DNA of 64,000 bases from Phycisphaerales bacterium (GCA_035627955.1 DASPKU010000021.1:1-64000); one strand, 5' to 3'; shown: positions 1-64,000, counted from the first letter of the stretch. The notes: generated from the letters alone by a model not told the origin. Translations and numbers: made by a program.

Positions 1-2
1 AG

Positions 3-140
3 GCGTTCTTCGCCTGCCTGGGCGGCACCTGCTGCGAGACCTGCTACTGCCAGGGCAGCGACTTCAACGGCGACGGTGACTTCGGCACCGACCAGGACAT
101 CGAGGCGTTCTTCCGCGTCCTGGGCGGCAACCCCTGCTGA
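3..140 (+). CDS. C-terminal end of a secreted protein with dockerin-like GDxDFNGDGDFGTDQD tail (5' truncated by the window)
   Basis: Only the last 45 codons are present; the gene starts before the window. The tail contains DFNGDGDFGTDQDIEAFF followed by RVLGGNPC and stop. A preceding AFFACLGGTCCET looks like the end of an earlier copy of the same unit. Asp/Asn-rich DxNxDGxxxxxD loops of this kind are calcium-binding, dockerin-type motifs, and this exact tail style is common at the C-terminus of secreted planctomycete proteins. The catalytic or structural body of the protein lies outside the window, so no function can be given. An intrinsic terminator follows at about 185-218. Confidence 0.7.
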   Translation, partial: AFFACLGGTCCETCYCQGSDFNGDGDFGTDQDIEAFFRVLGGNPC

Positions 141-184
141 TCCGGCGCTGCTGATCGAGCCCCACTGAACCTGTCACCATCCAC

Positions 185-218
185 GGCCCCCCGCCCGGCG
201 CGGGGGGCCTTTCTTTTT
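185..218 (+). terminator. Intrinsic terminator after the dockerin-tailed gene
   Basis: Nine-base arms (185-193 and 201-209) pair perfectly around a 7-nt loop. They are followed by a T-rich run (TTTCTTTTTG). The hairpin sits 45 bp after the stop codon and 18 bp before the next start. Confidence 0.8.
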
Positions 219-235
219 GCCCGTACACTCCGCCC

Positions 236-724
236 ATGCGCCCTGCCGCCATGCTGCTGGTCCTGCTGTCGTCTGTGCTCGCCGCGTGCGCCGGTGCGCG
301 GGCAAGGCCCGACGCCCGCCACCTGCCCGACGACTTCTCCTTGAGCGTCGCCGTGCAGCCTGGCGGGGGTCGAGAGCCCGCGTGGTATGTCATCGAGCCC
401 GACGGCACGCTCCGCGCGGCTATCGGGGCCCGCCGCCCCGACAGTCCGCGCCCCGCCGGCGTCCGCACCCTCACGCGCGACCAGGTCCGCGGGGTGTGGG
501 AGCTCGCGTGCGCCGCCGGCCTCGCCGGCGAGCACCACGGCGAGGGCAAGGTCTCGACGACCCTCCCCGGCTCTCCCGCGGGTGCGGCGGTGGTCGAGGT
601 CGCCAGCGCGGGCAAGCGCCGCACCGTCGCGGCCCCAGCGCCCAGCGACGCCTCGGGCGCTGGGCTGTCCAAGCTGCTGGAGCGGCTGCGCGAGCTGGCG
701 TGGATCGAGCCTGCCGGCACGTAA
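236..724 (+). CDS. Predicted lipoprotein of unknown function
   Basis: The protein has 162 residues. The first 18 form a lipoprotein signal ending in the lipobox VLAAC, so the mature protein would be lipid-anchored at Cys17 or so. The remainder has no motif that I recognise. It contains a short segment resembling a beta-rich domain (WYVIEPDGTLRAAIG) followed by an Arg/Leu-rich helix. The gene lies 20 bp upstream of an Hsp70 gene on the same strand, so co-transcription is likely, but I infer no functional link. GC content is as high as in the neighbours. Confidence 0.75.
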   Translation: MRPAAMLLVLLSSVLAACAGARARPDARHLPDDFSLSVAVQPGGGREPAWYVIEPDGTLRAAIGARRPDSPRPAGVRTLTRDQVRGVWELACAAGLAGEHHGEGKVSTTLPGSPAGAAVVEVASAGKRRTVAAPAPSDASGAGLSKLLERLRELAWIEPAGT

Positions 725-744
725 GCGGCGCGTACCCTCGCCGT

Positions 745-2658
745 ATGCCAGCGCCCATTGTTGGAATCGACCTCGGCACCACCAACTCGCTGGTGGCGAT
801 CGCCGACCGCGCGGGCGCCCGCATCATCCCCGATGGGCACGGGCGCGCGTTGCTGCCCTCGGTTGTGCGGTACGAGCCCTCAGACCAGCCGCCCGGCTAC
901 GCGACGGTGGTGGGGCACGATGCGAAGGAGGCCGCGCCGGACTTCCCGCTCCAGACCGTCTCGAGCGTGAAGCGGTTGATGGGCCGGAGCGTGCGCGACG
1001 CCGCGCCCGACCTGCGGTTCCTGTCCTACCAGGTCATCGCAGGCGAGCGCGACACCGCCCGTGTGCGCGTTCCGCTCGGGCAGGACGAGATCACCTTCTC
1101 GCCCGAGGAGGTTTCCGCGCAGGTGCTCGCGCGCCTCAGGGCCCAGGCCTCCCGCGCCCTGGGCGAAGAGGTCACCCGCGCCGTGGTCACGGTCCCCGCG
1201 TACTTCGACGACGCTCAGCGGCAGGCCACCCGCACCGCTGGCCGCCTCGCGGGGCTCGAGGTCGTGCGCATCGTTCCCGAGCCCACGGCGGCGGCGCTCG
1301 CGTACGGCCTGGGCCTTCCCCGCGGCGCCAACGACCGTCCGACGACCGTGGTGGTCTACGACCTGGGCGGCGGTACGTTCGACGTGTCGGTGCTGCGGCT
1401 GACCCCAGCGACGCAGCCGGGCGAGACGTTCTTCTTTCAGGTGCTCGCCACCGGCGGCGACACGCACCTGGGCGGCGACGACGCGGATCACCTGCTGGTG
1501 GACCTCTTCCGACGCGAGATCGCAAACGTGCTGGGCGTTGAGGCGGCGGCCATGGAGCTGCCGCCGGGCGTGCGGCGCCAGCTCGTGGGGCTTGCGGAGT
1601 CGGTCAAGATCCGGCTCTCCGAGCACGAGGAGGCCCGCGTGGACGTCGCCCTGGGGGGCGACCGGCGCTACCAGCGCACGCTGACGCGCTCCGAGTTCGA
1701 GGCGCTCGTCGCCCCGCTGGTGGACCGCACCATCCGCATCTGCGAGCAGGTGGTGAGGGACGCCGACATGGGGTGGCACGATCCGTCCTCGGGCCGTGCG
1801 CCTGTAGACGCCGTGATCATGGTCGGCGGATCCACGCGCATTCCACTGGTCCGCCGTCGCGTCGGCGAGCTCTTTGGCCTGGAGCCTTACACCGCTCTTG
1901 ACCCCGACCAGGTCGTCGCCCTCGGCGCGTCGGTGCTGGCCAGCGTGCTCGACAGGCGGTCCACCGGCACGCTGCTGCTGGACGTCATCCCGCTCTCGCT
2001 CGGGGTTGAGACCGTCGGCGGAGCCGTCGCCAAGCTCATCACGGCGAACTCCACGATCCCAGCGCGGGCGACGGAGATGTTCTCCACGAGCGTCGACGGC
2101 CAGACCTCGATCCGCCTGACTATTTACCAGGGCGAGCGTGAGATGGCGGCGGACTGCCGCAAGCTCGGCGAGTTCCACCTGCGGGGGCTGCCCCCCATGC
2201 CCGCGGGCATCCCGCAGCTGGAGGTGCAGTTCCTCGTTGACGCCAACGGCGTGCTCAACGTCAGCGCCCAGGAGCGCCGCAGCGGCAAGCGGGCCGCGCT
2301 GCAGGTCGTCCCCAACCACGGCCTCACCAGCGACGAGGTGGAGCGCATCGAGCGCGACAGCCTGCACCACGCCCGCGAGGACATGGCCCGTCACCGCGTG
2401 GTGGACCTCATCGTGAACAGCAGGCTTGACCTCAAGTGGATCGGCGAGCGCTTCGAGAAGTTCGAGGGCGAGCTCGAGCCCGCGTACCGCGACGACCTCC
2501 GCGCCCGCATCGAGGGTCTGCGGGAGATGGTCAAGCAGGCCGAGAGCGACTGGCAGAGCGTTGACCCCAACGCGTTTTATAGGGCCAAGCACGAGCTGGA
2601 CCAGGCGAGCATCCGCCTGCAGGAAGTCAGCATTGCCCGCTCGCTGCGGGAGGGCTGA
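745..2658 (+). CDS. Hsp70-family chaperone (DnaK/HscA-like)
   Basis: The protein has 637 residues, the usual Hsp70 length. The ATPase domain begins with GIDLGTTNS (residues 7-15), has the phosphate-2 motif YDLGGGTFDVSVL (about 204-216) and the adenosine motif IMVGGSTRIPLV (about 358). The substrate-binding domain starts at DVIPLSLGVE (about 412) and is followed by a helical lid. Several positions (DCRKLGEFHLRGLPPMPAG) look more like HscA, the Fe-S-cluster chaperone, than canonical DnaK, and no dnaJ, grpE or isc genes lie alongside. I therefore leave the subfamily open. The ATG at 745 is chosen because the protein then starts directly at the ATPase domain; the frame is open further upstream but that reading overlaps the lipoprotein gene. 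Confidence 0.93.
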   Translation: MPAPIVGIDLGTTNSLVAIADRAGARIIPDGHGRALLPSVVRYEPSDQPPGYATVVGHDAKEAAPDFPLQTVSSVKRLMGRSVRDAAPDLRFLSYQVIAGERDTARVRVPLGQDEITFSPEEVSAQVLARLRAQASRALGEEVTRAVVTVPAYFDDAQRQATRTAGRLAGLEVVRIVPEPTAAALAYGLGLPRGANDRPTTVVVYDLGGGTFDVSVLRLTPATQPGETFFFQVLATGGDTHLGGDDADHLLVDLFRREIANVLGVEAAAMELPPGVRRQLVGLAESVKIRLSEHEEARVDVALGGDRRYQRTLTRSEFEALVAPLVDRTIRICEQVVRDADMGWHDPSSGRAPVDAVIMVGGSTRIPLVRRRVGELFGLEPYTALDPDQVVALGASVLASVLDRRSTGTLLLDVIPLSLGVETVGGAVAKLITANSTIPARATEMFSTSVDGQTSIRLTIYQGEREMAADCRKLGEFHLRGLPPMPAGIPQLEVQFLVDANGVLNVSAQERRSGKRAALQVVPNHGLTSDEVERIERDSLHHAREDMARHRVVDLIVNSRLDLKWIGERFEKFEGELEPAYRDDLRARIEGLREMVKQAESDWQSVDPNAFYRAKHELDQASIRLQEVSIARSLREG

Positions 2659-2781
2659 GCGGCGTGTTCCGCCTGTGAGGGGCACGCAACGCGGTCGCCG
2701 CCCATCCCGCACAACCGCACGCCCCAGCCGGCCGATCCCGTGGTGTGCGCCGCGCTCCGCGGCGCCGCGGGGTTGCGCACC

Positions 2782-4674
2782 ATGAAGCTCGCACACTGGG
2801 CGGTATTGCTATCGGCGGGGCTGGCCTCGCTGGCCCTGGGCCAGCAGAAGGAGCCCATGGCCGCGTACGCCGCGAGCACCGCTCCCACGCAGGTGGCCTT
2901 CCAGACCTCGACCGGCTCCACGTGGTACTCGGGGGGCACGGCGAGTGGAATGACTGAACGCGTCACGTTCCAGGAGCTGCTGAACAGCCCGGTCAGCGGG
3001 CGCGCCCTGGTGACCCTTTGCGATGACCACAGTGTGTGGCTCACGCGCTGGACCAGCAGCTCCTTCTGGAGCGCCCCCACGCAGCTGGCCACCAACGCCG
3101 GCCTGCCCAGCGCCAAGGTGTTCGCCGGCGCGTACGAGACGGAGACCGGCAACCTGATTGTCGTCTACCGCAAGACGACCTCGACCACGCTGTACTACCG
3201 CGTGGTGGGCGCGACCGTTGGCCCTGAGCAGAGCTTCGCCATCGGCCTCGCGAGCGCGCCCACGTACATGGAGATGTACCCGCAGCCCCGCGGCAACGAG
3301 ATCATGCTGCTGGTCGCCGCGTCGGGCCGCCTGCACGCGGCGGTGTGGAGCGGCAGCGCGTGGACCGGGTCCGTGCAGCTGGAAGCAGCGCTTCCCACGA
3401 GCGGCCGCCCGTTCGCGGGCGCCTACACCAACAGCAGCACGCAGGGCATGGCCGTGTGGTCAGATACTGCCGGGAGCGTGCGCTCGCGCCTGTGGACGGG
3501 CGCGACCGCGTCCTGGAGCGCCGCCACCACACTCCCGGCGGTGAGCGGCAGCGCCCCGCTGCACTGGGTGACGCTCGCAGGCTCGCGCAAGCACGCCAGC
3601 GATGAGGTGCTGTTCGCGGGCATCGGCACCAACAACGACATCAGCGTGAACCGCTGGAGCGGGAGCAGCTGGGGCAGCAACAGCGTGGTGGAGACCAACG
3701 TCGGCTTCGCCGATGGGCGGCGGGTGGCCCTTGCGTACCAGCACGACGGCGAGGAGGCGCTGCTGGCGTGGCAGCAGGCGGGCAACAACGCGGTGCAGTT
3801 CCGCCGCTGGTGGGGGGGGGTGTGGTCGGGGACGAGCGCGACGTCTTCGCTGGGCAGCGAGCCGCAGAACATCCGCCTGGAGCCCGGGTACGCCGGCAAC
3901 CAGATGGTGATGAGCGTGCGCCGCAAGGGGGCGGCGAGCTACGCCGATTACATGGCCTACTCCGCGAACGGCTCGGTCAACCTGACTGGCACGGTGGTGG
4001 GCGCGGTGGGCTCGGGCGGGTCGGTGGCGCTCCCGGTGCCGCCGACGGCCACCGCCGGCACGACCAACATCAGCACGCCCAACAACCAGACCACCACGAT
4101 GACGCCCGGCAACTACGGCAGCCTGGTGGTCGGCAACGCCTGCACGCTGAACTTCAGCGCAGGCACGTACGTGTACACGTCGTTCACCGCCCAGTACAAC
4201 GGCACGATCATGAACTTCAACACCGCGGCGGGGCCGGTGCGGTTCATCCTCACCAACGGCAGCTTTGCGGGCAAGAACGCCATCACCATCAACAACACGG
4301 GGCAGCACGACGTCGAGTTCCACATCCTGAACGGCAACTTCGAAGCCCAGAATCACTACGCCGTCTCCAATGCCGCGGTGTTCGCGTACAACGGCAATAT
4401 CGACTTTGAGAACAACGCCAACTTCACCGGCACGCTGTACGCCAGCGGCAACATCACCGGCAGCGGGACCATCAAGCTGCCTGACAGCGACCCCGTGGGC
4501 GGGCCCGGGCGGCTGACGACCGTCACGTTCACCGCGGGCGTCCCCAGCGCGCCCGTGGACCTCAACACGAGCATCGCGGGGGAGTGGCGCTGGGACGTGT
4601 GCGCTCTCTCCCGCTACCCCGCTGTGCGGTCGGTGAAGGTCGGCCGCTGGCGAGAGATCGGGCCCGACGAATGA
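2782..4674 (+). CDS. Secreted surface-like protein, first of two tandem paralogues
   Basis: The protein has 630 residues. It begins with a signal peptide (MKLAHWAVLLSAGLASLALG, then QQ). Residues about 25-390 carry repeated W-x-G-S-x-W and YRxxxG motifs that suggest a beta-propeller-like repeat. The C-terminal third is Asn/Thr/Gly-rich (NTAAGPVRFILTNGSF, YASGNITGSGTI), suggesting a parallel beta-helix. There is no PEP-CTERM tail; the chain ends SVKVGRWREIGPDE. The next gene is a paralogue with the same architecture and the same last nine residues. A run of nine G (3812-3820) lies in the frame. Function is unknown, and a cell-surface or extracellular role is inferred only from the signal peptide. 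Confidence 0.8.
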   Translation: MKLAHWAVLLSAGLASLALGQQKEPMAAYAASTAPTQVAFQTSTGSTWYSGGTASGMTERVTFQELLNSPVSGRALVTLCDDHSVWLTRWTSSSFWSAPTQLATNAGLPSAKVFAGAYETETGNLIVVYRKTTSTTLYYRVVGATVGPEQSFAIGLASAPTYMEMYPQPRGNEIMLLVAASGRLHAAVWSGSAWTGSVQLEAALPTSGRPFAGAYTNSSTQGMAVWSDTAGSVRSRLWTGATASWSAATTLPAVSGSAPLHWVTLAGSRKHASDEVLFAGIGTNNDISVNRWSGSSWGSNSVVETNVGFADGRRVALAYQHDGEEALLAWQQAGNNAVQFRRWWGGVWSGTSATSSLGSEPQNIRLEPGYAGNQMVMSVRRKGAASYADYMAYSANGSVNLTGTVVGAVGSGGSVALPVPPTATAGTTNISTPNNQTTTMTPGNYGSLVVGNACTLNFSAGTYVYTSFTAQYNGTIMNFNTAAGPVRFILTNGSFAGKNAITINNTGQHDVEFHILNGNFEAQNHYAVSNAAVFAYNGNIDFENNANFTGTLYASGNITGSGTIKLPDSDPVGGPGRLTTVTFTAGVPSAPVDLNTSIAGEWRWDVCALSRYPAVRSVKVGRWREIGPDE

Positions 4675-4682
4675 GGAACCCC

Positions 4683-6590
4683 ATGACCAACACGCACTTT
4701 GCGAGGAGCGTACGCACGGCTGTTGCAGCCATCGGGCTGGGGTTGGCGGCTGTCGGCCATGCGCAGCAGGACCGACCCTGTGTCGTATACAGCGAGACAT
4801 CCACGCCCGAGACGATGTTCTCGCGCGAGTGGACGGGCTCTTCGTGGCCAAGCCCCAGCGCCGGCGCCGGGCTCTCCGGCGTGATCCGCTGGCAGCGGGT
4901 CTGCAACAGCCCCAGCACCAGCGAGCGCGCCCTCGTGTGCCTCGCCTCGGACAACGCCCTCACACTGTCGAAGTTCAATGGCATGTTCTGGGAGCCGCCG
5001 ACGGCCGTGTGCGCTGATGCGGGCACCCCCAGCACCCGTGTATTCGATGCCGCGTACGAGCACATGAGCGGGGAGCTCATGGTCGTGTACCGCAAGACCA
5101 CCTCCACCTCCGTGTTCTACCGCACGTACACGAGCGCGATCCCGCTCGAGCAGTCCACCAATCTTGGTCTGACCACTGCTCCGACGTGGATGGAACTGGT
5201 GGTCAGGCCCCGCTCCGATGAGTTCATGCTGCTGGTTGCCGCGGGCGGGCGGCTGTATGCGTCCATTTGGAACGGCTCGGCCTGGGGCAACGCGGCCAGC
5301 CTCGAGACTTCGCTCAACTCCAGCGGCCGCCCCTTCTCCGGCGCTTACATGAACAACTCGGGACGCGGGATCGTGGCATGGTCCGCCACCAGCGGGGCCC
5401 CCAAGTACCGCGTCTGGAGCGGCACGGCGTGGGGCGCGGCGGCGACGCTGCCGGCGGTGTCGGGCGGCGTCACCCTGGGTTGGATGACCCTGACCGGCAG
5501 TCCTTCGGCGACCTCGGATGAGGTGCTCGCCGCCATGATCGGCAGCAACAACGACGTGAACGTCAACAACTGGACGGGTACAGCCTGGGGCACAAACACC
5601 GTTGTTGAGTCCAACACAGGCTCGAGCACCGGCCGCCGGGTTGACATCGCCTACCAGCCCAACGGCTCCCGCGGCGTGGTGGCCTGGGAGCGAGCCGGCA
5701 GCACCGCTCCCCGCTACCGCACGTGGAACGGCAGCGCATGGTCCGCGGAGCAGACCGGCCCCGACTTCGGGAGCCAGCCCCAAGCCATCATCCTTGAGCC
5801 CGGCCTGGACGCCAACCAGGTCGTCATGGCCGTGCGGCGGCTGGGCCCGGTAAGTTGGGATGACTTCGTGGCGTACTCAACGGGCGGGTCGGTCAACCTG
5901 ACCGGCATCGTGCACGGTCTGGTAGGGACCGGGCCGGCGTACACCATGCCCCTGCCCCCCAGCGCTACCGCGGGAGCGTCCAATGTGAACCTTGGAAACA
6001 ACGACACGCGCACCCTCGCCCCCGGCAACTACCACGACCTTATCGTGGGCAACTCGTGCACTGTGAACTTCAGCACCACCGGCACCTACGTGTTCCGCCT
6101 CTTCAAGGCCAACAACAACTACACCACGATGAACTTCGACACCTCGGCCGGTGACATCGACTTCATCCTCACCAACGGCAACTTCGACGGCCAGAACACC
6201 ATGACCTTCAACAACAACGGTGAGGGCAAGGTCCGGATCCACGTCATCAATGGCAACTTCGACAGCAAGAACAACAACTTCGGCCGCAACATCTCCCTGT
6301 ACGTCTACAACGGCAACATCATCTTCGGCAATGACCTCACGTTCAACGGGGAGATGTACGCCAGCGGCAACATCACCGGCAGCGGCGTGATCGACCTCTC
6401 GACCAGCTACGTCGGCTCGCCGGGGCTGCTCTCGGTCGCAACCTTCACCGATGGGGCCCCGGGGCTGCGCACGGACCTCTCCGCCAACATCCCGGGCTAC
6501 TGGGGGTGGGAAGTCTGCGCTGTCGCCGGACGTCCGCCCTCCAAGAACATGCGAGTCTCGCGCTGGCGTGAGATTGGGCCGGACGAGTGA
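4683..6590 (+). CDS. Secreted surface-like protein, second tandem paralogue
   Basis: The protein has 635 residues and is a clear paralogue of the upstream gene. Shared features are the signal peptide (ending AVGHAQQ), the blocks YRKTTSTS, MLLVAAGGRLYA, SGRPFSGAYMN and YASGNITGSG, and the terminal RWREIGPDE. I choose ATG 4683 because GAGGA (4673-4677) precedes it at ribosome-binding distance; an in-frame ATG at 4671 overlaps the previous stop by 4 bp and is the alternative. The close packing indicates an operon created by tandem duplication. The paralogue lacks the G9 tract present in the first copy. A structured RNA candidate and a terminator follow. Confidence 0.8.
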   Translation: MTNTHFARSVRTAVAAIGLGLAAVGHAQQDRPCVVYSETSTPETMFSREWTGSSWPSPSAGAGLSGVIRWQRVCNSPSTSERALVCLASDNALTLSKFNGMFWEPPTAVCADAGTPSTRVFDAAYEHMSGELMVVYRKTTSTSVFYRTYTSAIPLEQSTNLGLTTAPTWMELVVRPRSDEFMLLVAAGGRLYASIWNGSAWGNAASLETSLNSSGRPFSGAYMNNSGRGIVAWSATSGAPKYRVWSGTAWGAAATLPAVSGGVTLGWMTLTGSPSATSDEVLAAMIGSNNDVNVNNWTGTAWGTNTVVESNTGSSTGRRVDIAYQPNGSRGVVAWERAGSTAPRYRTWNGSAWSAEQTGPDFGSQPQAIILEPGLDANQVVMAVRRLGPVSWDDFVAYSTGGSVNLTGIVHGLVGTGPAYTMPLPPSATAGASNVNLGNNDTRTLAPGNYHDLIVGNSCTVNFSTTGTYVFRLFKANNNYTTMNFDTSAGDIDFILTNGNFDGQNTMTFNNNGEGKVRIHVINGNFDSKNNNFGRNISLYVYNGNIIFGNDLTFNGEMYASGNITGSGVIDLSTSYVGSPGLLSVATFTDGAPGLRTDLSANIPGYWGWEVCAVAGRPPSKNMRVSRWREIGPDE

Positions 6591-6660
6591 TCGGAGTTGG
6601 TCTAAATGAATGAGCTTTCATCCGCCCTTAGCGCGGAGGCCCTTGTGCCTTAATCCCACC

Positions 6661-6795
6661 CCGCTAGCTTGCTCCCACTTGAGAGTTGCACCCTCTCCCC
6701 GCAACTCTCCAGGCATCGGTCGCGTGGGGGTAACCCATGCGGACCACTAGCGGGCCGTGTCAATCCCCCCCAGGACGCGGCCCGTTTTTTCTTTT
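6661..6795 (+). ncRNA. Candidate structured RNA with intrinsic terminator
   Basis: Three nested pairings can be read directly. The outer stem is CCGCTAG (6661-6667) with CTAGCGG (6747-6753). The middle stem is CCCAC (6674-6678) with GTGGG (6724-6728). The inner hairpin has perfect 9-bp arms, GAGAGTTGC (6681-6689) with GCAACTCTC (6701-6709). A terminator follows: arms 6751-6761 and 6774-6784 with one G-T pair, then TTTTTTCTTTTT. The terminator arm shares three bases with the outer stem, so the two could compete. The region lies after the tandem surface-protein genes and before a gene on the other strand, so it is either a free small RNA or a 3' UTR. I recognise no known RNA family. Confidence 0.4.
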
Positions 6796-6836
6796 TGCTC
6801 CGATCGCTTTCAGCAGCCGCGTGTGAGCGCGCGAGA

Positions 6837-7316
6837 TCACGCCCCCGGCGGCACCCCGATGTCCTCGTCCCACAGCTCCGCGTGCTCGCGGATGAACTGC
6901 TCCATCAGCGACACGCACCGCGCATCATCGGCCACGACCAGCTCCACGCCCTCCGCCCGCATCCAGTCCTCCCGCCCCTGGAACGTGCGGTTTTCCCCGA
7001 TCACCACCCGCCGGATCCGGTGCAGCACGGCCGTGCCGCTGCACATCGCGCACGGCGAGAGCGTCGAGGCCAGCGTCAGCGTGTGCCAGTCGCGCCGCCG
7101 CCCCGCGTTGCGGATGCACACCGTCTCGGCGTGGGCGGTCGAGTCCCCTGTCTGCACCCGCAGGTTGTGCCCCAGCGCCACGATCACGCCCTCGGCGGTC
7201 ATCAGCGCCGACCCGATGGGGATCCCACCCTCGGCTCGGCTCTTGAGGGCCTGCTGGTACGCGGCGTCGAGCGCCAGCCGATCCAGTGTCCGCCGATCAA
7301 GTGTGCCCTGGTCCAT
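6837..7316 (-). CDS. Cytosine deaminase, yeast Fcy1-like (CDA fold)
   Basis: The protein has 159 residues. The zinc site of the cytidine-deaminase fold is complete: HAE at 62-64 (zinc His and catalytic Glu) and SPCAMC at 88-92 (two zinc Cys). GHNLRVQ (49-55), GENRTFQGREDWMRAEGVE (107-125) and the C-terminal ELWDEDIG (147-154) match the small fungal cytosine deaminase rather than the large bacterial CodA amidohydrolase. The expected reaction is cytosine to uracil plus ammonia. The divergent neighbour is uracil phosphoribosyltransferase, which would turn the product into UMP, so the pair forms a cytosine salvage route. A longer upstream reading overlaps that gene and is rejected. Confidence 0.88.
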   Translation of the reverse strand: MDQGTLDRRTLDRLALDAAYQQALKSRAEGGIPIGSALMTAEGVIVALGHNLRVQTGDSTAHAETVCIRNAGRRRDWHTLTLASTLSPCAMCSGTAVLHRIRRVVIGENRTFQGREDWMRAEGVELVVADDARCVSLMEQFIREHAELWDEDIGVPPGA

Positions 7317-7371
7317 GCCGCGAGTGTACCTCGCCCGCTGCCCGCGCCCGCCCTCCTGTAAACTGGACAGC

Positions 7372-8019
7372 ATGGGCACGCCCTCCCCCGAGTTCCCAGG
7401 CGTCATCGTCTTCGACCACCCTCTCATCCAGCACAAGCTGACGTACCTGCGCGACCGCACCGTCAGCCACCGCCCCTTCCGCGCCCTGCTCTACCAGATC
7501 GCCGGGCTCATGGTCTTCGAGGTCACGCGCACGCTCCCCACCGAGGTTATCGAGGTCGAGACGCCCATCGAGCGCACGCAGGGCCGCCGCCTCGCCGGCC
7601 ACGTCACCGTCGTTCCGGTGCTGCGCTCAGGGCTGGGCATGGCCGAGGGCATCCTCGAGATGATGCCCGAGGCCCGTGTCGGGCACCTCGGCCTGGTGCG
7701 CGACGAGGAGACCCTCAAACCCCGCGTCTACCTCCAGCGCCTCCCGCGCGACCTCTCCGCCGGCCCGGTGTTCCTGGTCGATCCCATGCTCGCCACCGGC
7801 GGCTCCGCGGCCGAGGCCGTGGCCATCCTGCGGCGCGCGGGCGCGAAAGACCTCCGCCTCATCTGCCTGGTCGCGGCGCCCGAGGGCATCCGCCGCATCC
7901 GTACCATGGACGCAGAGATTCCGATTTATACCGCGGCCATCGACCGCCAGCTCAATGAGCGGGGCTACATCCTTCCTGGACTGGGTGACGCGGGCGATCG
8001 CATGTACGGCACGGGCTGA
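7372..8019 (+). CDS. upp: Uracil phosphoribosyltransferase
   Basis: The protein has 215 residues, slightly longer than typical UPRTase (about 208). It catalyses uracil plus PRPP to UMP in pyrimidine salvage. The PRPP-binding loop VDPMLATGGSA is at about residues 134-144, and the C-terminal GLGDAGDRMYGTG matches the uracil-binding end of the family. PVLRSGLGM is also conserved. The ATG at 7372 is the first suitable start after the divergent deaminase start, leaving 55 bp that must hold both promoters. The gene continues the cytosine-uracil-UMP pathway suggested by its neighbour. Confidence 0.95.
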   Translation: MGTPSPEFPGVIVFDHPLIQHKLTYLRDRTVSHRPFRALLYQIAGLMVFEVTRTLPTEVIEVETPIERTQGRRLAGHVTVVPVLRSGLGMAEGILEMMPEARVGHLGLVRDEETLKPRVYLQRLPRDLSAGPVFLVDPMLATGGSAAEAVAILRRAGAKDLRLICLVAAPEGIRRIRTMDAEIPIYTAAIDRQLNERGYILPGLGDAGDRMYGTG

Positions 8020-8171
8020 GCTAAAAACGCGAGCCGGCGGCAGCCAGGTGGAGTGCGAAGCCCCTCAGCAGCGCTTCAGGTGCGCCTCGCCCGCCCCGCG
8101 CATCATGCTCCTCGCGGTGTGCCGTCGGCTGGGTACGACTTACGACGCCCGCCGCGCCAGGAGTTCACAAC

Positions 8172-8504
8172 ATGGCGGACAACCGCAACAACGAGAAGAA
8201 CCGCGATCAGAACCGCGGCATGGGCCAGCAGGACAACCAGACGCAGGGCCAGAACGCGCAAGGCTTCCAGGGTGGCGGCCGCACCGGCACTCCCTTCACC
8301 CACTCCACGCAGAACAACTACGGCGCCCAGGGCGGCCAGCAGAACAAGCCCGGCCAGTCCGGTCAATCCACCCAGAACCGCGCCGACAGCCAGACCCCTG
8401 GCAAGGAGGGGGAAAGTCGACGCGGCAGCCAGTCATCAGGCCAATCAACAGGCCAATCGGCCGGGGGTCGCACGGCAGCAGGGGCTGACACCGAACCGCT
8501 CTGA
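8172..8504 (+). CDS. Low-complexity Asn/Gln/Gly-rich protein, probably frameshifted
   Basis: The frame encodes 110 residues that are almost wholly hydrophilic (N, Q, G, R, T), beginning MADNRNNEKNRDQNRG. AGGAG at 8159-8163 precedes the ATG by a good ribosome-binding distance. After the stop, another frame continues to 8685 with the same composition (for example SSNRNNPQTSS, then SDNQSRDRGDQGG and TGRFGGG), and a terminator follows at 8711. Runs of G at 8408-8412 and 8463-8467 are plausible slip sites between the two frames. The intact gene was therefore probably 8172-8685, about 170 residues. Whether the shift is real or a sequence error cannot be decided here. The protein is likely disordered; function is unknown. 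Confidence 0.6.
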   Translation: MADNRNNEKNRDQNRGMGQQDNQTQGQNAQGFQGGGRTGTPFTHSTQNNYGAQGGQQNKPGQSGQSTQNRADSQTPGKEGESRRGSQSSGQSTGQSAGGRTAAGADTEPL

Positions 8505-8710
8505 CGAGTCTTCCAACCGCAACAACCCGCAAACCTCATCGCCGCCACGCGGCCCGGGCCGAGCCGGCCCGCGAGACGCTGCCACCACAGACCCGAAGTT
8601 TTCCGGCATGTCCGACAACCAGTCCCGTGATCGCGGGGACCAGGGCGGCCAGGCCGGCACCACGGGCCGCTTCGGCGGCGGCTGACCGAGCACGGCGGCG
8701 ATGAACCACG

Positions 8711-8742
8711 GCGGCGCGGGCAACCGCGCCGCTTGTGTTTTT
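8711..8742 (+). terminator. Intrinsic terminator with GCAA tetraloop
   Basis: Perfect 9-bp arms GCGGCGCGG (8711-8719) and CCGCGCCGC (8724-8732) enclose a GCAA loop. The hairpin is followed by TTGTGTTTTT. It lies 25 bp after the alternative-frame stop at 8685, which supports that frame as the true 3' end of the low-complexity gene. Confidence 0.85.
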
Positions 8743-8848
8743 GCCAATCTGTCTTACTCCGGTTTCCGGTTTCCGCCTTCCGGTTTACGGCCATTGTGGA
8801 AAACCGCGTACCGCACCACGCATCCACCCCGCCCTACCCTCCCACCCC

Positions 8849-10318
8849 ATGAGCCTGATGCTGAGCGTGAGCGGTTGCCGCGGCGTGGTCGGAGAGTCGC
8901 TGACCCCCGAGGTCGCCGCACGCTTCGCCGGCTCCTTCGCCGGGTGGCTGCGCGACCGCGCCGCCGGCCAGCCCGTCACCATCGTCCTCGGACGCGATGG
9001 GCGCGCCGGCGGCGAGATGGTCCGCGCCGCCGCGCTCGCGGGCATCACCGGTGCCGGTTGCCGCGTCATCGATCTCGGCGTCGCCATGACGCCCACCGTC
9101 GCCGTGATGACAGACTCCTACGCCCGCCGCAACGAGGGCCCGGTCGCGGGCATGGTCCTCACCGCCAGCCACAACCCCCAGCAGTGGAACGGCCTCAAGT
9201 GCCTGCTGGCCGAGGGGGGCCTGCACGGCTCGGCCGCGTGCGCCCCGCCCGCCGCGTTCGCCGCCGAGATCATCGAACGCTTCAAAGCCAACAAGCCCGG
9301 CCTGGTCTCCTGGGAGCACATCGGTCCCGTTGTGCAGGACGATTCCGGCATCGACGAGCACATCGGCCGCATCATGGACGCCCTCGTCGACTCGGGCCTG
9401 TGCGAAACCCCCGAAACCCTCGGCGACGGCCTGCACGTCGCGGTTGACTGCGTCAACGCGTCGGGCTCTATCGGCGCCCCCCGCCTGCTGGAGGCCCTGG
9501 GCTGCTCAGAGATCCTCCCGCTCAACGCCAGCAGCTCCGGCCTGTTCCCCCACCCGCCCGAGCCCACCGCCGAGAACCTCGCCATGCCCGGCGGCCTCGC
9601 CGATGCCGTGCGCGAAGCAGGCGCCGACGTGGGCTTCGCCCAGGACCCCGACGCCGACCGCCTCGCCCTCATCGACGAGTCCGGCCGCTACGTCGGCGAG
9701 GAGTACACGCTCGCGCTGGGCGCTCTCGCCCTGCTCAGCGCGGCCGAGAAGAACAGCGGCCCGGTGCTGGTCACCAACCTCTCCACCTCGCGGATGATCG
9801 ACGATGTGGCCGCCCGCTTCGGCGGGCGCGTGCTCCGGACAGCAGTGGGGGAGGCCAACGTCGTCGAGACCATGAAGCGCGAGCGCGCGTTGGCCGGCGG
9901 CGAGGGCAACGGCGGCGTCATCTGGCCGCGGGTGACCTACGTCCGCGACTCGCTCAGCGCCATGGCCCTCACGCTGTGGCTCATGTCCGCCCACGGCGGC
10001 GGGCGCGGCGCCCGCCGCCGCCTCTCCGACCTCGTCGCCTCCATCCCCACCTACGCCATCGAAAAACGCAAGGTCTCTCTCGCCCGGCGCGAGGACGCCA
10101 CGCCCGCCATCGAGAAGATCGCCGCGGCCTACCGCGACCAGCGCGTCGACCGCCAGGACGGCGCCTGGGTCGACTTCACGACCGGCCCTCTCGCGGGCAA
10201 GGCCTGGCTGCACGTGCGGGCCAGCAACACCGAGCCGATCATGCGGCTGATCGCTGAGGCCCCCACCAGCGACGCCGCCAATGCGGTGCTCGACGACGCG
10301 GCGAAGGTGATCGGGTGA
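8849..10318 (+). CDS. glmM: Alpha-D-phosphohexomutase, phosphoglucosamine mutase-like
   Basis: The protein has 489 residues with the four-domain phosphohexomutase pattern. The catalytic phosphoserine loop TASHNPQQWNG lies near residues 105-115, the metal-binding loop DPDADR near 266-271, a sugar-binding loop GEGNGGVIWP near 350, and the phosphate-binding RASNTEPIMRL near 457. The variant metal loop and sugar loop fit GlmM (glucosamine-6-phosphate to glucosamine-1-phosphate, for peptidoglycan and lipopolysaccharide precursors) or a planctomycete phosphomannomutase/phosphoglucomutase; I prefer GlmM but not strongly. The start at 8849 places the conserved LMLSVSGCRGVVG at the N-terminus. Confidence 0.85.
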   Translation: MSLMLSVSGCRGVVGESLTPEVAARFAGSFAGWLRDRAAGQPVTIVLGRDGRAGGEMVRAAALAGITGAGCRVIDLGVAMTPTVAVMTDSYARRNEGPVAGMVLTASHNPQQWNGLKCLLAEGGLHGSAACAPPAAFAAEIIERFKANKPGLVSWEHIGPVVQDDSGIDEHIGRIMDALVDSGLCETPETLGDGLHVAVDCVNASGSIGAPRLLEALGCSEILPLNASSSGLFPHPPEPTAENLAMPGGLADAVREAGADVGFAQDPDADRLALIDESGRYVGEEYTLALGALALLSAAEKNSGPVLVTNLSTSRMIDDVAARFGGRVLRTAVGEANVVETMKRERALAGGEGNGGVIWPRVTYVRDSLSAMALTLWLMSAHGGGRGARRRLSDLVASIPTYAIEKRKVSLARREDATPAIEKIAAAYRDQRVDRQDGAWVDFTTGPLAGKAWLHVRASNTEPIMRLIAEAPTSDAANAVLDDAAKVIG

Positions 10319-10337
10319 CAGTGCAACGGGGTAGCGC

Positions 10338-10697
10338 ATGAACAGCGTTCACTTCCTAACCAGAGATCGACGGGGTATCGACACCGTCCGAGCGCGGCTG
10401 AGCACGTTTCTTGAAGTCCAGCACTCCGAGGAAGGACGAGTAGTTTGCGTTTCCGAGGGCGACAGCCGCGCGTACTTGTATGAGTCAGGTGCGGTTGATG
10501 AGCACGGGATGTACTGCATCACCTGCGATTACTCGTGCGGCCGGAAGGCGGTCGTGGCCGTGATTCGGTGCTTGGCCAACGACGAGAGCGTCATGATCGA
10601 CTTCGACATTGGCCCCCTGATGCCCGGTCGAGCGGTTGTCGCTTTGTTGTCAGGGAATCCCGAATGGGACTGGCTCACAGAGATGCGCGATCATTGA
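10338..10697 (+). CDS. Hypothetical protein
   Basis: The product has 119 residues, with mixed charge and no signal peptide or membrane segment. It has a few scattered Cys residues (CITCDYSCG) and no motif I recognise. The start lies 20 bp after the phosphohexomutase stop. The last 7 bp overlap the 3' end of the convergent antitoxin-like gene. Local GC content is slightly lower than in the flanking housekeeping genes, which fits an accessory gene, but nothing else indicates its origin. Confidence 0.55.
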   Translation: MNSVHFLTRDRRGIDTVRARLSTFLEVQHSEEGRVVCVSEGDSRAYLYESGAVDEHGMYCITCDYSCGRKAVVAVIRCLANDESVMIDFDIGPLMPGRAVVALLSGNPEWDWLTEMRDH

Positions 10698-10972
10698 CCG
10701 TTGTGTTTGCCGAACAGTTGTCTCATTGTCTCTCGATCTTGCTCCAGATCTTCAAGCGAGTAGTTGTGGCAAACGTCGCGATCGGCGAGCCACTTCTCTG
10801 TCGCCCAGCGGTCCGGTAGACCAAGTAAACGCTGGACCGTCGAGTTCCCGGACTTGCGAGTCCTGTACCCCTCGATGACCAGCGCCTCAAACGCCGCGCG
10901 GTCCAGGTTGTCCCCCCACACCTCGATCAGCGTCCTCTTCGCGTCGTCGGGGATGTTCAGTGACAGCGTCAT
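10691..10972 (-). CDS. UPF0175-like small protein (antitoxin-type)
   Basis: The protein has 93 residues. It has an N-terminal beta/helix segment (MTLSLNIPDDAKRTLIEVWG). A helix-turn-helix-like block reads TVQRLLGLPDRWATEKWLAD, and the ending NYSLEDLEQDRETMRQLFG is the typical C-terminal signature of UPF0175 proteins. Members of that family are annotated as antitoxins or DNA-binding regulators. No partner toxin such as a PIN protein lies next to it, so the gene appears solitary. ATG 10972 is chosen because it starts exactly at the conserved MTLSLNIP block. Confidence 0.65.
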   Translation of the reverse strand: MTLSLNIPDDAKRTLIEVWGDNLDRAAFEALVIEGYRTRKSGNSTVQRLLGLPDRWATEKWLADRDVCHNYSLEDLEQDRETMRQLFGKHNGQ

Positions 10973-10980
10973 ACCGAATC

Positions 10981-11721
10981 TTAGTCCGGATCCCCCACCC
11001 ACCCCATCACCCGGAACACCGCCCGCGTGGGCGCGATGATCTCCGCCGCGTTGCTCTCATCAAACTGAGCCACCGTGTCCACCGGCAGCAGCAGCGTCTC
11101 GGTGTACTCCCAGTTCGCCGGCCCCGAGTGCTGCAAGTCTTCCAGAGCTCCCAGGTCGCACTCGATGCACACATCATCGCTGTGCGCCACATGGTCGCGC
11201 ACGTACGCCACCGCCCGCACGCGCGACGCATCCACCACCAGCCCCGCCTCCTCCGCGACCTCATCCTCCAGCTGGCTGAGCAGCGCCCCGACGGGAACCT
11301 CCTCCACGCTCGGGTGCGGCGCGGGGACGCCCCCCGACGGCCCCAGCTCCCACATCCCGCCGTAGATCCGCGTCTGCGGCGAGCGCCGCCCCAGCAGCAC
11401 GTACGCCCGACCCGCCCCGTCCCGCACCGTCAGCACCGCCGTCACCGACAGCTGCTGCACTCCCGTCACCACCCGCGGCTGCACGGCCAGCCGCATATAC
11501 CGGTCCCGGCGCGCCAGCACCTCGCCGCCATCAGCATCAAACGTCACCACCGACAGGATCGGCCCGTCGAAGTGCCGCGGGTTCTCCTCGCACAGCTCCC
11601 GCCACCGCGCCTCCACAGCGGGTGACACCTCCGGCGGCCCCGGCGGGCGCGTCATCCGCACCCGCGGAAACCCTTCCAGCGGCCACGCCGTGACACCCTC
11701 GATTGAACGCAGTGGGATCAT
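10981..11721 (-). CDS. Nudix-hydrolase-like protein
   Basis: The protein has 246 residues. The central region VTAVLTVRDGAGRAYVLLGRR followed by GGMWELGPSGGV and, further on, LEDEVAEEAGLVV has the order of a Nudix domain. The helix matches REVxEExG loosely (the first Arg is replaced), and the gap between the Gly and the helix is about ten residues longer than usual. It may therefore be a divergent or inactive Nudix. No substrate is suggested by the context. A fold-back repeat lies directly upstream and YbaB lies beyond it on the same strand. Confidence 0.6.
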   Translation of the reverse strand: MIPLRSIEGVTAWPLEGFPRVRMTRPPGPPEVSPAVEARWRELCEENPRHFDGPILSVVTFDADGGEVLARRDRYMRLAVQPRVVTGVQQLSVTAVLTVRDGAGRAYVLLGRRSPQTRIYGGMWELGPSGGVPAPHPSVEEVPVGALLSQLEDEVAEEAGLVVDASRVRAVAYVRDHVAHSDDVCIECDLGALEDLQHSGPANWEYTETLLLPVDTVAQFDESNAAEIIAPTRAVFRVMGWVGDPD

Positions 11722-11727
11722 GAATAG

Positions 11728-11865
11728 GAACCCCGACCGTGAGGGAGGGCACAGCCGCGCTTCGCGGCTGTACGGCTCGCGTCCCAGTCTGGCGGTACTT
11801 CCAGCATGTCTTTCGGCCGCGCCGGCGTCGAAGCGCCGCCCGACCCTCCCTGATGGTCGGGGTTC
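11728..11865. repeat. Fold-back repeat, GGAACCCCGACC family, copy 1
   Basis: Terminal inverted arms of 22 bp (11728-11749 and 11844-11865) match with two mismatches and begin GAACCCCGACCGT. An inner hairpin, AGCCGCGCTTCGCGGCT, lies at about 11753-11769. The right end touches the ybaB stop codon. A second copy lies at 14211-14342, where the same inner hairpin is also present. Confidence 0.75.
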
Positions 11866-12240
11866 TTATGCCCCCAGCAGCCCCGGCAACCCCGGCAGCC
11901 CGTTCTCAAACCCGAGGGCCTTGGCCTCCTCGTCGATCGCCTCCTTCATCTTCCCCTGCGCCTTGGTGATGCCATCGTTCACCGCCTCCGCGATCAGCTG
12001 CCCCGCCAGCGCCCGCGTCTTGTCGTCCGCGTTCATGCCCACCACCAGCCCCGGCGCCAGCTCCACGCTGAGCACCTTCATCGCCCCGTTCACCACCACG
12101 CGCACCGCCCCCATCCCGCTCTCGCCCGTGACGCGCGTGCTCTCGCTCTTCTCCTTGATCCGCGCCCCCGCCTCGCGCAGCTTGTCCTTGTTCTTCATCA
12201 GCCCCGCGACCGCGGCCATCATCTTCATGTTGTCGAACAT
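11866..12240 (-). CDS. ybaB: YbaB/EbfC family nucleoid-associated protein
   Basis: The protein has 124 residues. The N-terminal helix is Met/Lys-rich (MFDNMKMMAAVAGLMKNKDKL), followed by a beta hairpin (GMGAVRVVVNGAMKVLSVEL) and a C-terminal helix (TRALAGQLIAEAVNDGITKAQ). This is the YbaB/EbfC DNA-binding fold, whose dimers bind DNA and affect nucleoid structure. In many bacteria the gene follows dnaX and precedes recR; here neither is present. A Pro/Gly/Leu tail (GLPGLPGLLGA) ends the protein. Confidence 0.88.
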   Translation of the reverse strand: MFDNMKMMAAVAGLMKNKDKLREAGARIKEKSESTRVTGESGMGAVRVVVNGAMKVLSVELAPGLVVGMNADDKTRALAGQLIAEAVNDGITKAQGKMKEAIDEEAKALGFENGLPGLPGLLGA

Positions 12241-12253
12241 GGCACTTCCTTGT

Positions 12254-12727
12254 TCAGGGCAGCAGCGCCAACGCCGCGCCCAGCACCAGCAACGTTATCA
12301 GCGTCGCCACCCCGAGCGCCACGGGCTTGCTCACATGCGCGGGCTCGTTCTTAAGGTGCGGTCCCACCAGCACCCATCCGATCGCGATGGGAAACAGCCA
12401 CAGGTGCCCCCTCTTGCCCGAGGAACCGAAGAGCATCGCCGCCACAACCCCGGGCGGGTTCTCCATGTGGGGCAGCACCTTCAGTCCAATCCACACCTGC
12501 GTCGCCGCGAGCACCCCACACCACGCCATGTACGCCAGGTGCCATCGCACGCTCCACCGCGCCGCCTCAGAACGCAGCAGCGACAGCACCAGCGTGTCTC
12601 CGCACTCGGGGCACTCGTTGGTCTCCAGCCCGCGCAGGTTGTAGCGGCAGCGCGGGCACTTGACGTCGTTCTCGCGCAGATACTCGATCAGCCTTGGGTC
12701 CGGCGAAGATCGCAACGTCCAGCCCAT
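12254..12727 (-). CDS. Zinc-ribbon membrane protein (CPxCxYxLRGL family), first of three
   Basis: The protein has 157 residues. Near residue 24 it carries CPRCRYNLRGL followed by CPEC about ten residues on, a rubredoxin-like zinc ribbon. Three or four hydrophobic segments follow (around residues 63-82, 110-128 and 138-156). This architecture is a planctomycete hallmark with no assigned function. It is the first upstream neighbour of ybaB (13 bp gap) and one of three related genes in a row on the same strand. Confidence 0.75.
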   Translation of the reverse strand: MGWTLRSSPDPRLIEYLRENDVKCPRCRYNLRGLETNECPECGDTLVLSLLRSEAARWSVRWHLAYMAWCGVLAATQVWIGLKVLPHMENPPGVVAAMLFGSSGKRGHLWLFPIAIGWVLVGPHLKNEPAHVSKPVALGVATLITLLVLGAALALLP

Positions 12728-12737
12728 CGCGGCCCCT

Positions 12738-13196
12738 TCAGATCACCAGCCCGATGCCCACATACAGAACCGTAAGCCCCGCCGCCAGCGCCAGCACGTG
12801 CCACCGCTTGGCCCCGAACGCCACCGACACATCGAAGTACCACACGTACACCAGCGCCGCGAAGTTCACGATCGGCAGCAGCCCGAACCCGCCGTCTTGC
12901 CACGCCGCCGTACGCCGTCCCATCTCGAACCGCACGAACAGCATCTCCCACGGGTTGTTCGCCACCGGGTGGTACCACAGGTACCACAGCATGGACACGT
13001 TCGCCGCCGCCAGCACCGCGATCCCCGCCCACTCCCACGCCGCCAGCGCCCGGTGCCGCGGCCCCAGCAGGTAGGCCATCGTCAGCCGCGTCCCGCACTC
13101 GGGGGACACTGGCTCCGCGAGGCCGCGCAGGGTGTACCCGCACCGCGGGCAGTCGACCTTGTGGTTCTCGAGGTAGCGGTTGACCTTCTCGTTCAT
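12738..13196 (-). CDS. Zinc-ribbon membrane protein, second of three
   Basis: The protein has 152 residues when started at ATG 13196 (MNEKVNRYLENHKVDCP). A zinc-ribbon half site CPRCGYTLRGL is intact. The second knuckle reads SPECG, so one of the four zinc Cys is replaced by Ser, which may weaken metal binding. Four hydrophobic segments follow. The gene is 10 bp upstream of the next zinc-ribbon gene and 7 bp downstream of the previous one, so the three form an operon. Confidence 0.7.
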   Translation of the reverse strand: MNEKVNRYLENHKVDCPRCGYTLRGLAEPVSPECGTRLTMAYLLGPRHRALAAWEWAGIAVLAAANVSMLWYLWYHPVANNPWEMLFVRFEMGRRTAAWQDGGFGLLPIVNFAALVYVWYFDVSVAFGAKRWHVLALAAGLTVLYVGIGLVI

Positions 13197-13203
13197 GCTC
13201 CAC

Positions 13204-13659
13204 CTACAAGACGCTCTGCACCGATAGCGCACACAGCTGCACCACCACCAGCGCCCACGCCGTCCACAGCAGCATCTCCGCCCCGGCGCGGCCGCTCGCC
13301 CGGAACCGCAGCATGGGCCACGCGATCAGCAGCATGGCCGCGCCCACCGGCACCAGCCCGCCCCCGTGCCGCCCCTGGAACACCAGCCGATACCACCCCG
13401 GCAGCCCTACCTCAACGGCCGCCTCCCACACGAACGCCGCGCCGCACAACAGCACGCACAGCCACCACCCCCAGCCGCTCACCATCAGCGCCGCCCACCG
13501 CGGCCGCACCGGCCGCCCCAGGTCCGCCACAACGAACCGCCGCCCGCACTCCGGGCATGTCAGCCCGCCCAGCCCTCGCATCGAGTACCCACACCCGATG
13601 CACGGCGAATCAACCACCCGCAGGTGCTCGATGAGCGATGCCTCGTCCTTGAACTCCAC
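13204..13659 (-). CDS. Zinc-ribbon membrane protein, third of three
   Basis: The protein has 151 residues if the GTG at 13659 is used. A GGAGGT ribosome-binding site lies 10 nt upstream of that codon, and it avoids an N-terminal extension that would be encoded by a fold-back repeat. The zinc ribbon has CIGCGYSMRGL and CPECG. Three or four membrane segments follow, including a Trp-rich stretch (GWGWWLCVLLCG). It appears to be the first gene of the zinc-ribbon/ybaB run. The frame remains open up to 13752 through the repeat, so an extended product is possible. Confidence 0.65.
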   Translation of the reverse strand: MEFKDEASLIEHLRVVDSPCIGCGYSMRGLGGLTCPECGRRFVVADLGRPVRPRWAALMVSGWGWWLCVLLCGAAFVWEAAVEVGLPGWYRLVFQGRHGGGLVPVGAAMLLIAWPMLRFRASGRAGAEMLLWTAWALVVVQLCALSVQSVL

Positions 13660-13685
13660 GCCCGAGTGTACCTCCGGAAGAGGGG

Positions 13686-13839
13686 TCTCTCGCGGAGGAC
13701 GCGGAGGCGCGGAGAAAGGCATGGAAAAGAAGCCAAGCAGCTGAGACTTCAAATCACCAGGCTTAGGTTCTCACGGCTGCCCGTCTCCGCCAGAGACACT
13801 TCGGGCTCTCCTCCGCGCCCCCGCGTCCTCCGCGAGAGA
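13686..13839. repeat. Fold-back repeat, tandem CGGAGG family, copy 1
   Basis: Inverted arms of 29 bp (13686-13714 and 13811-13839) pair with one mismatch and consist of repeated CGCGGAGG-type units (TCTCTCGCGGAGGACGCGGA on the left). About 96 bp separate the arms. A further CTCCGCGCCT run continues to about 13879. It separates the zinc-ribbon operon from the divergent ferredoxin gene. A related element with perfect arms lies at 24677-24824. Confidence 0.8.
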
Positions 13840-13942
13840 CATTCCCCGCCTTTCTCCGCGCCTTTGCGCCTCCGCGTGGGCTTCCTGCACCGCCCGGCCG
13901 ATGGATATGATCCGCCCCGAGACGATTCCCAGGACCCACTTC

Positions 13943-14209
13943 ATGCCTCACGTCATCACCGAGCCCTGCATCGGCACCAAGGACACCTCCTGCGTGGGCG
14001 TCTGCCCCGTGGACTGCATCCACCCCAGCAAGAACGAGCCCGACTTCGGCTCAACCGATCAGCTCTACATCGACCCCGATACCTGCATCGACTGCGCCCT
14101 CTGTGTCGACGAGTGCCCCGTCAAGGCCATCTTCCAGCAGGAAGACGTCCCCGCCGAGTGGACCAAGTACATCCAGGTCAACCTCGACTACTACAAGAAC
14201 AAGGGCTAA
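13943..14209 (+). CDS. 7Fe-type ferredoxin
   Basis: The protein has 88 residues. Cysteines at 9, 17, 21 and 25 and at 48, 51, 54 and 58 reproduce the C-x7-C-x3-C-x3-CP and C-x2-C-x2-C-x3-CP spacing of 3Fe-4S/4Fe-4S ferredoxins such as Azotobacter FdI. The protein should act as a soluble low-potential electron carrier. ATG 13943 is chosen because MPHVITEPC is the conserved start; an upstream in-frame ATG at 13901 is the alternative. No partner oxidoreductase lies adjacent. A fold-back repeat begins two bases after the stop. Confidence 0.92.
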   Translation: MPHVITEPCIGTKDTSCVGVCPVDCIHPSKNEPDFGSTDQLYIDPDTCIDCALCVDECPVKAIFQQEDVPAEWTKYIQVNLDYYKNKG

Positions 14210-14210
14210 C

Positions 14211-14342
14211 AGGAACCCCGACCGTCAGGGAGGGGAAAGCCGCGCTTCGCGGCTTTGCGTGAAGCCCCACGCAAACTGAGTCAGCAAGTCGAACGGAGTG
14301 CCGCGAAGCACGGCCCTGCCTTTCCTCACGGTCAGGCTTCCT
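14211..14342. repeat. Fold-back repeat, GGAACCCCGACC family, copy 2
   Basis: The left end AGGAACCCCGACCGTCAGGG (from 14211) and the right end CTCACGGTCAGGCTTCCT (to about 14342) are imperfect inverted repeats of the same family as 11728-11865. An inner perfect hairpin AAAGCCGCG/CGCGGCTTT lies at 14236-14256. The element fills the whole gap between the convergent ferredoxin and lipoprotein genes and overlaps the stop of the latter. Confidence 0.7.
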
Positions 14343-14598
14343 ACCGCTCCTTCTTCGACACCAGGTCCCCATCCTCCTCCACCACCAGGTCCCACCCCTT
14401 CTCCCCGCTGGTGACCTTCGCCTTGTAGGTGACGAACCCGTCCTTCTTCTCCCGAAGGATCGAGTCGATCTTCCCCGGCGCCGTGCGCTGGATGGTCTTG
14501 AGCACCGGCGGCGGCACCTCGGTGTAGCTCACCCCCGCCCGCTCCTGCACACAGCCGCAGAGCACCAGCGCAACGACCGCAATCAGGTACCGCATCAT
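14341..14598 (-). CDS. Small lipoprotein with PepSY-like domain
   Basis: The protein has 85 residues. The signal ends in the lipobox LVLCGC (Cys near residue 16). The mature part (VPPPVLKTIQRTAPGKIDSI, then YKAKVTSGEKGWDLVVEEDG) has the helix plus beta-sheet pattern of PepSY-like domains found in periplasmic inhibitors. The stop overlaps the end of the neighbouring fold-back repeat. Two adjacent ATG codons (14598 and 14595) are possible starts. The longer reading to 14982 is rejected because it overlaps the next gene in another frame. Confidence 0.65.
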   Translation of the reverse strand: MMRYLIAVVALVLCGCVQERAGVSYTEVPPPVLKTIQRTAPGKIDSILREKKDGFVTYKAKVTSGEKGWDLVVEEDGDLVSKKER

Positions 14599-14642
14599 TC
14601 CAGCGTACTGCAAAGCGGTGCTCCTCACTTTGCCACTTCCTA

Positions 14643-15131
14643 TCAGGCCGCCCGCTCGTGCCACCGCGCGGGCCGCACGTTGCTCGGGGCGTTGGGGGTC
14701 TCCCGCCAGTCCTCGGCCGTGCGGAGCGTGAGCTCCATCGGCATCGTCTTGCGGTAGCCCAGCAGGCGGATCACCTCCAGCACATCGGTCCACGTGGGGA
14801 AGGCCTTGTCGTTGCTCTTCTTGAAGGCCTCGATCGCCATGAGGAACAGGAACTGCTCCTTGGTCAGCTCCCCTTCCTCGGCCGAGCGGGTGAAGTCGCT
14901 GAGCCGCCGCCCAGCCCCGCGCCGGCGCTCCAGGCCCGTGGATGCGCCCTCCACGTTCAGTGAGCGGCGGTCCACCGGCCACACCCGCCGGTCGATGATC
15001 GTGCCCTCGGGCGGGCCGGGGGGACGCTGGCCGGAGTTGGACGTGGATGGCAAAGGAGCCAGGGGCGCCGTCGGCGCACCTGGCTCCTGAGTGGTCTGCT
15101 TGGCGGAAGGCGTGGGGTTCTTATCGGGCAT
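14643..15131 (-). CDS. Hypothetical protein with disordered N-terminus
   Basis: The protein has 162 residues. Residues 1-90 are Pro/Thr/Arg-rich and probably disordered. The C-terminal part (LTKEQFLFLMAIEAFKKSND, then FPTWTDVLEVIRLLGYRKT) forms a compact helical block resembling winged-helix modules. I do not recognise a family. The gene lies between two other small minus-strand genes, and no operon partner suggests a role. Confidence 0.6.
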   Translation of the reverse strand: MPDKNPTPSAKQTTQEPGAPTAPLAPLPSTSNSGQRPPGPPEGTIIDRRVWPVDRRSLNVEGASTGLERRRGAGRRLSDFTRSAEEGELTKEQFLFLMAIEAFKKSNDKAFPTWTDVLEVIRLLGYRKTMPMELTLRTAEDWRETPNAPSNVRPARWHERAA

Positions 15132-15181
15132 GGGCGGGGTCCCTTCTCGGAGCCGCCGCGCGTGCCGATCACCACGGCGGG

Positions 15182-15448
15182 CTACAGGTCGTCGTCGTCC
15201 TCTTCGTCGTCCTCGCCCTCTTCATCGTCACCCTCGGGGTCCTCCTCCAGCCCTTCCTCGTCGTCCTCGAGGAAGTCCTCGTCCTCTTCCTCGAACTCCT
15301 CACCGTCCTCAAACTCGTCCTCGTCGCCAAAGTCGTCATCGTCGTCCATGTCATCCTCGTCATCGACGCCCATCAGGGGCGCGACAGCGGGATCCAGCGG
15401 CGACAGCCACTCCTCTTTCGTCTCCACCTCAAGCACTGCGATCGACAT
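15182..15448 (-). CDS. Very acidic low-complexity protein
   Basis: The protein has 88 residues. After a normal N-terminus (MSIAVLEVETKEEWLSPLDP) the last 60 residues are almost all Asp and Glu, with scattered Phe and Gly. Such acidic tails occur in nucleic-acid mimics and in histone- or ribosome-associated proteins, but none can be assigned. The product is probably disordered. ATG 15448 gives the only sensible start; the longer reading to 15769 runs over the divergent promoter region. Confidence 0.6.
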   Translation of the reverse strand: MSIAVLEVETKEEWLSPLDPAVAPLMGVDDEDDMDDDDDFGDEDEFEDGEEFEEEDEDFLEDDEEGLEEDPEGDDEEGEDDEEDDDDL

Positions 15449-15753
15449 GTTCCACCTTCCGTTGATTGGTCCACACGCCGCGTGAGCAGACCACACCCAC
15501 GCGTTTGTTCCACCGTGCGCCCGCGACATTCGGGGCCCCTGCCCCCGCGGTTCCGGTCCCGCGGGACCCATTATTCCCGGGTCCCGCACCACTGTCCCGC
15601 GCCGGCAGGAGTCAACCCCCCTGCCCGAATGCGGCGGTACAGTACAATCCACCCCGCCCAAGTCAATCGGGGGGCATCCCCGGCCCGCACGCCGGTTCCA
15701 TCCACCAAGTACCACCACGGCGCAACCCCGCTCCCCGCCCGCACCAACTCCCG

Positions 15754-16395
15754 ATGAAGACCGATTCAACCAACGAGCCCAGGTTCCCCGCCCTCCTCGC
15801 GGCGGTCCTCCTCCCGGGCCTGGGCCACGTCGTCGCCGGCGAACGTCTCCGCGGGCTGTTCGTCGCGGTCGGCATCCTCGGCCTTTTCTTCGGCGGCATG
15901 CTCGTCGGGGGCATCGACACCATCGACCGCAAGGACAACGGCGTCTGGTTCATCGGGCAGGCCCTGGTCGGCCCCCTCGCCTTCGGCGTGGACTACCTCC
16001 ACCAGGAAAAGTTCAAGGCCTACGACCCGTCGATCATGGGGGCGGCCACCCTCGCGCAGGTCAAGAACGCCCGCAAGCGCTCCGGGTATCCGGATGAGCA
16101 GATGCAGGACGCCGAGGTCTCCACCAACCAGGGGCGCTTCAAGGTGAAGGTGTGGGGAAAGGCGCCCCCCGGCGGCGGCCCGCCCAACGCCACCAGCGTC
16201 GGCAAGGTCAACGAGCTCGGAACGCTGTTCTCGACCATCGCGGGCATGCTCAACCTCATCGCGATCATCGATGCGGGCTTCCCGGGGCGGCCCAGGAAGC
16301 AGCGGAAGGAAGGGGAGCCGGGCCCGGCAGACAAGGGCGTGGACAAGGTGCTGACCGGCGCTGACGTCGCCTCGACGGTCGGGGGTGGCCAGTGA
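15754..16395 (+). CDS. Membrane protein of unknown function (DUF6677-like)
   Basis: The protein has 213 residues. The N-terminal half has membrane segments (FPALLAAVLLPGLGHVVAGE, then LFVAVGILGLFFGGMLVGGI). The PGLGHxxxGxxxRGL pattern resembles small bacterial membrane families such as DUF6677, a tentative match from memory. The C-terminus is Lys/Gly/Pro-rich and probably cytoplasmic. The next gene overlaps by 4 bp (GTGA), so the two are translationally coupled and may work together. Confidence 0.65.
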   Translation: MKTDSTNEPRFPALLAAVLLPGLGHVVAGERLRGLFVAVGILGLFFGGMLVGGIDTIDRKDNGVWFIGQALVGPLAFGVDYLHQEKFKAYDPSIMGAATLAQVKNARKRSGYPDEQMQDAEVSTNQGRFKVKVWGKAPPGGGPPNATSVGKVNELGTLFSTIAGMLNLIAIIDAGFPGRPRKQRKEGEPGPADKGVDKVLTGADVASTVGGGQ

Positions 16396-16634
16396 CGCTG
16401 CTCGCCTACACCCCGTTCATCGACCCCGTCAACATCAACCAGTACTGGTACCTGCTGCTGCTGCCCGTGTCGCTGCTGGTCTCGCTGTCGTACAAGGCCT
16501 GCCGCGTGGAGTCGCTGAGCGACCTCCCGCGCGAGGTGGGCGTGATGACGGTGCAGATCGTGGTGGTGATGATCCTCCTGGGGGTGGCGAGCTTCCTGTT
16601 CGTGGAGAAGGTGCTGCCGATGATCGCGGCGTAG
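16392..16634 (+). CDS. Small two-helix membrane protein
   Basis: The protein has 80 residues with two hydrophobic helices (YWYLLLLPVSLLVSLSY and VGVMTVQIVVVMILLGVASF) separated by a short charged loop. The GTG start at 16392 overlaps the upstream stop by 4 bp. Function is unknown, but coupling with the upstream membrane protein suggests a two-component membrane complex. Confidence 0.7.
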   Translation: MTLLAYTPFIDPVNINQYWYLLLLPVSLLVSLSYKACRVESLSDLPREVGVMTVQIVVVMILLGVASFLFVEKVLPMIAA

Positions 16635-16673
16635 GTCCTCTACGACGTATAGGTCATCGAGGACGTATCGGAT

Positions 16674-19673
16674 CTAGCTCCCCCCTGCCGCGGTGACGAT
16701 CGTTGTGCGGAGGCCTGACAGCGGCGCTTCGGCGGGCGCGGTGTGGGCGCCTGCGCGGGTGTGCTCGGGGGTGCCGCCGATGACGACGACCTTGCCGCCG
16801 GGGTGGGCTTCCAGGAACATGCGGACGCGGGCCGCGGGCGTGCTCGCGGCGTCGGTAACCCACAGGTCGGACGCGTCGCTCGCGGTGGGCGCGTGGTGTA
16901 CGGCCCGCAGGCCGAGCGCCTGCAGCACCACCGCGACGTACGCGGCGACGCGCCGGTTCTGCAGCGTGACGTGGGCGAACACCAGCGAGGTGGAGGCCTC
17001 CTCGCGGTGCGCCGCGGGAAGCGTGAGCTCGATCGACGTACCCTCGCCGGGTTTGGACTTGATGTCCACCGTGCCACCCGCGTTGCTGACGATGCCGAAC
17101 ACCATGGCCAGCCCCATGCCGGTGCCGCCCTGGCCGCGGGCCTTGGTGGTGAAGTAAGGCTCGATGGCGCGCCGGCGGACGTGCTCGGTCATGCCCGCTC
17201 CGTCGTCGGTCACGCGCATCACGACCTTGCCGTCGGCGCCCTTCTCGGCCCGCACGATGATGCTGCCGCTCCCGCCCGGGCCCCGCGCCGAAAGGATCGC
17301 GTCCCCCGCGTTGGTCACCAAGTTCAGGATCGCCTGGCTGAGGCGGTGCGGGGCCACCGCCACCCGCGGCAGGCCGGGCTGGATGTCGCAGGTCACCTTC
17401 ACCTCGCGCGGGACCGAGCTCTGGAAGAACCGGCACGCGTCCATCTTCCACTCGGTCAGGTCGGTGTCGGTCCGGTCGGTGTCCTGGTTGACGTCGCGCG
17501 AGAACAGCCGCATGCCCCGCGAGAGCGAGCCCAGGTACCCCACGATCGCCTCGATCGCGTGCACGTTCTCGGCGATCGTCGGCAGCTCGCGCGAGGCCCG
17601 CGCCAGCTCCTCGATGTGCACGCGCAGGGGCAGCAGCGAGTTGTGCAGGTCGTGCCCCAGCCCCGCCGCGAAGGTGCCAAGGCTCGCCATCCGCTCGCTC
17701 CGCCGCAGCTGCTCGTGGCTGCGCTCCAGGGCCATGCTGCGCTCGGTGACCAGCGCCTCCAGCTGCTCCTTGTGGCGGGCCAGCTCGCTGAGCACGGTGC
17801 GGAGCTTCTCCTCGGTGGCGCGCTGCTCGGTGATGTCGGTGTTGGTGCCGAACCAGCGGACGATCTTCCCCTGCTCGTCTCGGATCGGCACCGCCCGCGA
17901 GAGGAACCAGCGGAACTCGCCGTCCTTGCCCCGCAGCGGGAACGTGTCCTCCCACTCCTCGCCCGACGCGATCGCCTGCTTGAAGTGCTCGGTCACGCTC
18001 TCGACGTGGTCGGGGTGGTGCACGCTCCGCCAGCCCCACCCCTGCATCTGCTCGAATGTCGTGCCGGTGTACTCGTACCAGCGTTTGTTGTACCAGTTGA
18101 TCCAGCCGCTCGGGTCGGTGGTCCACGCCAGCTGCGACATGTTGTCGGCAAGGTCGCGGAACCGCTCCTCGCTGTGCGAGAGGGCCTCCTCCGCCTCCTT
18201 GCGGGCGGTGATGTCGGTGCGGATCGCGACGTAACTCTCGGGCTTCCCCGCCAGGTTGAGCATCGGCACGACCGTCGTGTCCACCCAGTAGTAGGTGCCG
18301 TCCTTGCGGCGGTTACGGATCTCCCGCCGCCACACCCGCCCCGCGGCGATGGTGCGGTACATCTCCGTCCAAAAGGTCCTGGGGTGCAGCCCGCTGTTGA
18401 GCAGCCGGTGATTCTGCCCGATCAGCTCCTCGCGCGAATAGCCCGAGATCTCCACGAACTTGTCGTTGACGAACTGGATGGTGCCGGCGGCGTCCGTGGC
18501 CGCGACGATCGAGGCCGCATCGAGGGCTTGCTTGTAAAAGTCCAGCTCGCGCTGGGCCTCCTTGCGCTCCGAGGCGTCCAGCACCATGACGTAAAAACCG
18601 ACAACTTCGCCGCGCTCGTCGCGCCGGGGCACGTAGTACGCCTCGATCCACCGGGCCTTGCCGTGCCGGTAGGGCGCGGGGACCTCGAACCGCACGCTCT
18701 CGCCCGCGAGCGCCCGGTCCAAGTAGGGCCGCAGTTTCTCGACCACCTCCTCACCCAGCACCTCGCCCATCGTGCGGCCGACCACCTCCTCGCGCTGGCG
18801 CCCGAACCACGCCTCGTACGCGCCGTTGATGAACCGGTACACCAGCCCGCGGTCGACGAACGAGATCAGCGCCGGCACCGCGTCGGTCATCTCGCGAATC
18901 TGCGTCTCGCTCTCGCGGAGCTGCTGCGTGATGCGCACCTCTTCCGTCACGTCCTTGATCAGCCCCACCAGGCGCGGCGGGCCGCCCTCGTGCACCACGT
19001 TGGCCCGCACCTCCACCCAGACGATGGACCCGTCGGGGCGCAGGTACCGCTTGTGGCGGCGGATCGGCCGGCGCTCCAGGGCCTGCTGCTGCGCCTCTTC
19101 GTCGGACGCGAGGTCATCGGGGTGGGTGAAGTCGCGCGGCCGCTTGCCCGCGATCTCCGCGGGGTCGCGTCCAAGGATGCGGGCGTACTCGTAGTTCAGC
19201 CGCAGGATCTGGTTGGTGTGCAGGTCGAGCTCAACCACGCCGATGGGCGCGTGCTCAAAGGCCGATCGGAACCGCGCCTCGCTGTCCCGCACGCGCACCA
19301 GGGCCGTGCGTTCGCTCAGGCGGGCCCGCCGCCCCATGGCGCCCACCACGGCGGTGACCGCCATCGACGCCGCGTTGATGACGATGTTGGCCGCGTCGTG
19401 CGTGTCGGGGACGATGAACGAGAAGCGCTGCGGCACGAAGAGCAACCAGCCCAGCAGCACCGATACGACCGACGTCGCCAGCCCCGCCCGCAGCCCCCAC
19501 AGCCACCCCACCACGATGATCCAGGGGAAGAAGAAGCTGAATGCGGCCCGCGGCCCGACCAGCGGCTCGAACAGCATCCGCATGCCCGCGAGCCCGACTG
19601 CGCCCGCGATGCCCAGCAGCACGCCGGTGCTTGGCTGCTTCCATATGAGAGGTGATGGGTCGGGCCGGTCCAT
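16674..19673 (-). CDS. Multi-PAS sensor histidine kinase with degenerate C-terminal receiver-like domain
   Basis: The protein has 999 residues. Residues about 15-115 hold four or five membrane helices. Four PAS domains follow at about 128-250, 255-375, 380-500 and 505-625; the third has the FVNDKFVEISGYSREELIG pattern and two end in DITxR/DITEQ linkers. The kinase core has the phosphoacceptor box LGHDLHNSLLPLR, an N box (LNLVTNAGDA), a G1 box (VTDDGAGM) and a G2 region (GGTGMGLAMV). The last 120 residues resemble a receiver domain, but the expected acidic pocket is not recognisable (WVTDAAS). No response regulator gene is adjacent, so it is an orphan kinase. Confidence 0.9.
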   Translation of the reverse strand: MDRPDPSPLIWKQPSTGVLLGIAGAVGLAGMRMLFEPLVGPRAAFSFFFPWIIVVGWLWGLRAGLATSVVSVLLGWLLFVPQRFSFIVPDTHDAANIVINAASMAVTAVVGAMGRRARLSERTALVRVRDSEARFRSAFEHAPIGVVELDLHTNQILRLNYEYARILGRDPAEIAGKRPRDFTHPDDLASDEEAQQQALERRPIRRHKRYLRPDGSIVWVEVRANVVHEGGPPRLVGLIKDVTEEVRITQQLRESETQIREMTDAVPALISFVDRGLVYRFINGAYEAWFGRQREEVVGRTMGEVLGEEVVEKLRPYLDRALAGESVRFEVPAPYRHGKARWIEAYYVPRRDERGEVVGFYVMVLDASERKEAQRELDFYKQALDAASIVAATDAAGTIQFVNDKFVEISGYSREELIGQNHRLLNSGLHPRTFWTEMYRTIAAGRVWRREIRNRRKDGTYYWVDTTVVPMLNLAGKPESYVAIRTDITARKEAEEALSHSEERFRDLADNMSQLAWTTDPSGWINWYNKRWYEYTGTTFEQMQGWGWRSVHHPDHVESVTEHFKQAIASGEEWEDTFPLRGKDGEFRWFLSRAVPIRDEQGKIVRWFGTNTDITEQRATEEKLRTVLSELARHKEQLEALVTERSMALERSHEQLRRSERMASLGTFAAGLGHDLHNSLLPLRVHIEELARASRELPTIAENVHAIEAIVGYLGSLSRGMRLFSRDVNQDTDRTDTDLTEWKMDACRFFQSSVPREVKVTCDIQPGLPRVAVAPHRLSQAILNLVTNAGDAILSARGPGGSGSIIVRAEKGADGKVVMRVTDDGAGMTEHVRRRAIEPYFTTKARGQGGTGMGLAMVFGIVSNAGGTVDIKSKPGEGTSIELTLPAAHREEASTSLVFAHVTLQNRRVAAYVAVVLQALGLRAVHHAPTASDASDLWVTDAASTPAARVRMFLEAHPGGKVVVIGGTPEHTRAGAHTAPAEAPLSGLRTTIVTAAGGS

Positions 19674-19803
19674 CTGGAAGGGTGACTCTAGAGGACAGAT
19701 CCGGACATGCGCGTGAAGAATGGCTCACGGGCGCGCAAGCACGCCAAGAGCGGCATTGAAACCCCGCTGGCAGCCGGTGGATGTGCTAGCGCTGAGTTGG
19801 TGT

Positions 19804-20430
19804 TCAACCGGCTCGAACCACCGCGCGACGGCGCCGTGGCAACGCGCCGAGTGCCGCCAGCACCAGCACCGACCAGGGCGACGGGATCGCCCCGCCCGCG
19901 AACAGCCCGGTGTTGGGCTGCGTCTCCCACCCGATCTCCAGCAGGCGGGCGCGGTGGATGAGGTCGGGGCCGATGTCGTACAGCTCGTAGCGCGCCCACG
20001 CGTAGTGGAGCCCGCCCTCCAGGTCGGTGAAGCGGATGCCGAAAAAGCTGGGTGTTGTGTCCGTGGGGGATTCCGGCAGCCAGCGGAAGTACCCGCCCGG
20101 GCCGTGCCGGTGCTCGCTGCCGCTGGTGCGCAGCACCGCGCCCCACGGCAGGTTGGGCCCGACAAAGTCGCCCAAGGCCAGCCGCACCAGCGAGACCTCC
20201 GCCCGCTCGCGCCCGTACGCGTACGTGTGCATCCAGTGGTACGCCTCGTGGTCGGGCCCGCTGTGTGCCTCGATGCCGAAGAGCTCGAGGTCCAGCCGTC
20301 CGTCGGCGTTGATGTCGATGACCTGCCCGGGCAAGAAGGGTCGGTCGGGGTTGACGTCGATGACCGTCACGCCGGCAACCGCGCCGGGGGCCATGGAGAG
20401 AAGGCAGGCAGCAGCGAGTGGTGCACGCAT
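19804..20430 (-). CDS. PEP-CTERM-like secreted protein
   Basis: The protein has 208 residues. A signal peptide (MRAPLAAACLLSMAPGAVAG) is followed by a beta-rich domain without a known motif (VIDINADGRLDLELFGIEAH looks like a calcium-type loop). The C-terminus IPSPWSVLVLAALGALPRRRR is a PEP-CTERM-like sorting tail: a short Pro motif, a hydrophobic helix, then Arg residues. Such proteins are exported and handled by an exosortase-like system in planctomycetes. Confidence 0.72.
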   Translation of the reverse strand: MRAPLAAACLLSMAPGAVAGVTVIDVNPDRPFLPGQVIDINADGRLDLELFGIEAHSGPDHEAYHWMHTYAYGRERAEVSLVRLALGDFVGPNLPWGAVLRTSGSEHRHGPGGYFRWLPESPTDTTPSFFGIRFTDLEGGLHYAWARYELYDIGPDLIHRARLLEIGWETQPNTGLFAGGAIPSPWSVLVLAALGALPRRRRAVVRAG

Positions 20431-20645
20431 GGCGGACGGTCTCCGGTGCCGCCCCAGCGGCCCTTCGGGGGGCGGTGATCGGTGATGAGCAGGACGCACG
20501 CGGCGCAGGGCGGGATGAGAACAGGCTTGGGCGGGCGCAGGTGGCTGTGGATCGGGCGGTTGCGCGCGGGTCCCTGAGAGCGTCAAACTGGGGTGTTTCA
20601 GCTGCGATGGCATTCGCGCGGTTCGCAACCGGGTTGTGAGCGCCG

Positions 20646-22313
20646 TCAGCCATCGGCGTAGTTCCCCCGCTGGGTCTTGCTCGGCCGGTCCAGGGCCTGC
20701 ACGAGGTAACGAAGGGCGTCCACCGCATGGTCGTGCCCATCCTTCACGGGGTTGGGGTCCTCGGGCCGCTTGGGGTCGAAGTGGTACTTCTCCAGGCACT
20801 CAATGAGCGTCGTGCACCGCTTGTGCACGAACAGGCGCGGCCTCTCGCCGGTCGCGGGTGCGAGTCGGGCCCGCACCAGGTTCAGCCCCTCGTTCACCAT
20901 CGCGCGGCTGATGCGGGTGGTGTAGCCGTGCTGGTGCAGGATCGGGATCGGCGCGTTCCCGGTCTCCTGATTCTGCTGGAATCCCGCGGGGTCGGGGGCA
21001 ATGAACGCGGGCGGCGGCCACGCGGGGATGCCTTCGCGGGCCAGCCCTTGGGAGATCGCGCGGATGTGCTCGCCGAGGATGACCTTCGCCTGCACGCGCT
21101 CGTCCATCACCCAGATGCTGCCGTCGTGGGCGATGGCCGCGTAGACGATGGCGGTGGGGGCGGTGAAGCCGAAGTCCATCCCGACCGCCCATTCGCGGGT
21201 GAGGTGTGGCGCGGGGCCCGCGTGGTCGAACACGTGCAGGTGCGGGTCGAACTCGGGGAGCACCGCGTGCGTGCGGCGCGGGCGGAGGCAGAGCATTTCG
21301 GACTCCCACACCACCAGCGGCACGCGCCGCTTCTGGGCGATGGCGTCGTCGACGGTGACGTGGCCGGGGGTGCGAGCGGGGTCCTTGGCGCGGGATTGGC
21401 ACTCGGGGAGGAGGGGGCACGTGCCACCGAGATGACCCGTCCTCGGGTCTTCTCGGTGGTCGGGGGTCGCACCGCACCGAGATGAAGACATCTCGGTGGC
21501 ACGGCACACGTGCTCCTCCCCGCACCTCGCCAGCACATCCACCACCCCCCACCGAAACAGCGACCGCTTCCCCTCGCGGGCCTCCTGCACCAGGCGGTGC
21601 ATGACGCCGTGCGGGATGTGCATGGTTGAGAGGCACTCGACACTGCCGCGGACGAGGTGGTCGCCGCACTGCTTGCTGCGCGTGGTGAGCTGCGCCGCGT
21701 CCCATACCTCGGGGTCAAAGAGGTCGACCTCGTCGCAGCGGAGCTTCTGCACGCGCGTGCCGCGGACGCTTGTCTGGGACTGCGCCAGCAGCTCTACGCT
21801 CGAGCCGTTCTTGAGGGCGAGCCGGCGCTCGGTGATCTTGCCGTCGACCTCGGCCGCGAGGGCTTCGCTGGTGCGCGGGTCGAAGAGGCGGCGGAGATGG
21901 GCGTGCATGCGCTTGGACTGCTCCAGGGAGCCCGCGAGGATGCGGACCTCGATGGTGGGGCGGAAGAGGAGGTCGAGCAGCGTGGCGACGGCGCCCAGGA
22001 AGGTCTTGCCGCCGCCGCGGTTGGCCCAGACGACGCAGTCTGTGGGTACCCCGCCGCTCCGCGGCGGTACTGTCGCTGTGCTTTGTAGGTCCTGCGCCCC
22101 AGCGATACTCGGAAGAGCCGCCGCGGAGCGTCGGGGTACCCAGAGACCGGGGCCGAAGAACGCGAAGCACAGGTAGTCGAAGGGCGCGGAGCTGCCCTCG
22201 AGCACCGGCGCCCGCGGGATTGTGAGCTTCAAGGCGTCCTTGAGCCATGCGTGCAGCTCATCGGGGGTGGTGGGTTCGGGTGGCAGCGGACGCGCGGCGT
22301 CTTCGGAAGGCAT
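20646..22313 (-). CDS. Large-terminase-like ATPase/nuclease
   Basis: The protein has 555 residues. Walker A is ANRGGGKT (about residues 98-105) and Walker B is LRCDEVDLF (about 188-196). RNase H-fold nuclease positions follow: GMDFGF (about 378) and DHAVDALRYL (about 524). This matches phage large terminase subunits that cut and package DNA. ATG 22313 is chosen because GGAG lies 7 nt upstream; ATG 22340 is an alternative. Two palindromic repeats lie in frame. One (22044-22141) sits between the N-terminus and Walker A. The other (21421-21502) sits between two Cys of a CxxxxC-type motif. No portal, capsid or tail genes are near. It is the last gene of the HTH-ATPase-GNAT operon. Confidence 0.85.
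   Translation of the reverse strand: MPSEDAARPLPPEPTTPDELHAWLKDALKLTIPRAPVLEGSSAPFDYLCFAFFGPGLWVPRRSAAALPSIAGAQDLQSTATVPPRSGGVPTDCVVWANRGGGKTFLGAVATLLDLLFRPTIEVRILAGSLEQSKRMHAHLRRLFDPRTSEALAAEVDGKITERRLALKNGSSVELLAQSQTSVRGTRVQKLRCDEVDLFDPEVWDAAQLTTRSKQCGDHLVRGSVECLSTMHIPHGVMHRLVQEAREGKRSLFRWGVVDVLARCGEEHVCRATEMSSSRCGATPDHREDPRTGHLGGTCPLLPECQSRAKDPARTPGHVTVDDAIAQKRRVPLVVWESEMLCLRPRRTHAVLPEFDPHLHVFDHAGPAPHLTREWAVGMDFGFTAPTAIVYAAIAHDGSIWVMDERVQAKVILGEHIRAISQGLAREGIPAWPPPAFIAPDPAGFQQNQETGNAPIPILHQHGYTTRISRAMVNEGLNLVRARLAPATGERPRLFVHKRCTTLIECLEKYHFDPKRPEDPNPVKDGHDHAVDALRYLVQALDRPSKTQRGNYADG
21421..21502. repeat. Palindromic repeat inside the terminase gene (CCACCGAGATG family)
   Basis: Perfect 14-bp terminal arms, GTGCCACCGAGATG (21421-21434) and its complement (21489-21502), enclose a compound of two hairpins. 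The reading frame stays open, adding about 28 residues (starting near RATEMSSSRCG) between two Cys residues. Other copies of the core CCACCGAGATG-n-CATCTCGGTGG lie at 30684-30709, 41507-41532 and 62277-62302. Confidence 0.85.
22044..22141. repeat. Palindromic repeat inside the terminase gene (GGGTACCCCGCCG family, copy 1)
   Basis: Inverted 24-bp arms (22044-22067 and 22118-22141), starting GGGTACCCCGCCGC, pair with one mismatch. The 50 bp between them are unrelated to those of the second copy at 23315-23424. The frame stays open and the insert contributes about 32 residues, ending PPRSGGVP, just before Walker A of the terminase. Confidence 0.88.
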
Positions 22314-22353
22314 TGGCGTGCTCCGGGAGTATGGGTTCATGTGGTGTCGCAAG

Positions 22354-22457
22354 GTGGCACGACCGGGCTCTGACGGTCGTGGGATGGGGCTTCAGGAGGG
22401 CAGGGGAGTCTCGTGATCAACGGACGAGCCACGACCGTCAGAGCACGGTCGTGCCAC
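22354..22457. repeat. Fold-back repeat at the GNAT-terminase junction
   Basis: Inverted 29-bp arms (22354-22382 and 22429-22457), starting GTGGCACGACCG, pair with one mismatch. The right arm encodes the C-terminal tail of the GNAT protein, whose stop codon (22392) lies between the arms. The left arm lies just upstream of the terminase start. The native gene end has probably been replaced by the element. Confidence 0.8.
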
Positions 22458-23195
22458 GGGGCACGGTCGCGGCACGTTGTGCACGTACACCAGCGGCCTG
22501 GCCGTGAGCGACGAGCCCGCGAGCGCGGCGAACTCGGCGAGTCCATCAAGGTCTGTCATGTCGAGCGGGAGGTGGCGGCGCGTGCTCTTGCTGTCGTTGG
22601 CCCACCGCAAGATGGCGGCGCGGAGCGTGTCGGAGGCGACGAGCGCCGAGCGGGCGCGGGTGAGGTCCACCAGCTCCCACGCGTTCAACGCGAGGGTGCG
22701 GAGCGTGAGGGCCAGGCGTGTGTCGCGGCGCGAGGTGGGCGGCGCCAGCTCTTCCATGCCGGCGCGGGTGAAGAACGGGCAGGCGCGCCCCATCGCGGCC
22801 ACGGCCTCGGTGTGCGTGGTGAGCGGGTTGCTCAGGTAGTGCTCGACGAGGCGGCGGGCGATGCCCAGCGCGCGGTAGCGCGGGTCGATGATCACGCGGG
22901 CAATGGTGCGGATGTGGCGGTTGATGGTGGTGGCGGTGGTGCGGGCGGTCCACGTGACCGTGGTGGGACTACCGAGAGGAGGACACTTAGGCGGCACGGT
23001 GAAGAGGTGTGGCCAGGCGGTGCGGCGCCAGGGGGCGTTGAGCGTGGGCATGATGACGACGAGGACGCCCGCGAGCGTGGTGCCCTCGCGAGCGGCGAGG
23101 GTGAGGACAGGTGTGGCCGGGCGCGGGGCGCGGTAGTGGTAGCGGGCGAGGGCCTGGTAGTCGGCCCGCGTGCCCTCCGTGATGGTGATGTTCAT
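22392..23195 (-). CDS. GNAT acetyltransferase, COG2401-like half
   Basis: The protein has 267 residues. Motif A of GNAT enzymes is visible as VIIDPRYRALGIARRLVEHY (about residues 103-122), and MGRACPFFTRAGM follows about 30 residues later. That pair of motifs resembles the acetyltransferase half of COG2401 proteins, in which an ABC-type ATPase and a GNAT domain are fused. Here the ATPase half is the preceding gene, overlapping by 4 bp (ATGA). The substrate is unknown. The last 25 residues come from a fold-back repeat, so the native C-terminus is probably lost. The upstream reading to 23984 is rejected as it lies in the ATPase gene. Confidence 0.78.
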   Translation of the reverse strand: MNITITEGTRADYQALARYHYRAPRPATPVLTLAAREGTTLAGVLVVIMPTLNAPWRRTAWPHLFTVPPKCPPLGSPTTVTWTARTTATTINRHIRTIARVIIDPRYRALGIARRLVEHYLSNPLTTHTEAVAAMGRACPFFTRAGMEELAPPTSRRDTRLALTLRTLALNAWELVDLTRARSALVASDTLRAAILRWANDSKSTRRHLPLDMTDLDGLAEFAALAGSSLTARPLVYVHNVPRPCPVARPCSDGRGSSVDHETPLPS

Positions 23196-23977
23196 GGCTG
23201 GCCTCCGGTGGGCATGCGGAGCGTGGCGGTGCCGGCGTGCACGTCGATGATGTGCGTGGCCGAGAGCCACGCGGCGACGTCGTCGTGCGCGGTGGCGAGG
23301 AGCAGGAGCGCTTTGGGTACCCCGCCGCTCCGCGGCGGCACTTCTGCCTTTCGCTTTGGTGTTGCAAATGCCGGAAGGACTTCCTGAGTCGAACGAAGAC
23401 CGCCGCGGAGCGGCGGGGTACCCACCGCGCCCATGAGCCGCCGCAGGGCGTAGCACAGGCAGCGTGCGGTGGCACGGTCGAGCACGCTGGCGAACTCGTC
23501 GATGATGAGCGTAACGGGTGCGTGGTGCTGCTGGACGCTGGCGAGGGCCTGCGCGAGCCGCAGCCGGAAGCGCTCGCCCTCGGAAAGCTGGTACGCACTG
23601 CGGGAGAGCATGGTCGCGTCCGCGAGGCCCGCGTGGGCGAGTGTGCGCAGGGCACCGTCGAGCGGCAGGTCGATGAGGTCGATGAGGGCTGTTTCCGGGT
23701 GGGGTGGGGTGCTGTCGCCGGTGATGACGTTGTGCCCGTTGGAGCGAGAAAGGCGGGCAAGCTCGCCCAGCAGCGTGGACTTTCCGCTGCCGCTCGGTCC
23801 CTGGATGAGCACGATGTCGCCGGGCCGGAAGCGGGCGTGCAGCTCGCGGGCAATCGCGGTGAACGTGGGCCGCAGGTCGCTGGCGGTGGGGCGGACAGCA
23901 AGCCCGAACGTGGCGCACGCCCTCAGCAGCCGCTCGGTGGGGCGAGTGGTGATGTCGATGGTGCGGATCAGGCTCAT
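23192..23977 (-). CDS. ABC-type ATPase, COG2401-like half
   Basis: The protein has 261 residues. Walker A is GPSGSGKST (about 60-68), the ABC signature region is LSEGERFRLRLAQAL (about 129-143), Walker B is VTLIIDEF (about 154-161) and an H-loop His appears in ATAHDD (about 230). There are no membrane segments, so it is a soluble ABC ATPase rather than a transporter subunit. Start and stop each overlap a neighbour by 4 bp (ATGA), which means tight coupling with the HTH gene before and the GNAT gene after. A palindromic repeat adds about 37 residues in frame between Walker B and the H-loop. Confidence 0.8.
   Translation of the reverse strand: MSLIRTIDITTRPTERLLRACATFGLAVRPTASDLRPTFTAIARELHARFRPGDIVLIQGPSGSGKSTLLGELARLSRSNGHNVITGDSTPPHPETALIDLIDLPLDGALRTLAHAGLADATMLSRSAYQLSEGERFRLRLAQALASVQQHHAPVTLIIDEFASVLDRATARCLCYALRRLMGAVGTPPLRGGLRSTQEVLPAFATPKRKAEVPPRSGGVPKALLLLATAHDDVAAWLSATHIIDVHAGTATLRMPTGGQP
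23315..23424. repeat. Palindromic repeat inside the ABC ATPase gene (GGGTACCCCGCCG family, copy 2)
   Basis: The 24-bp arms (23315-23338 and 23401-23424) are perfect inverted repeats. On the coding strand they read GTPPLRGG at the entry and PPRSGGVP at the exit. The frame is kept. The left arm is identical to that of the copy in the terminase gene, while the core between the arms differs. Confidence 0.9.
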
Positions 23978-24498
23978 GCCGCACCTCCCATCGCGGGACG
24001 AGACTCGGGGATAACTTCGAGCGGCGCTGGCTCGGGTGTGTGGAGCAGCGTGGTGGGCTGCGGCTGCGAGCGCATCAGCTCCAGCACCGCCGCGTGGTGC
24101 TGGCGGGCGGTGTGGAAGGAGACGCGGGCGAGGCGCGCGGCCTCGCGGATCGACAGGCCGTGCAGGAAGCACGCCGTTGCCACCTTGGCGCGCGTGCGGC
24201 CCCACTTCCGCCGGTGCGCGCTGACGAACGCGAACTCGGGCGAGAGCACGCGCAGGGTCAGCAGCCGCACGCGGTATGACACGGCCCGCGCCTTCACGCT
24301 GGGGTTGAGGCGGGCGATCTCCGCGGCCGAGCGCCCGTCCGCGTACACGGCCCTGAGGAGGGCCCGGTCGGCGTGCGGGAGGACTTCAGCGCCCTTGAGG
24401 ATCAGGGCCTGGGACCCACGCCCGGAGCGGCGGCGGTCGAGGTTGCGGGCGGAGAAGTGGTCGGTAAAGGCCTGCGGTTCAAGGGCTTGCTCGTCCAT
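23974..24498 (-). CDS. HTH protein, sigma-region-4-like
   Basis: The protein has 174 residues. Two helix-turn-helix-like stretches are visible: LRAVYADGRSAAEIARLNPS (about residues 45-65) and HGLSIREAARLARVSFHTAR (about 113-132). The second resembles sigma-70 region 4 or a LuxR-type HTH. The C-terminal 30 residues are Pro-rich. It is the first gene of the operon with the ABC ATPase, GNAT and terminase genes and overlaps the ATPase start by 4 bp. It probably recognises DNA, either as regulator or as the site-recognition part of the module; small terminase subunits also carry HTH domains. Confidence 0.68.
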   Translation of the reverse strand: MDEQALEPQAFTDHFSARNLDRRRSGRGSQALILKGAEVLPHADRALLRAVYADGRSAAEIARLNPSVKARAVSYRVRLLTLRVLSPEFAFVSAHRRKWGRTRAKVATACFLHGLSIREAARLARVSFHTARQHHAAVLELMRSQPQPTTLLHTPEPAPLEVIPESRPAMGGAA

Positions 24499-24539
24499 TG
24501 GGAGTCCCCCTGCGGTGCGGAACGGGTGCGTGCGGTCGT

Positions 24540-24557
24540 GTTCACAACCTTGTGAAC
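24540..24557. promoter_or_regulatory. Candidate operator of the terminase operon
   Basis: GTTCACAACCTTGTGAAC is a perfect palindrome with 8-bp arms and a 2-bp centre. It lies 42 bp upstream of the HTH gene start, where it would overlap a promoter. The divergent S24 repressor is the obvious candidate ligand. Confidence 0.6.
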
Positions 24558-24615
24558 AGCGGCTACAGTTTCACCAGCTCTTGAACGAGTTGCAAGGGGT
24601 CTGTAAGGTATGTCA

Positions 24616-24657
24616 ACGATTTTGCGCACAAACGTCGCCGATGGGTGCGCAAGTCGT
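24616..24657. promoter_or_regulatory. Second inverted repeat in the divergent control region
   Basis: ACGATTTTGCGCAC (24616-24629) and GTGCGCAAGTCGT (24645-24657) form an imperfect inverted repeat around a 15-bp spacer. It lies between the operator-like palindrome and the long fold-back element, in the 338-bp gap that separates the operon from the repressor gene. Confidence 0.4.
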
Positions 24658-24676
24658 TGGCGGGCCTTGATCAGAA

Positions 24677-24824
24677 AAACCAAACACGGAGGCACGGAGA
24701 GCACGGAGGGGAAAGCTGGGGGAGCTTGGATCGAGAAGCCGGCGATGAGGGACTTCGAACTTGAACGATCAATCTTCCTCTCGCGTGTTCCCCTCCGTGC
24801 TCTCCGTGCCTCCGTGTTTGGTTT
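24677..24824. repeat. Fold-back repeat with perfect 36-bp arms (CGGAGG family, copy 2)
   Basis: Arms 24677-24712 and 24789-24824 are exact inverted repeats built from CACGGAGG/CACGGAGA units, separated by 76 bp. The element ends 12 bp before the repressor start, so it supplies part of that gene's leader. The 29-bp-arm element at 13686-13839 is of the same type. Confidence 0.92.
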
Positions 24825-24836
24825 GGAGGGACTTCA

Positions 24837-25688
24837 ATGACGCAGCAACAGGTAGGCGCAGTGATCAGGCAGCGGCGGCAGGAGCTCGGCCTTTCGCTCC
24901 AGCGCGTCGCCGACGGTGCGGGCTGCGCGAAGAGTCTGCTCTCGGCCGTCGAGAACGGGGACCGCAACCCGCCCGGTGATGAGATCCTCCGCCGCATCGA
25001 ATCGGTGCTCGCGCTTCCACCGGGCCAGCTCGTCGCCGCCGCGGCGTGGCAGCGCGGGCTGGATGCCGGCGGCGCGCCGGTGCGCGAGGGTGTGGCGAAA
25101 CTGCAGGACCAGCAGCGCGTGGCCCAGCGCCTGGCCGAGCTGCTGAAAACCAAGGGGGAAAAGAGCGGCTCCATCGACACGCTCTACCGCAGCGGTGAGC
25201 TGCGCCGGCTGGTTGACCAGCTCTCGGGCGGGCGCGAGAGCGCCGCGGCATCGGGCGGGGTCGTCCCCATCGCGCTCCCGCGCGAGGTGCCGCTCATCAA
25301 CAAGGTCGCGGCCGGCTACCCGAAGGAGTTCACCGACCTGGGATACCCCGCGCGCGTGGCGGACGAGTACGTGCGCTGCCCGGACCTGGATGACCCCGAC
25401 GCGTTCGCGTGCCGCGTGGTGGGTGACTCGATGCAGCCGGTGTACACCGAGGGGGACATCGTGGTGTTCAGCCCGACAAAGACGGTGAAGAGCGGCATGG
25501 ACTGCTTCGCGCGCCTCGAGCCCGACCACGAGTCGACGTTCAAGCGCGTGTACCTGGAGCACGGCAAGGACGGCGAGGAGCTGATCCGCCTTCAGCCGCT
25601 TAACAGCGCCTACCCGCCGAGAGTCGTCGGGCGCGAACAGGTCGCCGGGCTCTACGCGGCCGTCAGCGTCATGCGCAAAATTGTCTGA
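24837..25688 (+). CDS. XRE-S24 transcriptional repressor (LexA/cI-like autoprotease)
   Basis: The protein has 283 residues. An XRE-type HTH spans about residues 5-60 (GLSLQRVADGAGCAKSLLSA). The C-terminal S24 domain has a catalytic Ser198 in VVGDSMQP, a candidate general-base Lys236 in STFKRVYL and an Ala159-Gly160 bond in KVAAGYP that fits the self-cleavage site of LexA and phage repressors. It would therefore be inactivated by self-cleavage on DNA damage. It diverges from the HTH-ATPase-GNAT-terminase operon across a region holding an operator-like palindrome, so it is the likely regulator of that operon. Confidence 0.88.
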   Translation: MTQQQVGAVIRQRRQELGLSLQRVADGAGCAKSLLSAVENGDRNPPGDEILRRIESVLALPPGQLVAAAAWQRGLDAGGAPVREGVAKLQDQQRVAQRLAELLKTKGEKSGSIDTLYRSGELRRLVDQLSGGRESAAASGGVVPIALPREVPLINKVAAGYPKEFTDLGYPARVADEYVRCPDLDDPDAFACRVVGDSMQPVYTEGDIVVFSPTKTVKSGMDCFARLEPDHESTFKRVYLEHGKDGEELIRLQPLNSAYPPRVVGREQVAGLYAAVSVMRKIV

Positions 25689-25939
25689 GGGGTCCATCAA
25701 CGCACAAAGCTGTGCGGTGCAGCGGTGTTTCAGCGCAGTTTTCCGTCTTCATTCGACGGTGGGCAGGCGAGCGCGCCACGTGGTAGCACGGCCACGCGAT
25801 TTTCTGAAACAAAATGCGTGCATGCCGGTACCACGTCCGTTAGGATCGGCCACTGTTAAGACAGGCAAGCTGAACGACGACCCGTGCGTGACGTCCTTCC
25901 GGGAAAATCGTCGGACTCCTTAGAGGGAAGGGGGCTCCG

Positions 25940-26728
25940 ATGTCAGGGGAAAAGAACGGAACTTTGGAGGACCCCGGCAGGGGTTCAGAGTCGGGGCTGG
26001 TCGGGCTCGAGCCTCTCCGCGGCAGGGGTGATCGCGGAGAGGAGCCGGTTCCGACCTTCAAGCTCGGCGAGCGGCGACCGCCGGAGCTCACGCTGCTTCC
26101 GGCGTTGGACGCGATCCCGGGCCCGCGTCTCCAGGAGATCGCCACGTGCCTGGGGCTGTGGAACATCGAGGGGCTGAACAGGGACGAGCTGATCCGGCTG
26201 ATGCAGCGGGCCCCGCTGGTGAATGTCGACGCGGTGTGGACGCAGATGAGCACGCTGGAGCGCGGGCTCGCGCGCCGGGCCCTGGCGAAAGCCGCGCAGG
26301 TGTGCGAGGTGAAGCCGCCGGCCGAGCCGCCGGTGGTCCGCAGCCTCTTCGAAGTTCTCGATCCCCGCGTGCTGTCCACCCGGCTGGGCCTTGGAATGAA
26401 GGACGCGCTGCTGGCAGGCGTTGAGAGCGCCACCCGGCGCCTGTTTTCCCTGCTGACGCTGCTCTCGGTCGCCCGCCTGACGGAGGTGGGGCGGACGCTC
26501 GGCCTGGAATGCAAGGACCACCTGTCATTGGCGCGCGGCATTGAGCACCACCGCGTCCCCACGCGCGAAGTTCTGGCCGTCATGACGGACCGCGAGCTCC
26601 GAACGGCGATGGCTGTCTGGGCCGTCACCGCTCCACGCGAGGAAGTCATGGAGCACCTGGCGCAGACCATCGACGGCGTGCACCTGGGCGCTCGGGAGCG
26701 GAGCCCTGACGCGGGTTCCGGCGCCTAG
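25940..26728 (+). CDS. Hypothetical protein with SAP/Rho-N-like segment
   Basis: The protein has 262 residues. After a disordered N-terminus, LQEIATCLGLWNIEGLNRDE followed by LIRLM (about residues 64-88) matches the spacing of SAP or Rho-N helix-extended-helix modules, which bind nucleic acids. The rest is helical and unfamiliar. GGAAGGGGG precedes the ATG by 6 nt. The 251 bp between this gene and the repressor hold no gene, and I see only short inverted repeats there. Confidence 0.55.
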   Translation: MSGEKNGTLEDPGRGSESGLVGLEPLRGRGDRGEEPVPTFKLGERRPPELTLLPALDAIPGPRLQEIATCLGLWNIEGLNRDELIRLMQRAPLVNVDAVWTQMSTLERGLARRALAKAAQVCEVKPPAEPPVVRSLFEVLDPRVLSTRLGLGMKDALLAGVESATRRLFSLLTLLSVARLTEVGRTLGLECKDHLSLARGIEHHRVPTREVLAVMTDRELRTAMAVWAVTAPREEVMEHLAQTIDGVHLGARERSPDAGSGA

Positions 26729-26749
26729 ATGCTTTGAGGGACCCGCGGC

Positions 26750-27229
26750 TCAGTGCAGCGTGTGCATGACGCGTGCGCCGTCATCCAGCAGCGAGCGGAT
26801 CTCCGCCTTCACCCGCTCGAGCGTGGAAGGGTCGTCGGCCGCGAGGCACCACGTGAACCCGCCGTGACCCTTGAGTTCCTGGAAGAGCACGACCCGCGTT
26901 TCTTCTGATGCAGGTCCGAGCCGGCGCGAGATGGTGATGCAGAGCAGCCCGCCGTCGTGCGGCAGCTGGAGCAGCCAGCCGGCGTCACCGGGCATGCCGC
27001 CGAGGGCCTCGGAAAGGTCTGAGCCCTTTGGCGCCCCCAGCCAGCGCATCGGCCCCAGCAGCTCTCGGAGCGCATCGGCGATGGGCGTGCGCAGGACGGG
27101 CGTGGGCTGGTTGTTGGGCGGGGGGTGCGTCGGGCGAGCGGTGCTCGGCCGCGACCGGGGCTCGTCATGACGCCCCGGAGCCCCGCGACGAGAGTCGGTC
27201 CTGGAGTTGTTGGAGCAGTGCCGATCCAT
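26750..27229 (-). CDS. Hypothetical protein
   Basis: The protein has 159 residues. The N-terminal 55 residues are Arg/Pro/Ser-rich. The folded part (LLQLPHDGGLLCITISRRLG, then TRVVLFQELKGHGGFTWCLA) alternates beta strands and loops like a small alpha/beta domain. No family is recognised. ATG 27229 is preferred; an in-frame start at 27346 would extend the protein through an AT-richer stretch that looks like a promoter. Confidence 0.5.
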   Translation of the reverse strand: MDRHCSNNSRTDSRRGAPGRHDEPRSRPSTARPTHPPPNNQPTPVLRTPIADALRELLGPMRWLGAPKGSDLSEALGGMPGDAGWLLQLPHDGGLLCITISRRLGPASEETRVVLFQELKGHGGFTWCLAADDPSTLERVKAEIRSLLDDGARVMHTLH

Positions 27230-27370
27230 GGCTCTTCCGGGAAGTAGTACGCGCTCGTCGTGAGCGCGCCGCAAACGGATCGTGTAGTGCTTTGGAACGT
27301 TCCGTTTACAGCTAAACGCTTGGCGTTCGTTCGCATTGTCGTGCACCGCATGAAAATCGATCCTTCAACG

Positions 27371-27404
27371 AAAAAGCCGGGCCATGATCTCTCGCTGGCC
27401 CGGC
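27371..27404 (-). terminator. Intrinsic terminator (minus strand)
   Basis: GCCGGGCCA (27376-27384) and TGGCCCGGC (27396-27404) are perfect arms, and AAAAA at 27371-27375 is a T-tract on the minus strand. No clear minus-strand gene ends just upstream of it, so it may end a short non-coding transcript. Confidence 0.7.
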
Positions 27405-27510
27405 TTCCAGGAGCGGCCGCCCCGTCGGGGGCGTTGGGGCGGCCAGCACATGACTCAGTTGGGCCGGACCGGGGTGAAGGTCTGCTGGAGGTCGTGTGAA
27501 CGTCCCGCGC

Positions 27511-27545
27511 ACGAAAAAAGCAAAAGCCGGGCACGAAGGCCCGGC
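27511..27545 (-). terminator. Second intrinsic terminator (minus strand)
   Basis: GCCGGGC (27526-27532) and GCCCGGC (27539-27545) pair around a 6-nt loop. On the minus strand they are followed by TTTT, two bases and TTTTTT. Together with the terminator at 27371-27404 it brackets a GC-rich hairpin at about 27412-27442. The 604 bp between the genes at 27229 and 27834 hold these signals and no convincing gene. Confidence 0.7.
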
Positions 27546-27833
27546 TCGCATCCACGGCGTCGCTTGGGATTCGCGCCACCGCATCCGCACGTGCATGGTG
27601 CCTCGGTGGTTGTGACTGCTTGTGAGTGACCGGTTAAATCGATACCACCGGCTTGCCAACACCGACCGGCTTCAAAGTGCGTCCAACCCGACGAACAGGT
27701 GAGCGCCCTTGGAGCCCCGCACCCGGTCGGCGCTTGAAAGTTCAGGTTAGGAACAACTCCGCAACACATTGGCGGCGTAGCACTTGTGAGTACGTTCAAC
27801 CGGCGGGCCAAGGCCGCCGGGCAAGGGGCACCG

Positions 27834-29099
27834 ATGTCACCAGGTCAGGACGATCAGCGGGCGCTGGGCCTCGAAGGAACCGCACGCCATACGCCGGGCC
27901 GCGCCGCGGGACGCGCCCAGCCGGAGCCGGCCCGCGGTGACAACGGCAACGACGCCGCGCTCCTCCGCCGCCTCGCCCGCAGCCAGGCCCGCTACAAAGC
28001 GATTGTCACCGTCTCGTCCAACCTCGTGTGGGTGCGCGATGCCCAGCTTCGCTTCACCGAGCCCTGCCCCGACTGGGAGCGCTTCACCGGCCAGCGCTAC
28101 GAGGAGTACGCCGGGCACGGCTGGATCGACGCCATCCACCCAGAGGACCAGCCCCGCGTGCGCGAGAAGATGCACCACGCGCTCGAAACCGCCGAGCCCA
28201 TGATCCGCCTGCGCTACCGCCTCCGCCACCTCGCCGACCAGGGCACGCTCGAGTGGCGGCATGTCGAGATCACCGCCTCACCCGTGCAAGACGACGACGG
28301 TCAGGTCATCGAGTGGGTCGGCATGGTGCAGGACCGCACCGCCCAGCACGAGTGGGAGAGCCAGAAGGCCCGCCAGACCGAAGAGCTCGCCCGCAGCAAC
28401 CGCGACCTCGAGGACTTCGCCTACATCGCCGCGCACGATCTCAAGGAACCGCTGCGCGGGATCCGCCTCATCGCAAGCTTCCTCGAGGAGGACAGCCAGA
28501 GCAAGCTCGACGAGGACGGCAAGCGACGCATCGCCCAGCTCCAGGAGCTCTGCGGCCGCATGCAGATGCTGCTGGATTCACTGCTCGAATCGGCCAAGGT
28601 CTCGAGCGTCCCCATGACCCACGAGTGGCTCGAGGTGCCCGGCGTCGTCGGTGAGGCCGTGCAGCTCGTCGGCGCCCGCGTGCGTGAGGGCAACGCGCAG
28701 GTCTCCGTGCACGAGAGCGCCCACGGCGTGCGTCTCTGGGGCGACCCCGCCCGCCTCGCCCAGGTCCTCGCCAACCTCATCGCCAACGGCATCAAGTACA
28801 ACGAGTCGCCCGCGAAAACCATCGAGGTCGGCGTCGCCTCACGCGACGGCGGCCAGGCCACGCTCTACGTGCGTGACAATGGCATCGGCGTGCCCGAGGA
28901 CAAGCACTGCGAGGTCTTCCGCATGTTCCGCCGCCTGCACCCGCGCGAGTGCTACGGCGGCGGTGCGGGCGCAGGGCTCTCCATCGTCAAGAAGATCGTC
29001 GAGCGCCACGCGGGGCGCGTGTGGCTCGAATCCGACGGCCCCGGCAAGGGCTCAACCGTGTACCTGACTCTGCCGACCGAACCCGGCCACTCTTCTTGA
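27834..29099 (+). CDS. PAS-domain sensor histidine kinase (soluble)
   Basis: The protein has 421 residues from ATG 27834, which has AAGGGG at ribosome-binding distance; an in-frame GTG at 27786 is the alternative. There are no membrane segments. One PAS domain lies at about 60-180 (RFTEPCPDWERFTGQRYEEY). The HisKA box is FAYIAAHDLKEPLRGI, the N box LANLIANGIKYNE, the G1 box RDNGIGVPE and the G2 region GGGAGAGLSIVKKIV. The closest type is phytochrome-like or bacteriophytochrome-associated kinases with a single PAS. No response regulator is adjacent. Confidence 0.9.
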   Translation: MSPGQDDQRALGLEGTARHTPGRAAGRAQPEPARGDNGNDAALLRRLARSQARYKAIVTVSSNLVWVRDAQLRFTEPCPDWERFTGQRYEEYAGHGWIDAIHPEDQPRVREKMHHALETAEPMIRLRYRLRHLADQGTLEWRHVEITASPVQDDDGQVIEWVGMVQDRTAQHEWESQKARQTEELARSNRDLEDFAYIAAHDLKEPLRGIRLIASFLEEDSQSKLDEDGKRRIAQLQELCGRMQMLLDSLLESAKVSSVPMTHEWLEVPGVVGEAVQLVGARVREGNAQVSVHESAHGVRLWGDPARLAQVLANLIANGIKYNESPAKTIEVGVASRDGGQATLYVRDNGIGVPEDKHCEVFRMFRRLHPRECYGGGAGAGLSIVKKIVERHAGRVWLESDGPGKGSTVYLTLPTEPGHSS

Positions 29100-29213
29100 C
29101 CCACCCCTGAGCCTTGAAGCTTGAAGCCGCATCCCCTGCCCGGGTATGCTCCCCGGCCCGTGGTGAACGCGGGGTCACGCGACGAGGCGTGGCAGCAGGG
29201 GGAACCGCTCAGC

Positions 29214-29423
29214 ATGACCTTGCCGCAGGTGATCATCCGTTTGTCGAGCGCGAGGCTGCGCGCGGTGGCCGCGGAGCTGGGCGTCGACGGGCTCGAAGAG
29301 GCGCCCGACGCAGCTGTGATGGAAATTGTCCTCGACCGCCTCGCCGAGCGTGCCCTCGGCGTCGATTGGGTGCTCGCACGCGTGCCTGCCGGCGAGGTCC
29401 CCGTGCTGCCGGCGAGCAACTAG
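29214..29423 (+). CDS. Small hypothetical protein
   Basis: The product has 69 residues from ATG 29214, which follows AGGGGGAA at about 10 nt; an in-frame ATG at 29121 would give 100 residues. It is helical (ARLRAVAAELGVDGLEE, then VMEIVLDRLAERALGVDWVL). No motif is recognised. Confidence 0.45.
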   Translation: MTLPQVIIRLSSARLRAVAAELGVDGLEEAPDAAVMEIVLDRLAERALGVDWVLARVPAGEVPVLPASN

Positions 29424-29456
29424 TCCGCACGCCCGCTACGACCTGGTCCGGATCCG

Positions 29457-29612
29457 CTACTTGCGGACCACCACCTTGTCGCGCGTGTCCGGCTTCTCCT
29501 TGAACCGCTTGTGCTCGGCGTCGGCCCACTTGTCCGCCTGCTTCCACCACCACAGCGTGAACGGGATGCCGATGACAACGACCAGGGCCATGACGATCCA
29601 CATGATGGTCAT
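29457..29612 (-). CDS. Small single-span membrane protein
   Basis: The product has 51 residues: a hydrophobic helix (MTIMWIVMALVVVIGIPFTL) followed by WWWKQ and a basic tail. This is the layout of small accessory membrane proteins. Its start lies 110 bp downstream of a DUF218 gene on the same strand, with a long hairpin between them. Function is unknown. Confidence 0.55.
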   Translation of the reverse strand: MTIMWIVMALVVVIGIPFTLWWWKQADKWADAEHKRFKEKPDTRDKVVVRK

Positions 29613-29633
29613 GAGCGATGGTAGACCATTCCA

Positions 29634-29723
29634 AAAGAGCCGATCGCGCAAGCGATCGAGTGTTTCCCCGGTTTGATGCGTGGGTCACTCGGCCTGCCGG
29701 CTCGCTCACGCGATCGGCTCTTT
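29634..29723 (-). terminator. Long hairpin after the DUF218 gene
   Basis: AAAGAGCCGATCGCG (29634-29648) and its exact complement (29709-29723) enclose 60 bp. On the minus strand the hairpin begins at the DUF218 stop codon and ends in TTTT. It could act as a terminator or be another fold-back repeat. Confidence 0.5.
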
Positions 29724-30664
29724 CAGCAGACGTAATACCACCACCACGCCGCCACCTCGCGACCCATGAACACCGGCAGCGCTCGCAATGCCCGCCCCTG
29801 CGGCGATGGGGCCGTGTATGCCGTGACACCCTGGTGCTCCGCCAGCAGCTTTACCCGCGGCAGGTGGTAGAAGTGGCTCACCGCAACGACCCGGGACAGG
29901 CCCAGGTCCTTGCACGCGCCGATCGTCGCTGCGGTGTTCAGCCCGCTCCGGTCCTGAGTGATGGCCGCGCACGGCACGCCCAGCGACTCCGCCAACCGCT
30001 GCATCGCCTCCGGCTCGCTGATGGCCCCGTCCCCCGGCCCGCCCGACATGACCACCCGCGGCGCCAGCCCCGCGTGGTACAGCCGCACACCCTCGCGCAC
30101 GCGGTCCGACAGCGCATCCGATGGCGTGCCGTCGGCGTACACACGCGCGCCGAACACGACGATCGCCTCAGCCGGGCGCGCGTAGTTCGTCAGTCCGAAC
30201 GTGAGCGACTGCAGCAGCGGGAACGCCCCCGCGAGCATGAGCGCCGGCACCGCGGCCAGCACGCGCCGCGCACCCACCACGGAAGGCGGGCGGGCGTGCG
30301 CCCACGCACCGCCCCAAAGGATCGCGGCAAACAGAATCGAGAGCGGCACCGGCACGTCCGACGCAATCACGCCCCGCGACAGCAGCATCCAGAACGTCAC
30401 CGCGTTCACCACGCCGATCACCGCCAGCACCGCACACGCCACTACCGCGCCCGCGCGGGCCCGACGCGAGTGAGGAATCACCACACCCGCGACGATTGCG
30501 ATACAGCAGCCCGCAAGCACGCAGCCACCGATAGCCGAGGGCAGCCACCGCAAATCGACCCACCACACATTGTGATCAGCCCCGCCGAGCCCCGCGCGCA
30601 CGAGGTTCGCAGAGCCAAACAGCGCCAGCACGCCGACGGACCAGCGCAGAATCTCACGCAGCAT
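29723..30664 (-). CDS. DUF218 (YdcF/SanA-like) membrane protein
   Basis: The protein has 313 residues. Residues 1-140 hold four or five membrane helices. The C-terminal DUF218 domain begins EAIVVFGARVYADGTPSDAL and has MSGGPGDGAISEPEAM, the loop typical of YdcF/ElyC/SanA proteins, then ITQDRSGLNTAATIG. Family members are linked to envelope biogenesis, including peptidoglycan and enterobacterial common antigen control. The gene follows a zinc-ribbon membrane protein with only 5 bp between them. Confidence 0.85.
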   Translation of the reverse strand: MLREILRWSVGVLALFGSANLVRAGLGGADHNVWWVDLRWLPSAIGGCVLAGCCIAIVAGVVIPHSRRARAGAVVACAVLAVIGVVNAVTFWMLLSRGVIASDVPVPLSILFAAILWGGAWAHARPPSVVGARRVLAAVPALMLAGAFPLLQSLTFGLTNYARPAEAIVVFGARVYADGTPSDALSDRVREGVRLYHAGLAPRVVMSGGPGDGAISEPEAMQRLAESLGVPCAAITQDRSGLNTAATIGACKDLGLSRVVAVSHFYHLPRVKLLAEHQGVTAYTAPSPQGRALRALPVFMGREVAAWWWYYVC

Positions 30665-30669
30665 GCAGG

Positions 30670-31254
30670 CTACATCGGCCGTGCCACCGAGATGTCTTCA
30701 TCTCGGTGGCCTTTCGCTCCCCGGGCCTCTCCATCGCCCCCGCCGCACTCCGGACAGGGCCGCCCAGCCAGCCCGCGCAGGTCATACCCGCACGCTTGGC
30801 ACATCCACTTCGCCCGGTACCGCGTCAGCAGGAACCAAGGCAAGATGAGCACCCCCGCCACCGGCAGCAGCTGCACCTGCATGTGCTCCGGATAGAGGTG
30901 GTACTTCCACGCGTTCGCATCCATGAACACCGCTCGCGGCGCACTCACGCGCCCCACGTGCCACCCGGCCTGCACCATCCGCCCAAGCCGCACCTTCACC
31001 TTGGCATTCCACGGCAACTCACCATTCGCAACGATGAGCGATCCGCCAACCAGTCGCACGCGCACCTTCCCCGCCTCAGGAGGAGCGGTTATCAAACTCC
31101 CATCAGGCTGCGTGACGAGCGTCACCCCCGGCGGCTGCTGATACAGCACGTACCACACGAATGACGCTGCGCACACCAGCAGCAGAATCACTCCCAGAAT
31201 AAGCTGCGCCTTCGCAACCCGGACCAACCAGCGGTGTCGGCGCGTCATCTCCAT
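30670..31254 (-). CDS. Membrane protein with C-terminal zinc ribbon
   Basis: The protein has 194 residues. It has an N-terminal membrane helix (AQLILGVILLLVCAASFVWY), a periplasmic beta-rich part, a second helix (LLPVAGVLILPWFLL), and the zinc ribbon CQACGYDLRGL plus CPECG. The last 14 residues (KGHRDEDISVARPM) are encoded by a palindromic repeat, so the native end may have differed. It is the first gene of an operon with the DUF218 gene. Confidence 0.7.
   Translation of the reverse strand: MEMTRRHRWLVRVAKAQLILGVILLLVCAASFVWYVLYQQPPGVTLVTQPDGSLITAPPEAGKVRVRLVGGSLIVANGELPWNAKVKVRLGRMVQAGWHVGRVSAPRAVFMDANAWKYHLYPEHMQVQLLPVAGVLILPWFLLTRYRAKWMCQACGYDLRGLAGRPCPECGGGDGEARGAKGHRDEDISVARPM
30681..30711. 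repeat. CCACCGAGATG palindrome at the end of a zinc-ribbon gene
   Basis: CCACCGAGATG (30684-30694) and CATCTCGGTGG (30699-30709) are perfect arms around a 4-bp loop. The repeat is part of the 3' end of the upstream coding frame and lies 6 to 20 bp before its stop. Confidence 0.85.
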
Positions 31255-31491
31255 CCCCGCATGCTAATGCCGAGCGCGTGCCGCTCGCAATCAAATCGCG
31301 CGCCCAACACCGGTCCGTCAACCCCGCGCGGCTCGCCAACATCTCCAACCCCGCCCCACACAGCACTTACGGCTGTAACAGTCACGTTTGTGCGCACACT
31401 TGTGGACATGCGCGGAATCCCTCTTTCCGCCGCGACTGCGCGCCACTAGATTCCCTCAGACGCAGCAGCCCCACCAAGCAAGGAGCCCGCC

Positions 31492-31956
31492 ATGACCGCT
31501 CATACCAGCCAGGACGCCGCGTGCGCCGACCCGCCCACAACGATCAACACGCCGTCGCCGATGCTGCAGCCCCTCTCCCCTCCCGACCGGTCCACCCTCA
31601 CCGCCCTCCTGCTCAGCGACTTCGACCCCCTCGAGACCGCCTCCAGCGCGCAGTCAACCCCCTTCGACATCGTCGCCTTCTCCACCCGCCCCGAGATCGC
31701 GCCCTACATCCTCGCCCATCGCGAGCTCACGCTTGCGCGCATGGAAACCCAAGCTCTCGAAACGCTCGCCCGCCTGCTCACACCCCCGCCCCACCCAACG
31801 AAGCAGCTCGAACACCACAACATCGAAGCCCGCCGCAGCGCCACCACCATCCTGCGCGCGGTCGCGAACGCACGCGCGGCGATCAGCCGCCGCCGCGCCG
31901 CACACGTTCAGTCCCATGACTCCTATGAGTCCTATGCCGCCAAGCCTGCCTCTGAC
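31492..31956 (+). CDS. Hypothetical protein with unresolved 3' end (open frame runs antisense through nuoG)
   Basis: AAGGAG lies 7 nt upstream of ATG 31492, so the start looks genuine. The first 155 or so residues look like a real protein (a Pro/Thr-rich N-terminus, then helical LAHRELTLARMETQALETLA and EARRSATTILRAVANARAAI). No stop occurs before 33720, but from 31957 the frame only mirrors nuoG. I therefore end the entry where nuoG begins. The original stop may have been lost by a deletion that joined the two genes. The helical layout resembles small terminase subunits weakly. The upstream region has TGTGCGCACA, similar to a sequence in the terminase operon promoter. Confidence 0.4.
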
Positions 31957-33705
31957 TCACAGCTCAACCATCTGCATGTCCGCGCTCTGAGCAACCTCAA
32001 CAACCGGCTGGCTCACGTTGCTGACGAACACGCCCAGGTCTCCGTGGCTCTGCGCCATCTGGTGCCGGATGTTCCCGGCGTTGAAGGTCTCGGCCCGCGG
32101 CAGGACCACCTCGCGACCAGCGGGCACCTGCGCCCACGTGGAGACGACCACCACCGAGGCGACGCCATCGACAACGGGCGGCGCCCCCTGCAGCACGGCC
32201 AGCATGTCCAGGGCGATCTGCCCCTCGCTCTTGGCCACCTCGATCACCGGGATCGCCTGGTGGAACGACTGCAGCATGTTGCGGGCGTTCTCGAACGTCC
32301 CGGCCTTCTCGGCCCACGTGGCCCCGGGCAGCACGATGTCGGCGCGGTCAACCAGCGGTGTGTACAGCGTGTCGATGAGGACCGTGAACTTACCCCCGAG
32401 CGCATTCAGCAGCTCGTCGGTGGCCCACTGGGTCGGGTAGTTGCCCGTGACGATCACCCCGCCGATGTCGCTGCGCCCGCTGCCCTTGCCCAGCGCCCCG
32501 AGCAGCTGCTCGTAGGAGAGCACGTTGCCGAAGGTGGAGAGCACGCGCCGCACGCCGCGGGCGTTGGGGGCCTTCTCGGCGTACACCTTGAACCCATTAG
32601 GGTCATTCGGCGGGAAGGTCTTGTCCTCGCCGTGGAACGGCACGGGGCCGACAGCGAGCACGCACTGGGGGTCGATGGCGCGGGCGAGCTTGGCCAGCGC
32701 CCACGCCTCCTCGCAGGGCAGCATCGGGCTGACGACCAGGGCAACCCGCTTGCCGCTTGCGACGGCGACCTTCAGCCCCTCGATGGCGTCGTCGTACGCC
32801 CGCACGTAGTCGGCCTCGACCAGCGTGCCGTACTGCTTGCGCAGGGGCGAGCGGAGGCGGTCGGGGCCGTGCACGAACTTCCACCCGTAGCGGACCTCGT
32901 CGGTGATCCACCACTTGTTGACGCTCATGTTGGTCCGGGGCTTGATGCGGTAGATCTTGCCCTCGTTGTGGTGGATGGAGATGTTGTCGCCGCTGGCGGT
33001 GAGCGGGTCGATCGAGGGCGTCTCCTTGAGGAACCACACGCGCTGGGCGAACAGGAAGTCCTTGTCCAGCAGCGCGCCAACCGGGCAGAGGTCGATCACG
33101 TTCGCCGAGAGCTCGTTGTCGATCGGCACTCCCGGGAAGACGTCGATCTCCTCCTTGTTGCCGCGCCCCATCACCATCAGCTCGCCGGTGCCGGTCACCT
33201 CGCGGGTGAAGCGGACGCAGCGGGTGCACATGATGCAGCGGTCGCTGTAGAGGTAGACGTGCGGGCCCAGGTCCTTCTTGGGCTGCTTGACCTTCTGCTC
33301 CTCGAAGCGCGACACGCCGCGACCATAGAGGTAGGAGTAGTCCTGGAGGAAGCACTCGCCGCTCTGGTCGCACACCGGGCAGTCGAGCGGGTGGTTGATG
33401 AGCAGGTACTCCATCACCGCCTTCTGGTTGGCCACGGCCTTGGGGCTGTCGGTGTAGACGACCATGCCGTCCACCGCCGGGGTCTGGCAGGTGGGGAAGA
33501 GCTTGCCGCCCATGAAGGGCTCGAGCTGCCCGGCCTTGTTGGGGGCCATGGCCTCACCCAGGCAGATGCGGCAGCTGGCGACGACGGAGAGCCCGTCGTG
33601 GTAGCAGTACTGCGGGATGTCGACGCTGTGAGCGTTCGCGGCCTGGAGGATCGTCTGGCCGGGCGTGAAGTCGCACTTCTTCCCGTTGATGGTGATGGTC
33701 GGCAT
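31957..33705 (-). CDS. nuoG: NADH-quinone oxidoreductase subunit G (orphan)
   Basis: The protein has 582 residues, shorter than E. coli NuoG but normal for the compact form. The 2Fe-2S site uses Cys34, Cys45, Cys48 and Cys73. The His-Cys3 4Fe-4S site has His105, Cys109, Cys112 and Cys118. A further 4Fe-4S site uses Cys157, Cys160, Cys163 and Cys207. A molybdopterin-oxidoreductase-like domain follows from about 240 on. It passes electrons from the NADH module to the Q module of complex I. No other nuo genes lie in the window, so it is either dispersed or part of an alternative complex. ATG 33705 begins exactly at the ferredoxin fold. Confidence 0.9.
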   Translation of the reverse strand: MPTITINGKKCDFTPGQTILQAANAHSVDIPQYCYHDGLSVVASCRICLGEAMAPNKAGQLEPFMGGKLFPTCQTPAVDGMVVYTDSPKAVANQKAVMEYLLINHPLDCPVCDQSGECFLQDYSYLYGRGVSRFEEQKVKQPKKDLGPHVYLYSDRCIMCTRCVRFTREVTGTGELMVMGRGNKEEIDVFPGVPIDNELSANVIDLCPVGALLDKDFLFAQRVWFLKETPSIDPLTASGDNISIHHNEGKIYRIKPRTNMSVNKWWITDEVRYGWKFVHGPDRLRSPLRKQYGTLVEADYVRAYDDAIEGLKVAVASGKRVALVVSPMLPCEEAWALAKLARAIDPQCVLAVGPVPFHGEDKTFPPNDPNGFKVYAEKAPNARGVRRVLSTFGNVLSYEQLLGALGKGSGRSDIGGVIVTGNYPTQWATDELLNALGGKFTVLIDTLYTPLVDRADIVLPGATWAEKAGTFENARNMLQSFHQAIPVIEVAKSEGQIALDMLAVLQGAPPVVDGVASVVVVSTWAQVPAGREVVLPRAETFNAGNIRHQMAQSHGDLGVFVSNVSQPVVEVAQSADMQMVEL

Positions 33706-33913
33706 GGGCCGCAATGGTAGCGGGAGGGGGCCATGACTTCCGGTAACCGATCAGCCCCGTTGGGCCTGTACCACCCACGCCGCGTGCGCGCCCGCACAGA
33801 CCAATCCCGGGGCGTGATCGGTGGGCTCAGGACCCATCCCGGGTCACCTTTCTGGTGCGAGGGCGACCGCACGAGGCGGACCCCTCTCCAAGCCCTAGAG
33901 AGGAGAGACAGGG

Positions 33914-34651
33914 ATGTTGAATCACAAGCTCATGTTCGCGATGGTGGCGGGGGGCGTCGTGGGGGTCATGGGTTTGGCGGGCGCCGCGGAGGGCGCCATC
34001 ATCGACCTGACCACGCCCAACTCCTCGGGCATGCTCAACGGGGCAGTGTTCCAGCACAACACCGAGCAGGCGGCGGGCACGGGCATTTACGAGCCCTTCG
34101 TGCGTATCCGCATGAACGGCTTCGAGGAGGGGTACAACACCTCCAACAACGACCTTCCGTTCGACGAGCTCGCCGGCATCTGGACACGCGACATCCAGGT
34201 CCAGGACCTGCTCACCGTCGAGCGCGACGGCATCACCTACTACGACTTCCGCCTGGACATCAACGAGTCCCGCGGCGGCACGCAGAGCCTGCTCTCGCTC
34301 GACGAGATCCAGATCTACACCTCGCCCATCGGCAGCCAGAACACGACCAACGTGGCCTCGCTGGGCACGCTTCGGTACGACCTTGACGCCGGCGGGGACA
34401 ACTGGGTGAAGCTCGAGTACGAGCTCAACGCGGGTTCGGGCGTAGGCGACATGACGCTGCTGGTGCCTGTCACGGCCTTCGCCGGGGCCGCCCCCAGCGA
34501 CTACGTCTACCTCTACTCCGCCTTCGGCACCAACCACAGCTCCAGCGCGGGCTTCGAGGAGTGGGCGATCCGCGGCGTGCCGATCCCCGCGCCGGGCCCC
34601 CTGGTCGTGGCCAGCCTCGGCCTGGTGCTCATCACGAAGCGCCGGCGGTAG
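33914..34651 (+). CDS. PEP-CTERM-like secreted protein, first of three
   Basis: The protein has 245 residues. It has a signal peptide (MFAMVAGGVVGVMGLAGAAEG), a beta-rich body and the tail PIPAPGPLVVASLGLVLITK followed by RRR. GAGGAGAGACAG precedes the ATG, a leader also seen upstream of the PEP-CTERM gene at 47851. The body contains GFEEGYNTSNNDLPFDE and DEIQIYTSPIGSQ, which I do not recognise. It is probably exported and processed by an exosortase-type system. Confidence 0.75.
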   Translation: MLNHKLMFAMVAGGVVGVMGLAGAAEGAIIDLTTPNSSGMLNGAVFQHNTEQAAGTGIYEPFVRIRMNGFEEGYNTSNNDLPFDELAGIWTRDIQVQDLLTVERDGITYYDFRLDINESRGGTQSLLSLDEIQIYTSPIGSQNTTNVASLGTLRYDLDAGGDNWVKLEYELNAGSGVGDMTLLVPVTAFAGAAPSDYVYLYSAFGTNHSSSAGFEEWAIRGVPIPAPGPLVVASLGLVLITKRRR

Positions 34652-34810
34652 TTTGGGCAAGACCGCCCGCGCGAGTGGCGCGGGCGGGGGATGAAGCGGT
34701 CCTCATCCTCCGAATTCGCGGGTTAGAGGACCATTTTGGTCGCCACCGTGTGGAGTTGGATGCACGTTCTCCGCAGGCGGAGCCCTCGCTCCGCGCTGTG
34801 AGGAGGATGG

Positions 34811-35446
34811 ATGCGTTCACTGTGTTCCCTCGTGTGTGTGAGCGGGGTCCTCGCCCTTACCGGGGCGGCTTCCGCCGATGTCATTCAGTTCACCTCCGAC
34901 TCCATGGCGAGCACGGAGAACCTGGGGTCCTTCGAGGGCAGCCTCGACTACAACCCCGCTCAGCAGAAGCTGACGATCACCATTACCAACACATCGCCGG
35001 TGGCCAACGGCGGGTTCCTGACCGGCCTCGCGTTCCGGATCGGCAGCAGCGATGCAGCGGCGTCGGCCATCCTGGTCACCGGCCCGGTCAACTTCCAGAA
35101 CCTCGGCCCGGCCGAGGCTCCGCCGTTCGGCCACTTCGTCGCCGGCGCGGCACTCGACGCCGACTGGACCGGCGGCGGGCAGCCCTCGCGGGGCCTGGGC
35201 GTCGGCCAGACCGGGGTGTTTGAGTTCAACGTCACGGCCAGCGACGGCGCTGCGCTGGAGGCTCTGGACTTCATCGACGTGGCGAACCACCCAGGTCCGG
35301 ACATGGTGGTCCGCTTCCGCGGCTTCGCCGATGGCGGCTCGGACAAGGTCCCGGCCCGCCCCGACGAGGTCGTCCCTGCCCCCGCAGGGGTGGCGGTGCT
35401 GAGCGCGGCGGGGTTGCTGGTCGCGACGCGCCGTCGTCGCCGCTAG
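34811..35446 (+). CDS. PEP-CTERM-like secreted protein, second of three
   Basis: The protein has 211 residues with a signal peptide (MRSLCSLVCVSGVLALTGAA) and the tail VPAPAGVAVLSAAGLLVATR followed by RRRR. GGAGGATG precedes the start. The beta-rich body (LTITITNTSPVANGGFLTGL) resembles other planctomycete choice-of-anchor proteins. Function is unknown. Confidence 0.72.
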   Translation: MRSLCSLVCVSGVLALTGAASADVIQFTSDSMASTENLGSFEGSLDYNPAQQKLTITITNTSPVANGGFLTGLAFRIGSSDAAASAILVTGPVNFQNLGPAEAPPFGHFVAGAALDADWTGGGQPSRGLGVGQTGVFEFNVTASDGAALEALDFIDVANHPGPDMVVRFRGFADGGSDKVPARPDEVVPAPAGVAVLSAAGLLVATRRRRR

Positions 35447-35668
35447 GTTGCCCAGGTTCACAAGGCTGCGGGTGGGTGCCTGCTCCGGGGGCGTGATCGG
35501 ACCACAAGCGCCGAATTTGCGCCCGCAATTCGCACAAAAATATTGAACTGCGTTGGTCTCCCCGCGAAACTTCATCCCAGCCGGGCGTTCGCCCGGATGG
35601 GTGGAGAGACTGCCATCGCACGCGCATCGGCGGCGGTGGTGCCCGGTTCGGGCGGGGAGAGACGGCCA

Positions 35669-36400
35669 ATGCGTTCCATCTTGGCAGGGGTGATTGTCGC
35701 GGCCGCGTGCGCGGTGTCGCAGGCGGGTGTGGTGTTCAGCGGCACCAGCTCCGGCGGCAAGGCCGCGGAGGCCACCTTTTCGGTGAACGCCAGCGGCGAG
35801 CTGATTGTGACGCTCAGCAACACCTCGCTGGCCGATGTGCTGATGCCCCCGGACATCCTGACCGCGATCTCGTTCGACATCTCGGGGCCTGCGGTGGCGT
35901 TGACGCGCCTGAGCGGGCACCTGGGCGCTGGTTCGACGGTCGTGTACGACCCCGATGGCCAGCCCGCGGGCGGCGATATCGGCGGAGAGTGGGCCTACCG
36001 CGCGGGCGTGGTCGGCGCTCCGGGCGGGCGTGACTACATCATCAGCTCCTCGGGGCTCGGCGGGCTGGTCGGCAACGGCGACCGCTTCCCTGGGCCCGAC
36101 CTGTCGCCGCCGCCAAACCCCGACGGTCTCCAGTATGGTCTGACGTCGCTGGGTGACGACATCGCGACGGGCAACGGCGGCGTGCTCGGCAGCGGCGGCC
36201 TGATCAAGCACAGCGTGGTGTTCCGATTGGGCAACGCCGGCGCCAACTTCGACCTCAGCCGCATCGAGAACGTGCTGTTCATCTACGGCACGTCGCTGGG
36301 CGAGGGCGAGTTCACCGGCACGCTGATCATCCCCGCGCCCGGCGCGGTGGGGCTGATGGCCGCGGGCCTGGGCGTGATGGGCCTGCGGCGTCGCCGCTGA
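35669..36400 (+). CDS. PEP-CTERM-like secreted protein, third of three
   Basis: The protein has 243 residues from ATG 35669, which is preceded by GGGGAGAGACGG. The signal peptide is MRSILAGVIVAAACAVSQAG. The body includes TLSNTSLADVLMPPDILTAI, similar in style to the previous gene (LTNTSPxxxxGFLTG), suggesting shared ancestry. The tail is IPAPGAVGLMAAGLGVMGLR plus RRR. The upstream frame to 35543 is rejected because it removes the signal peptide from the N-terminus. Confidence 0.75.
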   Translation: MRSILAGVIVAAACAVSQAGVVFSGTSSGGKAAEATFSVNASGELIVTLSNTSLADVLMPPDILTAISFDISGPAVALTRLSGHLGAGSTVVYDPDGQPAGGDIGGEWAYRAGVVGAPGGRDYIISSSGLGGLVGNGDRFPGPDLSPPPNPDGLQYGLTSLGDDIATGNGGVLGSGGLIKHSVVFRLGNAGANFDLSRIENVLFIYGTSLGEGEFTGTLIIPAPGAVGLMAAGLGVMGLRRRR

Positions 36401-36443
36401 TGAAGTGACAGGGGCGCGAGCGGGCCGCGCTACGCTTCCCGCC

Positions 36444-37835
36444 ATGGCTTCTCCTCACGTCTTTCAGGCTCCCAAGGGCACGCGCGACTTCTACCCGGTG
36501 GAGGCGGCGCGCCGGCGATTCATCATGGAGGCGTGGCGGTCGGCGTCGGTGCGGCACGGGTTCGACGAGATCGACGGGCCGACGTTCGAGCACCTGGACC
36601 TGTACACGGTCAAGAGCGGCGAAGGGATCGTCAGCGAGCTGTTCAGCTTTGAGCGGGCGGGCGGGGAGAAGACGTACGCGCTGCGGCCGGAGTTCACGCC
36701 CACGCTGGCGCGGATGTACGCGACCAAGGCCAACAGCCTGCCCAAGCCGACCAAGTGGTTCATGGCGGGGCCGTTCTTCCGGGCCGAGCGCCCGCAGCGG
36801 GGGCGGCTGCGGGAGTTCCTGCAGTGGAACGTTGACCTGCTGGGCGATGCGTCTCCCGCGGCGGACGCGGAGGTGATCGCGACGTGCGTGTCGATGCTGC
36901 GCTCGGTGGGGCTGACCGAGAAAGACGTGCGGGTGAAGGTCAATCACCGCGCAGCGCTGGCGCAGTGGCTGGAGTCCCGCGGGCTGGCGCAGGATCTGCA
37001 CACGGGGCTGCTGGGGCTGCTGGACGCAAAGGGCAAGATGCCGCCGGCGGACTTTGTCGCCAAGCTGGCGCAGTACGGCTTCACGCCCGAGCAGGCGGAG
37101 GTGTTCAGCAAGGGCATCATCCGCACGACGGCGCCGGTGGGGCCGGGGTCGACGGTGAACGTCGAGCTTGCGTTCAACGAGCGAGCGGGGGACGCCGCGC
37201 CGGGGCAGGAGCTGGTGGACCTGACGTTCTTCTCGCAGGCGGTGACGCCGCTGGCCAACGAGCTGGTCGCGGCGGGGATCATCGACTGGATCGACTTTGA
37301 CCTGTCGATCGTGCGCGGGCTCGCGTATTACACGGGGATGGTGTTCGAGGTGCACGAGGCGGGCGGGAACGAGCGGGCGATCGCGGGCGGCGGGCGGTAC
37401 GACAACCTGGTGGAGCTGTTCGGCGGGCCCGCAACGCCGGCTGTTGGGTTCGGCATGGGCGACGTTGTGTTGTCGCTGGTGCTGGGCGACAAGGGGCTGA
37501 TGCCCGATGAGGCGGCGCTGCTGGAGAAGGCGGGCGTGCGGCCGGACGTGTTCGTGATCAGCAACGGGCAGCCGGAGAGCGAGGCGCAGCTGAAGCCGCT
37601 GGTGGCGATGCTGCGCGGCGCGGGGCTGCACGCGCGGCACACGTACAAGACGACGCGGAACATCGGGAAGCTGCTGCAGGACGCCGCGGCGAGCAAGGCG
37701 CGGGTGGCGGTGATCATCGAGAGCGCGGCGGTGGCGCAGGTGAAGGACCTGGCGAGCGGGGGGCAGGTGGCGGTGCCGCTCTCGGAGGTGGTGGGGAGGT
37801 TGGTAGGGGGGTTGGGAATGCAGAGGAACGCATAG
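36444..37835 (+). CDS. hisS: Histidyl-tRNA synthetase
   Basis: The protein has 463 residues. The class II core is present: PKGTRDFYP at the start, motif 2 as RAERPQRGRLREFLQWNVD, the histidine-binding LAYYTGMVFEV and motif 3 region GGGRYDNLVELFGG. A C-terminal anticodon-binding domain spans about residues 365-455. It charges tRNA-His. ATG 36444 is the first start that begins at the conserved core. A 530-bp gap full of fold-back repeats follows. Confidence 0.96.
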   Translation: MASPHVFQAPKGTRDFYPVEAARRRFIMEAWRSASVRHGFDEIDGPTFEHLDLYTVKSGEGIVSELFSFERAGGEKTYALRPEFTPTLARMYATKANSLPKPTKWFMAGPFFRAERPQRGRLREFLQWNVDLLGDASPAADAEVIATCVSMLRSVGLTEKDVRVKVNHRAALAQWLESRGLAQDLHTGLLGLLDAKGKMPPADFVAKLAQYGFTPEQAEVFSKGIIRTTAPVGPGSTVNVELAFNERAGDAAPGQELVDLTFFSQAVTPLANELVAAGIIDWIDFDLSIVRGLAYYTGMVFEVHEAGGNERAIAGGGRYDNLVELFGGPATPAVGFGMGDVVLSLVLGDKGLMPDEAALLEKAGVRPDVFVISNGQPESEAQLKPLVAMLRGAGLHARHTYKTTRNIGKLLQDAAASKARVAVIIESAAVAQVKDLASGGQVAVPLSEVVGRLVGGLGMQRNA

Positions 37836-38365
37836 GAAGGGCAGAGGAGTGCAGAGGATTCAGAGGTGGGCGCGGTGAGTGGTGGAGCGACAGCCCTCCT
37901 CCGCCCCGTGGGGGCGGCAATGTTCTTGAGGGGCGTTCCACCGGTTGCGCTCGCGGACTCGCTTCACCGGTGGCAACACTCTGGCGCCCCCTTGGGGGCG
38001 GGGAGAGGGAGCCGAGTGCACCGGTGCCTGCAGCCTTACAGGCTGCCGCGGCGCGTGGCTGTTTTGTCCGCGGGCGGCGCTCGTCGTGGACTCCTCGCTC
38101 TGCCCGCGGCTACTGAACGTCAGCCTTTCAGGCTGGGATCGTGCCGAGGAGTTGGTTGCGGGCGGGGCGCTTGGGTTGGTCGTGAGTTAATCCATAGCGA
38201 CGAAGACGTCGCCATGGCACGCCCGGGAAGGTCGCCGTGGCACGCGCGGCGTGTAGCTATCACTAACTGAAACCGGCGCGGGTGGTTCCCAATAGTTCGG
38301 CAGCGGTCCCCGCTTTCTGGGATACTCCAGGGGTGGACGTGTGACACGGGAAGGAGGGCTGGCGC
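37836..38365. repeat. Gene-free gap packed with fold-back repeats
   Basis: No coding frame is convincing here. A GC-rich nested fold-back lies at about 37893-38010 (CGCCCCGTGGGGGCG at the left, GCGCCCCCTTGGGGGCG at the right, with CCACCGG/CCGGTGG inside). GCAGCCTTACAGGCTGC lies at about 38030. CCATAGCGACG (38192-38202) and CGTCGCCATGG (38207-38217) form another palindrome whose family recurs at about 62236-62261. Confidence 0.6.
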
Positions 38366-38953
38366 GTGCTGGACAAGCTGCTGACGGGGGATGCGATCTG
38401 GTTCGGGGTGCCGGCGCTGGTGGGGACGCTGCTGTTTGTCATCCGCATGGTGCTGATGCTGTTCGCCGGGCATGGGATGGACGTCGATCACGGTGGTGGG
38501 GGGGACGTGACCGACGGGGGCGGGGCGGTGGATGGGCACGACGCGGCCGGGGCGTTCAAGGCGTTGTCGCTGCAGACGCTGCTAGCGTTTGCAATGGGGT
38601 TCGGGTGGGGCGGGATCCTGGGGCTGTACACGCTGAAGTGGGACCTGGGGCGGAGCCTGCTGGTGGGGATGGGCATGGGCCTGTTCATGGTGTGGCTGCT
38701 GGCGGTGATGCTGAAGGCGACGATGGAGCTGCAGAGCAGCGGGAATGTGCGGCTGGAGAACGCCGTGGGGAGCGAGGCGGATGTGTACGTGCAGATCCCC
38801 GAGCGCGGCCAGGGGCAGGTGAAGCTGGTGGTGAAGGACCGGATGCGGATCGTGAACGCGTCGTGGGAGGGCGAGGGTGTGCCCCAGGCGTCGCGGGTGC
38901 GGGTGGTGCGGGTGAACCCGGACAACTCGGTGACGGTGACGCCGCTGGGCTGA
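38366..38953 (+). CDS. NfeD-like membrane protein (flotillin partner)
   Basis: The protein has 195 residues. The GTG start has AAGGAGG 8 nt upstream. Three membrane segments (about 10-35, 66-85 and 93-115) precede an OB-fold domain (VGSEADVYVQIPERGQGQVK to VRVNPDNSVTVTPLG) of the NfeD type. NfeD proteins of this short form are encoded with flotillins (YuaF-FloT in Bacillus) and act in membrane microdomains. The next gene is a flotillin, which supports the call. Confidence 0.82.
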   Translation: MLDKLLTGDAIWFGVPALVGTLLFVIRMVLMLFAGHGMDVDHGGGGDVTDGGGAVDGHDAAGAFKALSLQTLLAFAMGFGWGGILGLYTLKWDLGRSLLVGMGMGLFMVWLLAVMLKATMELQSSGNVRLENAVGSEADVYVQIPERGQGQVKLVVKDRMRIVNASWEGEGVPQASRVRVVRVNPDNSVTVTPLG

Positions 38954-39043
38954 CTTCTGGCTGAAGCCGGACCGGTGGCGGGTGATTGGCAAGGGAACGG
39001 GCCTGATCGTGTATGCTCGGGGCCGTTTGGGGAGGTTATCGCT

Positions 39044-40678
39044 ATGCGCATGAGTGGCTTGAGTGACATGATGTTGGTGGTCGGGCAGGCGAGCGACAGC
39101 GCGATCTACGGGATCGGGGCCGTGGTGGCGGTGGTGCTGCTGGTCCTGTTCATCGTGCTGTTCATCGCGAGCCGGTACAAGCGGTGCCCGAGCAACCGGG
39201 TGCTGGTGGTGTACGGCTCGGTGGGCAAGGACCGGGCGGCGAAGTGCTTCCACGGCGGCGGCGCGTTCATCTGGCCGCTGATCCAGGACTACGCGTACCT
39301 CTCGCTGGAGCCGGTGGTCATCGATATCCCGCTGGAGGGGGCGCTGTCGCTGAACAACATCCGCGTGAACGTGCCCGCGACGTTCACGGTGGGCGTGTCG
39401 ACGGACCCGGTGCTGATGAACAACGCGGCGGAGCGTCTGCTGAACCTGCACCCCCAGCAGGTGCGGGAGCAGGCGCAGGACATCATCCTGGGTCAGCTGC
39501 GGCTGGTGATCGCGACGCTGTCGATCGAGGAGATCAACAAGGACCGCGAGAAGTTCATGACGCTGATCAACGCCAACGTGGCGCAGGAGATCAACAAGAT
39601 CGGCCTGGACCTGATCAACGTGAACGTGCGGGACATCACCGACGAGGTGGGGTACATCGCGGCGATCGGCAAGCGGGCGGCGGCGGAGGCGATCAACCGC
39701 GCGAAGGTGGAGGTGGCGGAGCAGGACCGGGAAGGAGCGACGGGCGAGGCCGCGGCGGTGCGCGAGCGGACCGTGAAGGTTGCGGCGGAGCTGGCGGCGG
39801 GGGTCGAGGGGCAGAAGCTGGCGGAGCAGAAGCAGCGTGTGGCGGTGGCGGCGCTGGAAGCCGAGGCGGTGAAGGGCGAAGTGGCGGCCAAGCGCGAGCG
39901 CGAGATCACGATGGCGCAGCGCGAGGCGGAGACGATCGCGGCGAAGAAGAAGGCGGAGCAGGAGCAGCGCGTGCGGGTGGCGGAGGCGGAGGCGACGGCG
40001 ACCACGGGCGAGAACGCCTCGCGGGCGCTGATGGCCGAGAGCAACGCCAAGCTGGCGGAAATCCAGGCGGAGGCGACGCGGCGTTCGCAGGTGGCGCAGG
40101 CCAAGGCGCAGGAAGCGGTGATGCTGGCGCAGCGCGACCAGGAGAAGGCACGTCTGGCGCGTGACCAGATTGCCCCGCAGGAAGTGGAGAAGCTGCGGGT
40201 GGAGATCGCGGCGGAGGCGGAGGCGGAGCGTCGGCGTCGCGAGGCGGCGGGCGAGGCGGACGCGATCCTGGCGAAGTACGAGGCGGAGGCCAAGGGCGTG
40301 CAGATGGTGATGGAGGCGAAGGCCGAGGGCTACCGCAAGCTGATCGAGGCCTGCGGTACGGACCCGGCGGTGGGGCCGACGCTGCTGCTGATCGAGCAGC
40401 TGCCCAAGCTGGTGGCGGAGCAGGTGAAGGCGGTGGGCAGCCTGAAGATCGACAAGATCACGGTGTGGGACCAGGGGACGAACGCGAACGGGCGGAACGC
40501 GACGGCGGACTTCATCAGCGGGATGGTGGGGGCGTTGCCGCGTCTGCACGAGCTGGCGAAGCAGGCGGGCATTGAGCTGCCGCCGGCGCTGGGCAAGCTG
40601 TCGGAGCGTGACGGCCAGAACGTGGTGGTCAAGCCGCCGCACGCGAACGGGGACGCGACGACGACGCGGGCGAGTTGA
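39044..40678 (+). CDS. Flotillin-like SPFH-domain protein
   Basis: The protein has 544 residues. One membrane helix (about 20-42) is followed by an SPFH domain (SNRVLVVYGSVGKDRAAKCF to about 225). A long Ala/Glu/Arg-rich coiled coil (about 230-430) follows, and then the C-terminal KITVWDQG block typical of FloA/FloT-like proteins. GGAGG lies 8 nt upstream of ATG 39044. It probably organises membrane microdomains together with the NfeD-like neighbour. Confidence 0.9.
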   Translation: MRMSGLSDMMLVVGQASDSAIYGIGAVVAVVLLVLFIVLFIASRYKRCPSNRVLVVYGSVGKDRAAKCFHGGGAFIWPLIQDYAYLSLEPVVIDIPLEGALSLNNIRVNVPATFTVGVSTDPVLMNNAAERLLNLHPQQVREQAQDIILGQLRLVIATLSIEEINKDREKFMTLINANVAQEINKIGLDLINVNVRDITDEVGYIAAIGKRAAAEAINRAKVEVAEQDREGATGEAAAVRERTVKVAAELAAGVEGQKLAEQKQRVAVAALEAEAVKGEVAAKREREITMAQREAETIAAKKKAEQEQRVRVAEAEATATTGENASRALMAESNAKLAEIQAEATRRSQVAQAKAQEAVMLAQRDQEKARLARDQIAPQEVEKLRVEIAAEAEAERRRREAAGEADAILAKYEAEAKGVQMVMEAKAEGYRKLIEACGTDPAVGPTLLLIEQLPKLVAEQVKAVGSLKIDKITVWDQGTNANGRNATADFISGMVGALPRLHELAKQAGIELPPALGKLSERDGQNVVVKPPHANGDATTTRAS

Positions 40679-40684
40679 GTTCGC

Positions 40685-41497
40685 GTGGTCCGACGGCTGG
40701 CGTCCAACGCGATCGCCCCCGGGCTGCTGCTGTGCATGGCGGTGGCGGTGCTCTGGTTAGACCTACGCGCCGTCGGCCCCATGATTGAGCAAGTACGTGC
40801 CCTCGGCTATTCAATGGCCGAGGGCACGGTGCTTTTGGCGGGAACTGATTGGGCACGCGATGGGAAGCGTGGAAGGTCGGGGCAGCTGGGCATCAAGATC
40901 GTGTACCGGTATGAGGTGGGCGGGCAGGTGTACACGGGCCAACGCTACCGGTACGGGCTGCCGGGCAGCGAGGCGGAGGCGGAGGCCGTCGTGTCGCGAC
41001 ATGGGATCGGCGAGCCTGTTCGCGTGTGGTATGACCCAGAGAACCCAAGGTCGGCAATGCTCGCGCCGGGGCTGAATCACTGGGATTGGCGGAAGCTGCT
41101 GTTTCTGCTGCCGTGGAATGTGGGGCTGGTGATGGTGTGCTTCGCGGCGCTGGGGTCGGCGGGGGTGCACCTGCCGGCGTTTGTGCCCGATGGACGCGGC
41201 GTGCCACGGTGGCGGCAGGGGACAGTGGGTGTGCGCTCGGACGCCGTGGCGCCGGTGTGCGAGGCGGGGCTGGCGCTATGCGTGGTGGGTGTGCTGGGCT
41301 CGATCGTGGTGGCGTTTGTGCCATGGCGCTTGGAGGCGGTGCTGGTGGGGGTGGCGTGGGGGGTTGTGGGTGTCGTGGGGGTGGGGACGTGGGTGCGGGC
41401 GCGGGTGAGACTGCGGCGGCCGCGGGGGGTGTGGGACTCAGAGAAGGGTGGAGGAACGCAGAGGAGGGCAGAGGCGCGGGAGGGTGGCGGGTCATGA
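40685..41497 (+). CDS. DUF3592 membrane protein
   Basis: The protein has 270 residues. It starts 6 bp after the flotillin stop. DUF3592-type features are an N-terminal helix, a soluble part with YRYEVGGQVYTGQRYRYG and VWYDPENPRSAMLAPG, and later membrane helices. The last 30 residues are Gly/Arg-rich and resemble repeat-derived sequence (GGGTQRRAEAREGGG). Function is unknown, but it seems to belong to the NfeD-flotillin operon. Confidence 0.75.
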   Translation: MVRRLASNAIAPGLLLCMAVAVLWLDLRAVGPMIEQVRALGYSMAEGTVLLAGTDWARDGKRGRSGQLGIKIVYRYEVGGQVYTGQRYRYGLPGSEAEAEAVVSRHGIGEPVRVWYDPENPRSAMLAPGLNHWDWRKLLFLLPWNVGLVMVCFAALGSAGVHLPAFVPDGRGVPRWRQGTVGVRSDAVAPVCEAGLALCVVGVLGSIVVAFVPWRLEAVLVGVAWGVVGVVGVGTWVRARVRLRRPRGVWDSEKGGGTQRRAEAREGGGS

Positions 41498-41506
41498 GAC
41501 GGGAGC

Positions 41507-41532
41507 CCACCGAGATGAGGACATCTCGGTGG
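41507..41532. repeat. CCACCGAGATG palindrome, intergenic
   Basis: CCACCGAGATG (41507-41517) and CATCTCGGTGG (41522-41532) are perfect arms around AGGA. It lies 10 bp after the DUF3592 stop and could form a hairpin at the operon end. Confidence 0.85.
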
Positions 41533-41653
41533 CACCAATCCAGCTGGAATGAGGACCGGCACGAAGGGTTGGCCGACCCGAGTTTCATGCCCGGCTCAGT
41601 GCGGGGTGTGATGGTGTGACCGGGGAAAACAGGCTTACCACAGGAGACCGATC

Positions 41654-41980
41654 ATGCGTATCAAGGCTGGACTTGCGACCATCGTCGGTGCGGCGGCACT
41701 TCTCAGCGTCGGCTGCACCGAGAACCGGACCCTTCGCGGGTATGACGACATGCACGACAACCGGGCGTGGGCCCCGTACGTCTCCGAGTACGGCCCGAAC
41801 ACCGGCGTGACGGGCAGCTCGGCGTCGCCCTATGTCGGCGGCGGGATCATCAACCAGAAGCCCGACCCGGTCGGTAACCCGGCGGTTGAGGTGCACCGCA
41901 CCACCACGACGATCGACCGCGACGGCGTTGACGTCGATGTCGATACGAACACCACGACCACAACGATCCGGCGGGACTGA
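41654..41980 (+). CDS. Small lipoprotein
   Basis: The protein has 108 residues. The lipobox is LLSVGC (Cys near residue 21). The mature part is Gly/Tyr/Asn-rich, and its end (EVHRTTTTIDRDGVDVDVDT followed by NTTTTTIRRD) is a Thr/Asp-rich repeat. Function is unknown. A GNRA-loop terminator follows at 42089. Confidence 0.75.
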   Translation: MRIKAGLATIVGAAALLSVGCTENRTLRGYDDMHDNRAWAPYVSEYGPNTGVTGSSASPYVGGGIINQKPDPVGNPAVEVHRTTTTIDRDGVDVDVDTNTTTTTIRRD

Positions 41981-42088
41981 GTTCCCGTCCGGGTCGGTCA
42001 GGATTTCGCCGCGGCGTCGGGTGAGCCTTGGGCGGTCCGTGCGACTCTGCCCTGGGTGAACCTGCGACGCGGTTGAGGAAAGGGAGTA

Positions 42089-42121
42089 ACACGCCCCGGG
42101 CAACCGGGGCGTGTTCGCTTT
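42089..42121 (+). terminator. Intrinsic terminator with GCAA tetraloop
   Basis: AACACGCCCCGG (about 42088-42099) pairs perfectly with CCGGGGCGTGTT (42104-42115) around GCAA, and CGCTTTTTG follows. This is the same loop as the terminator at 8711. Confidence 0.85.
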
Positions 42122-42321
42122 TTGTGTGCTGCGATTGCGTGTTCGTAGTTTGGTACAGAAAACTCTGTTGCGGGGGGTCACCCGGGTTGCTAGGTTGGGG
42201 TTGCCGGCTGATGGGCCCTGATGGGGCCCGTTGCCGAGGGGTGGCCTGATTGGGCCGCCCGCGGAACCTTGCCGCGTGTTTGGGCTCGCAAGCGGGCCCC
42301 AAGAGCAACGGGAGCGTACAA

Positions 42322-45045
42322 ATGAGTTGGAAGACTCGCCGTGGGATGGGGCGTGGTTGGGGCTTTGGGCTTGGCGCCGAGCTGGGTGTTGATGCGGGGG
42401 CTGCGCCGGCGATGGAACAGCTGGAGGCGCGGGCGCTGCTCGCGGCGGTGACGGCAACGGTGACGGGGGCGGGGACGGACGTCGGGTCGCTGTTCTTCAA
42501 TGTGCGGTACGCGAGCGATCGGCCGATCGATGTGTCGACGATCAATGGGGACGAAATCCGCGTGGTGCGGAACCTGGGCGGGTTCGATGAGCAGGCGGAG
42601 CTCGTGAGCCTGGTGGGGACGGGCGTCAACTCGGCGGTGGCACGTTACCGGGTGCTGGCGCCGGCCAGCCACGGGCAGTGGCGGTTCATCACCGATGACG
42701 GGCACTACACGATCAAGCTGAACGAGGGGACGGTGGAGAACGACGCGGGCGAGACGAACGCCGCGGCGGACGTGCGGACGCTGAGCCTGTGGTTCGGCGC
42801 GCCGGTGCTGGATGTGGCGAACGAAAACCGGCTGGACGTGTACGGGATGGGGTACACGGGGCTGCCGGACAGCTCGGGGCGGGTGAGCGTCAGCGATCAG
42901 GGGTGGGTGGACGTGCGGTACCAGGTGCGGTCGCTGGCGAAACTGCCGCGGGCATTCGTGGCGCGGCTAACGGGGCCGAACGGGTATGACCAGACGGTGA
43001 CGGTGACGCCAATCGTGAGCCAGTTCACGGCGCTGCCGGGCGGCGGGTATGAGGCGGTGATCCCGGTGAAGTTCGCGGTGCCCGGTGTGACGTGGGACAC
43101 GTCGGACGCGGGGGCGTACACGCTGACGGTGCGGATGGCGCCGCTCCCGCCGCCGAACCAGTGGACGCAGCCGGTGCAGCAGCCGGTCCTGGTGACGCGC
43201 GAGTTCGATGTGCAGGCGCGGGGCGTCACGGCGGAGATCGCGCGGGTGTCGGTGACCACGGGCGAGATGCTGGTGACGGTGCGGTACAGCCACCCGTCGG
43301 GGATTGACCTCGCGAGCATCGGGACCGGCGATGTGAAGGTGGCGATGGGCGGGACGCTTGCGAGCGGCACGCTTGTGGGGACGCCGGAGGTCGTTCACGG
43401 GGTGGTGACGGCGGTGTACCGCGTGGCAGAGCCCGCGAGCGGGTGGGCGAGTGTGGCGGGCGGAAATGCGACGATCCGCACGGGGCTGCAGGAGGTGCGG
43501 GCGACCAACGGCGAGACGATCGGGTTCGCGCTCACGCGGACGGTGCGGGTGGCGTCGGGCGGGCGGGTCGAGGGGGTGGTGAAGTCGGCGTACACCACGG
43601 CGACGAAGCTGGTGGTGGTGATGCGGTACTTCAGCGACTCAGCGATCGATGTGTCGACGCTGGGGGATGATGATCTGAGGCTGACGGGGCCGTGGGATTA
43701 CAGCGTGCACGGGGATCTGGTGCAGGTGCTGCCGCAGAGCAACGGTGAAGTGCTGGCGGTGTACCACTTCGCGCCGAACTCGGACAACGGGCAGTGGGAC
43801 TTCCGGGTGAGCAACGGGCGGTACGACCTCTTCCTCGAGCCGGGTTCGATCTCGGAGGTGGGCGGGGACGGTGTGCGCGACGGGTTCGTGCGGTACTTCG
43901 GGATGTACTTCCAGAATCCGGTGGTGACGTGGGTGAACGAGCCGTTCGTGAGCACGGGCACGGCGGCCGCGGGGACAACGTTCATCGAGCTGGACTCGCT
44001 GAAGTTCACGCTTCGGTACGCGACGCCGTACGAGCGGAACAACCGGAGCAACGCACTGGTCCTGAAGGTGAAGGGCCCGGACGGGCAGGAACTGGATTCT
44101 TACAAGGACTATTGGACGGGGCCCTACCGCGGGTTTGTGCGCTCGACGCAGGATGACATCCTGTTCGAGTTCGTCCCGCCCGGGGGTGGATGGGATTACA
44201 CCGACAACGGGACGTACACCGTGGAGGTGTATCTGGCGCCGGTGGAGGGGAACCCGGTGCTGCAGCTGATCACAACGCGGCAGCTCGAGGTGACCGCTTC
44301 GGCGCCGCGGGCGCGGGTAGTGAGCACCACGGTGGGATACGACTCGCTGGTGGCGACGGTGCGGTACGACGGGCTGGGCGGGATCAGTGTGGCCAGTCTC
44401 GGCGATAACGACATCGGCGTGGTGCTGGCCAACACCTACAACTCGTCCTTCCCGTTCAACTACTTCTTCTACCTGCGTGGCAGCACGCTGGTGGGTTCTC
44501 CGATCGTTGAGTCGGATGGCTCGGTCGTGGCGACGTACCGCATTGCCCATGTGGATCCGTTTACTGGAGTTCGAGGCCCGTGGGATCGAACCTGGAATCT
44601 GTCTTCGGTGTACGTGCAGCCGGGGCAGGTGACGGACACGCAGGGGCGGGTGGTGGGGACGACGCGGCTGGCGAACATCGTGATCGCGCCCCCGCCGCCG
44701 GTGGTGAATACGGTGGGCACGCTGAGCGTGGCGCGGAACGCATGGGTGGTGGAGGTGGCGCTCAACAACATCGGCGGGCTGGTGCAGGGGAGCTCGATCA
44801 CGGCGTCGAGCCTGGTGGTGGCGGCGCCCAACGGGGCCTCGACGCGGGTGTTCGTGGACAGTGTGCTCACGGCGCTGGACGGGACGATCCGGGTGCGGTA
44901 CCGGATCGCGCCGATGAGCGTGCAGGGGGCGCTACCCAACGGGAACTACACGCTGTCATTGGCGGCGAACTCGGTGTCGATGGGCGCGGCGGGGTATCTG
45001 CCGGCGGCGACGCTGGGGACGTTTAGCAATATGGTGTTTAGCTGA
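42322..45045 (+). CDS. LEPR-xLL-type surface protein with about five beta repeats
   Basis: The protein has 907 residues. Near residue 33 it has MEQLEARALLA, a variant of the LEPR-xLL motif found near the N-terminus of large secreted planctomycete proteins. About five repeats of 110-150 residues follow, each with a VRY...DVSTI(or SLG)xxDI pattern (for example RPIDVSTINGDEIRVVRNLG and SAIDVSTLGDDDLRLTG). They suggest Ig-like or cadherin-like beta domains. There is no cleavable signal of the classic type; export in this group depends on the Arg-rich N-terminus. It is probably a cell-surface or extracellular structural protein. Confidence 0.8.
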   Translation: MSWKTRRGMGRGWGFGLGAELGVDAGAAPAMEQLEARALLAAVTATVTGAGTDVGSLFFNVRYASDRPIDVSTINGDEIRVVRNLGGFDEQAELVSLVGTGVNSAVARYRVLAPASHGQWRFITDDGHYTIKLNEGTVENDAGETNAAADVRTLSLWFGAPVLDVANENRLDVYGMGYTGLPDSSGRVSVSDQGWVDVRYQVRSLAKLPRAFVARLTGPNGYDQTVTVTPIVSQFTALPGGGYEAVIPVKFAVPGVTWDTSDAGAYTLTVRMAPLPPPNQWTQPVQQPVLVTREFDVQARGVTAEIARVSVTTGEMLVTVRYSHPSGIDLASIGTGDVKVAMGGTLASGTLVGTPEVVHGVVTAVYRVAEPASGWASVAGGNATIRTGLQEVRATNGETIGFALTRTVRVASGGRVEGVVKSAYTTATKLVVVMRYFSDSAIDVSTLGDDDLRLTGPWDYSVHGDLVQVLPQSNGEVLAVYHFAPNSDNGQWDFRVSNGRYDLFLEPGSISEVGGDGVRDGFVRYFGMYFQNPVVTWVNEPFVSTGTAAAGTTFIELDSLKFTLRYATPYERNNRSNALVLKVKGPDGQELDSYKDYWTGPYRGFVRSTQDDILFEFVPPGGGWDYTDNGTYTVEVYLAPVEGNPVLQLITTRQLEVTASAPRARVVSTTVGYDSLVATVRYDGLGGISVASLGDNDIGVVLANTYNSSFPFNYFFYLRGSTLVGSPIVESDGSVVATYRIAHVDPFTGVRGPWDRTWNLSSVYVQPGQVTDTQGRVVGTTRLANIVIAPPPPVVNTVGTLSVARNAWVVEVALNNIGGLVQGSSITASSLVVAAPNGASTRVFVDSVLTALDGTIRVRYRIAPMSVQGALPNGNYTLSLAANSVSMGAAGYLPAATLGTFSNMVFS

Positions 45046-45151
45046 GTAGTGGGGCGGGGTAAGTCGGGCAGGGGGACTGTGCTTCCGCACAGGGCTCGTT
45101 GGTGGCGGCGGGCGGACTTGGTGGCCGGTGGGGGCCTACCGTCCCCTCCTT

Positions 45152-46135
45152 ATGGCCATCCTCGTCAATGCCGGAACGCGTGTGATTTGTCAGGGGATTA
45201 CGGGCTCGTTCGGGGCCGTGCACACCCGCGGGTGCCATCTGTACGGCACCAAGATGGTGGGCGGGGTGACACCCGGGAAGGGCGGGACCAAGGACGACAA
45301 CGGGATCCCGATCTTTGACACGGTGGACGCGGCGGTGAAGGCGACGGGGGCGACGGCGACGATGATCTTCGTGCCGCCGGCGTTCGCGGCGGACGCGATC
45401 CTGGAGGCGGCGTACGCGGGGATCCCGCTGATCTGCTGCATCACCGAGGGCGTGCCGGTGCAGGACATGGTGAAGGCGCGGGCGGTGCTGGATGAGATGA
45501 ATGGGAACACCGGTCGGGAGACCGGTGCCACCCGGAAGGTGACGCTGGTGGGGCCCAACTGCCCGGGCGTGATCACTCCAGGGCCGAAGACGGGGAGCGG
45601 TGAGAGCGGGGCGGACCCGTACACCAACGCGGGGTGCAAGATCGGCATCATGCCGGGGTACATCCACACGCACATCAGCCAGGCGAAGCTGGGCAAGGCG
45701 ATCGGGATCGTGAGCCGCTCGGGTACGCTGACGTACGAGGCGGTCTGGCAGACGAGCCAGCGGGGCCTCGCGCAGAGCACGTGCGTGGGTATCGGGGGGG
45801 ACCCGGTGCGCGGGTTCAACCACATCGACTGCCTGCGGGCGTTCCAGGATGATCCGGAGACGCACGGGATCATGATGATCGGGGAGATCGGCGGCAGCGA
45901 CGAGGAGGCCGCGGCGGCGTTCATCAAGTCCTACGTGAAGAAGCCGGTGGCGGCGTTCATCGCTGGGCGGACGGCGCCGCCCGGGCGGCGGATGGGCCAC
46001 GCGGGGGCGATTATCAGCGGCGGCGAGGGCACGGCGGACGCGAAGATCAGTGCGCTGCAGGCCGCGGGCGCGGTGGTGGCGATGAGCCCGGCGGATATGG
46101 GCGAGGCGATGATGAAGGCGATGAAGCTGGGTTGA
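45152..46135 (+). CDS. sucD: Succinyl-CoA ligase alpha subunit with two insertions
   Basis: The protein has 327 residues, about 40 more than E. coli Suc[33 protein letters not shown] and the phosphohistidine loop RMGHAGAI are intact. It forms succinyl-CoA or ATP/GTP in the TCA cycle with SucB/SucC, which is not in the window. One insertion, NTGRETGAT, is encoded by a perfect 8-bp palindrome CACCGGTC/GACCGGTG at 45508-45527. A second, [16 protein letters not shown], separates ITPG from CKIG and is not palindromic. ATG 45152 begins at the conserved start ([18 protein letters not shown]). Confidence 0.93.
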
Positions 46136-46215
46136 GCGTGGTGGGTGTGGTGAAGGCGGCGCGGCTGTGCCGGCTCGAGCAGCTGGCGTTTTTGGCCGTC
46201 TGCTATGATTGGGGC

Positions 46216-46455
46216 GTGCAGTACACGCTCCAACAGCTCCGTGATCAGCTCGAGGTTCTGATCGCCCGGTCCAAGGCGGGCGAGGAGATTGTGATCACGT
46301 GCGAGGGTAAGGTCGAGGTGCGGCTTGTTCCTTCGGGCATGGCGAGCTCTGAGAGCGGACAGCGGCCGCCGCCTGGGTTGATGAAGAGCAAAACGAAGTA
46401 CATCGCGCCGGACTTCGATGCCCCGATCGACGACTTTAAGGAATACCTGGAGTGA
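46216..46455 (+). CDS. Phd/YefM-type antitoxin, first of two tandem copies
   Basis: The protein has 79 residues from a GTG. YTLQQLRDQLEVLIARSKAG is a Phd/YefM-like N-terminus, and the tail DFDAPIDDFKEYLE is the acidic toxin-binding end. The next gene is a close paralogue 4 bp downstream, followed by a PIN toxin. The upstream reading to 46132 extends into the sucD 3' region and is rejected. Confidence 0.75.
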   Translation: MQYTLQQLRDQLEVLIARSKAGEEIVITCEGKVEVRLVPSGMASSESGQRPPPGLMKSKTKYIAPDFDAPIDDFKEYLE

Positions 46456-46459
46456 GTAC

Positions 46460-46699
46460 GTGGTCCGGTACACGCTCCAACAGCTTCACGATCAGCTCGA
46501 GCTCGTGATCGCTCGATCGCAAGCTGGCGAAGAGGTTGTGATCACCGCCGATGGACGTCCTGTGGCGCGGATCATCCCAGTTTGCGCATCTGCACAGACC
46601 GTTGGAAAGCGTCCGCCGGCGGGATGGGGGAGGGGGCGGATCCACCTCAACTCCGACTTTGATGCTCCACTTCAGGAGTTCGGGGAGTACTCAGGTTGA
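46460..46699 (+). CDS. Phd/YefM-type antitoxin, second tandem copy
   Basis: The protein has 79 residues from GTG 46460. It is similar to the preceding gene over its length (YTLQQL.DQLE..IARS.AGEE, then DFDAP...F.EY). The stop overlaps the TTG start of the PIN toxin by 4 bp (TTGA), so this copy is the coupled partner of the toxin. Having two antitoxin genes for one toxin is unusual. Confidence 0.75.
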   Translation: MVRYTLQQLHDQLELVIARSQAGEEVVITADGRPVARIIPVCASAQTVGKRPPAGWGRGRIHLNSDFDAPLQEFGEYSG

Positions 46700-47082
46700 A
46701 GGTCCTGCTCGATACCCATGCATTCGTCTGGCACGTCGCCGGGGCGCCCGAGGAATCGAAGGCATGCCGTGAGGTGCTGCTGTCCAATGACAATCAGGTA
46801 CTCGTCAGCATTGCGTGCTGCTGGGAGATGGCAATCAAGCTCAGCACTCAGAAGCTGGATTTCGAGGGCCCCATCGAGAGGTACGTTCGAGAGGCGCTCG
46901 CCCTATATGGGTTCCAGTTGCTTGGGATTGAGCTGGCGCACCTCTCGGCGGTCGAATCGATGCCCTTCCACCATCGTGACCCCTTCGACCGCATGCTGGT
47001 CGCGCAGGCGCTCGTAGAGAGCGTGCCGATCGTGAGCAGGGATCCGCAGTTGGATGCGTACGGCGTTCAGCGCATCTGGTGA
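46696..47082 (+). CDS. PIN-domain toxin (VapC-like)
   Basis: The protein has 128 residues. The PIN acidic residues are visible as Asp6 (LLDTHAFVWH), Glu44 (CCWEMAIK) and Asp95/Asp98 (HHRDPFDRMLVAQAL). PIN toxins cut RNA, often tRNA or rRNA. It uses a TTG start that overlaps the upstream antitoxin stop by 4 bp. Its last 16 bp overlap the convergent PH-like gene. Confidence 0.85.
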   Translation: MKVLLDTHAFVWHVAGAPEESKACREVLLSNDNQVLVSIACCWEMAIKLSTQKLDFEGPIERYVREALALYGFQLLGIELAHLSAVESMPFHHRDPFDRMLVAQALVESVPIVSRDPQLDAYGVQRIW

Positions 47083-47669
47083 TCGGCGGCGGACTCGATG
47101 ACCTCCCGCAGCACGCGCTCGGCGTCGCGGACGGTGGGGATGCTGAGGAAGCCGATGGGGCGGGTGGCGAGGCCGCGGTTTTTGGGGCGCTCGTAGAGCT
47201 CGTGTGCGAAGATGAGGTCGCCCGAGCCGTCGCCGCGTTCACGGCGGGTGATGTTTTCGAGGCGTGAGGGCGGGTAGCGGGTGACGGTGCGGGCGCCGAA
47301 GAAGGAGCCCTCAATGAGCAGTGCGCCCTGGTCGGTGATGGCATAGACGGTGCGGCCGGCCTTGATGACGCCGTAGAAGGGCGAGAGGAGCATGCAGGCG
47401 CCGACGAGGATGAAGGGGATGCCGAAGAGGGGGAAGGCCCAGGCCGCGGCACCCGGACCGCCGGGCGCGCCGTTGACGGCGGAGGCGCCCTTGGAGGCCA
47501 TGACCGTCCAGAAGATGGCGAAGCCGAGGAAGGGAACGGCGAAAAGCGAGAGCGGGATCATGGAGCGGGCGAAGCCGCCGGGCAGCGGCTGCGCCGCCCA
47601 CAGCAGCTTCTCGCCGGGCGCGAGCTCGTCGCGGAGCGCGTCGTTGAGGTGTGGCGGCAGCGTGTGCAT
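47067..47669 (-). CDS. Membrane protein with bacterial PH-like domain
   Basis: The protein has 200 residues. LAPGEKLLWAAQPLPGGFAR at the N-terminus, two membrane helices (about 42-62 and 86-108) and a following beta-rich region (YAITDQGALLIEGSFFGART to FLSIPTVRDAERVLREVIES) match small bacterial PH-domain (bPH2-like) membrane proteins. Function is unknown. The 3' end overlaps the convergent PIN toxin. Confidence 0.68.
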   Translation of the reverse strand: MHTLPPHLNDALRDELAPGEKLLWAAQPLPGGFARSMIPLSLFAVPFLGFAIFWTVMASKGASAVNGAPGGPGAAAWAFPLFGIPFILVGACMLLSPFYGVIKAGRTVYAITDQGALLIEGSFFGARTVTRYPPSRLENITRRERGDGSGDLIFAHELYERPKNRGLATRPIGFLSIPTVRDAERVLREVIESAADHQMR

Positions 47670-47850
47670 TGGGACTCCTGCTGTAGCGTAACGCGGGGGC
47701 ATGCGTCAGTGGAAGCGGGTGTTCACCTACCAGCGTGCGAACCTGCGCGGATGGCGGTGCGTGGCGTGCGATCTTGAGCTTGACAGGAGCGTCATAAGAA
47801 CGACACTGGTGTCGGCTCGCGGTCCGCCCCGCGGCCGAGGAGAGACAGAC

Positions 47851-48453
47851 ATGAAGAACGCTGCTGTTGTGGTGTGCGCGTGCGCCTGCGTGCTGGGCGC
47901 CGAGGCCTCGGCGCGGACGCTGGTGATCCCGCACGTGTTCGAGACGTCGGGGAACATCCAGCGCGGGCCGTCGGTCTCGCCGTTCAACCTCTCGCAGGTG
48001 AGCAACCTGATCACCATCGAGGAGATCGGGCCTGGCGAGAACAGCGAGTTCAACTACCTGTACTCGGCGCCGTTCTCATTCTCGACCACGGACTCGCTGG
48101 GCAGGCCGCTGAGCCTCAGGTGCGAGGTGCTGTTCGCCCAGACACGCCCCGAGGGCGGCGGGTTCCGCAGCGACCTGATCATGTCGGTGGACTGGACGCA
48201 CTTCGAGGGCGCGCCGGTGGACGCCGCGGCGACGGCGTTCGAGCTGTCGGTGTTCGGGTTCGAACCGCAGCCGCTGTCGGCGGGCGGGCTGGCGTTCTCG
48301 ACGCCGTCGCACACGTTCGGGACCGAGATCGACGGGCGGACAGTGAACATGAACCTGGCGGCGGGGACGTTCAGGTTGCAGGCGGTGCCGTCACCGGCAG
48401 GGGTGGCGCTGCTGGTGGGTGGCGGGCTGGTGGTGGCGCGGCGGCGGCGCTGA
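47851..48453 (+). CDS. PEP-CTERM-like secreted protein
   Basis: The protein has 200 residues. It has a signal peptide (MKNAAVVVCACACVLGAEAS) and the tail VPSPAGVALLVGGGLVVARR followed by RR. The ATG is preceded by GAGGAGAGACAG, the same leader as the gene at 33914. The body has no recognisable motif. An intrinsic terminator follows 26 bp after the stop. Confidence 0.75.
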   Translation: MKNAAVVVCACACVLGAEASARTLVIPHVFETSGNIQRGPSVSPFNLSQVSNLITIEEIGPGENSEFNYLYSAPFSFSTTDSLGRPLSLRCEVLFAQTRPEGGGFRSDLIMSVDWTHFEGAPVDAAATAFELSVFGFEPQPLSAGGLAFSTPSHTFGTEIDGRTVNMNLAAGTFRLQAVPSPAGVALLVGGGLVVARRRR

Positions 48454-48478
48454 AGATCTCTATCAAGAAGATGCCGAC

Positions 48479-48505
48479 ACGCCCGGGCTGTCCCGGGCGT
48501 TTTTC
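48479..48505 (+). terminator. Intrinsic terminator after the PEP-CTERM gene
   Basis: ACGCCCGGG (48479-48487) and CCCGGGCGT (48492-48500) pair perfectly around CTGT and are followed by TTTTCTC. Confidence 0.85.
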
Positions 48506-48559
48506 TCTGGAGCTTGAGGCGGCGTGCAGCCGCGTGGGGGCCCGCACGTACCATGGTTC

Positions 48560-50242
48560 GTGCTCATCCTCACCGTCATACAGGGGCCGGACAAGGGGCG
48601 GAAGTTCGAGCTGCCGGACCACGAGCCGCAGCTGATCGGGCGTTCGAGCGAGGCGTTGCCGATCGATGACAACGCGGTGTCGCGCCGGCACGCGGAGCTG
48701 ACGCCCGACGACGGGGTGTGGTACATCCGCGACCTGGAGAGCCAGAACGGGACGTACGTCAACGGGACGAAGATCGGCGAGCGGACGCGGCTGCGGCCGG
48801 GGGACCAGATCCGCACGGGGCAGACGCTGTTCGTGTTCGGGCAGGTGGAGAGCCGCGACCTGTCGGCGGTGCGGGTGGTGGGGCCGAAGCGCGTGGACGC
48901 CTCGATCGACCGCACGCTGCCGAGCGTGCCGATCGTGGGGGGGACGAACGAGGACAGCATCATTCTGGCGGAGCCGGAGCCACGGGCCGCGGCGATCGAC
49001 CACCTGCGGATCATCTACCGCCTCACGACGATGCTGACCACGCGGGTGATGGACCGGCAGCAGCTGCTGCAGGGGGTGATGGACCTGATCTTCGCGGAGT
49101 TCCACCCGCAGCGCGGGTGCATCATGCTGACGGCGGGCGCCGGGCAGCCGGCGACGGCCGAGGTGGTGAAGTACAAGGAGACGCCGCTGGACCCGGACGA
49201 CGCGAAGATCCACGTGAGCCGCACGATCCTGCACCATGCACTGGAGAAGGGCGACGGCGTGCTGTGCACCAACGCGATGACGGACCCGCGGTTCGCCAGC
49301 GGGGACAGCGTGCAGCGGCTGAACATCCGCTCGGCGATCTGCTCGCCGATCCGCTTCCGCGAGCGGACGTACGGGGCGATCTACATCGACAGCTCGGTGG
49401 CGAACTACACGTTCACGCAGGAGCAGCTGGCGCTGATGAACGCGATCGGGCAGCACGCGGGGCTGGCCCTGAGCAATGCGGAGCTGTACCAGCAGAAGCT
49501 GCAGGCCGAGCGGCTCGCGGCCATCGGCGAGACGGTGGCGACGCTGTCGCACGCGATCAAGAACATCCTGCAGGGGCTGCGCGGCGGGGCGGACGTCGTC
49601 GAGATGGGGCTGAACAAGAATGACCTGAAGATCGCCAAGGGCGGGTGGGCGATCCAGAAGCGGAACCTGGACCGCATCATCTCGCTCACGATGAACATGC
49701 TGGCGTTCTCGCGTCAGCGGCGGGTGGAGACGAGCCTGAATCGGCTGGCGCCGCTGATCGAGGACTGTGCGCAGGTGTTGGAGTCCCAGTGCGCGGCGCG
49801 GCAGATCGCGTTGATCGTGGACACGGACCCGGAGATGCCGCCGATCCCGCTGGATGCGCCGCTGATCCATCAGGCGCTGATGAACCTGTTGAGCAACGCC
49901 GTGGAGGCGGTGGAGCCGGGGGCGGGGGCGGTGACGGTGCGAACCGTGTACCGGGCGACGGGGGGCGGAAAGGACAAGCGGCACCCGGAGGTGGAGATCG
50001 CGATCATCGACAACGGGCCGGGGATCCCTGCGAGCAAGCAGCCGTGGGTGTTCGAGCCGTTCGCCACGACCAAGGGCGCGCGGGGCACGGGCCTGGGGCT
50101 GGCGGTGGCGAAGCGCGTGGTGGAAGAGCACGGCGGGCGAATCATGCTGGAGTCGGTGGAGGGGCGCGGGTGCACGTTCAGGGTTGTGCTGCCGGCGGAT
50201 GCGGGGGCGGCGATTGATCCGAGTGCGACGACGGCGCGGTGA
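48560..50242 (+). CDS. FHA-GAF sensor histidine kinase
   Basis: The protein has 560 residues from GTG 48560, which starts at LILTVIQGPDKGRKFEL, the normal FHA start; an in-frame GTG at 48524 is the alternative. FHA (about 1-90: IGRSSEALPIDD, SRRHAEL, QNGTYVNG) binds phospho-Thr. GAF follows at about 150-320. The kinase core has LSHAIKNILQGLRGGADVVE with the phosphoacceptor His, an N box (LNLLSNAVEAV), G1 (IDNGPGIP) and G2 (GTGLGLAVAKRVV). No membrane helix is present. The FHA domain suggests input from a Ser/Thr kinase. Confidence 0.9.
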   Translation: MLILTVIQGPDKGRKFELPDHEPQLIGRSSEALPIDDNAVSRRHAELTPDDGVWYIRDLESQNGTYVNGTKIGERTRLRPGDQIRTGQTLFVFGQVESRDLSAVRVVGPKRVDASIDRTLPSVPIVGGTNEDSIILAEPEPRAAAIDHLRIIYRLTTMLTTRVMDRQQLLQGVMDLIFAEFHPQRGCIMLTAGAGQPATAEVVKYKETPLDPDDAKIHVSRTILHHALEKGDGVLCTNAMTDPRFASGDSVQRLNIRSAICSPIRFRERTYGAIYIDSSVANYTFTQEQLALMNAIGQHAGLALSNAELYQQKLQAERLAAIGETVATLSHAIKNILQGLRGGADVVEMGLNKNDLKIAKGGWAIQKRNLDRIISLTMNMLAFSRQRRVETSLNRLAPLIEDCAQVLESQCAARQIALIVDTDPEMPPIPLDAPLIHQALMNLLSNAVEAVEPGAGAVTVRTVYRATGGGKDKRHPEVEIAIIDNGPGIPASKQPWVFEPFATTKGARGTGLGLAVAKRVVEEHGGRIMLESVEGRGCTFRVVLPADAGAAIDPSATTAR

Positions 50243-50267
50243 GGTGGCAGCGGGAGCGTTGGGACCG

Positions 50268-51482
50268 TCATGACGCCCAAAGTGCGGAGTGCGGCGCGGC
50301 GACGAGGTTGTCGCCGAAGGGGAGCGTGTGTTCTCCGCCGTAAAGGATGATCCCGCGGTGGAAGCGTTTGCCTGCGGCTTCTTTGAGGGTGGCGAGGCCG
50401 CGGAAGTCGGCGGGTGACACGCTTCGGGTGGCCTTCACTTCAATGCCCACCAGGCGGCCGTCTCGGCTCTCGAGAACGAGATCGACCTCTTGGCCTGAGT
50501 GGGTCCGGAAGTGGTGAAGGGCAGGCTGGACACGGCTCCACGAGGACTGCTTCATGAGCTCGACGGCGACAAAGTTCTCGAGCAGAGCGCCGTACGGGGT
50601 CTGAGGAGCGAGAAAGTTCTCGGCGGTGACTCCCATGAGGTGGCAGGCAAGGCCCGTGTCATTGAGATAGACCTTCGGCGCCTTTGCCAGCCGCAGGCCT
50701 TTGTTGGTCCACCATGGCTGGAGCACATGCACAAGGAAAGAGGCTTCCAGAAGGGCGAAGTACCGCTTGAGCGTGGTCTGTGGGATGGCCAGAGACCGCG
50801 CGAGGTCCGCGTAGTTCAGGAGCCCTGCGGTGCGGCTCGCGAGGAGAGCGAGGAGGCGCGGGAGGGCGGTTACATCTTCGATCGCGGCCATGTCGCGGAT
50901 GTCCCGCTGGAGCACGGCTGAGATGTAGGAGGTAAACCATGGCCCGCGCCGCTCTGGTTTGAGTGCGGTTGCGACTTCGGGGTAGCCGCCGGCAAGGATG
51001 GGTGGCGCGAGGTCGGTGGCGCTCCCGCTGGGCAGGGGGGCCGGCCCGAACGCGGCATCGATGAACTGTTCGCGGGTGCCGGCGAGCTCGCCTTGAGACA
51101 AGGGGAAGAGGGTGAGGATCTCCATGCGGCCCGCGAGGGACTCAGACGCCCGGGGGACGAGCATGACATTGGCTGACCCTGTGAGCAGGAAGCGGCCGGG
51201 ACGGCGGTCGCGGTCGACTTCGAGCTTGATGGCACGGAAGAGTTCGGGGAGGCGCTGCACCTCGTCCAGCACTGCCGGGCCCTTGCGGGAGCGGATGAAG
51301 CCTTGGGGATCGGCCGTGGCCGAGGCGAGCACGTCGGCGTCGTCCAGCGTGAGGTACTCGGCGGCGGGATCGGCAGAGCGGGCAAGCGTGGACTTGCCGG
51401 TCTGGCGTGCTCCCTGGAGCAGGACCACTGGTCTGTCGGCAAGTGATTCCGCCAAGGCAGTTTGAAGGTGGCGTGTGAGCAC
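50268..51482 (-). CDS. AAA ATPase with DUF4143 nuclease-like domain
   Basis: The protein has 404 residues. Walker A is LLQGARQTGKST (about 21-32), Walker B-like AVLDEVQRLPEL (about 69-80), sensor-like LLTGSANVML (about 98-107). The DUF4143 domain (from about 200: SYISAVLQRDIRDM) ends with GQEVDLVLE and GIEVKATRSV, which match the (E/D)xK restriction-endonuclease-like core. The family's function is unresolved. The start lies immediately after a five-unit palindromic array (51484-51586). Confidence 0.88.
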   Translation of the reverse strand: MLTRHLQTALAESLADRPVVLLQGARQTGKSTLARSADPAAEYLTLDDADVLASATADPQGFIRSRKGPAVLDEVQRLPELFRAIKLEVDRDRRPGRFLLTGSANVMLVPRASESLAGRMEILTLFPLSQGELAGTREQFIDAAFGPAPLPSGSATDLAPPILAGGYPEVATALKPERRGPWFTSYISAVLQRDIRDMAAIEDVTALPRLLALLASRTAGLLNYADLARSLAIPQTTLKRYFALLEASFLVHVLQPWWTNKGLRLAKAPKVYLNDTGLACHLMGVTAENFLAPQTPYGALLENFVAVELMKQSSWSRVQPALHHFRTHSGQEVDLVLESRDGRLVGIEVKATRSVSPADFRGLATLKEAAGKRFHRGIILYGGEHTLPFGDNLVAAPHSALWAS

Positions 51483-51483
51483 G

Positions 51484-51586
51484 TGGACGATTATCGTCCA
51501 ACCGGTGGATGATTTTCAACCATCCGGTGGACGAATTTCCACCAACAAGTGGATGAAATTCAACCACCATGGACGACTTTCGTCCA
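51484..51586. promoter_or_regulatory. Array of five tandem 17-bp palindromes with 20-22 bp period
   Basis: Units begin at 51484, 51506, 51528, 51550 and 51570. Their consensus is TGGAYGAHTTTCRHCCA. The first (TGGACGATTATCGTCCA) and last (TGGACGACTTTCGTCCA) are near-perfect palindromes; the middle three have one or two mismatches. The array fills the gap between the aldolase stop and the AAA/DUF4143 start. A 22-bp period puts every unit on the same face of the helix, as expected for cooperative protein binding. Confidence 0.85.
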
Positions 51587-51609
51587 TACACGCAAACAAA
51601 AACCTACTT

Positions 51610-52725
51610 TCAGGCCACCGTCACGCTCTTGTCCAGGTACACGTCCTGGATGGCGTTGAGGAGCTGGACGCCTTCCTTCATGGGGCGCTGGAAGGCCTTG
51701 CGGCCGGAGATGAGGCCCATACCGCCGGCGCGCTTGTTGATGACGGCGGTCTTGATGGCGTCCTGGGTGTCGCTGGCGCCCTTGCTCTCGCCGCCGGAGT
51801 TGATGAGGCCGATGCGGCCGTTGTAGCAGTTGAGGACCTGGTAGCGGCAGAAGTCGATGAGGTTGCCGCCGCCGCCGTTCTCGTCGGAGCCGGAGAGGTC
51901 GGTGTAGACGCGCTTGTCGAACTTGCCGTAGCTGCTGCCGCCCATGTTGAGGGCCGCGTAGCCGCCGTTATTGGTGGGCAGCTTCTGCTTGATGATGTCG
52001 GCGTTGATGGTGACGCCGAGGTGGTTGGCCTGGCCGGTCAGGTCCGCGGAGGTGTGGTAGTCGATCGACTTGCCGTCCGCGCCCTTCACCTTGAAGGCGT
52101 TGCTGCGGAGGTAGCACCAGAGGACGGTGACCATGCCGAGGCTGTGGGCCTCTTCGAACATCGCGGCGACTTCCTGGATCTGGCGGCGCGACTCGGGCGA
52201 GCCGAAGTAGATGGTGGCGCCCACGGCCGCGGCGCCCATCTCGTAGGCCTGACGGACGGAGCCGTAGAGCGTCTGGTCGTAGGTGTTGGGGTAGGAGAGG
52301 ATCTCGTTGTGGTTGAACTTGACGAGGAAGGGGATCTTGTGGGCGTACTTGCGGGCGACGGCGCCCAGCACGCCGAAGGTGGAGGCCACGGCGTTGCAGC
52401 CGCCCTCGATGGCGAGCTTCACGATGTTCTCGGGGTCAAAGTAGGCTGGGTTGGGGGCGAAGCTCGCGCCGGCGGAATGCTCCACGCCCTGGTCGACGGG
52501 GAGGATGGACACGTAGCCGGTGCCCGCGAGGCGGCCGGTGTTGAGGATCTGATTGAAGGAGCGGAGGACCTGGAGCGGGCGGTCGGTGGGGGCGATCACG
52601 CGGTCGACAAAGTCGGGGCCGGGGAGCTGGAGGGTGCTGCGGGCCACCTTGCACTCGTAGCGGAGGAGCTGGTCGGCCTCGGAGCCCAGGATGGAGCGGA
52701 TGTCGGTGGTCGGCGTCGCGGGCAT
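51610..52725 (-). CDS. fbaB: Class I fructose-bisphosphate aldolase (FbaB/DhnA type)
   Basis: The protein has 371 residues. The FbaB-type TIM barrel is indicated by [21 protein letters not shown] and the late [19 protein letters not shown] region, which carries the Schiff-base Lys and phosphate-binding Gly. It cleaves fructose-1,6-bisphosphate to DHAP and glyceraldehyde-3-phosphate in glycolysis and gluconeogenesis. There is no zinc site, which separates it from class II enzymes. Confidence 0.93.
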
Positions 52726-52831
52726 GCTTGGTTCCTCTCACTCCGCTGTGATCGCGGGTCGGGATAGTAGGTGGCGCGGGGTGAGGCCGGGCGCGGGCGG
52801 AGTGCGCCTGTGGGGCGGGATTGAAGCGTTT

Positions 52832-54910
52832 TCATGCGGGCAGCGCCGCGCGGGTGCGGGCGGGCGCGAGCAGGCCGTAGAGGGCGACGACGATCGTGAG
52901 CGGCACGAACGGTGCGGCGAAGCGGTACTCGCAGCCGTAGGTGAGCAGCGGGATGGCGACGGCGTTCGCGAGGACGAGGAGGCCGAGGGTGGCCATGGCG
53001 TGGCGGCGGGTGAGGAGCAGGCGGGCGAGGCTTGCGATGAAGGCCACGGCGATGACGGCGCGGACCCAGAGGCAGGCTTTGAAGTACGTGCCGAAGGCGC
53101 GGGCGCCGGGGTGGCCCTCCATCCATGACACATCGCGCACGCTGCGCTCAACGAGGGCGCGGATGTCGGGGGGGAGGCGGGCGGCGTCGAAGTCGAGGTT
53201 GGTGGGGGTGCTCTCGTTGGGCTTGCCGCGGAGCTGGCGGAAGACGCCCATGGTGCTGCTCATGGCGTAGTGGGGCTCGGGCAGCGGGATGCCCAGGAGA
53301 ATGACGACGCTCTGGAGCTGGCGGAGTGTGAACGTGCCGCCGCGCCGGGCGCGGGCCTCGCGTGCGAGGGCTCCTGTGCGGATCTCACGGCGCATCCAGT
53401 TGGAGGCGTTGGCGGGGACGGGGACGGAGCGGGTGTAGCCGATCCAGTCCATGACGTCCCAGCTTGTGACAGGGGAGGTGCGGAGCTCGTTGCGCATCTC
53501 CTGGAACTCGGAGAAGGTGAGCAGGCCGGACTGGTTCCAGTCGACGAGGGCCATGTCCCACGCGAACACCGCCTTGGGGAAGTCGACGGCGACGGAGAGG
53601 CGCGTCTGGTTGTGGTTGATCTGGTTGAGGCGGATGAGGGGCCAGACGACGACCGCGGCGCCAACGAGGATCGCGGCCGCCGCGGGGATGAGGGCGGGGC
53701 GTCGGAACTTGAGGGCCATCCAGAGGGCGCCGACGGCGAGGATGACGGGGATGATCTGGTTGTTGCCGCGGACGGTGCAGGAGTAGCCGCAGACAAGGCC
53801 CACGGGGATGGCGAGAAGGAGCGGCTGCCAGGAGCGGGGGCGAGTTGGTGTGTGGATCGAGTTGTCGAGGGCCGGCGCGGCGGCATCGTCGGTCATCTTC
53901 AGGAACAACCACGCGGCGAGGGTGATGAGCAAGGTGGAGAGCGTCTCGGTCATGACGACGCGCTGCCAGGCGAGGAGCAGCGGGTCGATGGCGACCAGCA
54001 TGGCCGCGAGCTGGGGCCAGGGGGCGCGGAGGCGGGGGCGGAGCATGGCGAGGACGAGCAGGGACGTGAGAGCGCCGAGCGCGGCGTGGGCGATGCCAAC
54101 CCATGTGGCGTAGTCGGTTGTCCACGCGACAAGGGGGGCAATGAAGAGCGCGTAGCCGGGGAGTCGCCAGCCGTCGAAGTGGTTGAGCGTCGGGTTCTTC
54201 AGAAAGTCGTGGACGAACCAGAGGTAGGCGGTGGAGTCGGCGAGGAGGAACATGGGGGCCCAGAGGCCCATGAGGGCGGGGGCGGTGACTGATACGGCAA
54301 TCGTGGCGATGGTCCAGCCGCGGGCCCGTGGGTGCGCGTGAGGGTCTGGTTGGTTTGCCTCGCGGCATGCGCGCCAGGCTTCGAGCCTGAGGAGCTCGAC
54401 AGTGATGAGCCACGCGAGGAGAGTCAGCGCGGCAGCGCCGGCGCCGGTGAGGACGGCTCCGGGCCAGAGCGTCTCGCGCCACAATGGCGGCAGCGGGAGC
54501 AGCCGGTCCTTCGATTCTGAGGTCACATCGCGCGAGGGCAGCCGCACGCCCAGCACGCGCGGGCGCACAGTCGCCTTCACGACCTCTACGCGCGTGCTCT
54601 GATCGGCCCTTACCCCAAGCTCGTCCACCTTGTAGGACGGCAGCCACTGCGTAATGCGGAGCGCGCGGCCCCCCTCGGGCGTGGGTGTCTGCCGCAGGAG
54701 CTGGTCCTTGAGGTCGATCCAGCAGCCGTTGCGGCCGCCGGCGTGCAGCCATTGGAGCTCGAGCGGACCATCGCCGCGGGCGGTGAGGGAGAGGTCGAGG
54801 TGGCGGTCGGCGAAGCGGTCGCCGATCAGGGGCCAGGCGAGCGCGCCGAGGATGAACGCCAGCACGACGCCCGCGAGCCACCAGCGTGCTGATCGAGAGA
54901 GCGGGCCCAT
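52832..54910 (-). CDS. Large multispanning membrane protein, possibly GT-C glycosyltransferase
   Basis: The protein has 692 residues with about twelve hydrophobic segments. A first helix is followed by a periplasmic domain (about 35-140). The segment WFVHDFLKNPTLNHFDGWRL and later TETLSTLLITLAAWLFLK resemble ArnT/PMT-like GT-C glycosyltransferases, but the catalytic Asp-Asp or Asp-Glu loop is not obvious. The C-terminal half has a long soluble stretch (about 455-600). No flanking glycan genes confirm a substrate, so the call is tentative. Confidence 0.6.
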   Translation of the reverse strand: MGPLSRSARWWLAGVVLAFILGALAWPLIGDRFADRHLDLSLTARGDGPLELQWLHAGGRNGCWIDLKDQLLRQTPTPEGGRALRITQWLPSYKVDELGVRADQSTRVEVVKATVRPRVLGVRLPSRDVTSESKDRLLPLPPLWRETLWPGAVLTGAGAAALTLLAWLITVELLRLEAWRACREANQPDPHAHPRARGWTIATIAVSVTAPALMGLWAPMFLLADSTAYLWFVHDFLKNPTLNHFDGWRLPGYALFIAPLVAWTTDYATWVGIAHAALGALTSLLVLAMLRPRLRAPWPQLAAMLVAIDPLLLAWQRVVMTETLSTLLITLAAWLFLKMTDDAAAPALDNSIHTPTRPRSWQPLLLAIPVGLVCGYSCTVRGNNQIIPVILAVGALWMALKFRRPALIPAAAAILVGAAVVVWPLIRLNQINHNQTRLSVAVDFPKAVFAWDMALVDWNQSGLLTFSEFQEMRNELRTSPVTSWDVMDWIGYTRSVPVPANASNWMRREIRTGALAREARARRGGTFTLRQLQSVVILLGIPLPEPHYAMSSTMGVFRQLRGKPNESTPTNLDFDAARLPPDIRALVERSVRDVSWMEGHPGARAFGTYFKACLWVRAVIAVAFIASLARLLLTRRHAMATLGLLVLANAVAIPLLTYGCEYRFAAPFVPLTIVVALYGLLAPARTRAALPA

Positions 54911-54932
54911 GCGGGCCGATCGTAGATGCGGA

Positions 54933-57176
54933 CTAGAGCTCGCCGCCGGTGGTGGCGTCGCGCATCAGGGTCTCGAAGGTGCCGATGGCCTCGGGGGAGT
55001 CGGGGGTCACGAGGTTCGATGGCGTGCGGCGGGTGTAGTCGCCGGTTGGGGTGAGGTCCCAGGCGCAGCGCTGGTCGGCGAGGTGGACGTTGATGATGCG
55101 GTTGAGGCGCTCGCGGGCGGAGCGGTCGTGCACGGGGACGCCGACCTCAACGCGGTTGCTGAGGTTGCGGTACATCCAGTCGGCGGAGGCGATGAACCAG
55201 TCGCCGTCGCAGGGGTCTTCCTGCCCCGCGGCGAAGTGGAAGATGCGGGAGTGCTCGAGGAAGCGGCCGACGACGGAGATGACGCGGATGTTGTCGGAAA
55301 GGCCGGGCACGCCCGGGCGCAGGCAGCAGAAGCCGCGGCAGATGAGGGTGATGTGCACGCCCGCCTGGCTGGCGGCGTAGAGGCGCTCGGTGACGTCGCG
55401 GTCTTCGAGGGAGTTGATCTTGGCGATGATGCGGGCGGGCTTGCCGCGACGGGCAAACTCCATCTCGCGGTCGATCATCGCGTTGAACTTGGCCCGCATG
55501 TTGAAGGGGGCGACCAGGAGCGAGGAGTAGCTCTGCGTGGCGACCAGGCCGGTGAGGAAGTTGAAGAGGTTGACGAGGTCGTGGGTGAGCTCGGGGTCGC
55601 TGGTCAGGATGCCCAGGTCTGTGTAGAGCTGGGCAGTCTTGGGGTGGTAGTTGCCGGTGCCGAAGTGCGCGTAGCAGCGCAGGCCGTGGCGCTCCTTGCG
55701 GACGACGAGGCTGGTCTTGCAGTGGGTCTTGAGGCCGGCGACGCCGTAGGCGACGTGGACGCCGGCCTTCTCGAGCTGGCGGGCGAAGCGGACGTTGCGG
55801 CCCTCGTCGAAGCGGGCGCGGAGCTCAACCAGACACGCGACCTGCTTGCCGTTCTCGGCGGCGCGGACGAGGTTCTCGATAAAGGGTGAGTCAGGGGTGG
55901 TGCGGTAGAGCGTCTGCTTGATGGTGAGGACGTCGGGGTCGCTCGCGGCCGCGGCGATGAAGCGCTCGACGGAGGCGTTGAAGCTCTCGTAGGGGTGGTG
56001 GAAGATGATGTCCTGCTTGCGGATGGCGGCGAAGAACGCGGCCGAGGCCTTCTCGCTGCTGCTGGACAGGACGGTGGGCTTGAGGCGGTAGGGGACGACG
56101 CCCTTCCACGGCTTGTGCTTGAGGTCGGGGCGGTCGAGGTCGGCGAGCTCGAGCAGGGCGAGGAAGTCCACGTTGCTGGGGCGCTCGTAGACGTCGGAGT
56201 TGTCGAGGCTGAGCTTGTCCTGGAGCCAGCGGAGCAGCTGCGGCGGGGCGTCGGGCTCGATCTCCATGCGGACGACGCGGGCGAACCGGCGCTGCTTGAG
56301 GTCGGCCTCGATGGACTGGAGCAGGTTGGCGGTGTCGAGGTCGTCCTTCTGGATGCCGGCGGAGCGGGTGACCCGGAAGGTGACCTGCTGGTCGATGGCC
56401 ATGCCCGCGAAGAGGTCGTCGAGGTTGTTGCGGATCAGGTCCTGGAGAACGACGAAACGGAGAGCCTTGTCGGCGCTGCGCCCGCGGCCCGGCACTGGGA
56501 TGAAGTGCTGGATAGTGGGGGGGAACTTGAGGCGGGCGAAGAGGTTGTCGGGGTTGCGCTCCAGCGGGCGGTTGTTCGCGTTGGCGCGCCCGTTGGCGCC
56601 GCGCCGCGCCGCGGGCACGGGCTGCTCGCCGGGGCGGGCGGTGTGCGCCACGATCGCGAGGTTCTCGGAGAGGTTGCTGATGAAGGGGAACTTGTGGGTG
56701 GGGTCAACGGCGAGGGGCGTGAGGGCGGGGAAGATGTTCTGCTTGTACCAGTCGTCGACCCAGGCCCGGTCCTTGCCTGAGAGCTCTGCGTAGGAGAGGA
56801 TGTGGATGTCGGCTCTGGTGAGGGCGGGCAGCACGCTCTCGTTGTAGATCTTCGCCTGCTGCTGGGTGAGGTCGGCGACGCTCTCGCGGATGTGGGCGAG
56901 CTGCTGGCGGGGGGTGAGGCCGTCGGGGCTGAGGGTGTCCAGGCCCGCCCAGATCTGGCGCTTCACGAGGCCCACGCGCTTCATGAAGAACTCGTCGAGG
57001 TTGCTGGTGAAGATCGCGAGGAAGCGGACGCGCTCGAGCAGCGGCATGGACTCGTCGGCGGCTTGCGCGAGCACGCGCCGGTTGAACTCAAGCCAGGAGA
57101 GATCGCGGTTGAAGAACCGCTGGTCGTCGGGGATCTCGCGGGTGCGGAGCGGGTTGCTGGTGCTTGTGGTCGTCAT
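54933..57176 (-). CDS. ppk1: Polyphosphate kinase 1
   Basis: The protein has 747 residues. The N-terminus FFNRDLSWLEFNRRVL is the classic Ppk1 start. Conserved blocks include FTSNLDEFFMKRVG, HHPYESFNASVERFI, TLYRTTPDSPFI, YAHFGTGNYHPKTA (with the autophosphorylated His) and DWFIASADWMYRNL. It reversibly makes polyphosphate from ATP. It is followed by a QueD-like gene on the same strand. Confidence 0.96.
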   Translation of the reverse strand: MTTTSTSNPLRTREIPDDQRFFNRDLSWLEFNRRVLAQAADESMPLLERVRFLAIFTSNLDEFFMKRVGLVKRQIWAGLDTLSPDGLTPRQQLAHIRESVADLTQQQAKIYNESVLPALTRADIHILSYAELSGKDRAWVDDWYKQNIFPALTPLAVDPTHKFPFISNLSENLAIVAHTARPGEQPVPAARRGANGRANANNRPLERNPDNLFARLKFPPTIQHFIPVPGRGRSADKALRFVVLQDLIRNNLDDLFAGMAIDQQVTFRVTRSAGIQKDDLDTANLLQSIEADLKQRRFARVVRMEIEPDAPPQLLRWLQDKLSLDNSDVYERPSNVDFLALLELADLDRPDLKHKPWKGVVPYRLKPTVLSSSSEKASAAFFAAIRKQDIIFHHPYESFNASVERFIAAAASDPDVLTIKQTLYRTTPDSPFIENLVRAAENGKQVACLVELRARFDEGRNVRFARQLEKAGVHVAYGVAGLKTHCKTSLVVRKERHGLRCYAHFGTGNYHPKTAQLYTDLGILTSDPELTHDLVNLFNFLTGLVATQSYSSLLVAPFNMRAKFNAMIDREMEFARRGKPARIIAKINSLEDRDVTERLYAASQAGVHITLICRGFCCLRPGVPGLSDNIRVISVVGRFLEHSRIFHFAAGQEDPCDGDWFIASADWMYRNLSNRVEVGVPVHDRSARERLNRIINVHLADQRCAWDLTPTGDYTRRTPSNLVTPDSPEAIGTFETLMRDATTGGEL

Positions 57177-57217
57177 GGGCGGGGCCGCGGAGGGCCCGCG
57201 GGAAGGTCCTTCTTGGG

Positions 57218-57619
57218 CTACTGGACCCGGGACTTGCGGCCCCAGGGCGTCCAGTAGGTGATGGCGCAGCCGGGGGCCTCGGTCACCCGCACGCTCGCGA
57301 CGCCGGCGTTGGGGGCCAGCTGCGGGTCGAGCCGGGCGGCGAGGGCATCGGCGATGTGCCGGGCCACGTTCTCGGCCGTGGGGTTCACATCGACAAACGG
57401 CGGGAGGCGGTTGAGGTCGTTGTTATGGTACGGCCCGATAACTTCACCGAGCGCCCGCTCAACCAGGTGGAAGTCGCAGAGGAGCCCTTCGTGGTCGAGC
57501 TGTGAGCCGGTGATGGTGGCCGTGACGTGCCAGTTGTGGCCGTGGACGATCTCGCGCTGGCCCTGGAGGAGGATGGCGTGGGCGGCGGAGAACTCGGCTT
57601 GGACGGAGAGTTCGAACAC
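57218..57619 (-). CDS. queD: 6-pyruvoyltetrahydropterin synthase / QueD family
   Basis: The protein has 133 residues. The zinc ligands are visible as His14 (FSAAHA) and His26/His28 (VHGHNW). CDFH, HNNDLN and RVTEAPGCA complete the T-fold active site. The family makes 6-carboxy-tetrahydropterin for queuosine or 6-pyruvoyl-tetrahydropterin; the gene context gives no queuosine partner, so the exact reaction is not certain. Confidence 0.88.
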   Translation of the reverse strand: MFELSVQAEFSAAHAILLQGQREIVHGHNWHVTATITGSQLDHEGLLCDFHLVERALGEVIGPYHNNDLNRLPPFVDVNPTAENVARHIADALAARLDPQLAPNAGVASVRVTEAPGCAITYWTPWGRKSRVQ

Positions 57620-57650
57620 GGGCGGAGGGTAGGGTGAGGTCCGGACGGGG

Positions 57651-58073
57651 TCAGAAGCCCAGCACGAGGGCGCGCGCGATCAAACCGCCGACAAGGGAGC
57701 AAACGAAGTTGAGGAGCGTGCCTGCGAGGTAGTACGAAGGGTTGGATTTCATGTCCTGCATCCGGGCGATGGACTTTGCGGCAAGCACGAGGCCGAGGGC
57801 TTCGTACTGGCCCAGACAGACGAGTGAGAACACGATCAGGTTCTCGCACTTCCCGATCACAACTCCCACGCCTCCCGCGTCGGTTGTGCTGCCGTTGGTC
57901 ATGTCCCGTCGCCCGGGTTGACCGCCGTGCTGCTCGAGCCAGCTGATGTAGGTCCTCATCACGGCTTCGCTCAAACCGAACGTAAAGAGGAGGGCCCCAC
58001 CGAGGACGATGAGCTGCCACCACGGATCAAGTCCCGTGGCGACTGGGAAGAGGTCGGTGATCTTCTGGCTCAT
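57651..58073 (-). CDS. Membrane protein paired with SatD
   Basis: The protein has 140 residues with four membrane helices. The C-terminal part (GQYEALGLVLAAKSIARMQD, then YYLAGTLLNFVCSLVGGL) has the KSIxR...YYLxGTLLxF pattern of the small membrane proteins encoded next to SatD. ATG 58073 starts MSQKITDLFP. It lies 34 bp downstream of the SatD-like gene on the same strand. Confidence 0.7.
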   Translation of the reverse strand: MSQKITDLFPVATGLDPWWQLIVLGGALLFTFGLSEAVMRTYISWLEQHGGQPGRRDMTNGSTTDAGGVGVVIGKCENLIVFSLVCLGQYEALGLVLAAKSIARMQDMKSNPSYYLAGTLLNFVCSLVGGLIARALVLGF

Positions 58074-58107
58074 GTGAGGAACGATACTTCGGGCAGCCGG
58101 GATGTGC

Positions 58108-58749
58108 TCAGAGCCTTGAACAAACGAGTGCGCGTCCGGCCCCTTCAAGTTGGACGAGTACGTCCAGTCTGGCCCGCCGGACGGCTTTGGATACTGCCTG
58201 CTGGCGGATATTCAACAGACGCGCGACCGCCTCCTGTGTTCCAGCAGCGCGAACACTTGGGATGACCTTCGCGACCCCGGGAGTCCAGTCTTCGACGATC
58301 GCAGAGTGCGCCCGCGCGAGTGCTTCGATGGCCATGAGGTCGATTTGATCAGCATCAGGGGCGCGGATGACCAGCGCCGAGCCGCTCCGGCTTGCGACAC
58401 TCAGCGCTTCGGCCGCGAGGTGAAAAGCGGGTCCGTCCATTTTCCCAGCGTTCCCTGATTCTTCCGCGAGGTCGATCCTTCCTATACCCACGCCCAACCG
58501 GAAGCGTGCAGGCCACAACGATTCGTTGAGTTGAACCATGAAGTCAAAGAGCGGCTTGGGCGTCTTGAACACCGCCGAAAACTCGTCGAGACCTCGGGTG
58601 AGGACCGGTATCGCAAGCATTTCTCGCCGATAAGAACGGCCCAGCGATTCGAGCGTGGACTCAATCAACGACATCAGGGCGTGGCGGTCGGCGGCAAGCC
58701 GTGACCCGACGAGGTCAGCCGATACCGCAATATGGTCACCGCTCTTCAT
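58108..58749 (-). CDS. SatD-family protein with C-terminal HTH
   Basis: The protein has 213 residues from ATG 58749. SADLVGSRLAADR at the N-terminus, RFRLGVGIGRIDL (about 117-130) and MDGPAFHLAAEAL (about 136-150) match SatD proteins. The C-terminus GTQEAVARLLNIRQQAVSKA is a helix-turn-helix. SatD proteins were described in an acid-tolerance locus of Streptococcus mutans; their function is not clear. An overlapping pair of palindromes lies 35 to 67 bp upstream of the start. Confidence 0.72.
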   Translation of the reverse strand: MKSGDHIAVSADLVGSRLAADRHALMSLIESTLESLGRSYRREMLAIPVLTRGLDEFSAVFKTPKPLFDFMVQLNESLWPARFRLGVGIGRIDLAEESGNAGKMDGPAFHLAAEALSVASRSGSALVIRAPDADQIDLMAIEALARAHSAIVEDWTPGVAKVIPSVRAAGTQEAVARLLNIRQQAVSKAVRRARLDVLVQLEGAGRALVCSRL

Positions 58750-58783
58750 CACGAACAGTATCGGCGAACGACAACCAACGGGA

Positions 58784-58816
58784 GTTGTATTTTCAAATAC
58801 AACCGTTATCGGTTGT
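58784..58816. promoter_or_regulatory. Overlapping palindromes upstream of the SatD-like gene
   Basis: GTTGTATTTTCAAATACAAC (58784-58803) is a perfect palindrome with 9-bp arms. ACAACCG (58799-58805) and CGGTTGT (58810-58816) form a second one that shares the ACAAC end. The SatD-like protein has an HTH and may bind here. The AT-rich centre contrasts with the GC-rich surroundings. Confidence 0.65.
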
Positions 58817-58955
58817 GGCTGCGCGCCGTTGACCTCCTTCAACCCCGGATTGCCACCTCGCGGCCACTACTTGGGCCTAAAAACAATCTGTAAATGCCTC
58901 TGGCGTTTACTGTCGGTTTGTGGTACAATCAGTCTATTGTCCAAGGAATTAATGC

Positions 58956-59429
58956 ATGCCTCTGAACGTGGAAATCGACGACGACATCCTCAAGGTGGTC
59001 AGGGAGCGTGGCGTTTGGGGAGAGTCGTTCAGCGACGTGCTTCGACGCGCTTTCCAGGCCGCACTGTGGATGGATCCACCGCTTGAACTGCGGCCTCGCC
59101 CAACACCTACGGCAAGCTCACGACGTCGCAACCGGGGGAAAGTGAGCCGGACAACTCTTTATCGGCCTCTGATTCTGCGCTTTCTGTTAGCTCAAGGAAA
59201 CTACCAGGCCCGGGCCAAGGACGTGATCGAGTTCATGCGGCCCCAGGTCGCGCCCAAGCTCACTCCGGTAGATCTGGAGCCGCTGCCGAGCAACAAAAGC
59301 GTTCAGAGGTGGGTCAACAAGGCACTCTGGGCCCGCCAAGAGCTCGTGAAGGAAGGACTTGTCGAATCGGTGGGGTGGGGAATGTGGCGACTCACTAATC
59401 GCGGTGTGGCTGCTGCGAAGGCGATCTGA
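58956..59429 (+). CDS. SeqA-N-like ribbon-helix-helix plus winged-helix protein
   Basis: The protein has 157 residues. The N-terminus VEIDDDILKVVRERGVWGES and FSDVLRRAF match the SeqA N-terminal dimerisation fold (IEVDDELYxxI...GESASDILRRML). The C-terminus (about 65-157; YRPLILRFLLAQGNYQARAK to ESVGWGMWRLTNRG) is a winged helix like the N-terminal domain of Mrr-type restriction proteins. A TACAAT -10-like box lies at 58924-58929 and AAGGA precedes the ATG. No nuclease domain follows, so it is probably a DNA-binding regulator. Its 3' end is 2 bp from the convergent tdh stop. Confidence 0.7.
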   Translation: MPLNVEIDDDILKVVRERGVWGESFSDVLRRAFQAALWMDPPLELRPRPTPTASSRRRNRGKVSRTTLYRPLILRFLLAQGNYQARAKDVIEFMRPQVAPKLTPVDLEPLPSNKSVQRWVNKALWARQELVKEGLVESVGWGMWRLTNRGVAAAKAI

Positions 59430-59431
59430 GC

Positions 59432-60535
59432 TCACCCCCCGATATCCAGCACCACCTTGATCCCCTCCCCCGAGATCATCGTGCGGAAGGCTTCCTGGAA
59501 CTTCTCCAGCGGGAACTCGTGGGTGATGATGTCGTCCAACTCGAGGCGGCCGCTCAGGAGCAGCTCCTCCATCTGGTACCAGGTCTCGAACATCTTGCGG
59601 CCGTTGATGCCCAGCACCGTCGCGCCCTTGAACACCACGTGCTCGGTGATGTTCCACGTGATCGGCTTGCTGGGGATCCCCAGGATTGCGGCGGTGCCGC
59701 CGTTGCGGAGGGCCCTGAAACCCTGGTCGAAGGCGGAGGGGGCGCCGGACATTTCCAGCAGCACGTCCACGCCCTCGCCGCGGGTGGCCTTCTTGATCTC
59801 CTGGATGAAGCCGTCGCCCTTGCGGACATCGAAGGCCTCGACCGCGCCCAGCTTGCGGGCCAGCTCCAGGCGCGGCGGGTTGATATCCGTCGCAAAGATC
59901 CGCGAGGCCCCCGCGGCCTTGGCCACCGTCACCGCCATCAGCCCGATGATGCCCGTGCCGCTGACCAGCACGCTCTTGGCCGAGACGTTGGCGGCCATCA
60001 CGGTGTGCACGGCGTTGCCCAGCGGGTCGAGCACGGCCGCGACCTTGTCGGGGATGCTCGGGTGCACGGGCCACACGTTCTCCTCGGGGACGACGACGTA
60101 CTCGGCGAAGCAGCCGTCGCGGTCGATGCCCACGATTCGGGTGTCGCTGGCGATGTGGGCGTTGCCGGTGCGGCTGTTGAAGTCCACGCCCGCGGTGATG
60201 TGCCCCTCGGCCGAGACGCGCAGGCCCGGCTGGTAGCGGGTCACGGCCGCGCCGACCTCCTCGATGATGCCCACGAACTCGTGCCCGGTGACGATGCCCA
60301 CGGGGATGCGGCCCGCGGCCCACTGGTCCCACTCCCAGATGTGGCGGTCGGTGCCGCAGATGCCCGCCTTCTTCACGCGGATGAGCACGTCGCGCGGCCC
60401 CAGCGTGGGGCGCGGCCGCTGCCCGTCAAACTTCAGCTCCGGCCCGGCGTGGTGCTTGACCAGGGCCCGCATGGTGCGGGTGGGGGCGGGGACAACGACG
60501 GGGCCCTTGGAGGTGGTAGGGGACAGCGTGGTCAT
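59432..60535 (-). CDS. tdh: L-threonine 3-dehydrogenase
   Basis: The protein has 367 residues. The zinc-dependent MDR fold is clear: KAGICGTDRHIWEWD, GHEFVGIIEEVG, EGHITAG and the NAD-binding VSGTGIIGLMAV. DPLGNAVHT and NGRKMFETWYQMEELL are typical of Tdh. It oxidises L-threonine to 2-amino-3-ketobutyrate. ATG 60535 gives an N-terminal extension of about 20 residues before the core. The upstream frame to 60823 is rejected. Confidence 0.93.
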   Translation of the reverse strand: MTTLSPTTSKGPVVVPAPTRTMRALVKHHAGPELKFDGQRPRPTLGPRDVLIRVKKAGICGTDRHIWEWDQWAAGRIPVGIVTGHEFVGIIEEVGAAVTRYQPGLRVSAEGHITAGVDFNSRTGNAHIASDTRIVGIDRDGCFAEYVVVPEENVWPVHPSIPDKVAAVLDPLGNAVHTVMAANVSAKSVLVSGTGIIGLMAVTVAKAAGASRIFATDINPPRLELARKLGAVEAFDVRKGDGFIQEIKKATRGEGVDVLLEMSGAPSAFDQGFRALRNGGTAAILGIPSKPITWNITEHVVFKGATVLGINGRKMFETWYQMEELLLSGRLELDDIITHEFPLEKFQEAFRTMISGEGIKVVLDIGG

Positions 60536-60855
60536 GGATGGTTCCGGGTGGAAGGGACGGGAACTCAGTCTGCCACATTGTTGGAGGGCGGTTTGGGGGA
60601 TCAATGGAGAAAAAGGGGGCGCGTGCCCCGGGCGGGTGGGGTCCTTTGAGCTTCCGGCGTCGCGCATCCGAGAGGCCCTCAGGCCGGGCCTCTCGGGCTC
60701 TCCCGGGCCGTTCTGGTGGCTCGGCGGCTGGCGGCGCACCACCCGGCGAGCGCCGGTATCAGCGGTGGCATCCCGGCCACGCTTGCGTCCGGGCGGGTCG
60801 GGCAGGGCGGCGAGCCCTGCCACCAGCGATACCGATCGCGAAGTACGCTGCGGTG
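60536..60855. other. Gene-free divergent region between tdh and zinc-ribbon gene
   Basis: The 320 bp hold no convincing gene. One perfect hairpin lies at 60669-60695 (CGAGAGGCCC/GGGCCTCTCG with a 7-nt loop), and further GC-rich inverted repeats (for example GCAGGGCGGCGAGCCCTGC near 60800) follow. The promoters of the divergent genes must lie here but no clear -10/-35 pair is seen. Confidence 0.5.
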
Positions 60856-61479
60856 ATGCAGCGACCGCCGCGCCTGAAACGCTGGAGCCTCAAGATCGCC
60901 GCGTGCCTGCTCGCGGGCGCGGTGATCACGTGGGCGGTGGCGTGGGGGTGTGCCATCTACTGCGAGCTTCCAGTTGGGGGCGTGCTGCGTCGATCAACGC
61001 AGGGGCGTCCATTCGAGTGGCCGTCTCCTGCACCGGCGGGCTGGCCTGCGAAGCCCGCCGCGCAGTTCACATCAAAGGGCCCCGGGATCACCGAGCATGA
61101 CTCCGTCGGCCCTGACAACGGTCGATTGGACGGCTCATTCCCCTGCACGATGCTCGCGAGGGACTGCGGGTGGCCTCTCCGCTCCATGCGTGCCCTGCGC
61201 CGGACCCCGCAGGGCCCCTGGCCCACTGAGGAGTGGGACTCACCGGAGGCGCCCTGGCTCTGGAGGGGACCCATCGGGCGGCGCTTGCCGATCCAGGTCC
61301 TGCCGCTGGGCTTTGTCACCAACACACTGCTGACGAGCGCCGTGCTCTTCTTGACGTTCACTTCCCGTGGCGTGGTCCGTGGGTGGGGGCGGCGGCCTGG
61401 CCACTGCCCCGTGTGCGGATATGACCGCGCCGGGCTCGCGAGCGACGCGGCGTGCCCGGAGTGCGGGGGGAAGGCGTGA
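60856..61479 (+). CDS. Membrane protein with C-terminal zinc ribbon, first of two coupled genes
   Basis: The protein has 207 residues. The N-terminal helix AACLLAGAVITWAVAWGC, a Pro/Arg-rich extracytoplasmic part, a second helix (QVLPLGFVTNTLLTSAVLFL) and a C-terminal CPVCGYDRAGL plus CPECG ribbon follow the planctomycete pattern. The stop overlaps the start of the next gene by 4 bp (GTGA), so the two are translationally coupled. Confidence 0.72.
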   Translation: MQRPPRLKRWSLKIAACLLAGAVITWAVAWGCAIYCELPVGGVLRRSTQGRPFEWPSPAPAGWPAKPAAQFTSKGPGITEHDSVGPDNGRLDGSFPCTMLARDCGWPLRSMRALRRTPQGPWPTEEWDSPEAPWLWRGPIGRRLPIQVLPLGFVTNTLLTSAVLFLTFTSRGVVRGWGRRPGHCPVCGYDRAGLASDAACPECGGKA

Positions 61480-62093
61480 AGAAGCGGTGCACCGTCAAGG
61501 TCGCGCTGTGCCTGCTCGCGGGCGCGGTGGTCACGTGGGCGGTGTGCTGGTGGTCCGCGGTGCGGGGCGTTGAGCCGGGACGGACCGCGGCCGTCAGCGT
61601 CACGCTGGAGGACAGAGTGATCCGTTGGGGAAGCCGCCGAAGGACAATTTTGGGTGAGGAGTGGCGCCTCGCACTCCCCAGGGGGATGGGCGGCGAGCGT
61701 CGGCACGTCGAGCCGCCGCGGTGGGTCGGCGCGTTCCCCGACAGTGACTACACCGAGTCTGTTGCAGTTGGACTTCCGTTGCGGGCGATGGCGATGCGGC
61801 GCGCTGTTGTTGCGCAGCCCGCCGGGCTCCAGTTGATAGTTGACGGCGCCTTCGTCTGGTGGCGTGATGGGTGGCCGCAGCCACTCCCGACCCAGGTCCT
61901 CCCCCTCGGTTTCGCCTTGGACACCCTGCTCGCGGCGGGCGTGGTGCTGGGGGTGGTGGAGGGCGTGCGCTTCGCGCGGCGGCGATCGCGGCAGCGCAGG
62001 GGCCGCTGCCCCAAGTGCGGCTATGACCGCCGCGGGCTTGCGAGCCACGCGGCAGCCTGCCCGGAGTGCGGGACGGCGGTGGGAACACGGTGA
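61476..62093 (+). CDS. Membrane protein with C-terminal zinc ribbon, second of two coupled genes
   Basis: The protein has 205 residues from GTG 61476. It is a paralogue of the upstream gene: CLLAGAVVTWAVCWW matches its first helix, QVLPLGFALDTLL its second, and the ribbon is CPKCGYDRRGL plus CPECG. The middle domain is unrelated in sequence. A tandem duplication followed by divergence of the extracytoplasmic part is inferred. Confidence 0.72.
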   Translation: MKKRCTVKVALCLLAGAVVTWAVCWWSAVRGVEPGRTAAVSVTLEDRVIRWGSRRRTILGEEWRLALPRGMGGERRHVEPPRWVGAFPDSDYTESVAVGLPLRAMAMRRAVVAQPAGLQLIVDGAFVWWRDGWPQPLPTQVLPLGFALDTLLAAGVVLGVVEGVRFARRRSRQRRGRCPKCGYDRRGLASHAAACPECGTAVGTR

Positions 62094-62235
62094 ACGTTGG
62101 GAACGAGCCCGGAACGCAGTGACGGGTTCTGGGTTGAACCCTGCGCTTGGGAAGACTCGGTCCGCTCACTTCGTTCGGGGCTCGTTGCGAACGCGACCGC
62201 GGTGACTCGCGGTCCTGTGGTCAACGCGAAAGGCA

Positions 62236-62302
62236 CATAGCGACGCAGAGCCGTCGCCATGGCACGCAAAAAAAAGCCACCGAGATGAGGGCATCTCGGT
62301 GG
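62236..62302. repeat. Two adjacent palindromic repeats near dnaA
   Basis: CATAGCGACG-CGTCGCCATGG-type (about 62236-62261) belongs to the family seen at 38192-38217. CCACCGAGATG (62277-62287) and CATCTCGGTGG (62292-62302) belong to the family seen in the terminase gene. They lie in the 240-bp gap between the convergent zinc-ribbon gene and dnaA; the short A8 run between them adds a weak terminator signal for dnaA. Confidence 0.8.
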
Positions 62303-62333
62303 CACGGGTAGACGTGTCGTTGCGCTCAGCGGG

Positions 62334-63965
62334 TCACAGGCCCGCGGCGTGGCGGACGATCTGCCTGCTGAGGGCGTCGATCAGCTCCATCAGGGTGCTG
62401 CCGGCGTGGTTGGGGACGAGCTCGGCGGGGATAGGGTCCTTCTTGGCGATGTCGCGCTCCACGCGCCGGTGGGCGGTGATGACGGTGGAGTGGTTGCCGC
62501 GGCCCATGGCGCGGGCGATCTCGGGGAAGGACAGCGTGGTCAGCTTGCGGCAGACGAAGCTGGTGACCGAGCGGGCCAGCACCACGCGGGGGTGGCGGCC
62601 CTTGCCCATGAAGTCGTTGAGCTCGACGTTGAGGGCGCGGCACACCTCGGCGATGATGGTCTGGGCCGCGATGGGGCGGCGGGGGCGGAGGGCGGGGGCG
62701 GGGCCGTCCGTCTTGGGCTCGTCGGCGGCGTTGAGGCCCAGGGCGCGGCGGACCAGGCCGAGGCTGATCTCGCCGTGGTTGGGCGTGGCGTCGGGCAGCA
62801 GGCGGTGGATGGCCTCGATCTGGATGAGCAGGCCCTCGAGCTCGCGGACCGAGCCGCCGAAGCCGCCGAGGCTGCCGATGGAGCGGGCGCTGCGGTCGCA
62901 CAGCAGCTTCACCGAGGCGTCGTCGAGCTTCATGCTCCGCTCGGCGGCGAGGTGGCGGATGAGGCTGGTGCGGAGCTCGGCGTCGGGGGTGTCGATCTTG
63001 ACCACCGCCCCCGCCATGAAGCGAGAGACCAGCTTGTCACTGAGCTTCTTGATCTCGCGGGGGTGCTCGTCGCTGGCGAGCACCACGCGGGCGCCGTCCA
63101 GGCCGATGGCGTCGAAGGTGTGCAGCAGCTCGGTCTGGGTGGCGTCCTTGTTGGAGAGGAAGTGCACGTCGTCGATGCAGAGCAGGTCCACCTTGCGGTA
63201 GGCCTTGCGGAAGGCGTCGACCTTTCCGGTGCGGACGGCGGTGATGAACTCGTTGGTGAAGGCCTCGGCGGTGGTGTACTTGACGTTGGCGGTGGGGCGG
63301 CGCTCCAGGAAGCGGGTGACCGTGGCCTGCAGCAGGTGCGTCTTGCCCAGGCCGCAGCTGCCGTGCAGGAAGAGCGGGGCGGCGGGGGCGGCCTCCTCCG
63401 CGAGGCGGAGGCACGCGGCGTGAGCGAGCTTGTTGGCGGCGCCGACCACGAAGTTCTCGAAGCGGTAGCGGCCCACGGGCTTGGGGGCGGGGCGGTGGCG
63501 CTGGCTGGCGCGGAGCGACGCGGGCGTCGGGGCGGGGGCGGGCTGGGCGCCGAAGGCGGCACGGTCGACGGTGAAGTGGACCTCGACGGGGGTGGCCCCG
63601 GGGACGGCGGCCGCGGCACGCTTGATGTGCTCGCCGAACTGGCTGCTGAGCATGCGGGCGAGCAGGTTGTTGGCGACGGTGACGTCGAGGCGGTCGCCGA
63701 TCATGGTGAAGCGGGTCTGCCCGCTGAAGTAGCGCTGCATTTTGTCGTGGCCCAGGTCGGCTTCCAGCCGCTCCAGCACCCGCTGCGCCGTCGTCGTCTC
63801 CTTGTGCTCCGCCTCGCTGCTGATCTCCGCCGCCGCCGCTCCACCATCCACACGCGTGCTCATCATCGTCATGCCCGGCTCCATCAGGCTCACCACCACG
63901 GACGATTCCTTGAACCGGTGGCCACCCTCGGCGCGAGGGATGACCGTGGGCGCGATCGTGTCCAT
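62334..63965 (-). CDS. dnaA: Chromosomal replication initiator DnaA
   Basis: The protein has 543 residues from ATG 63965; the frame is open to 63995 and other Met codons (for example MTMMSTRVDGG) are possible starts. Domain I-like helices lie at about 45-115, a Pro/Ala-rich linker at about 135-160. The AAA domain has FVVGAANKLAHAA, Walker A GSCGLGKTHLL, Walker B LLCIDDVHFLS and sensor regions. The C-terminal DNA-binding domain has the signature RGNHSTVITAHRRVERDI. It opens the replication origin. No DnaA-box cluster is seen in the last part of the window. Confidence 0.95.
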   Translation of the reverse strand: MDTIAPTVIPRAEGGHRFKESSVVVSLMEPGMTMMSTRVDGGAAAAEISSEAEHKETTTAQRVLERLEADLGHDKMQRYFSGQTRFTMIGDRLDVTVANNLLARMLSSQFGEHIKRAAAAVPGATPVEVHFTVDRAAFGAQPAPAPTPASLRASQRHRPAPKPVGRYRFENFVVGAANKLAHAACLRLAEEAAPAAPLFLHGSCGLGKTHLLQATVTRFLERRPTANVKYTTAEAFTNEFITAVRTGKVDAFRKAYRKVDLLCIDDVHFLSNKDATQTELLHTFDAIGLDGARVVLASDEHPREIKKLSDKLVSRFMAGAVVKIDTPDAELRTSLIRHLAAERSMKLDDASVKLLCDRSARSIGSLGGFGGSVRELEGLLIQIEAIHRLLPDATPNHGEISLGLVRRALGLNAADEPKTDGPAPALRPRRPIAAQTIIAEVCRALNVELNDFMGKGRHPRVVLARSVTSFVCRKLTTLSFPEIARAMGRGNHSTVITAHRRVERDIAKKDPIPAELVPNHAGSTLMELIDALSRQIVRHAAGL

Positions 63966-64000
63966 GCGATCGCGCCTGCGCCCGGCACATACCAACCTGG

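Follow-up and report, generated by a model that had tools for sequence, protein, structure and literature searches.

Terminases are regarded as motors that need a portal and a capsid in order to work. An earlier note on a 64,000-nucleotide stretch of DNA from a Phycisphaerales bacterium (hereafter the window) described a terminase gene, TerL, in an operon facing a LexA-like repressor gene and claimed that virion genes were absent from the entire stretch. We asked what this locus is and what a terminase could do there. The draft genome assembly comprises 23 contigs with a total of 4.26 Mb, at 95.7% completeness.

Gene calls and profiles confirmed all five genes of the locus, four of them on the minus strand opposite the XRE-S24 gene (Table 1), and the 4-bp overlaps between the HTH and ABC genes (23974..23977) and between the ABC and GNAT genes (23192..23195) proved real. 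In a PHROG profile search, TerL matched phrog_2 (E 1e-19); it also matched Terminase_6C with a score under the curated cut-off, and the PF03354 profile failed to detect it. The ABC protein matched Pfam AAA_16/ABC_tran and phrog_293 (E 2e-17), the GNAT protein matched phrog_886 (E 3e-12) and Acetyltransf_10, and the S24 protein matched Peptidase_S24 (E 1e-17) and phrog_4 (E 4e-28). Although phrog_886 is labelled "ABC transporter ATP-binding subunit", the window protein has the fold of a GNAT acyltransferase. The model of the HTH protein gave no significant structure match as a whole protein; its single units matched, as sigma region 4-like. An NCBIfam search returned nothing specific. The Ser/Lys dyad and Ala-Gly site of the S24 protein, which the earlier note had pointed out, are present in the window and kept in nearly all orthologues; one more S24 protein is encoded elsewhere in the genome. 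ParB and TerS-like genes are absent at the window locus. By gene calls, with some of the genes profile-scanned, the rest of the 64 kb reads as ordinary chromosome.

Table 1. Features of the module, its control region, its host flank and its palindromic repeats (positions counted from the first nucleotide of the window)
Feature	Position	Strand	Remarks
TerL	20646..22352	-	TTG start at 22352, or alternative ATG at 22313; ATPase and RNase H-like nuclease with Cys cluster between
GNAT-fold acyltransferase, phrog_886 kind	22392..23195	-	C-terminal tail derived from repeat insertion
ABC-superfamily ATPase, phrog_293 kind, without membrane domain	23192..23977	-	GNAT-fused in some relatives
Small HTH protein	23974..24498	-	Sigma region 4-like, with two helix-turn-helix units; heads the operon
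XRE-S24 repressor, LexA/CI-like	24837..25688	+	Ala-Gly site, Ser/Lys pair
Candidate operator GTTCACAACCTTGTGAAC	24540..24557		Perfect palindrome save two central bases; sole genome copy at ≤2 mismatches
Second operator-like site GTTCAAGAGCTGGTGAAA	24569..24586	-	29 bp from the first
Host-gene flank c6, c7 (DUF6677 membrane protein), c5	14643..16634		About 4 kb from TerL here; adjoins TerL elsewhere
REPIN-like palindromic repeat, arms GGTACCCCGCCGCTCCGCGG	22044..22141		In frame in TerL, just before Walker A
REPIN-like repeat, same family as the GGTACCCCGCCGCTCCGCGG repeat of TerL	23315..23423		Lies in frame within ABC, ahead of the H-loop
Second palindrome family, arm CATCTCGGTGGCACG	21420..21503		In-frame insert of TerL, within the loop of the Cys cluster
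Third palindrome family GTGGCACGACCGTGCTCTGACGGTCGTGG	22354..22457		GNAT end and GNAT-TerL gap
Fourth palindrome	24677..24824		S24-HTH intergenic region; 37-nt perfect arms, 74 apart

The distribution of the module was examined by profile searches. TerL was detected in 115 of 150 relatives and, within the family, in 85 of the 90 genomes sampled; among the rows listed, the five without TerL were all draft genomes. In a phylum-wide profile sample, TerL was present in each of the 10 genomes listed for other Phycisphaerae orders (E < 1e-140), and genomes outside Phycisphaerae gave weak matches or none. TerL is essentially single-copy, one profile match per genome being the rule, and most f2 genomes are without the module. 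We then compared 39 profile-scanned loci, one each from 39 Phycisphaerae genomes. The five-gene set, whose recurrence the earlier note had proposed as a check, recurs as one block in portal-free surroundings: HTH, ABC, GNAT and TerL are all present at 35 loci, S24 at 27 (missing at 12), and no portal profile matched within 10 kb of the module at any Phycisphaerae locus. A ParB-like gene occurs at 12 of the 39 loci and a small TerS-like gene at 10, in the almost constant order S24> <HTH <ABC <GNAT (<ParB) (<TerS-like) <TerL. The TerS-like gene (c55), which had no PHROG match, is so called because of its place before TerL, as also in the viral contig L329. TerL is kept without ABC and GNAT genes within 10 kb in genome G035 and in some f9 genomes. 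In G035 (L071), S24, HTH and TerL are retained, ABC and GNAT are gone, and the capsid gene of a prophage is found some 10 kb off; at three loci of family f9 (L205, L206 and L212), TerL stands by itself, the rest of the module being absent within 10 kb, and at L205 TerL and a dnaA-like gene point away from each other.

In an alignment of 18 TerL sequences, Walker A (R112-GGGKT), Walker B (RCDE, 205-208), the coupling ST motif and the acidic nuclease residues D393, D454, D541 and D545 were all invariant. The dN/dS values of the module genes in close genome pairs were 0.08-0.37, and those of TerL and S24 were similar to those of flanking host genes. These results strongly support the view that the motor and nuclease motifs of TerL are intact and that the module is under purifying selection. 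The missing adjacent portal is a matter of context and leaves the membership of the window protein in the TerL family unaffected.

Next, we considered the descent of the module. Every multi-member family formed one clade in the TerL tree, with strong support for f1, f4, f5, f6 and f9 and moderate support for f8, and the GNAT tree agreed with taxonomy as judged by the minimum number of changes. The c6-c7-c5 host flank lies beside the block at 14 loci in families f1, f4 and f5, and in G424 a gene annotated from its sequence as housekeeping rpiB stands between TerL and the rest of the block. The earlier note had conceded that its reading would fall if the locus were the end of an ordinary prophage; this is excluded by the vertical trees, the common host flank, the portal-free loci and the gene read as rpiB inside the block in G424. 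Virion genes beside the terminase, the hallmark of a prophage, were missing at the module loci. Together, the recurrent block, single-copy TerL, family clades, common flank, low dN/dS and invariant motifs indicate that the module is a cellular operon of long standing, passed on by vertical descent, and neither a prophage end nor a satellite.

The operon also appears to have a control site of its own. Both candidate operator sites lie immediately upstream of the HTH gene. GTTCA-N8-TGAAC was found at ≤1 mismatch in 12 of 27 S24-HTH intergenic regions, where 0.085 were expected, and the excess was seen at spacing 8 and at no other spacing. This strongly supports the motif as a conserved, dedicated operator candidate of the S24 gene. 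The architecture of the S24 family, taken by itself, would predict that the operon is induced by damage. The proposal that a DNA-handling module was domesticated and is controlled by a LexA-like repressor is strongly supported by recurrence, vertical inheritance, purifying selection, the module's own operator and the absence of virion genes.

To trace the origin of the module, we turned to its phage relatives. Among 80 viral contigs with an ABC homologue, GNAT accompanies ABC in 78, and 50 carry ParB-ABC-GNAT-HTH-TerL-portal. The packaging region of SSU5/nickie-like large phages contains ParB, ABC (phrog_293), GNAT (phrog_886), HTH (phrog_867), TerL and portal; the module genes lie together in SSU5 and nickie, with the portal directly after them in nickie. 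The ABC, GNAT, ParB and TerL homologues form one block as in the chromosome, and the alignments of ABC and GNAT span most of each protein. In contrast, the chromosomal block is without portal or capsid, begins with the sigma-4-like double HTH gene and has the S24 repressor. The TerLs differ as well: a Cys cluster between motor and nuclease (C277, C283, C312 and C318 in the window TerL; C-x4/5-C-x2-C-x5-C in the compact form of the class) is absent from the TerLs of SSU5/nickie-like phages. Two viral contigs, IMGVR_UViG_3300047201_000053 (L092) and IMGVR_UViG_3300008470_001711 (L093), encode a TerL of the same subfamily with the same C-x4/5-C-x2-C-x5-C cluster (identity of the L092 TerL to class members, 37-40%), and, unlike the chromosomal module, have a phrog_12 portal directly after TerL. 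Since the Cys cluster is common to both and absent from SSU5-like phages, TerL seems to derive from this viral branch. A further entry of the viral collection, L172/L331 (IMGVR_UViG_3300034175_000195), has chromosomal-type GNAT and TerL (49% identity); it may be a genuine virus or a piece of planctomycete DNA that was wrongly labelled. We found no report of the module in the literature on Phycisphaerae terminases and terminase domestication.

The most probable explanation of the locus as a whole, in our judgement, is that an ancestor of the Phycisphaerae captured a phage packaging module, which became a chromosomal operon. The capture itself, with portal and capsid absent or later lost, and the ensuing vertical inheritance under a LexA/CI-like repressor are strongly supported. 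On this evidence, the packaging motor of a virus appears to have been recruited to work for the cell. The captured set would have comprised HTH, ABC ATPase, GNAT, ParB, TerS-like and TerL genes, the portal and capsid genes having never been taken or having been lost later. S24 would be bound upstream of the HTH gene, at GTTCA-N8-TGAAC, until damage or infection set off its self-cleavage, and the HTH protein would activate the operon. ABC and GNAT, as a pair, would bind DNA and acylate a base or a partner protein, thereby licensing the site, and TerL, powered by ATP hydrolysis, would cleave and translocate the DNA. We infer this course, from S24 cleavage through HTH activation and the acylation licence to TerL cutting or moving cellular DNA, from the parts of the module. 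Since the module is without a portal of its own, its target would be DNA in the cell, which makes DNA processing on induction, or interference with the DNA of invading phages, the likeliest role, an assignment that we make tentatively. Our best guess is thus an inducible machine that marks, cuts and translocates DNA in the cell. The terminase could then be a stress-switched motor and nuclease owned by the cell, licensed by ABC-GNAT and acting on cellular or invading DNA in a capsid-free manner; that it represents a new cellular DNA translocation system is quite conceivable, if short of probable. Terminases are among the strongest biological DNA motors, and a terminase operon that is kept across a class in single copy, under selection and free of virion genes, would mean either use of such a motor away from capsids or a hidden gene-transfer agent in Planctomycetota.

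The ABC-GNAT pair invites a different emphasis. The two proteins occupy one open frame in eight relatives (L068, L069, L070, L073, L075, L077, L220 and L221), and because the frame is shared in several genomes, the suggestion that they are split halves of a COG2401-like protein, an ABC ATPase fused to an acetyltransferase, is supported as regards domain make-up; in the window, the two are separate genes that overlap by 4 bp. For phages, a GNAT that is linked to an ABC ATPase and predicted to acylate bases has been reported (PMC7824862). Base modification could accordingly be the main role, with the ABC-GNAT pair acylating a base and TerL being a mere coupled nuclease. The GNAT structure was predicted confidently (pLDDT 85), and Foldseek placed TmcA best and Mom among the best matches, which fits such a role. 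However, many other GNATs tie with them, among them many that act on proteins and small molecules, so the fold search assigns the superfamily and not the substrate; moreover, TerL is retained where ABC and GNAT are gone. We consider base modification as the main role unlikely. No tested function of the ABC-GNAT pair was found in the literature; the pair is widespread in large phages and becomes approachable here in a cellular setting.

Other explanations turn on where capsids might come from. Within the 64-kb window, the portal HMM found no match, and none of the 10 unplaced proteins matched a virion PHROG, in agreement with the claim that portal and other virion genes are missing there. In the genome as a whole, the portal profiles phrog_12 and PF04860 and the capsid profile phrog_5 were without match; one phrog_145 portal match (L240) was insignificant, had genes for membrane proteins and ABC transporters around it, and was set aside. 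Because PHROG capsid profiles detect local prophages weakly, and could miss a divergent capsid cluster, we built our own profile from the protease-capsid fusion of these prophages. It was positive in 65 of 150 relatives, often in several copies and with up to 9 matches per genome, and found none in the genome of the window. Loci L238, L239, L241 and L242 belong to a widespread Phycisphaerae family of siphovirus-like prophages with this fusion, poorly caught by phrog_5. Weak capsid or portal matches in G002, G006, G115 and G424 proved to be siphovirus-like prophages; in G115, profiles confirmed a tape measure and a protease-capsid gene as well as a terminase and a portal, the latter two being the prophage's own. 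Prophages were commoner in genomes with the module (58 of 115) than in those without it (7 of 35; p 0.002), a difference confounded by phylogeny, and with that reservation a defence that excludes prophages is not favoured.

The abundance of such prophages in related genomes bears on the idea that the cell terminase loads onto procapsids of infecting or induced phages and packs unsuitable DNA into them, so that phage yield falls and transduction occurs, much like a satellite at a fixed chromosomal locus. The module does resemble a complete pre-portal packaging set. However, the genome of the window has no detectable prophage of the siphovirus-like family, and PADLOC returned generic ABC and HTH matches and no defence system for the module; we regard packaging interference of this kind as improbable. 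A split gene-transfer agent, with the operon as packaging half and unrecognised capsid and tail genes elsewhere in the chromosome, would fit the intact TerL motifs, the TerS-like gene of relatives, the vertical inheritance and the tight repression. Like RcGTA, the module consists of packaging genes of phage origin that the cell retains and passes on vertically; unlike such agents, it is accompanied by no capsid, portal or tail genes that we could find (portal and capsid by profile). A portal, capsid and tail of its own would be expected of such an agent, but the portal and capsid profiles phrog_12, phrog_145, PF04860, phrog_5 and the protease-capsid profile, of limited sensitivity, gave no significant match in the genome. 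Portals were also missing from most module-bearing genomes tested for them, and the prophage loci examined hold a terminase of another family than the module TerL, which makes a split gene-transfer agent doubtful, a shade more so than packaging interference.

Satellites typically combine S24 control with packaging genes and no capsid, as seen here, and the earlier note had thought of a satellite borrowing a helper's capsids, but such elements are mobile with variable insertion sites, and the module's single copy per genome, its fixed site beside the same host flank across families and in many genomes, its taxonomy-following trees and the lack of any integrase seen on reading the flanks make a mobile satellite or phage-inducible island very improbable.

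The remaining alternative, a decaying prophage remnant whose frames are open by chance, would take the palindromic repeats inside TerL and ABC of this genome as signs of decay, along with the missing ParB and TerS-like genes. These repeats, however, are inserted in frame at loops that are variable in relatives, and dN/dS of 0.08-0.37, invariant motifs, class-wide single-copy retention and taxonomy-following trees contradict decay at the level of the class, so that we give this explanation hardly any weight. The raw open frames of TerL and ABC in the window are longer than the conserved proteins because a palindromic repeat has been inserted in each. The REP-like arms have 52 exact and 84 approximate matches in the genome and form REPIN-like pairs; the approximate arms are mostly intergenic, with some inside other predicted genes. 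Nine matches to Y1_Tnp (RAYT-type) transposases were found in the genome, and this transposase family usually accompanies REP repeats. REPIN-like inserts kept in frame in genes for conserved proteins are reminiscent of the Rickettsia palindromic elements. The arm CATCTCGGTGGCACG has about ten matches across the window. Elsewhere in the window, the protein encoded at 6892-8019 strongly matched phrog_38585 (E 1e-71), a phage family of unknown function, and two small adjoining genes at 46138-47082 resemble, as read from the sequence, an antitoxin and a PIN-type toxin.
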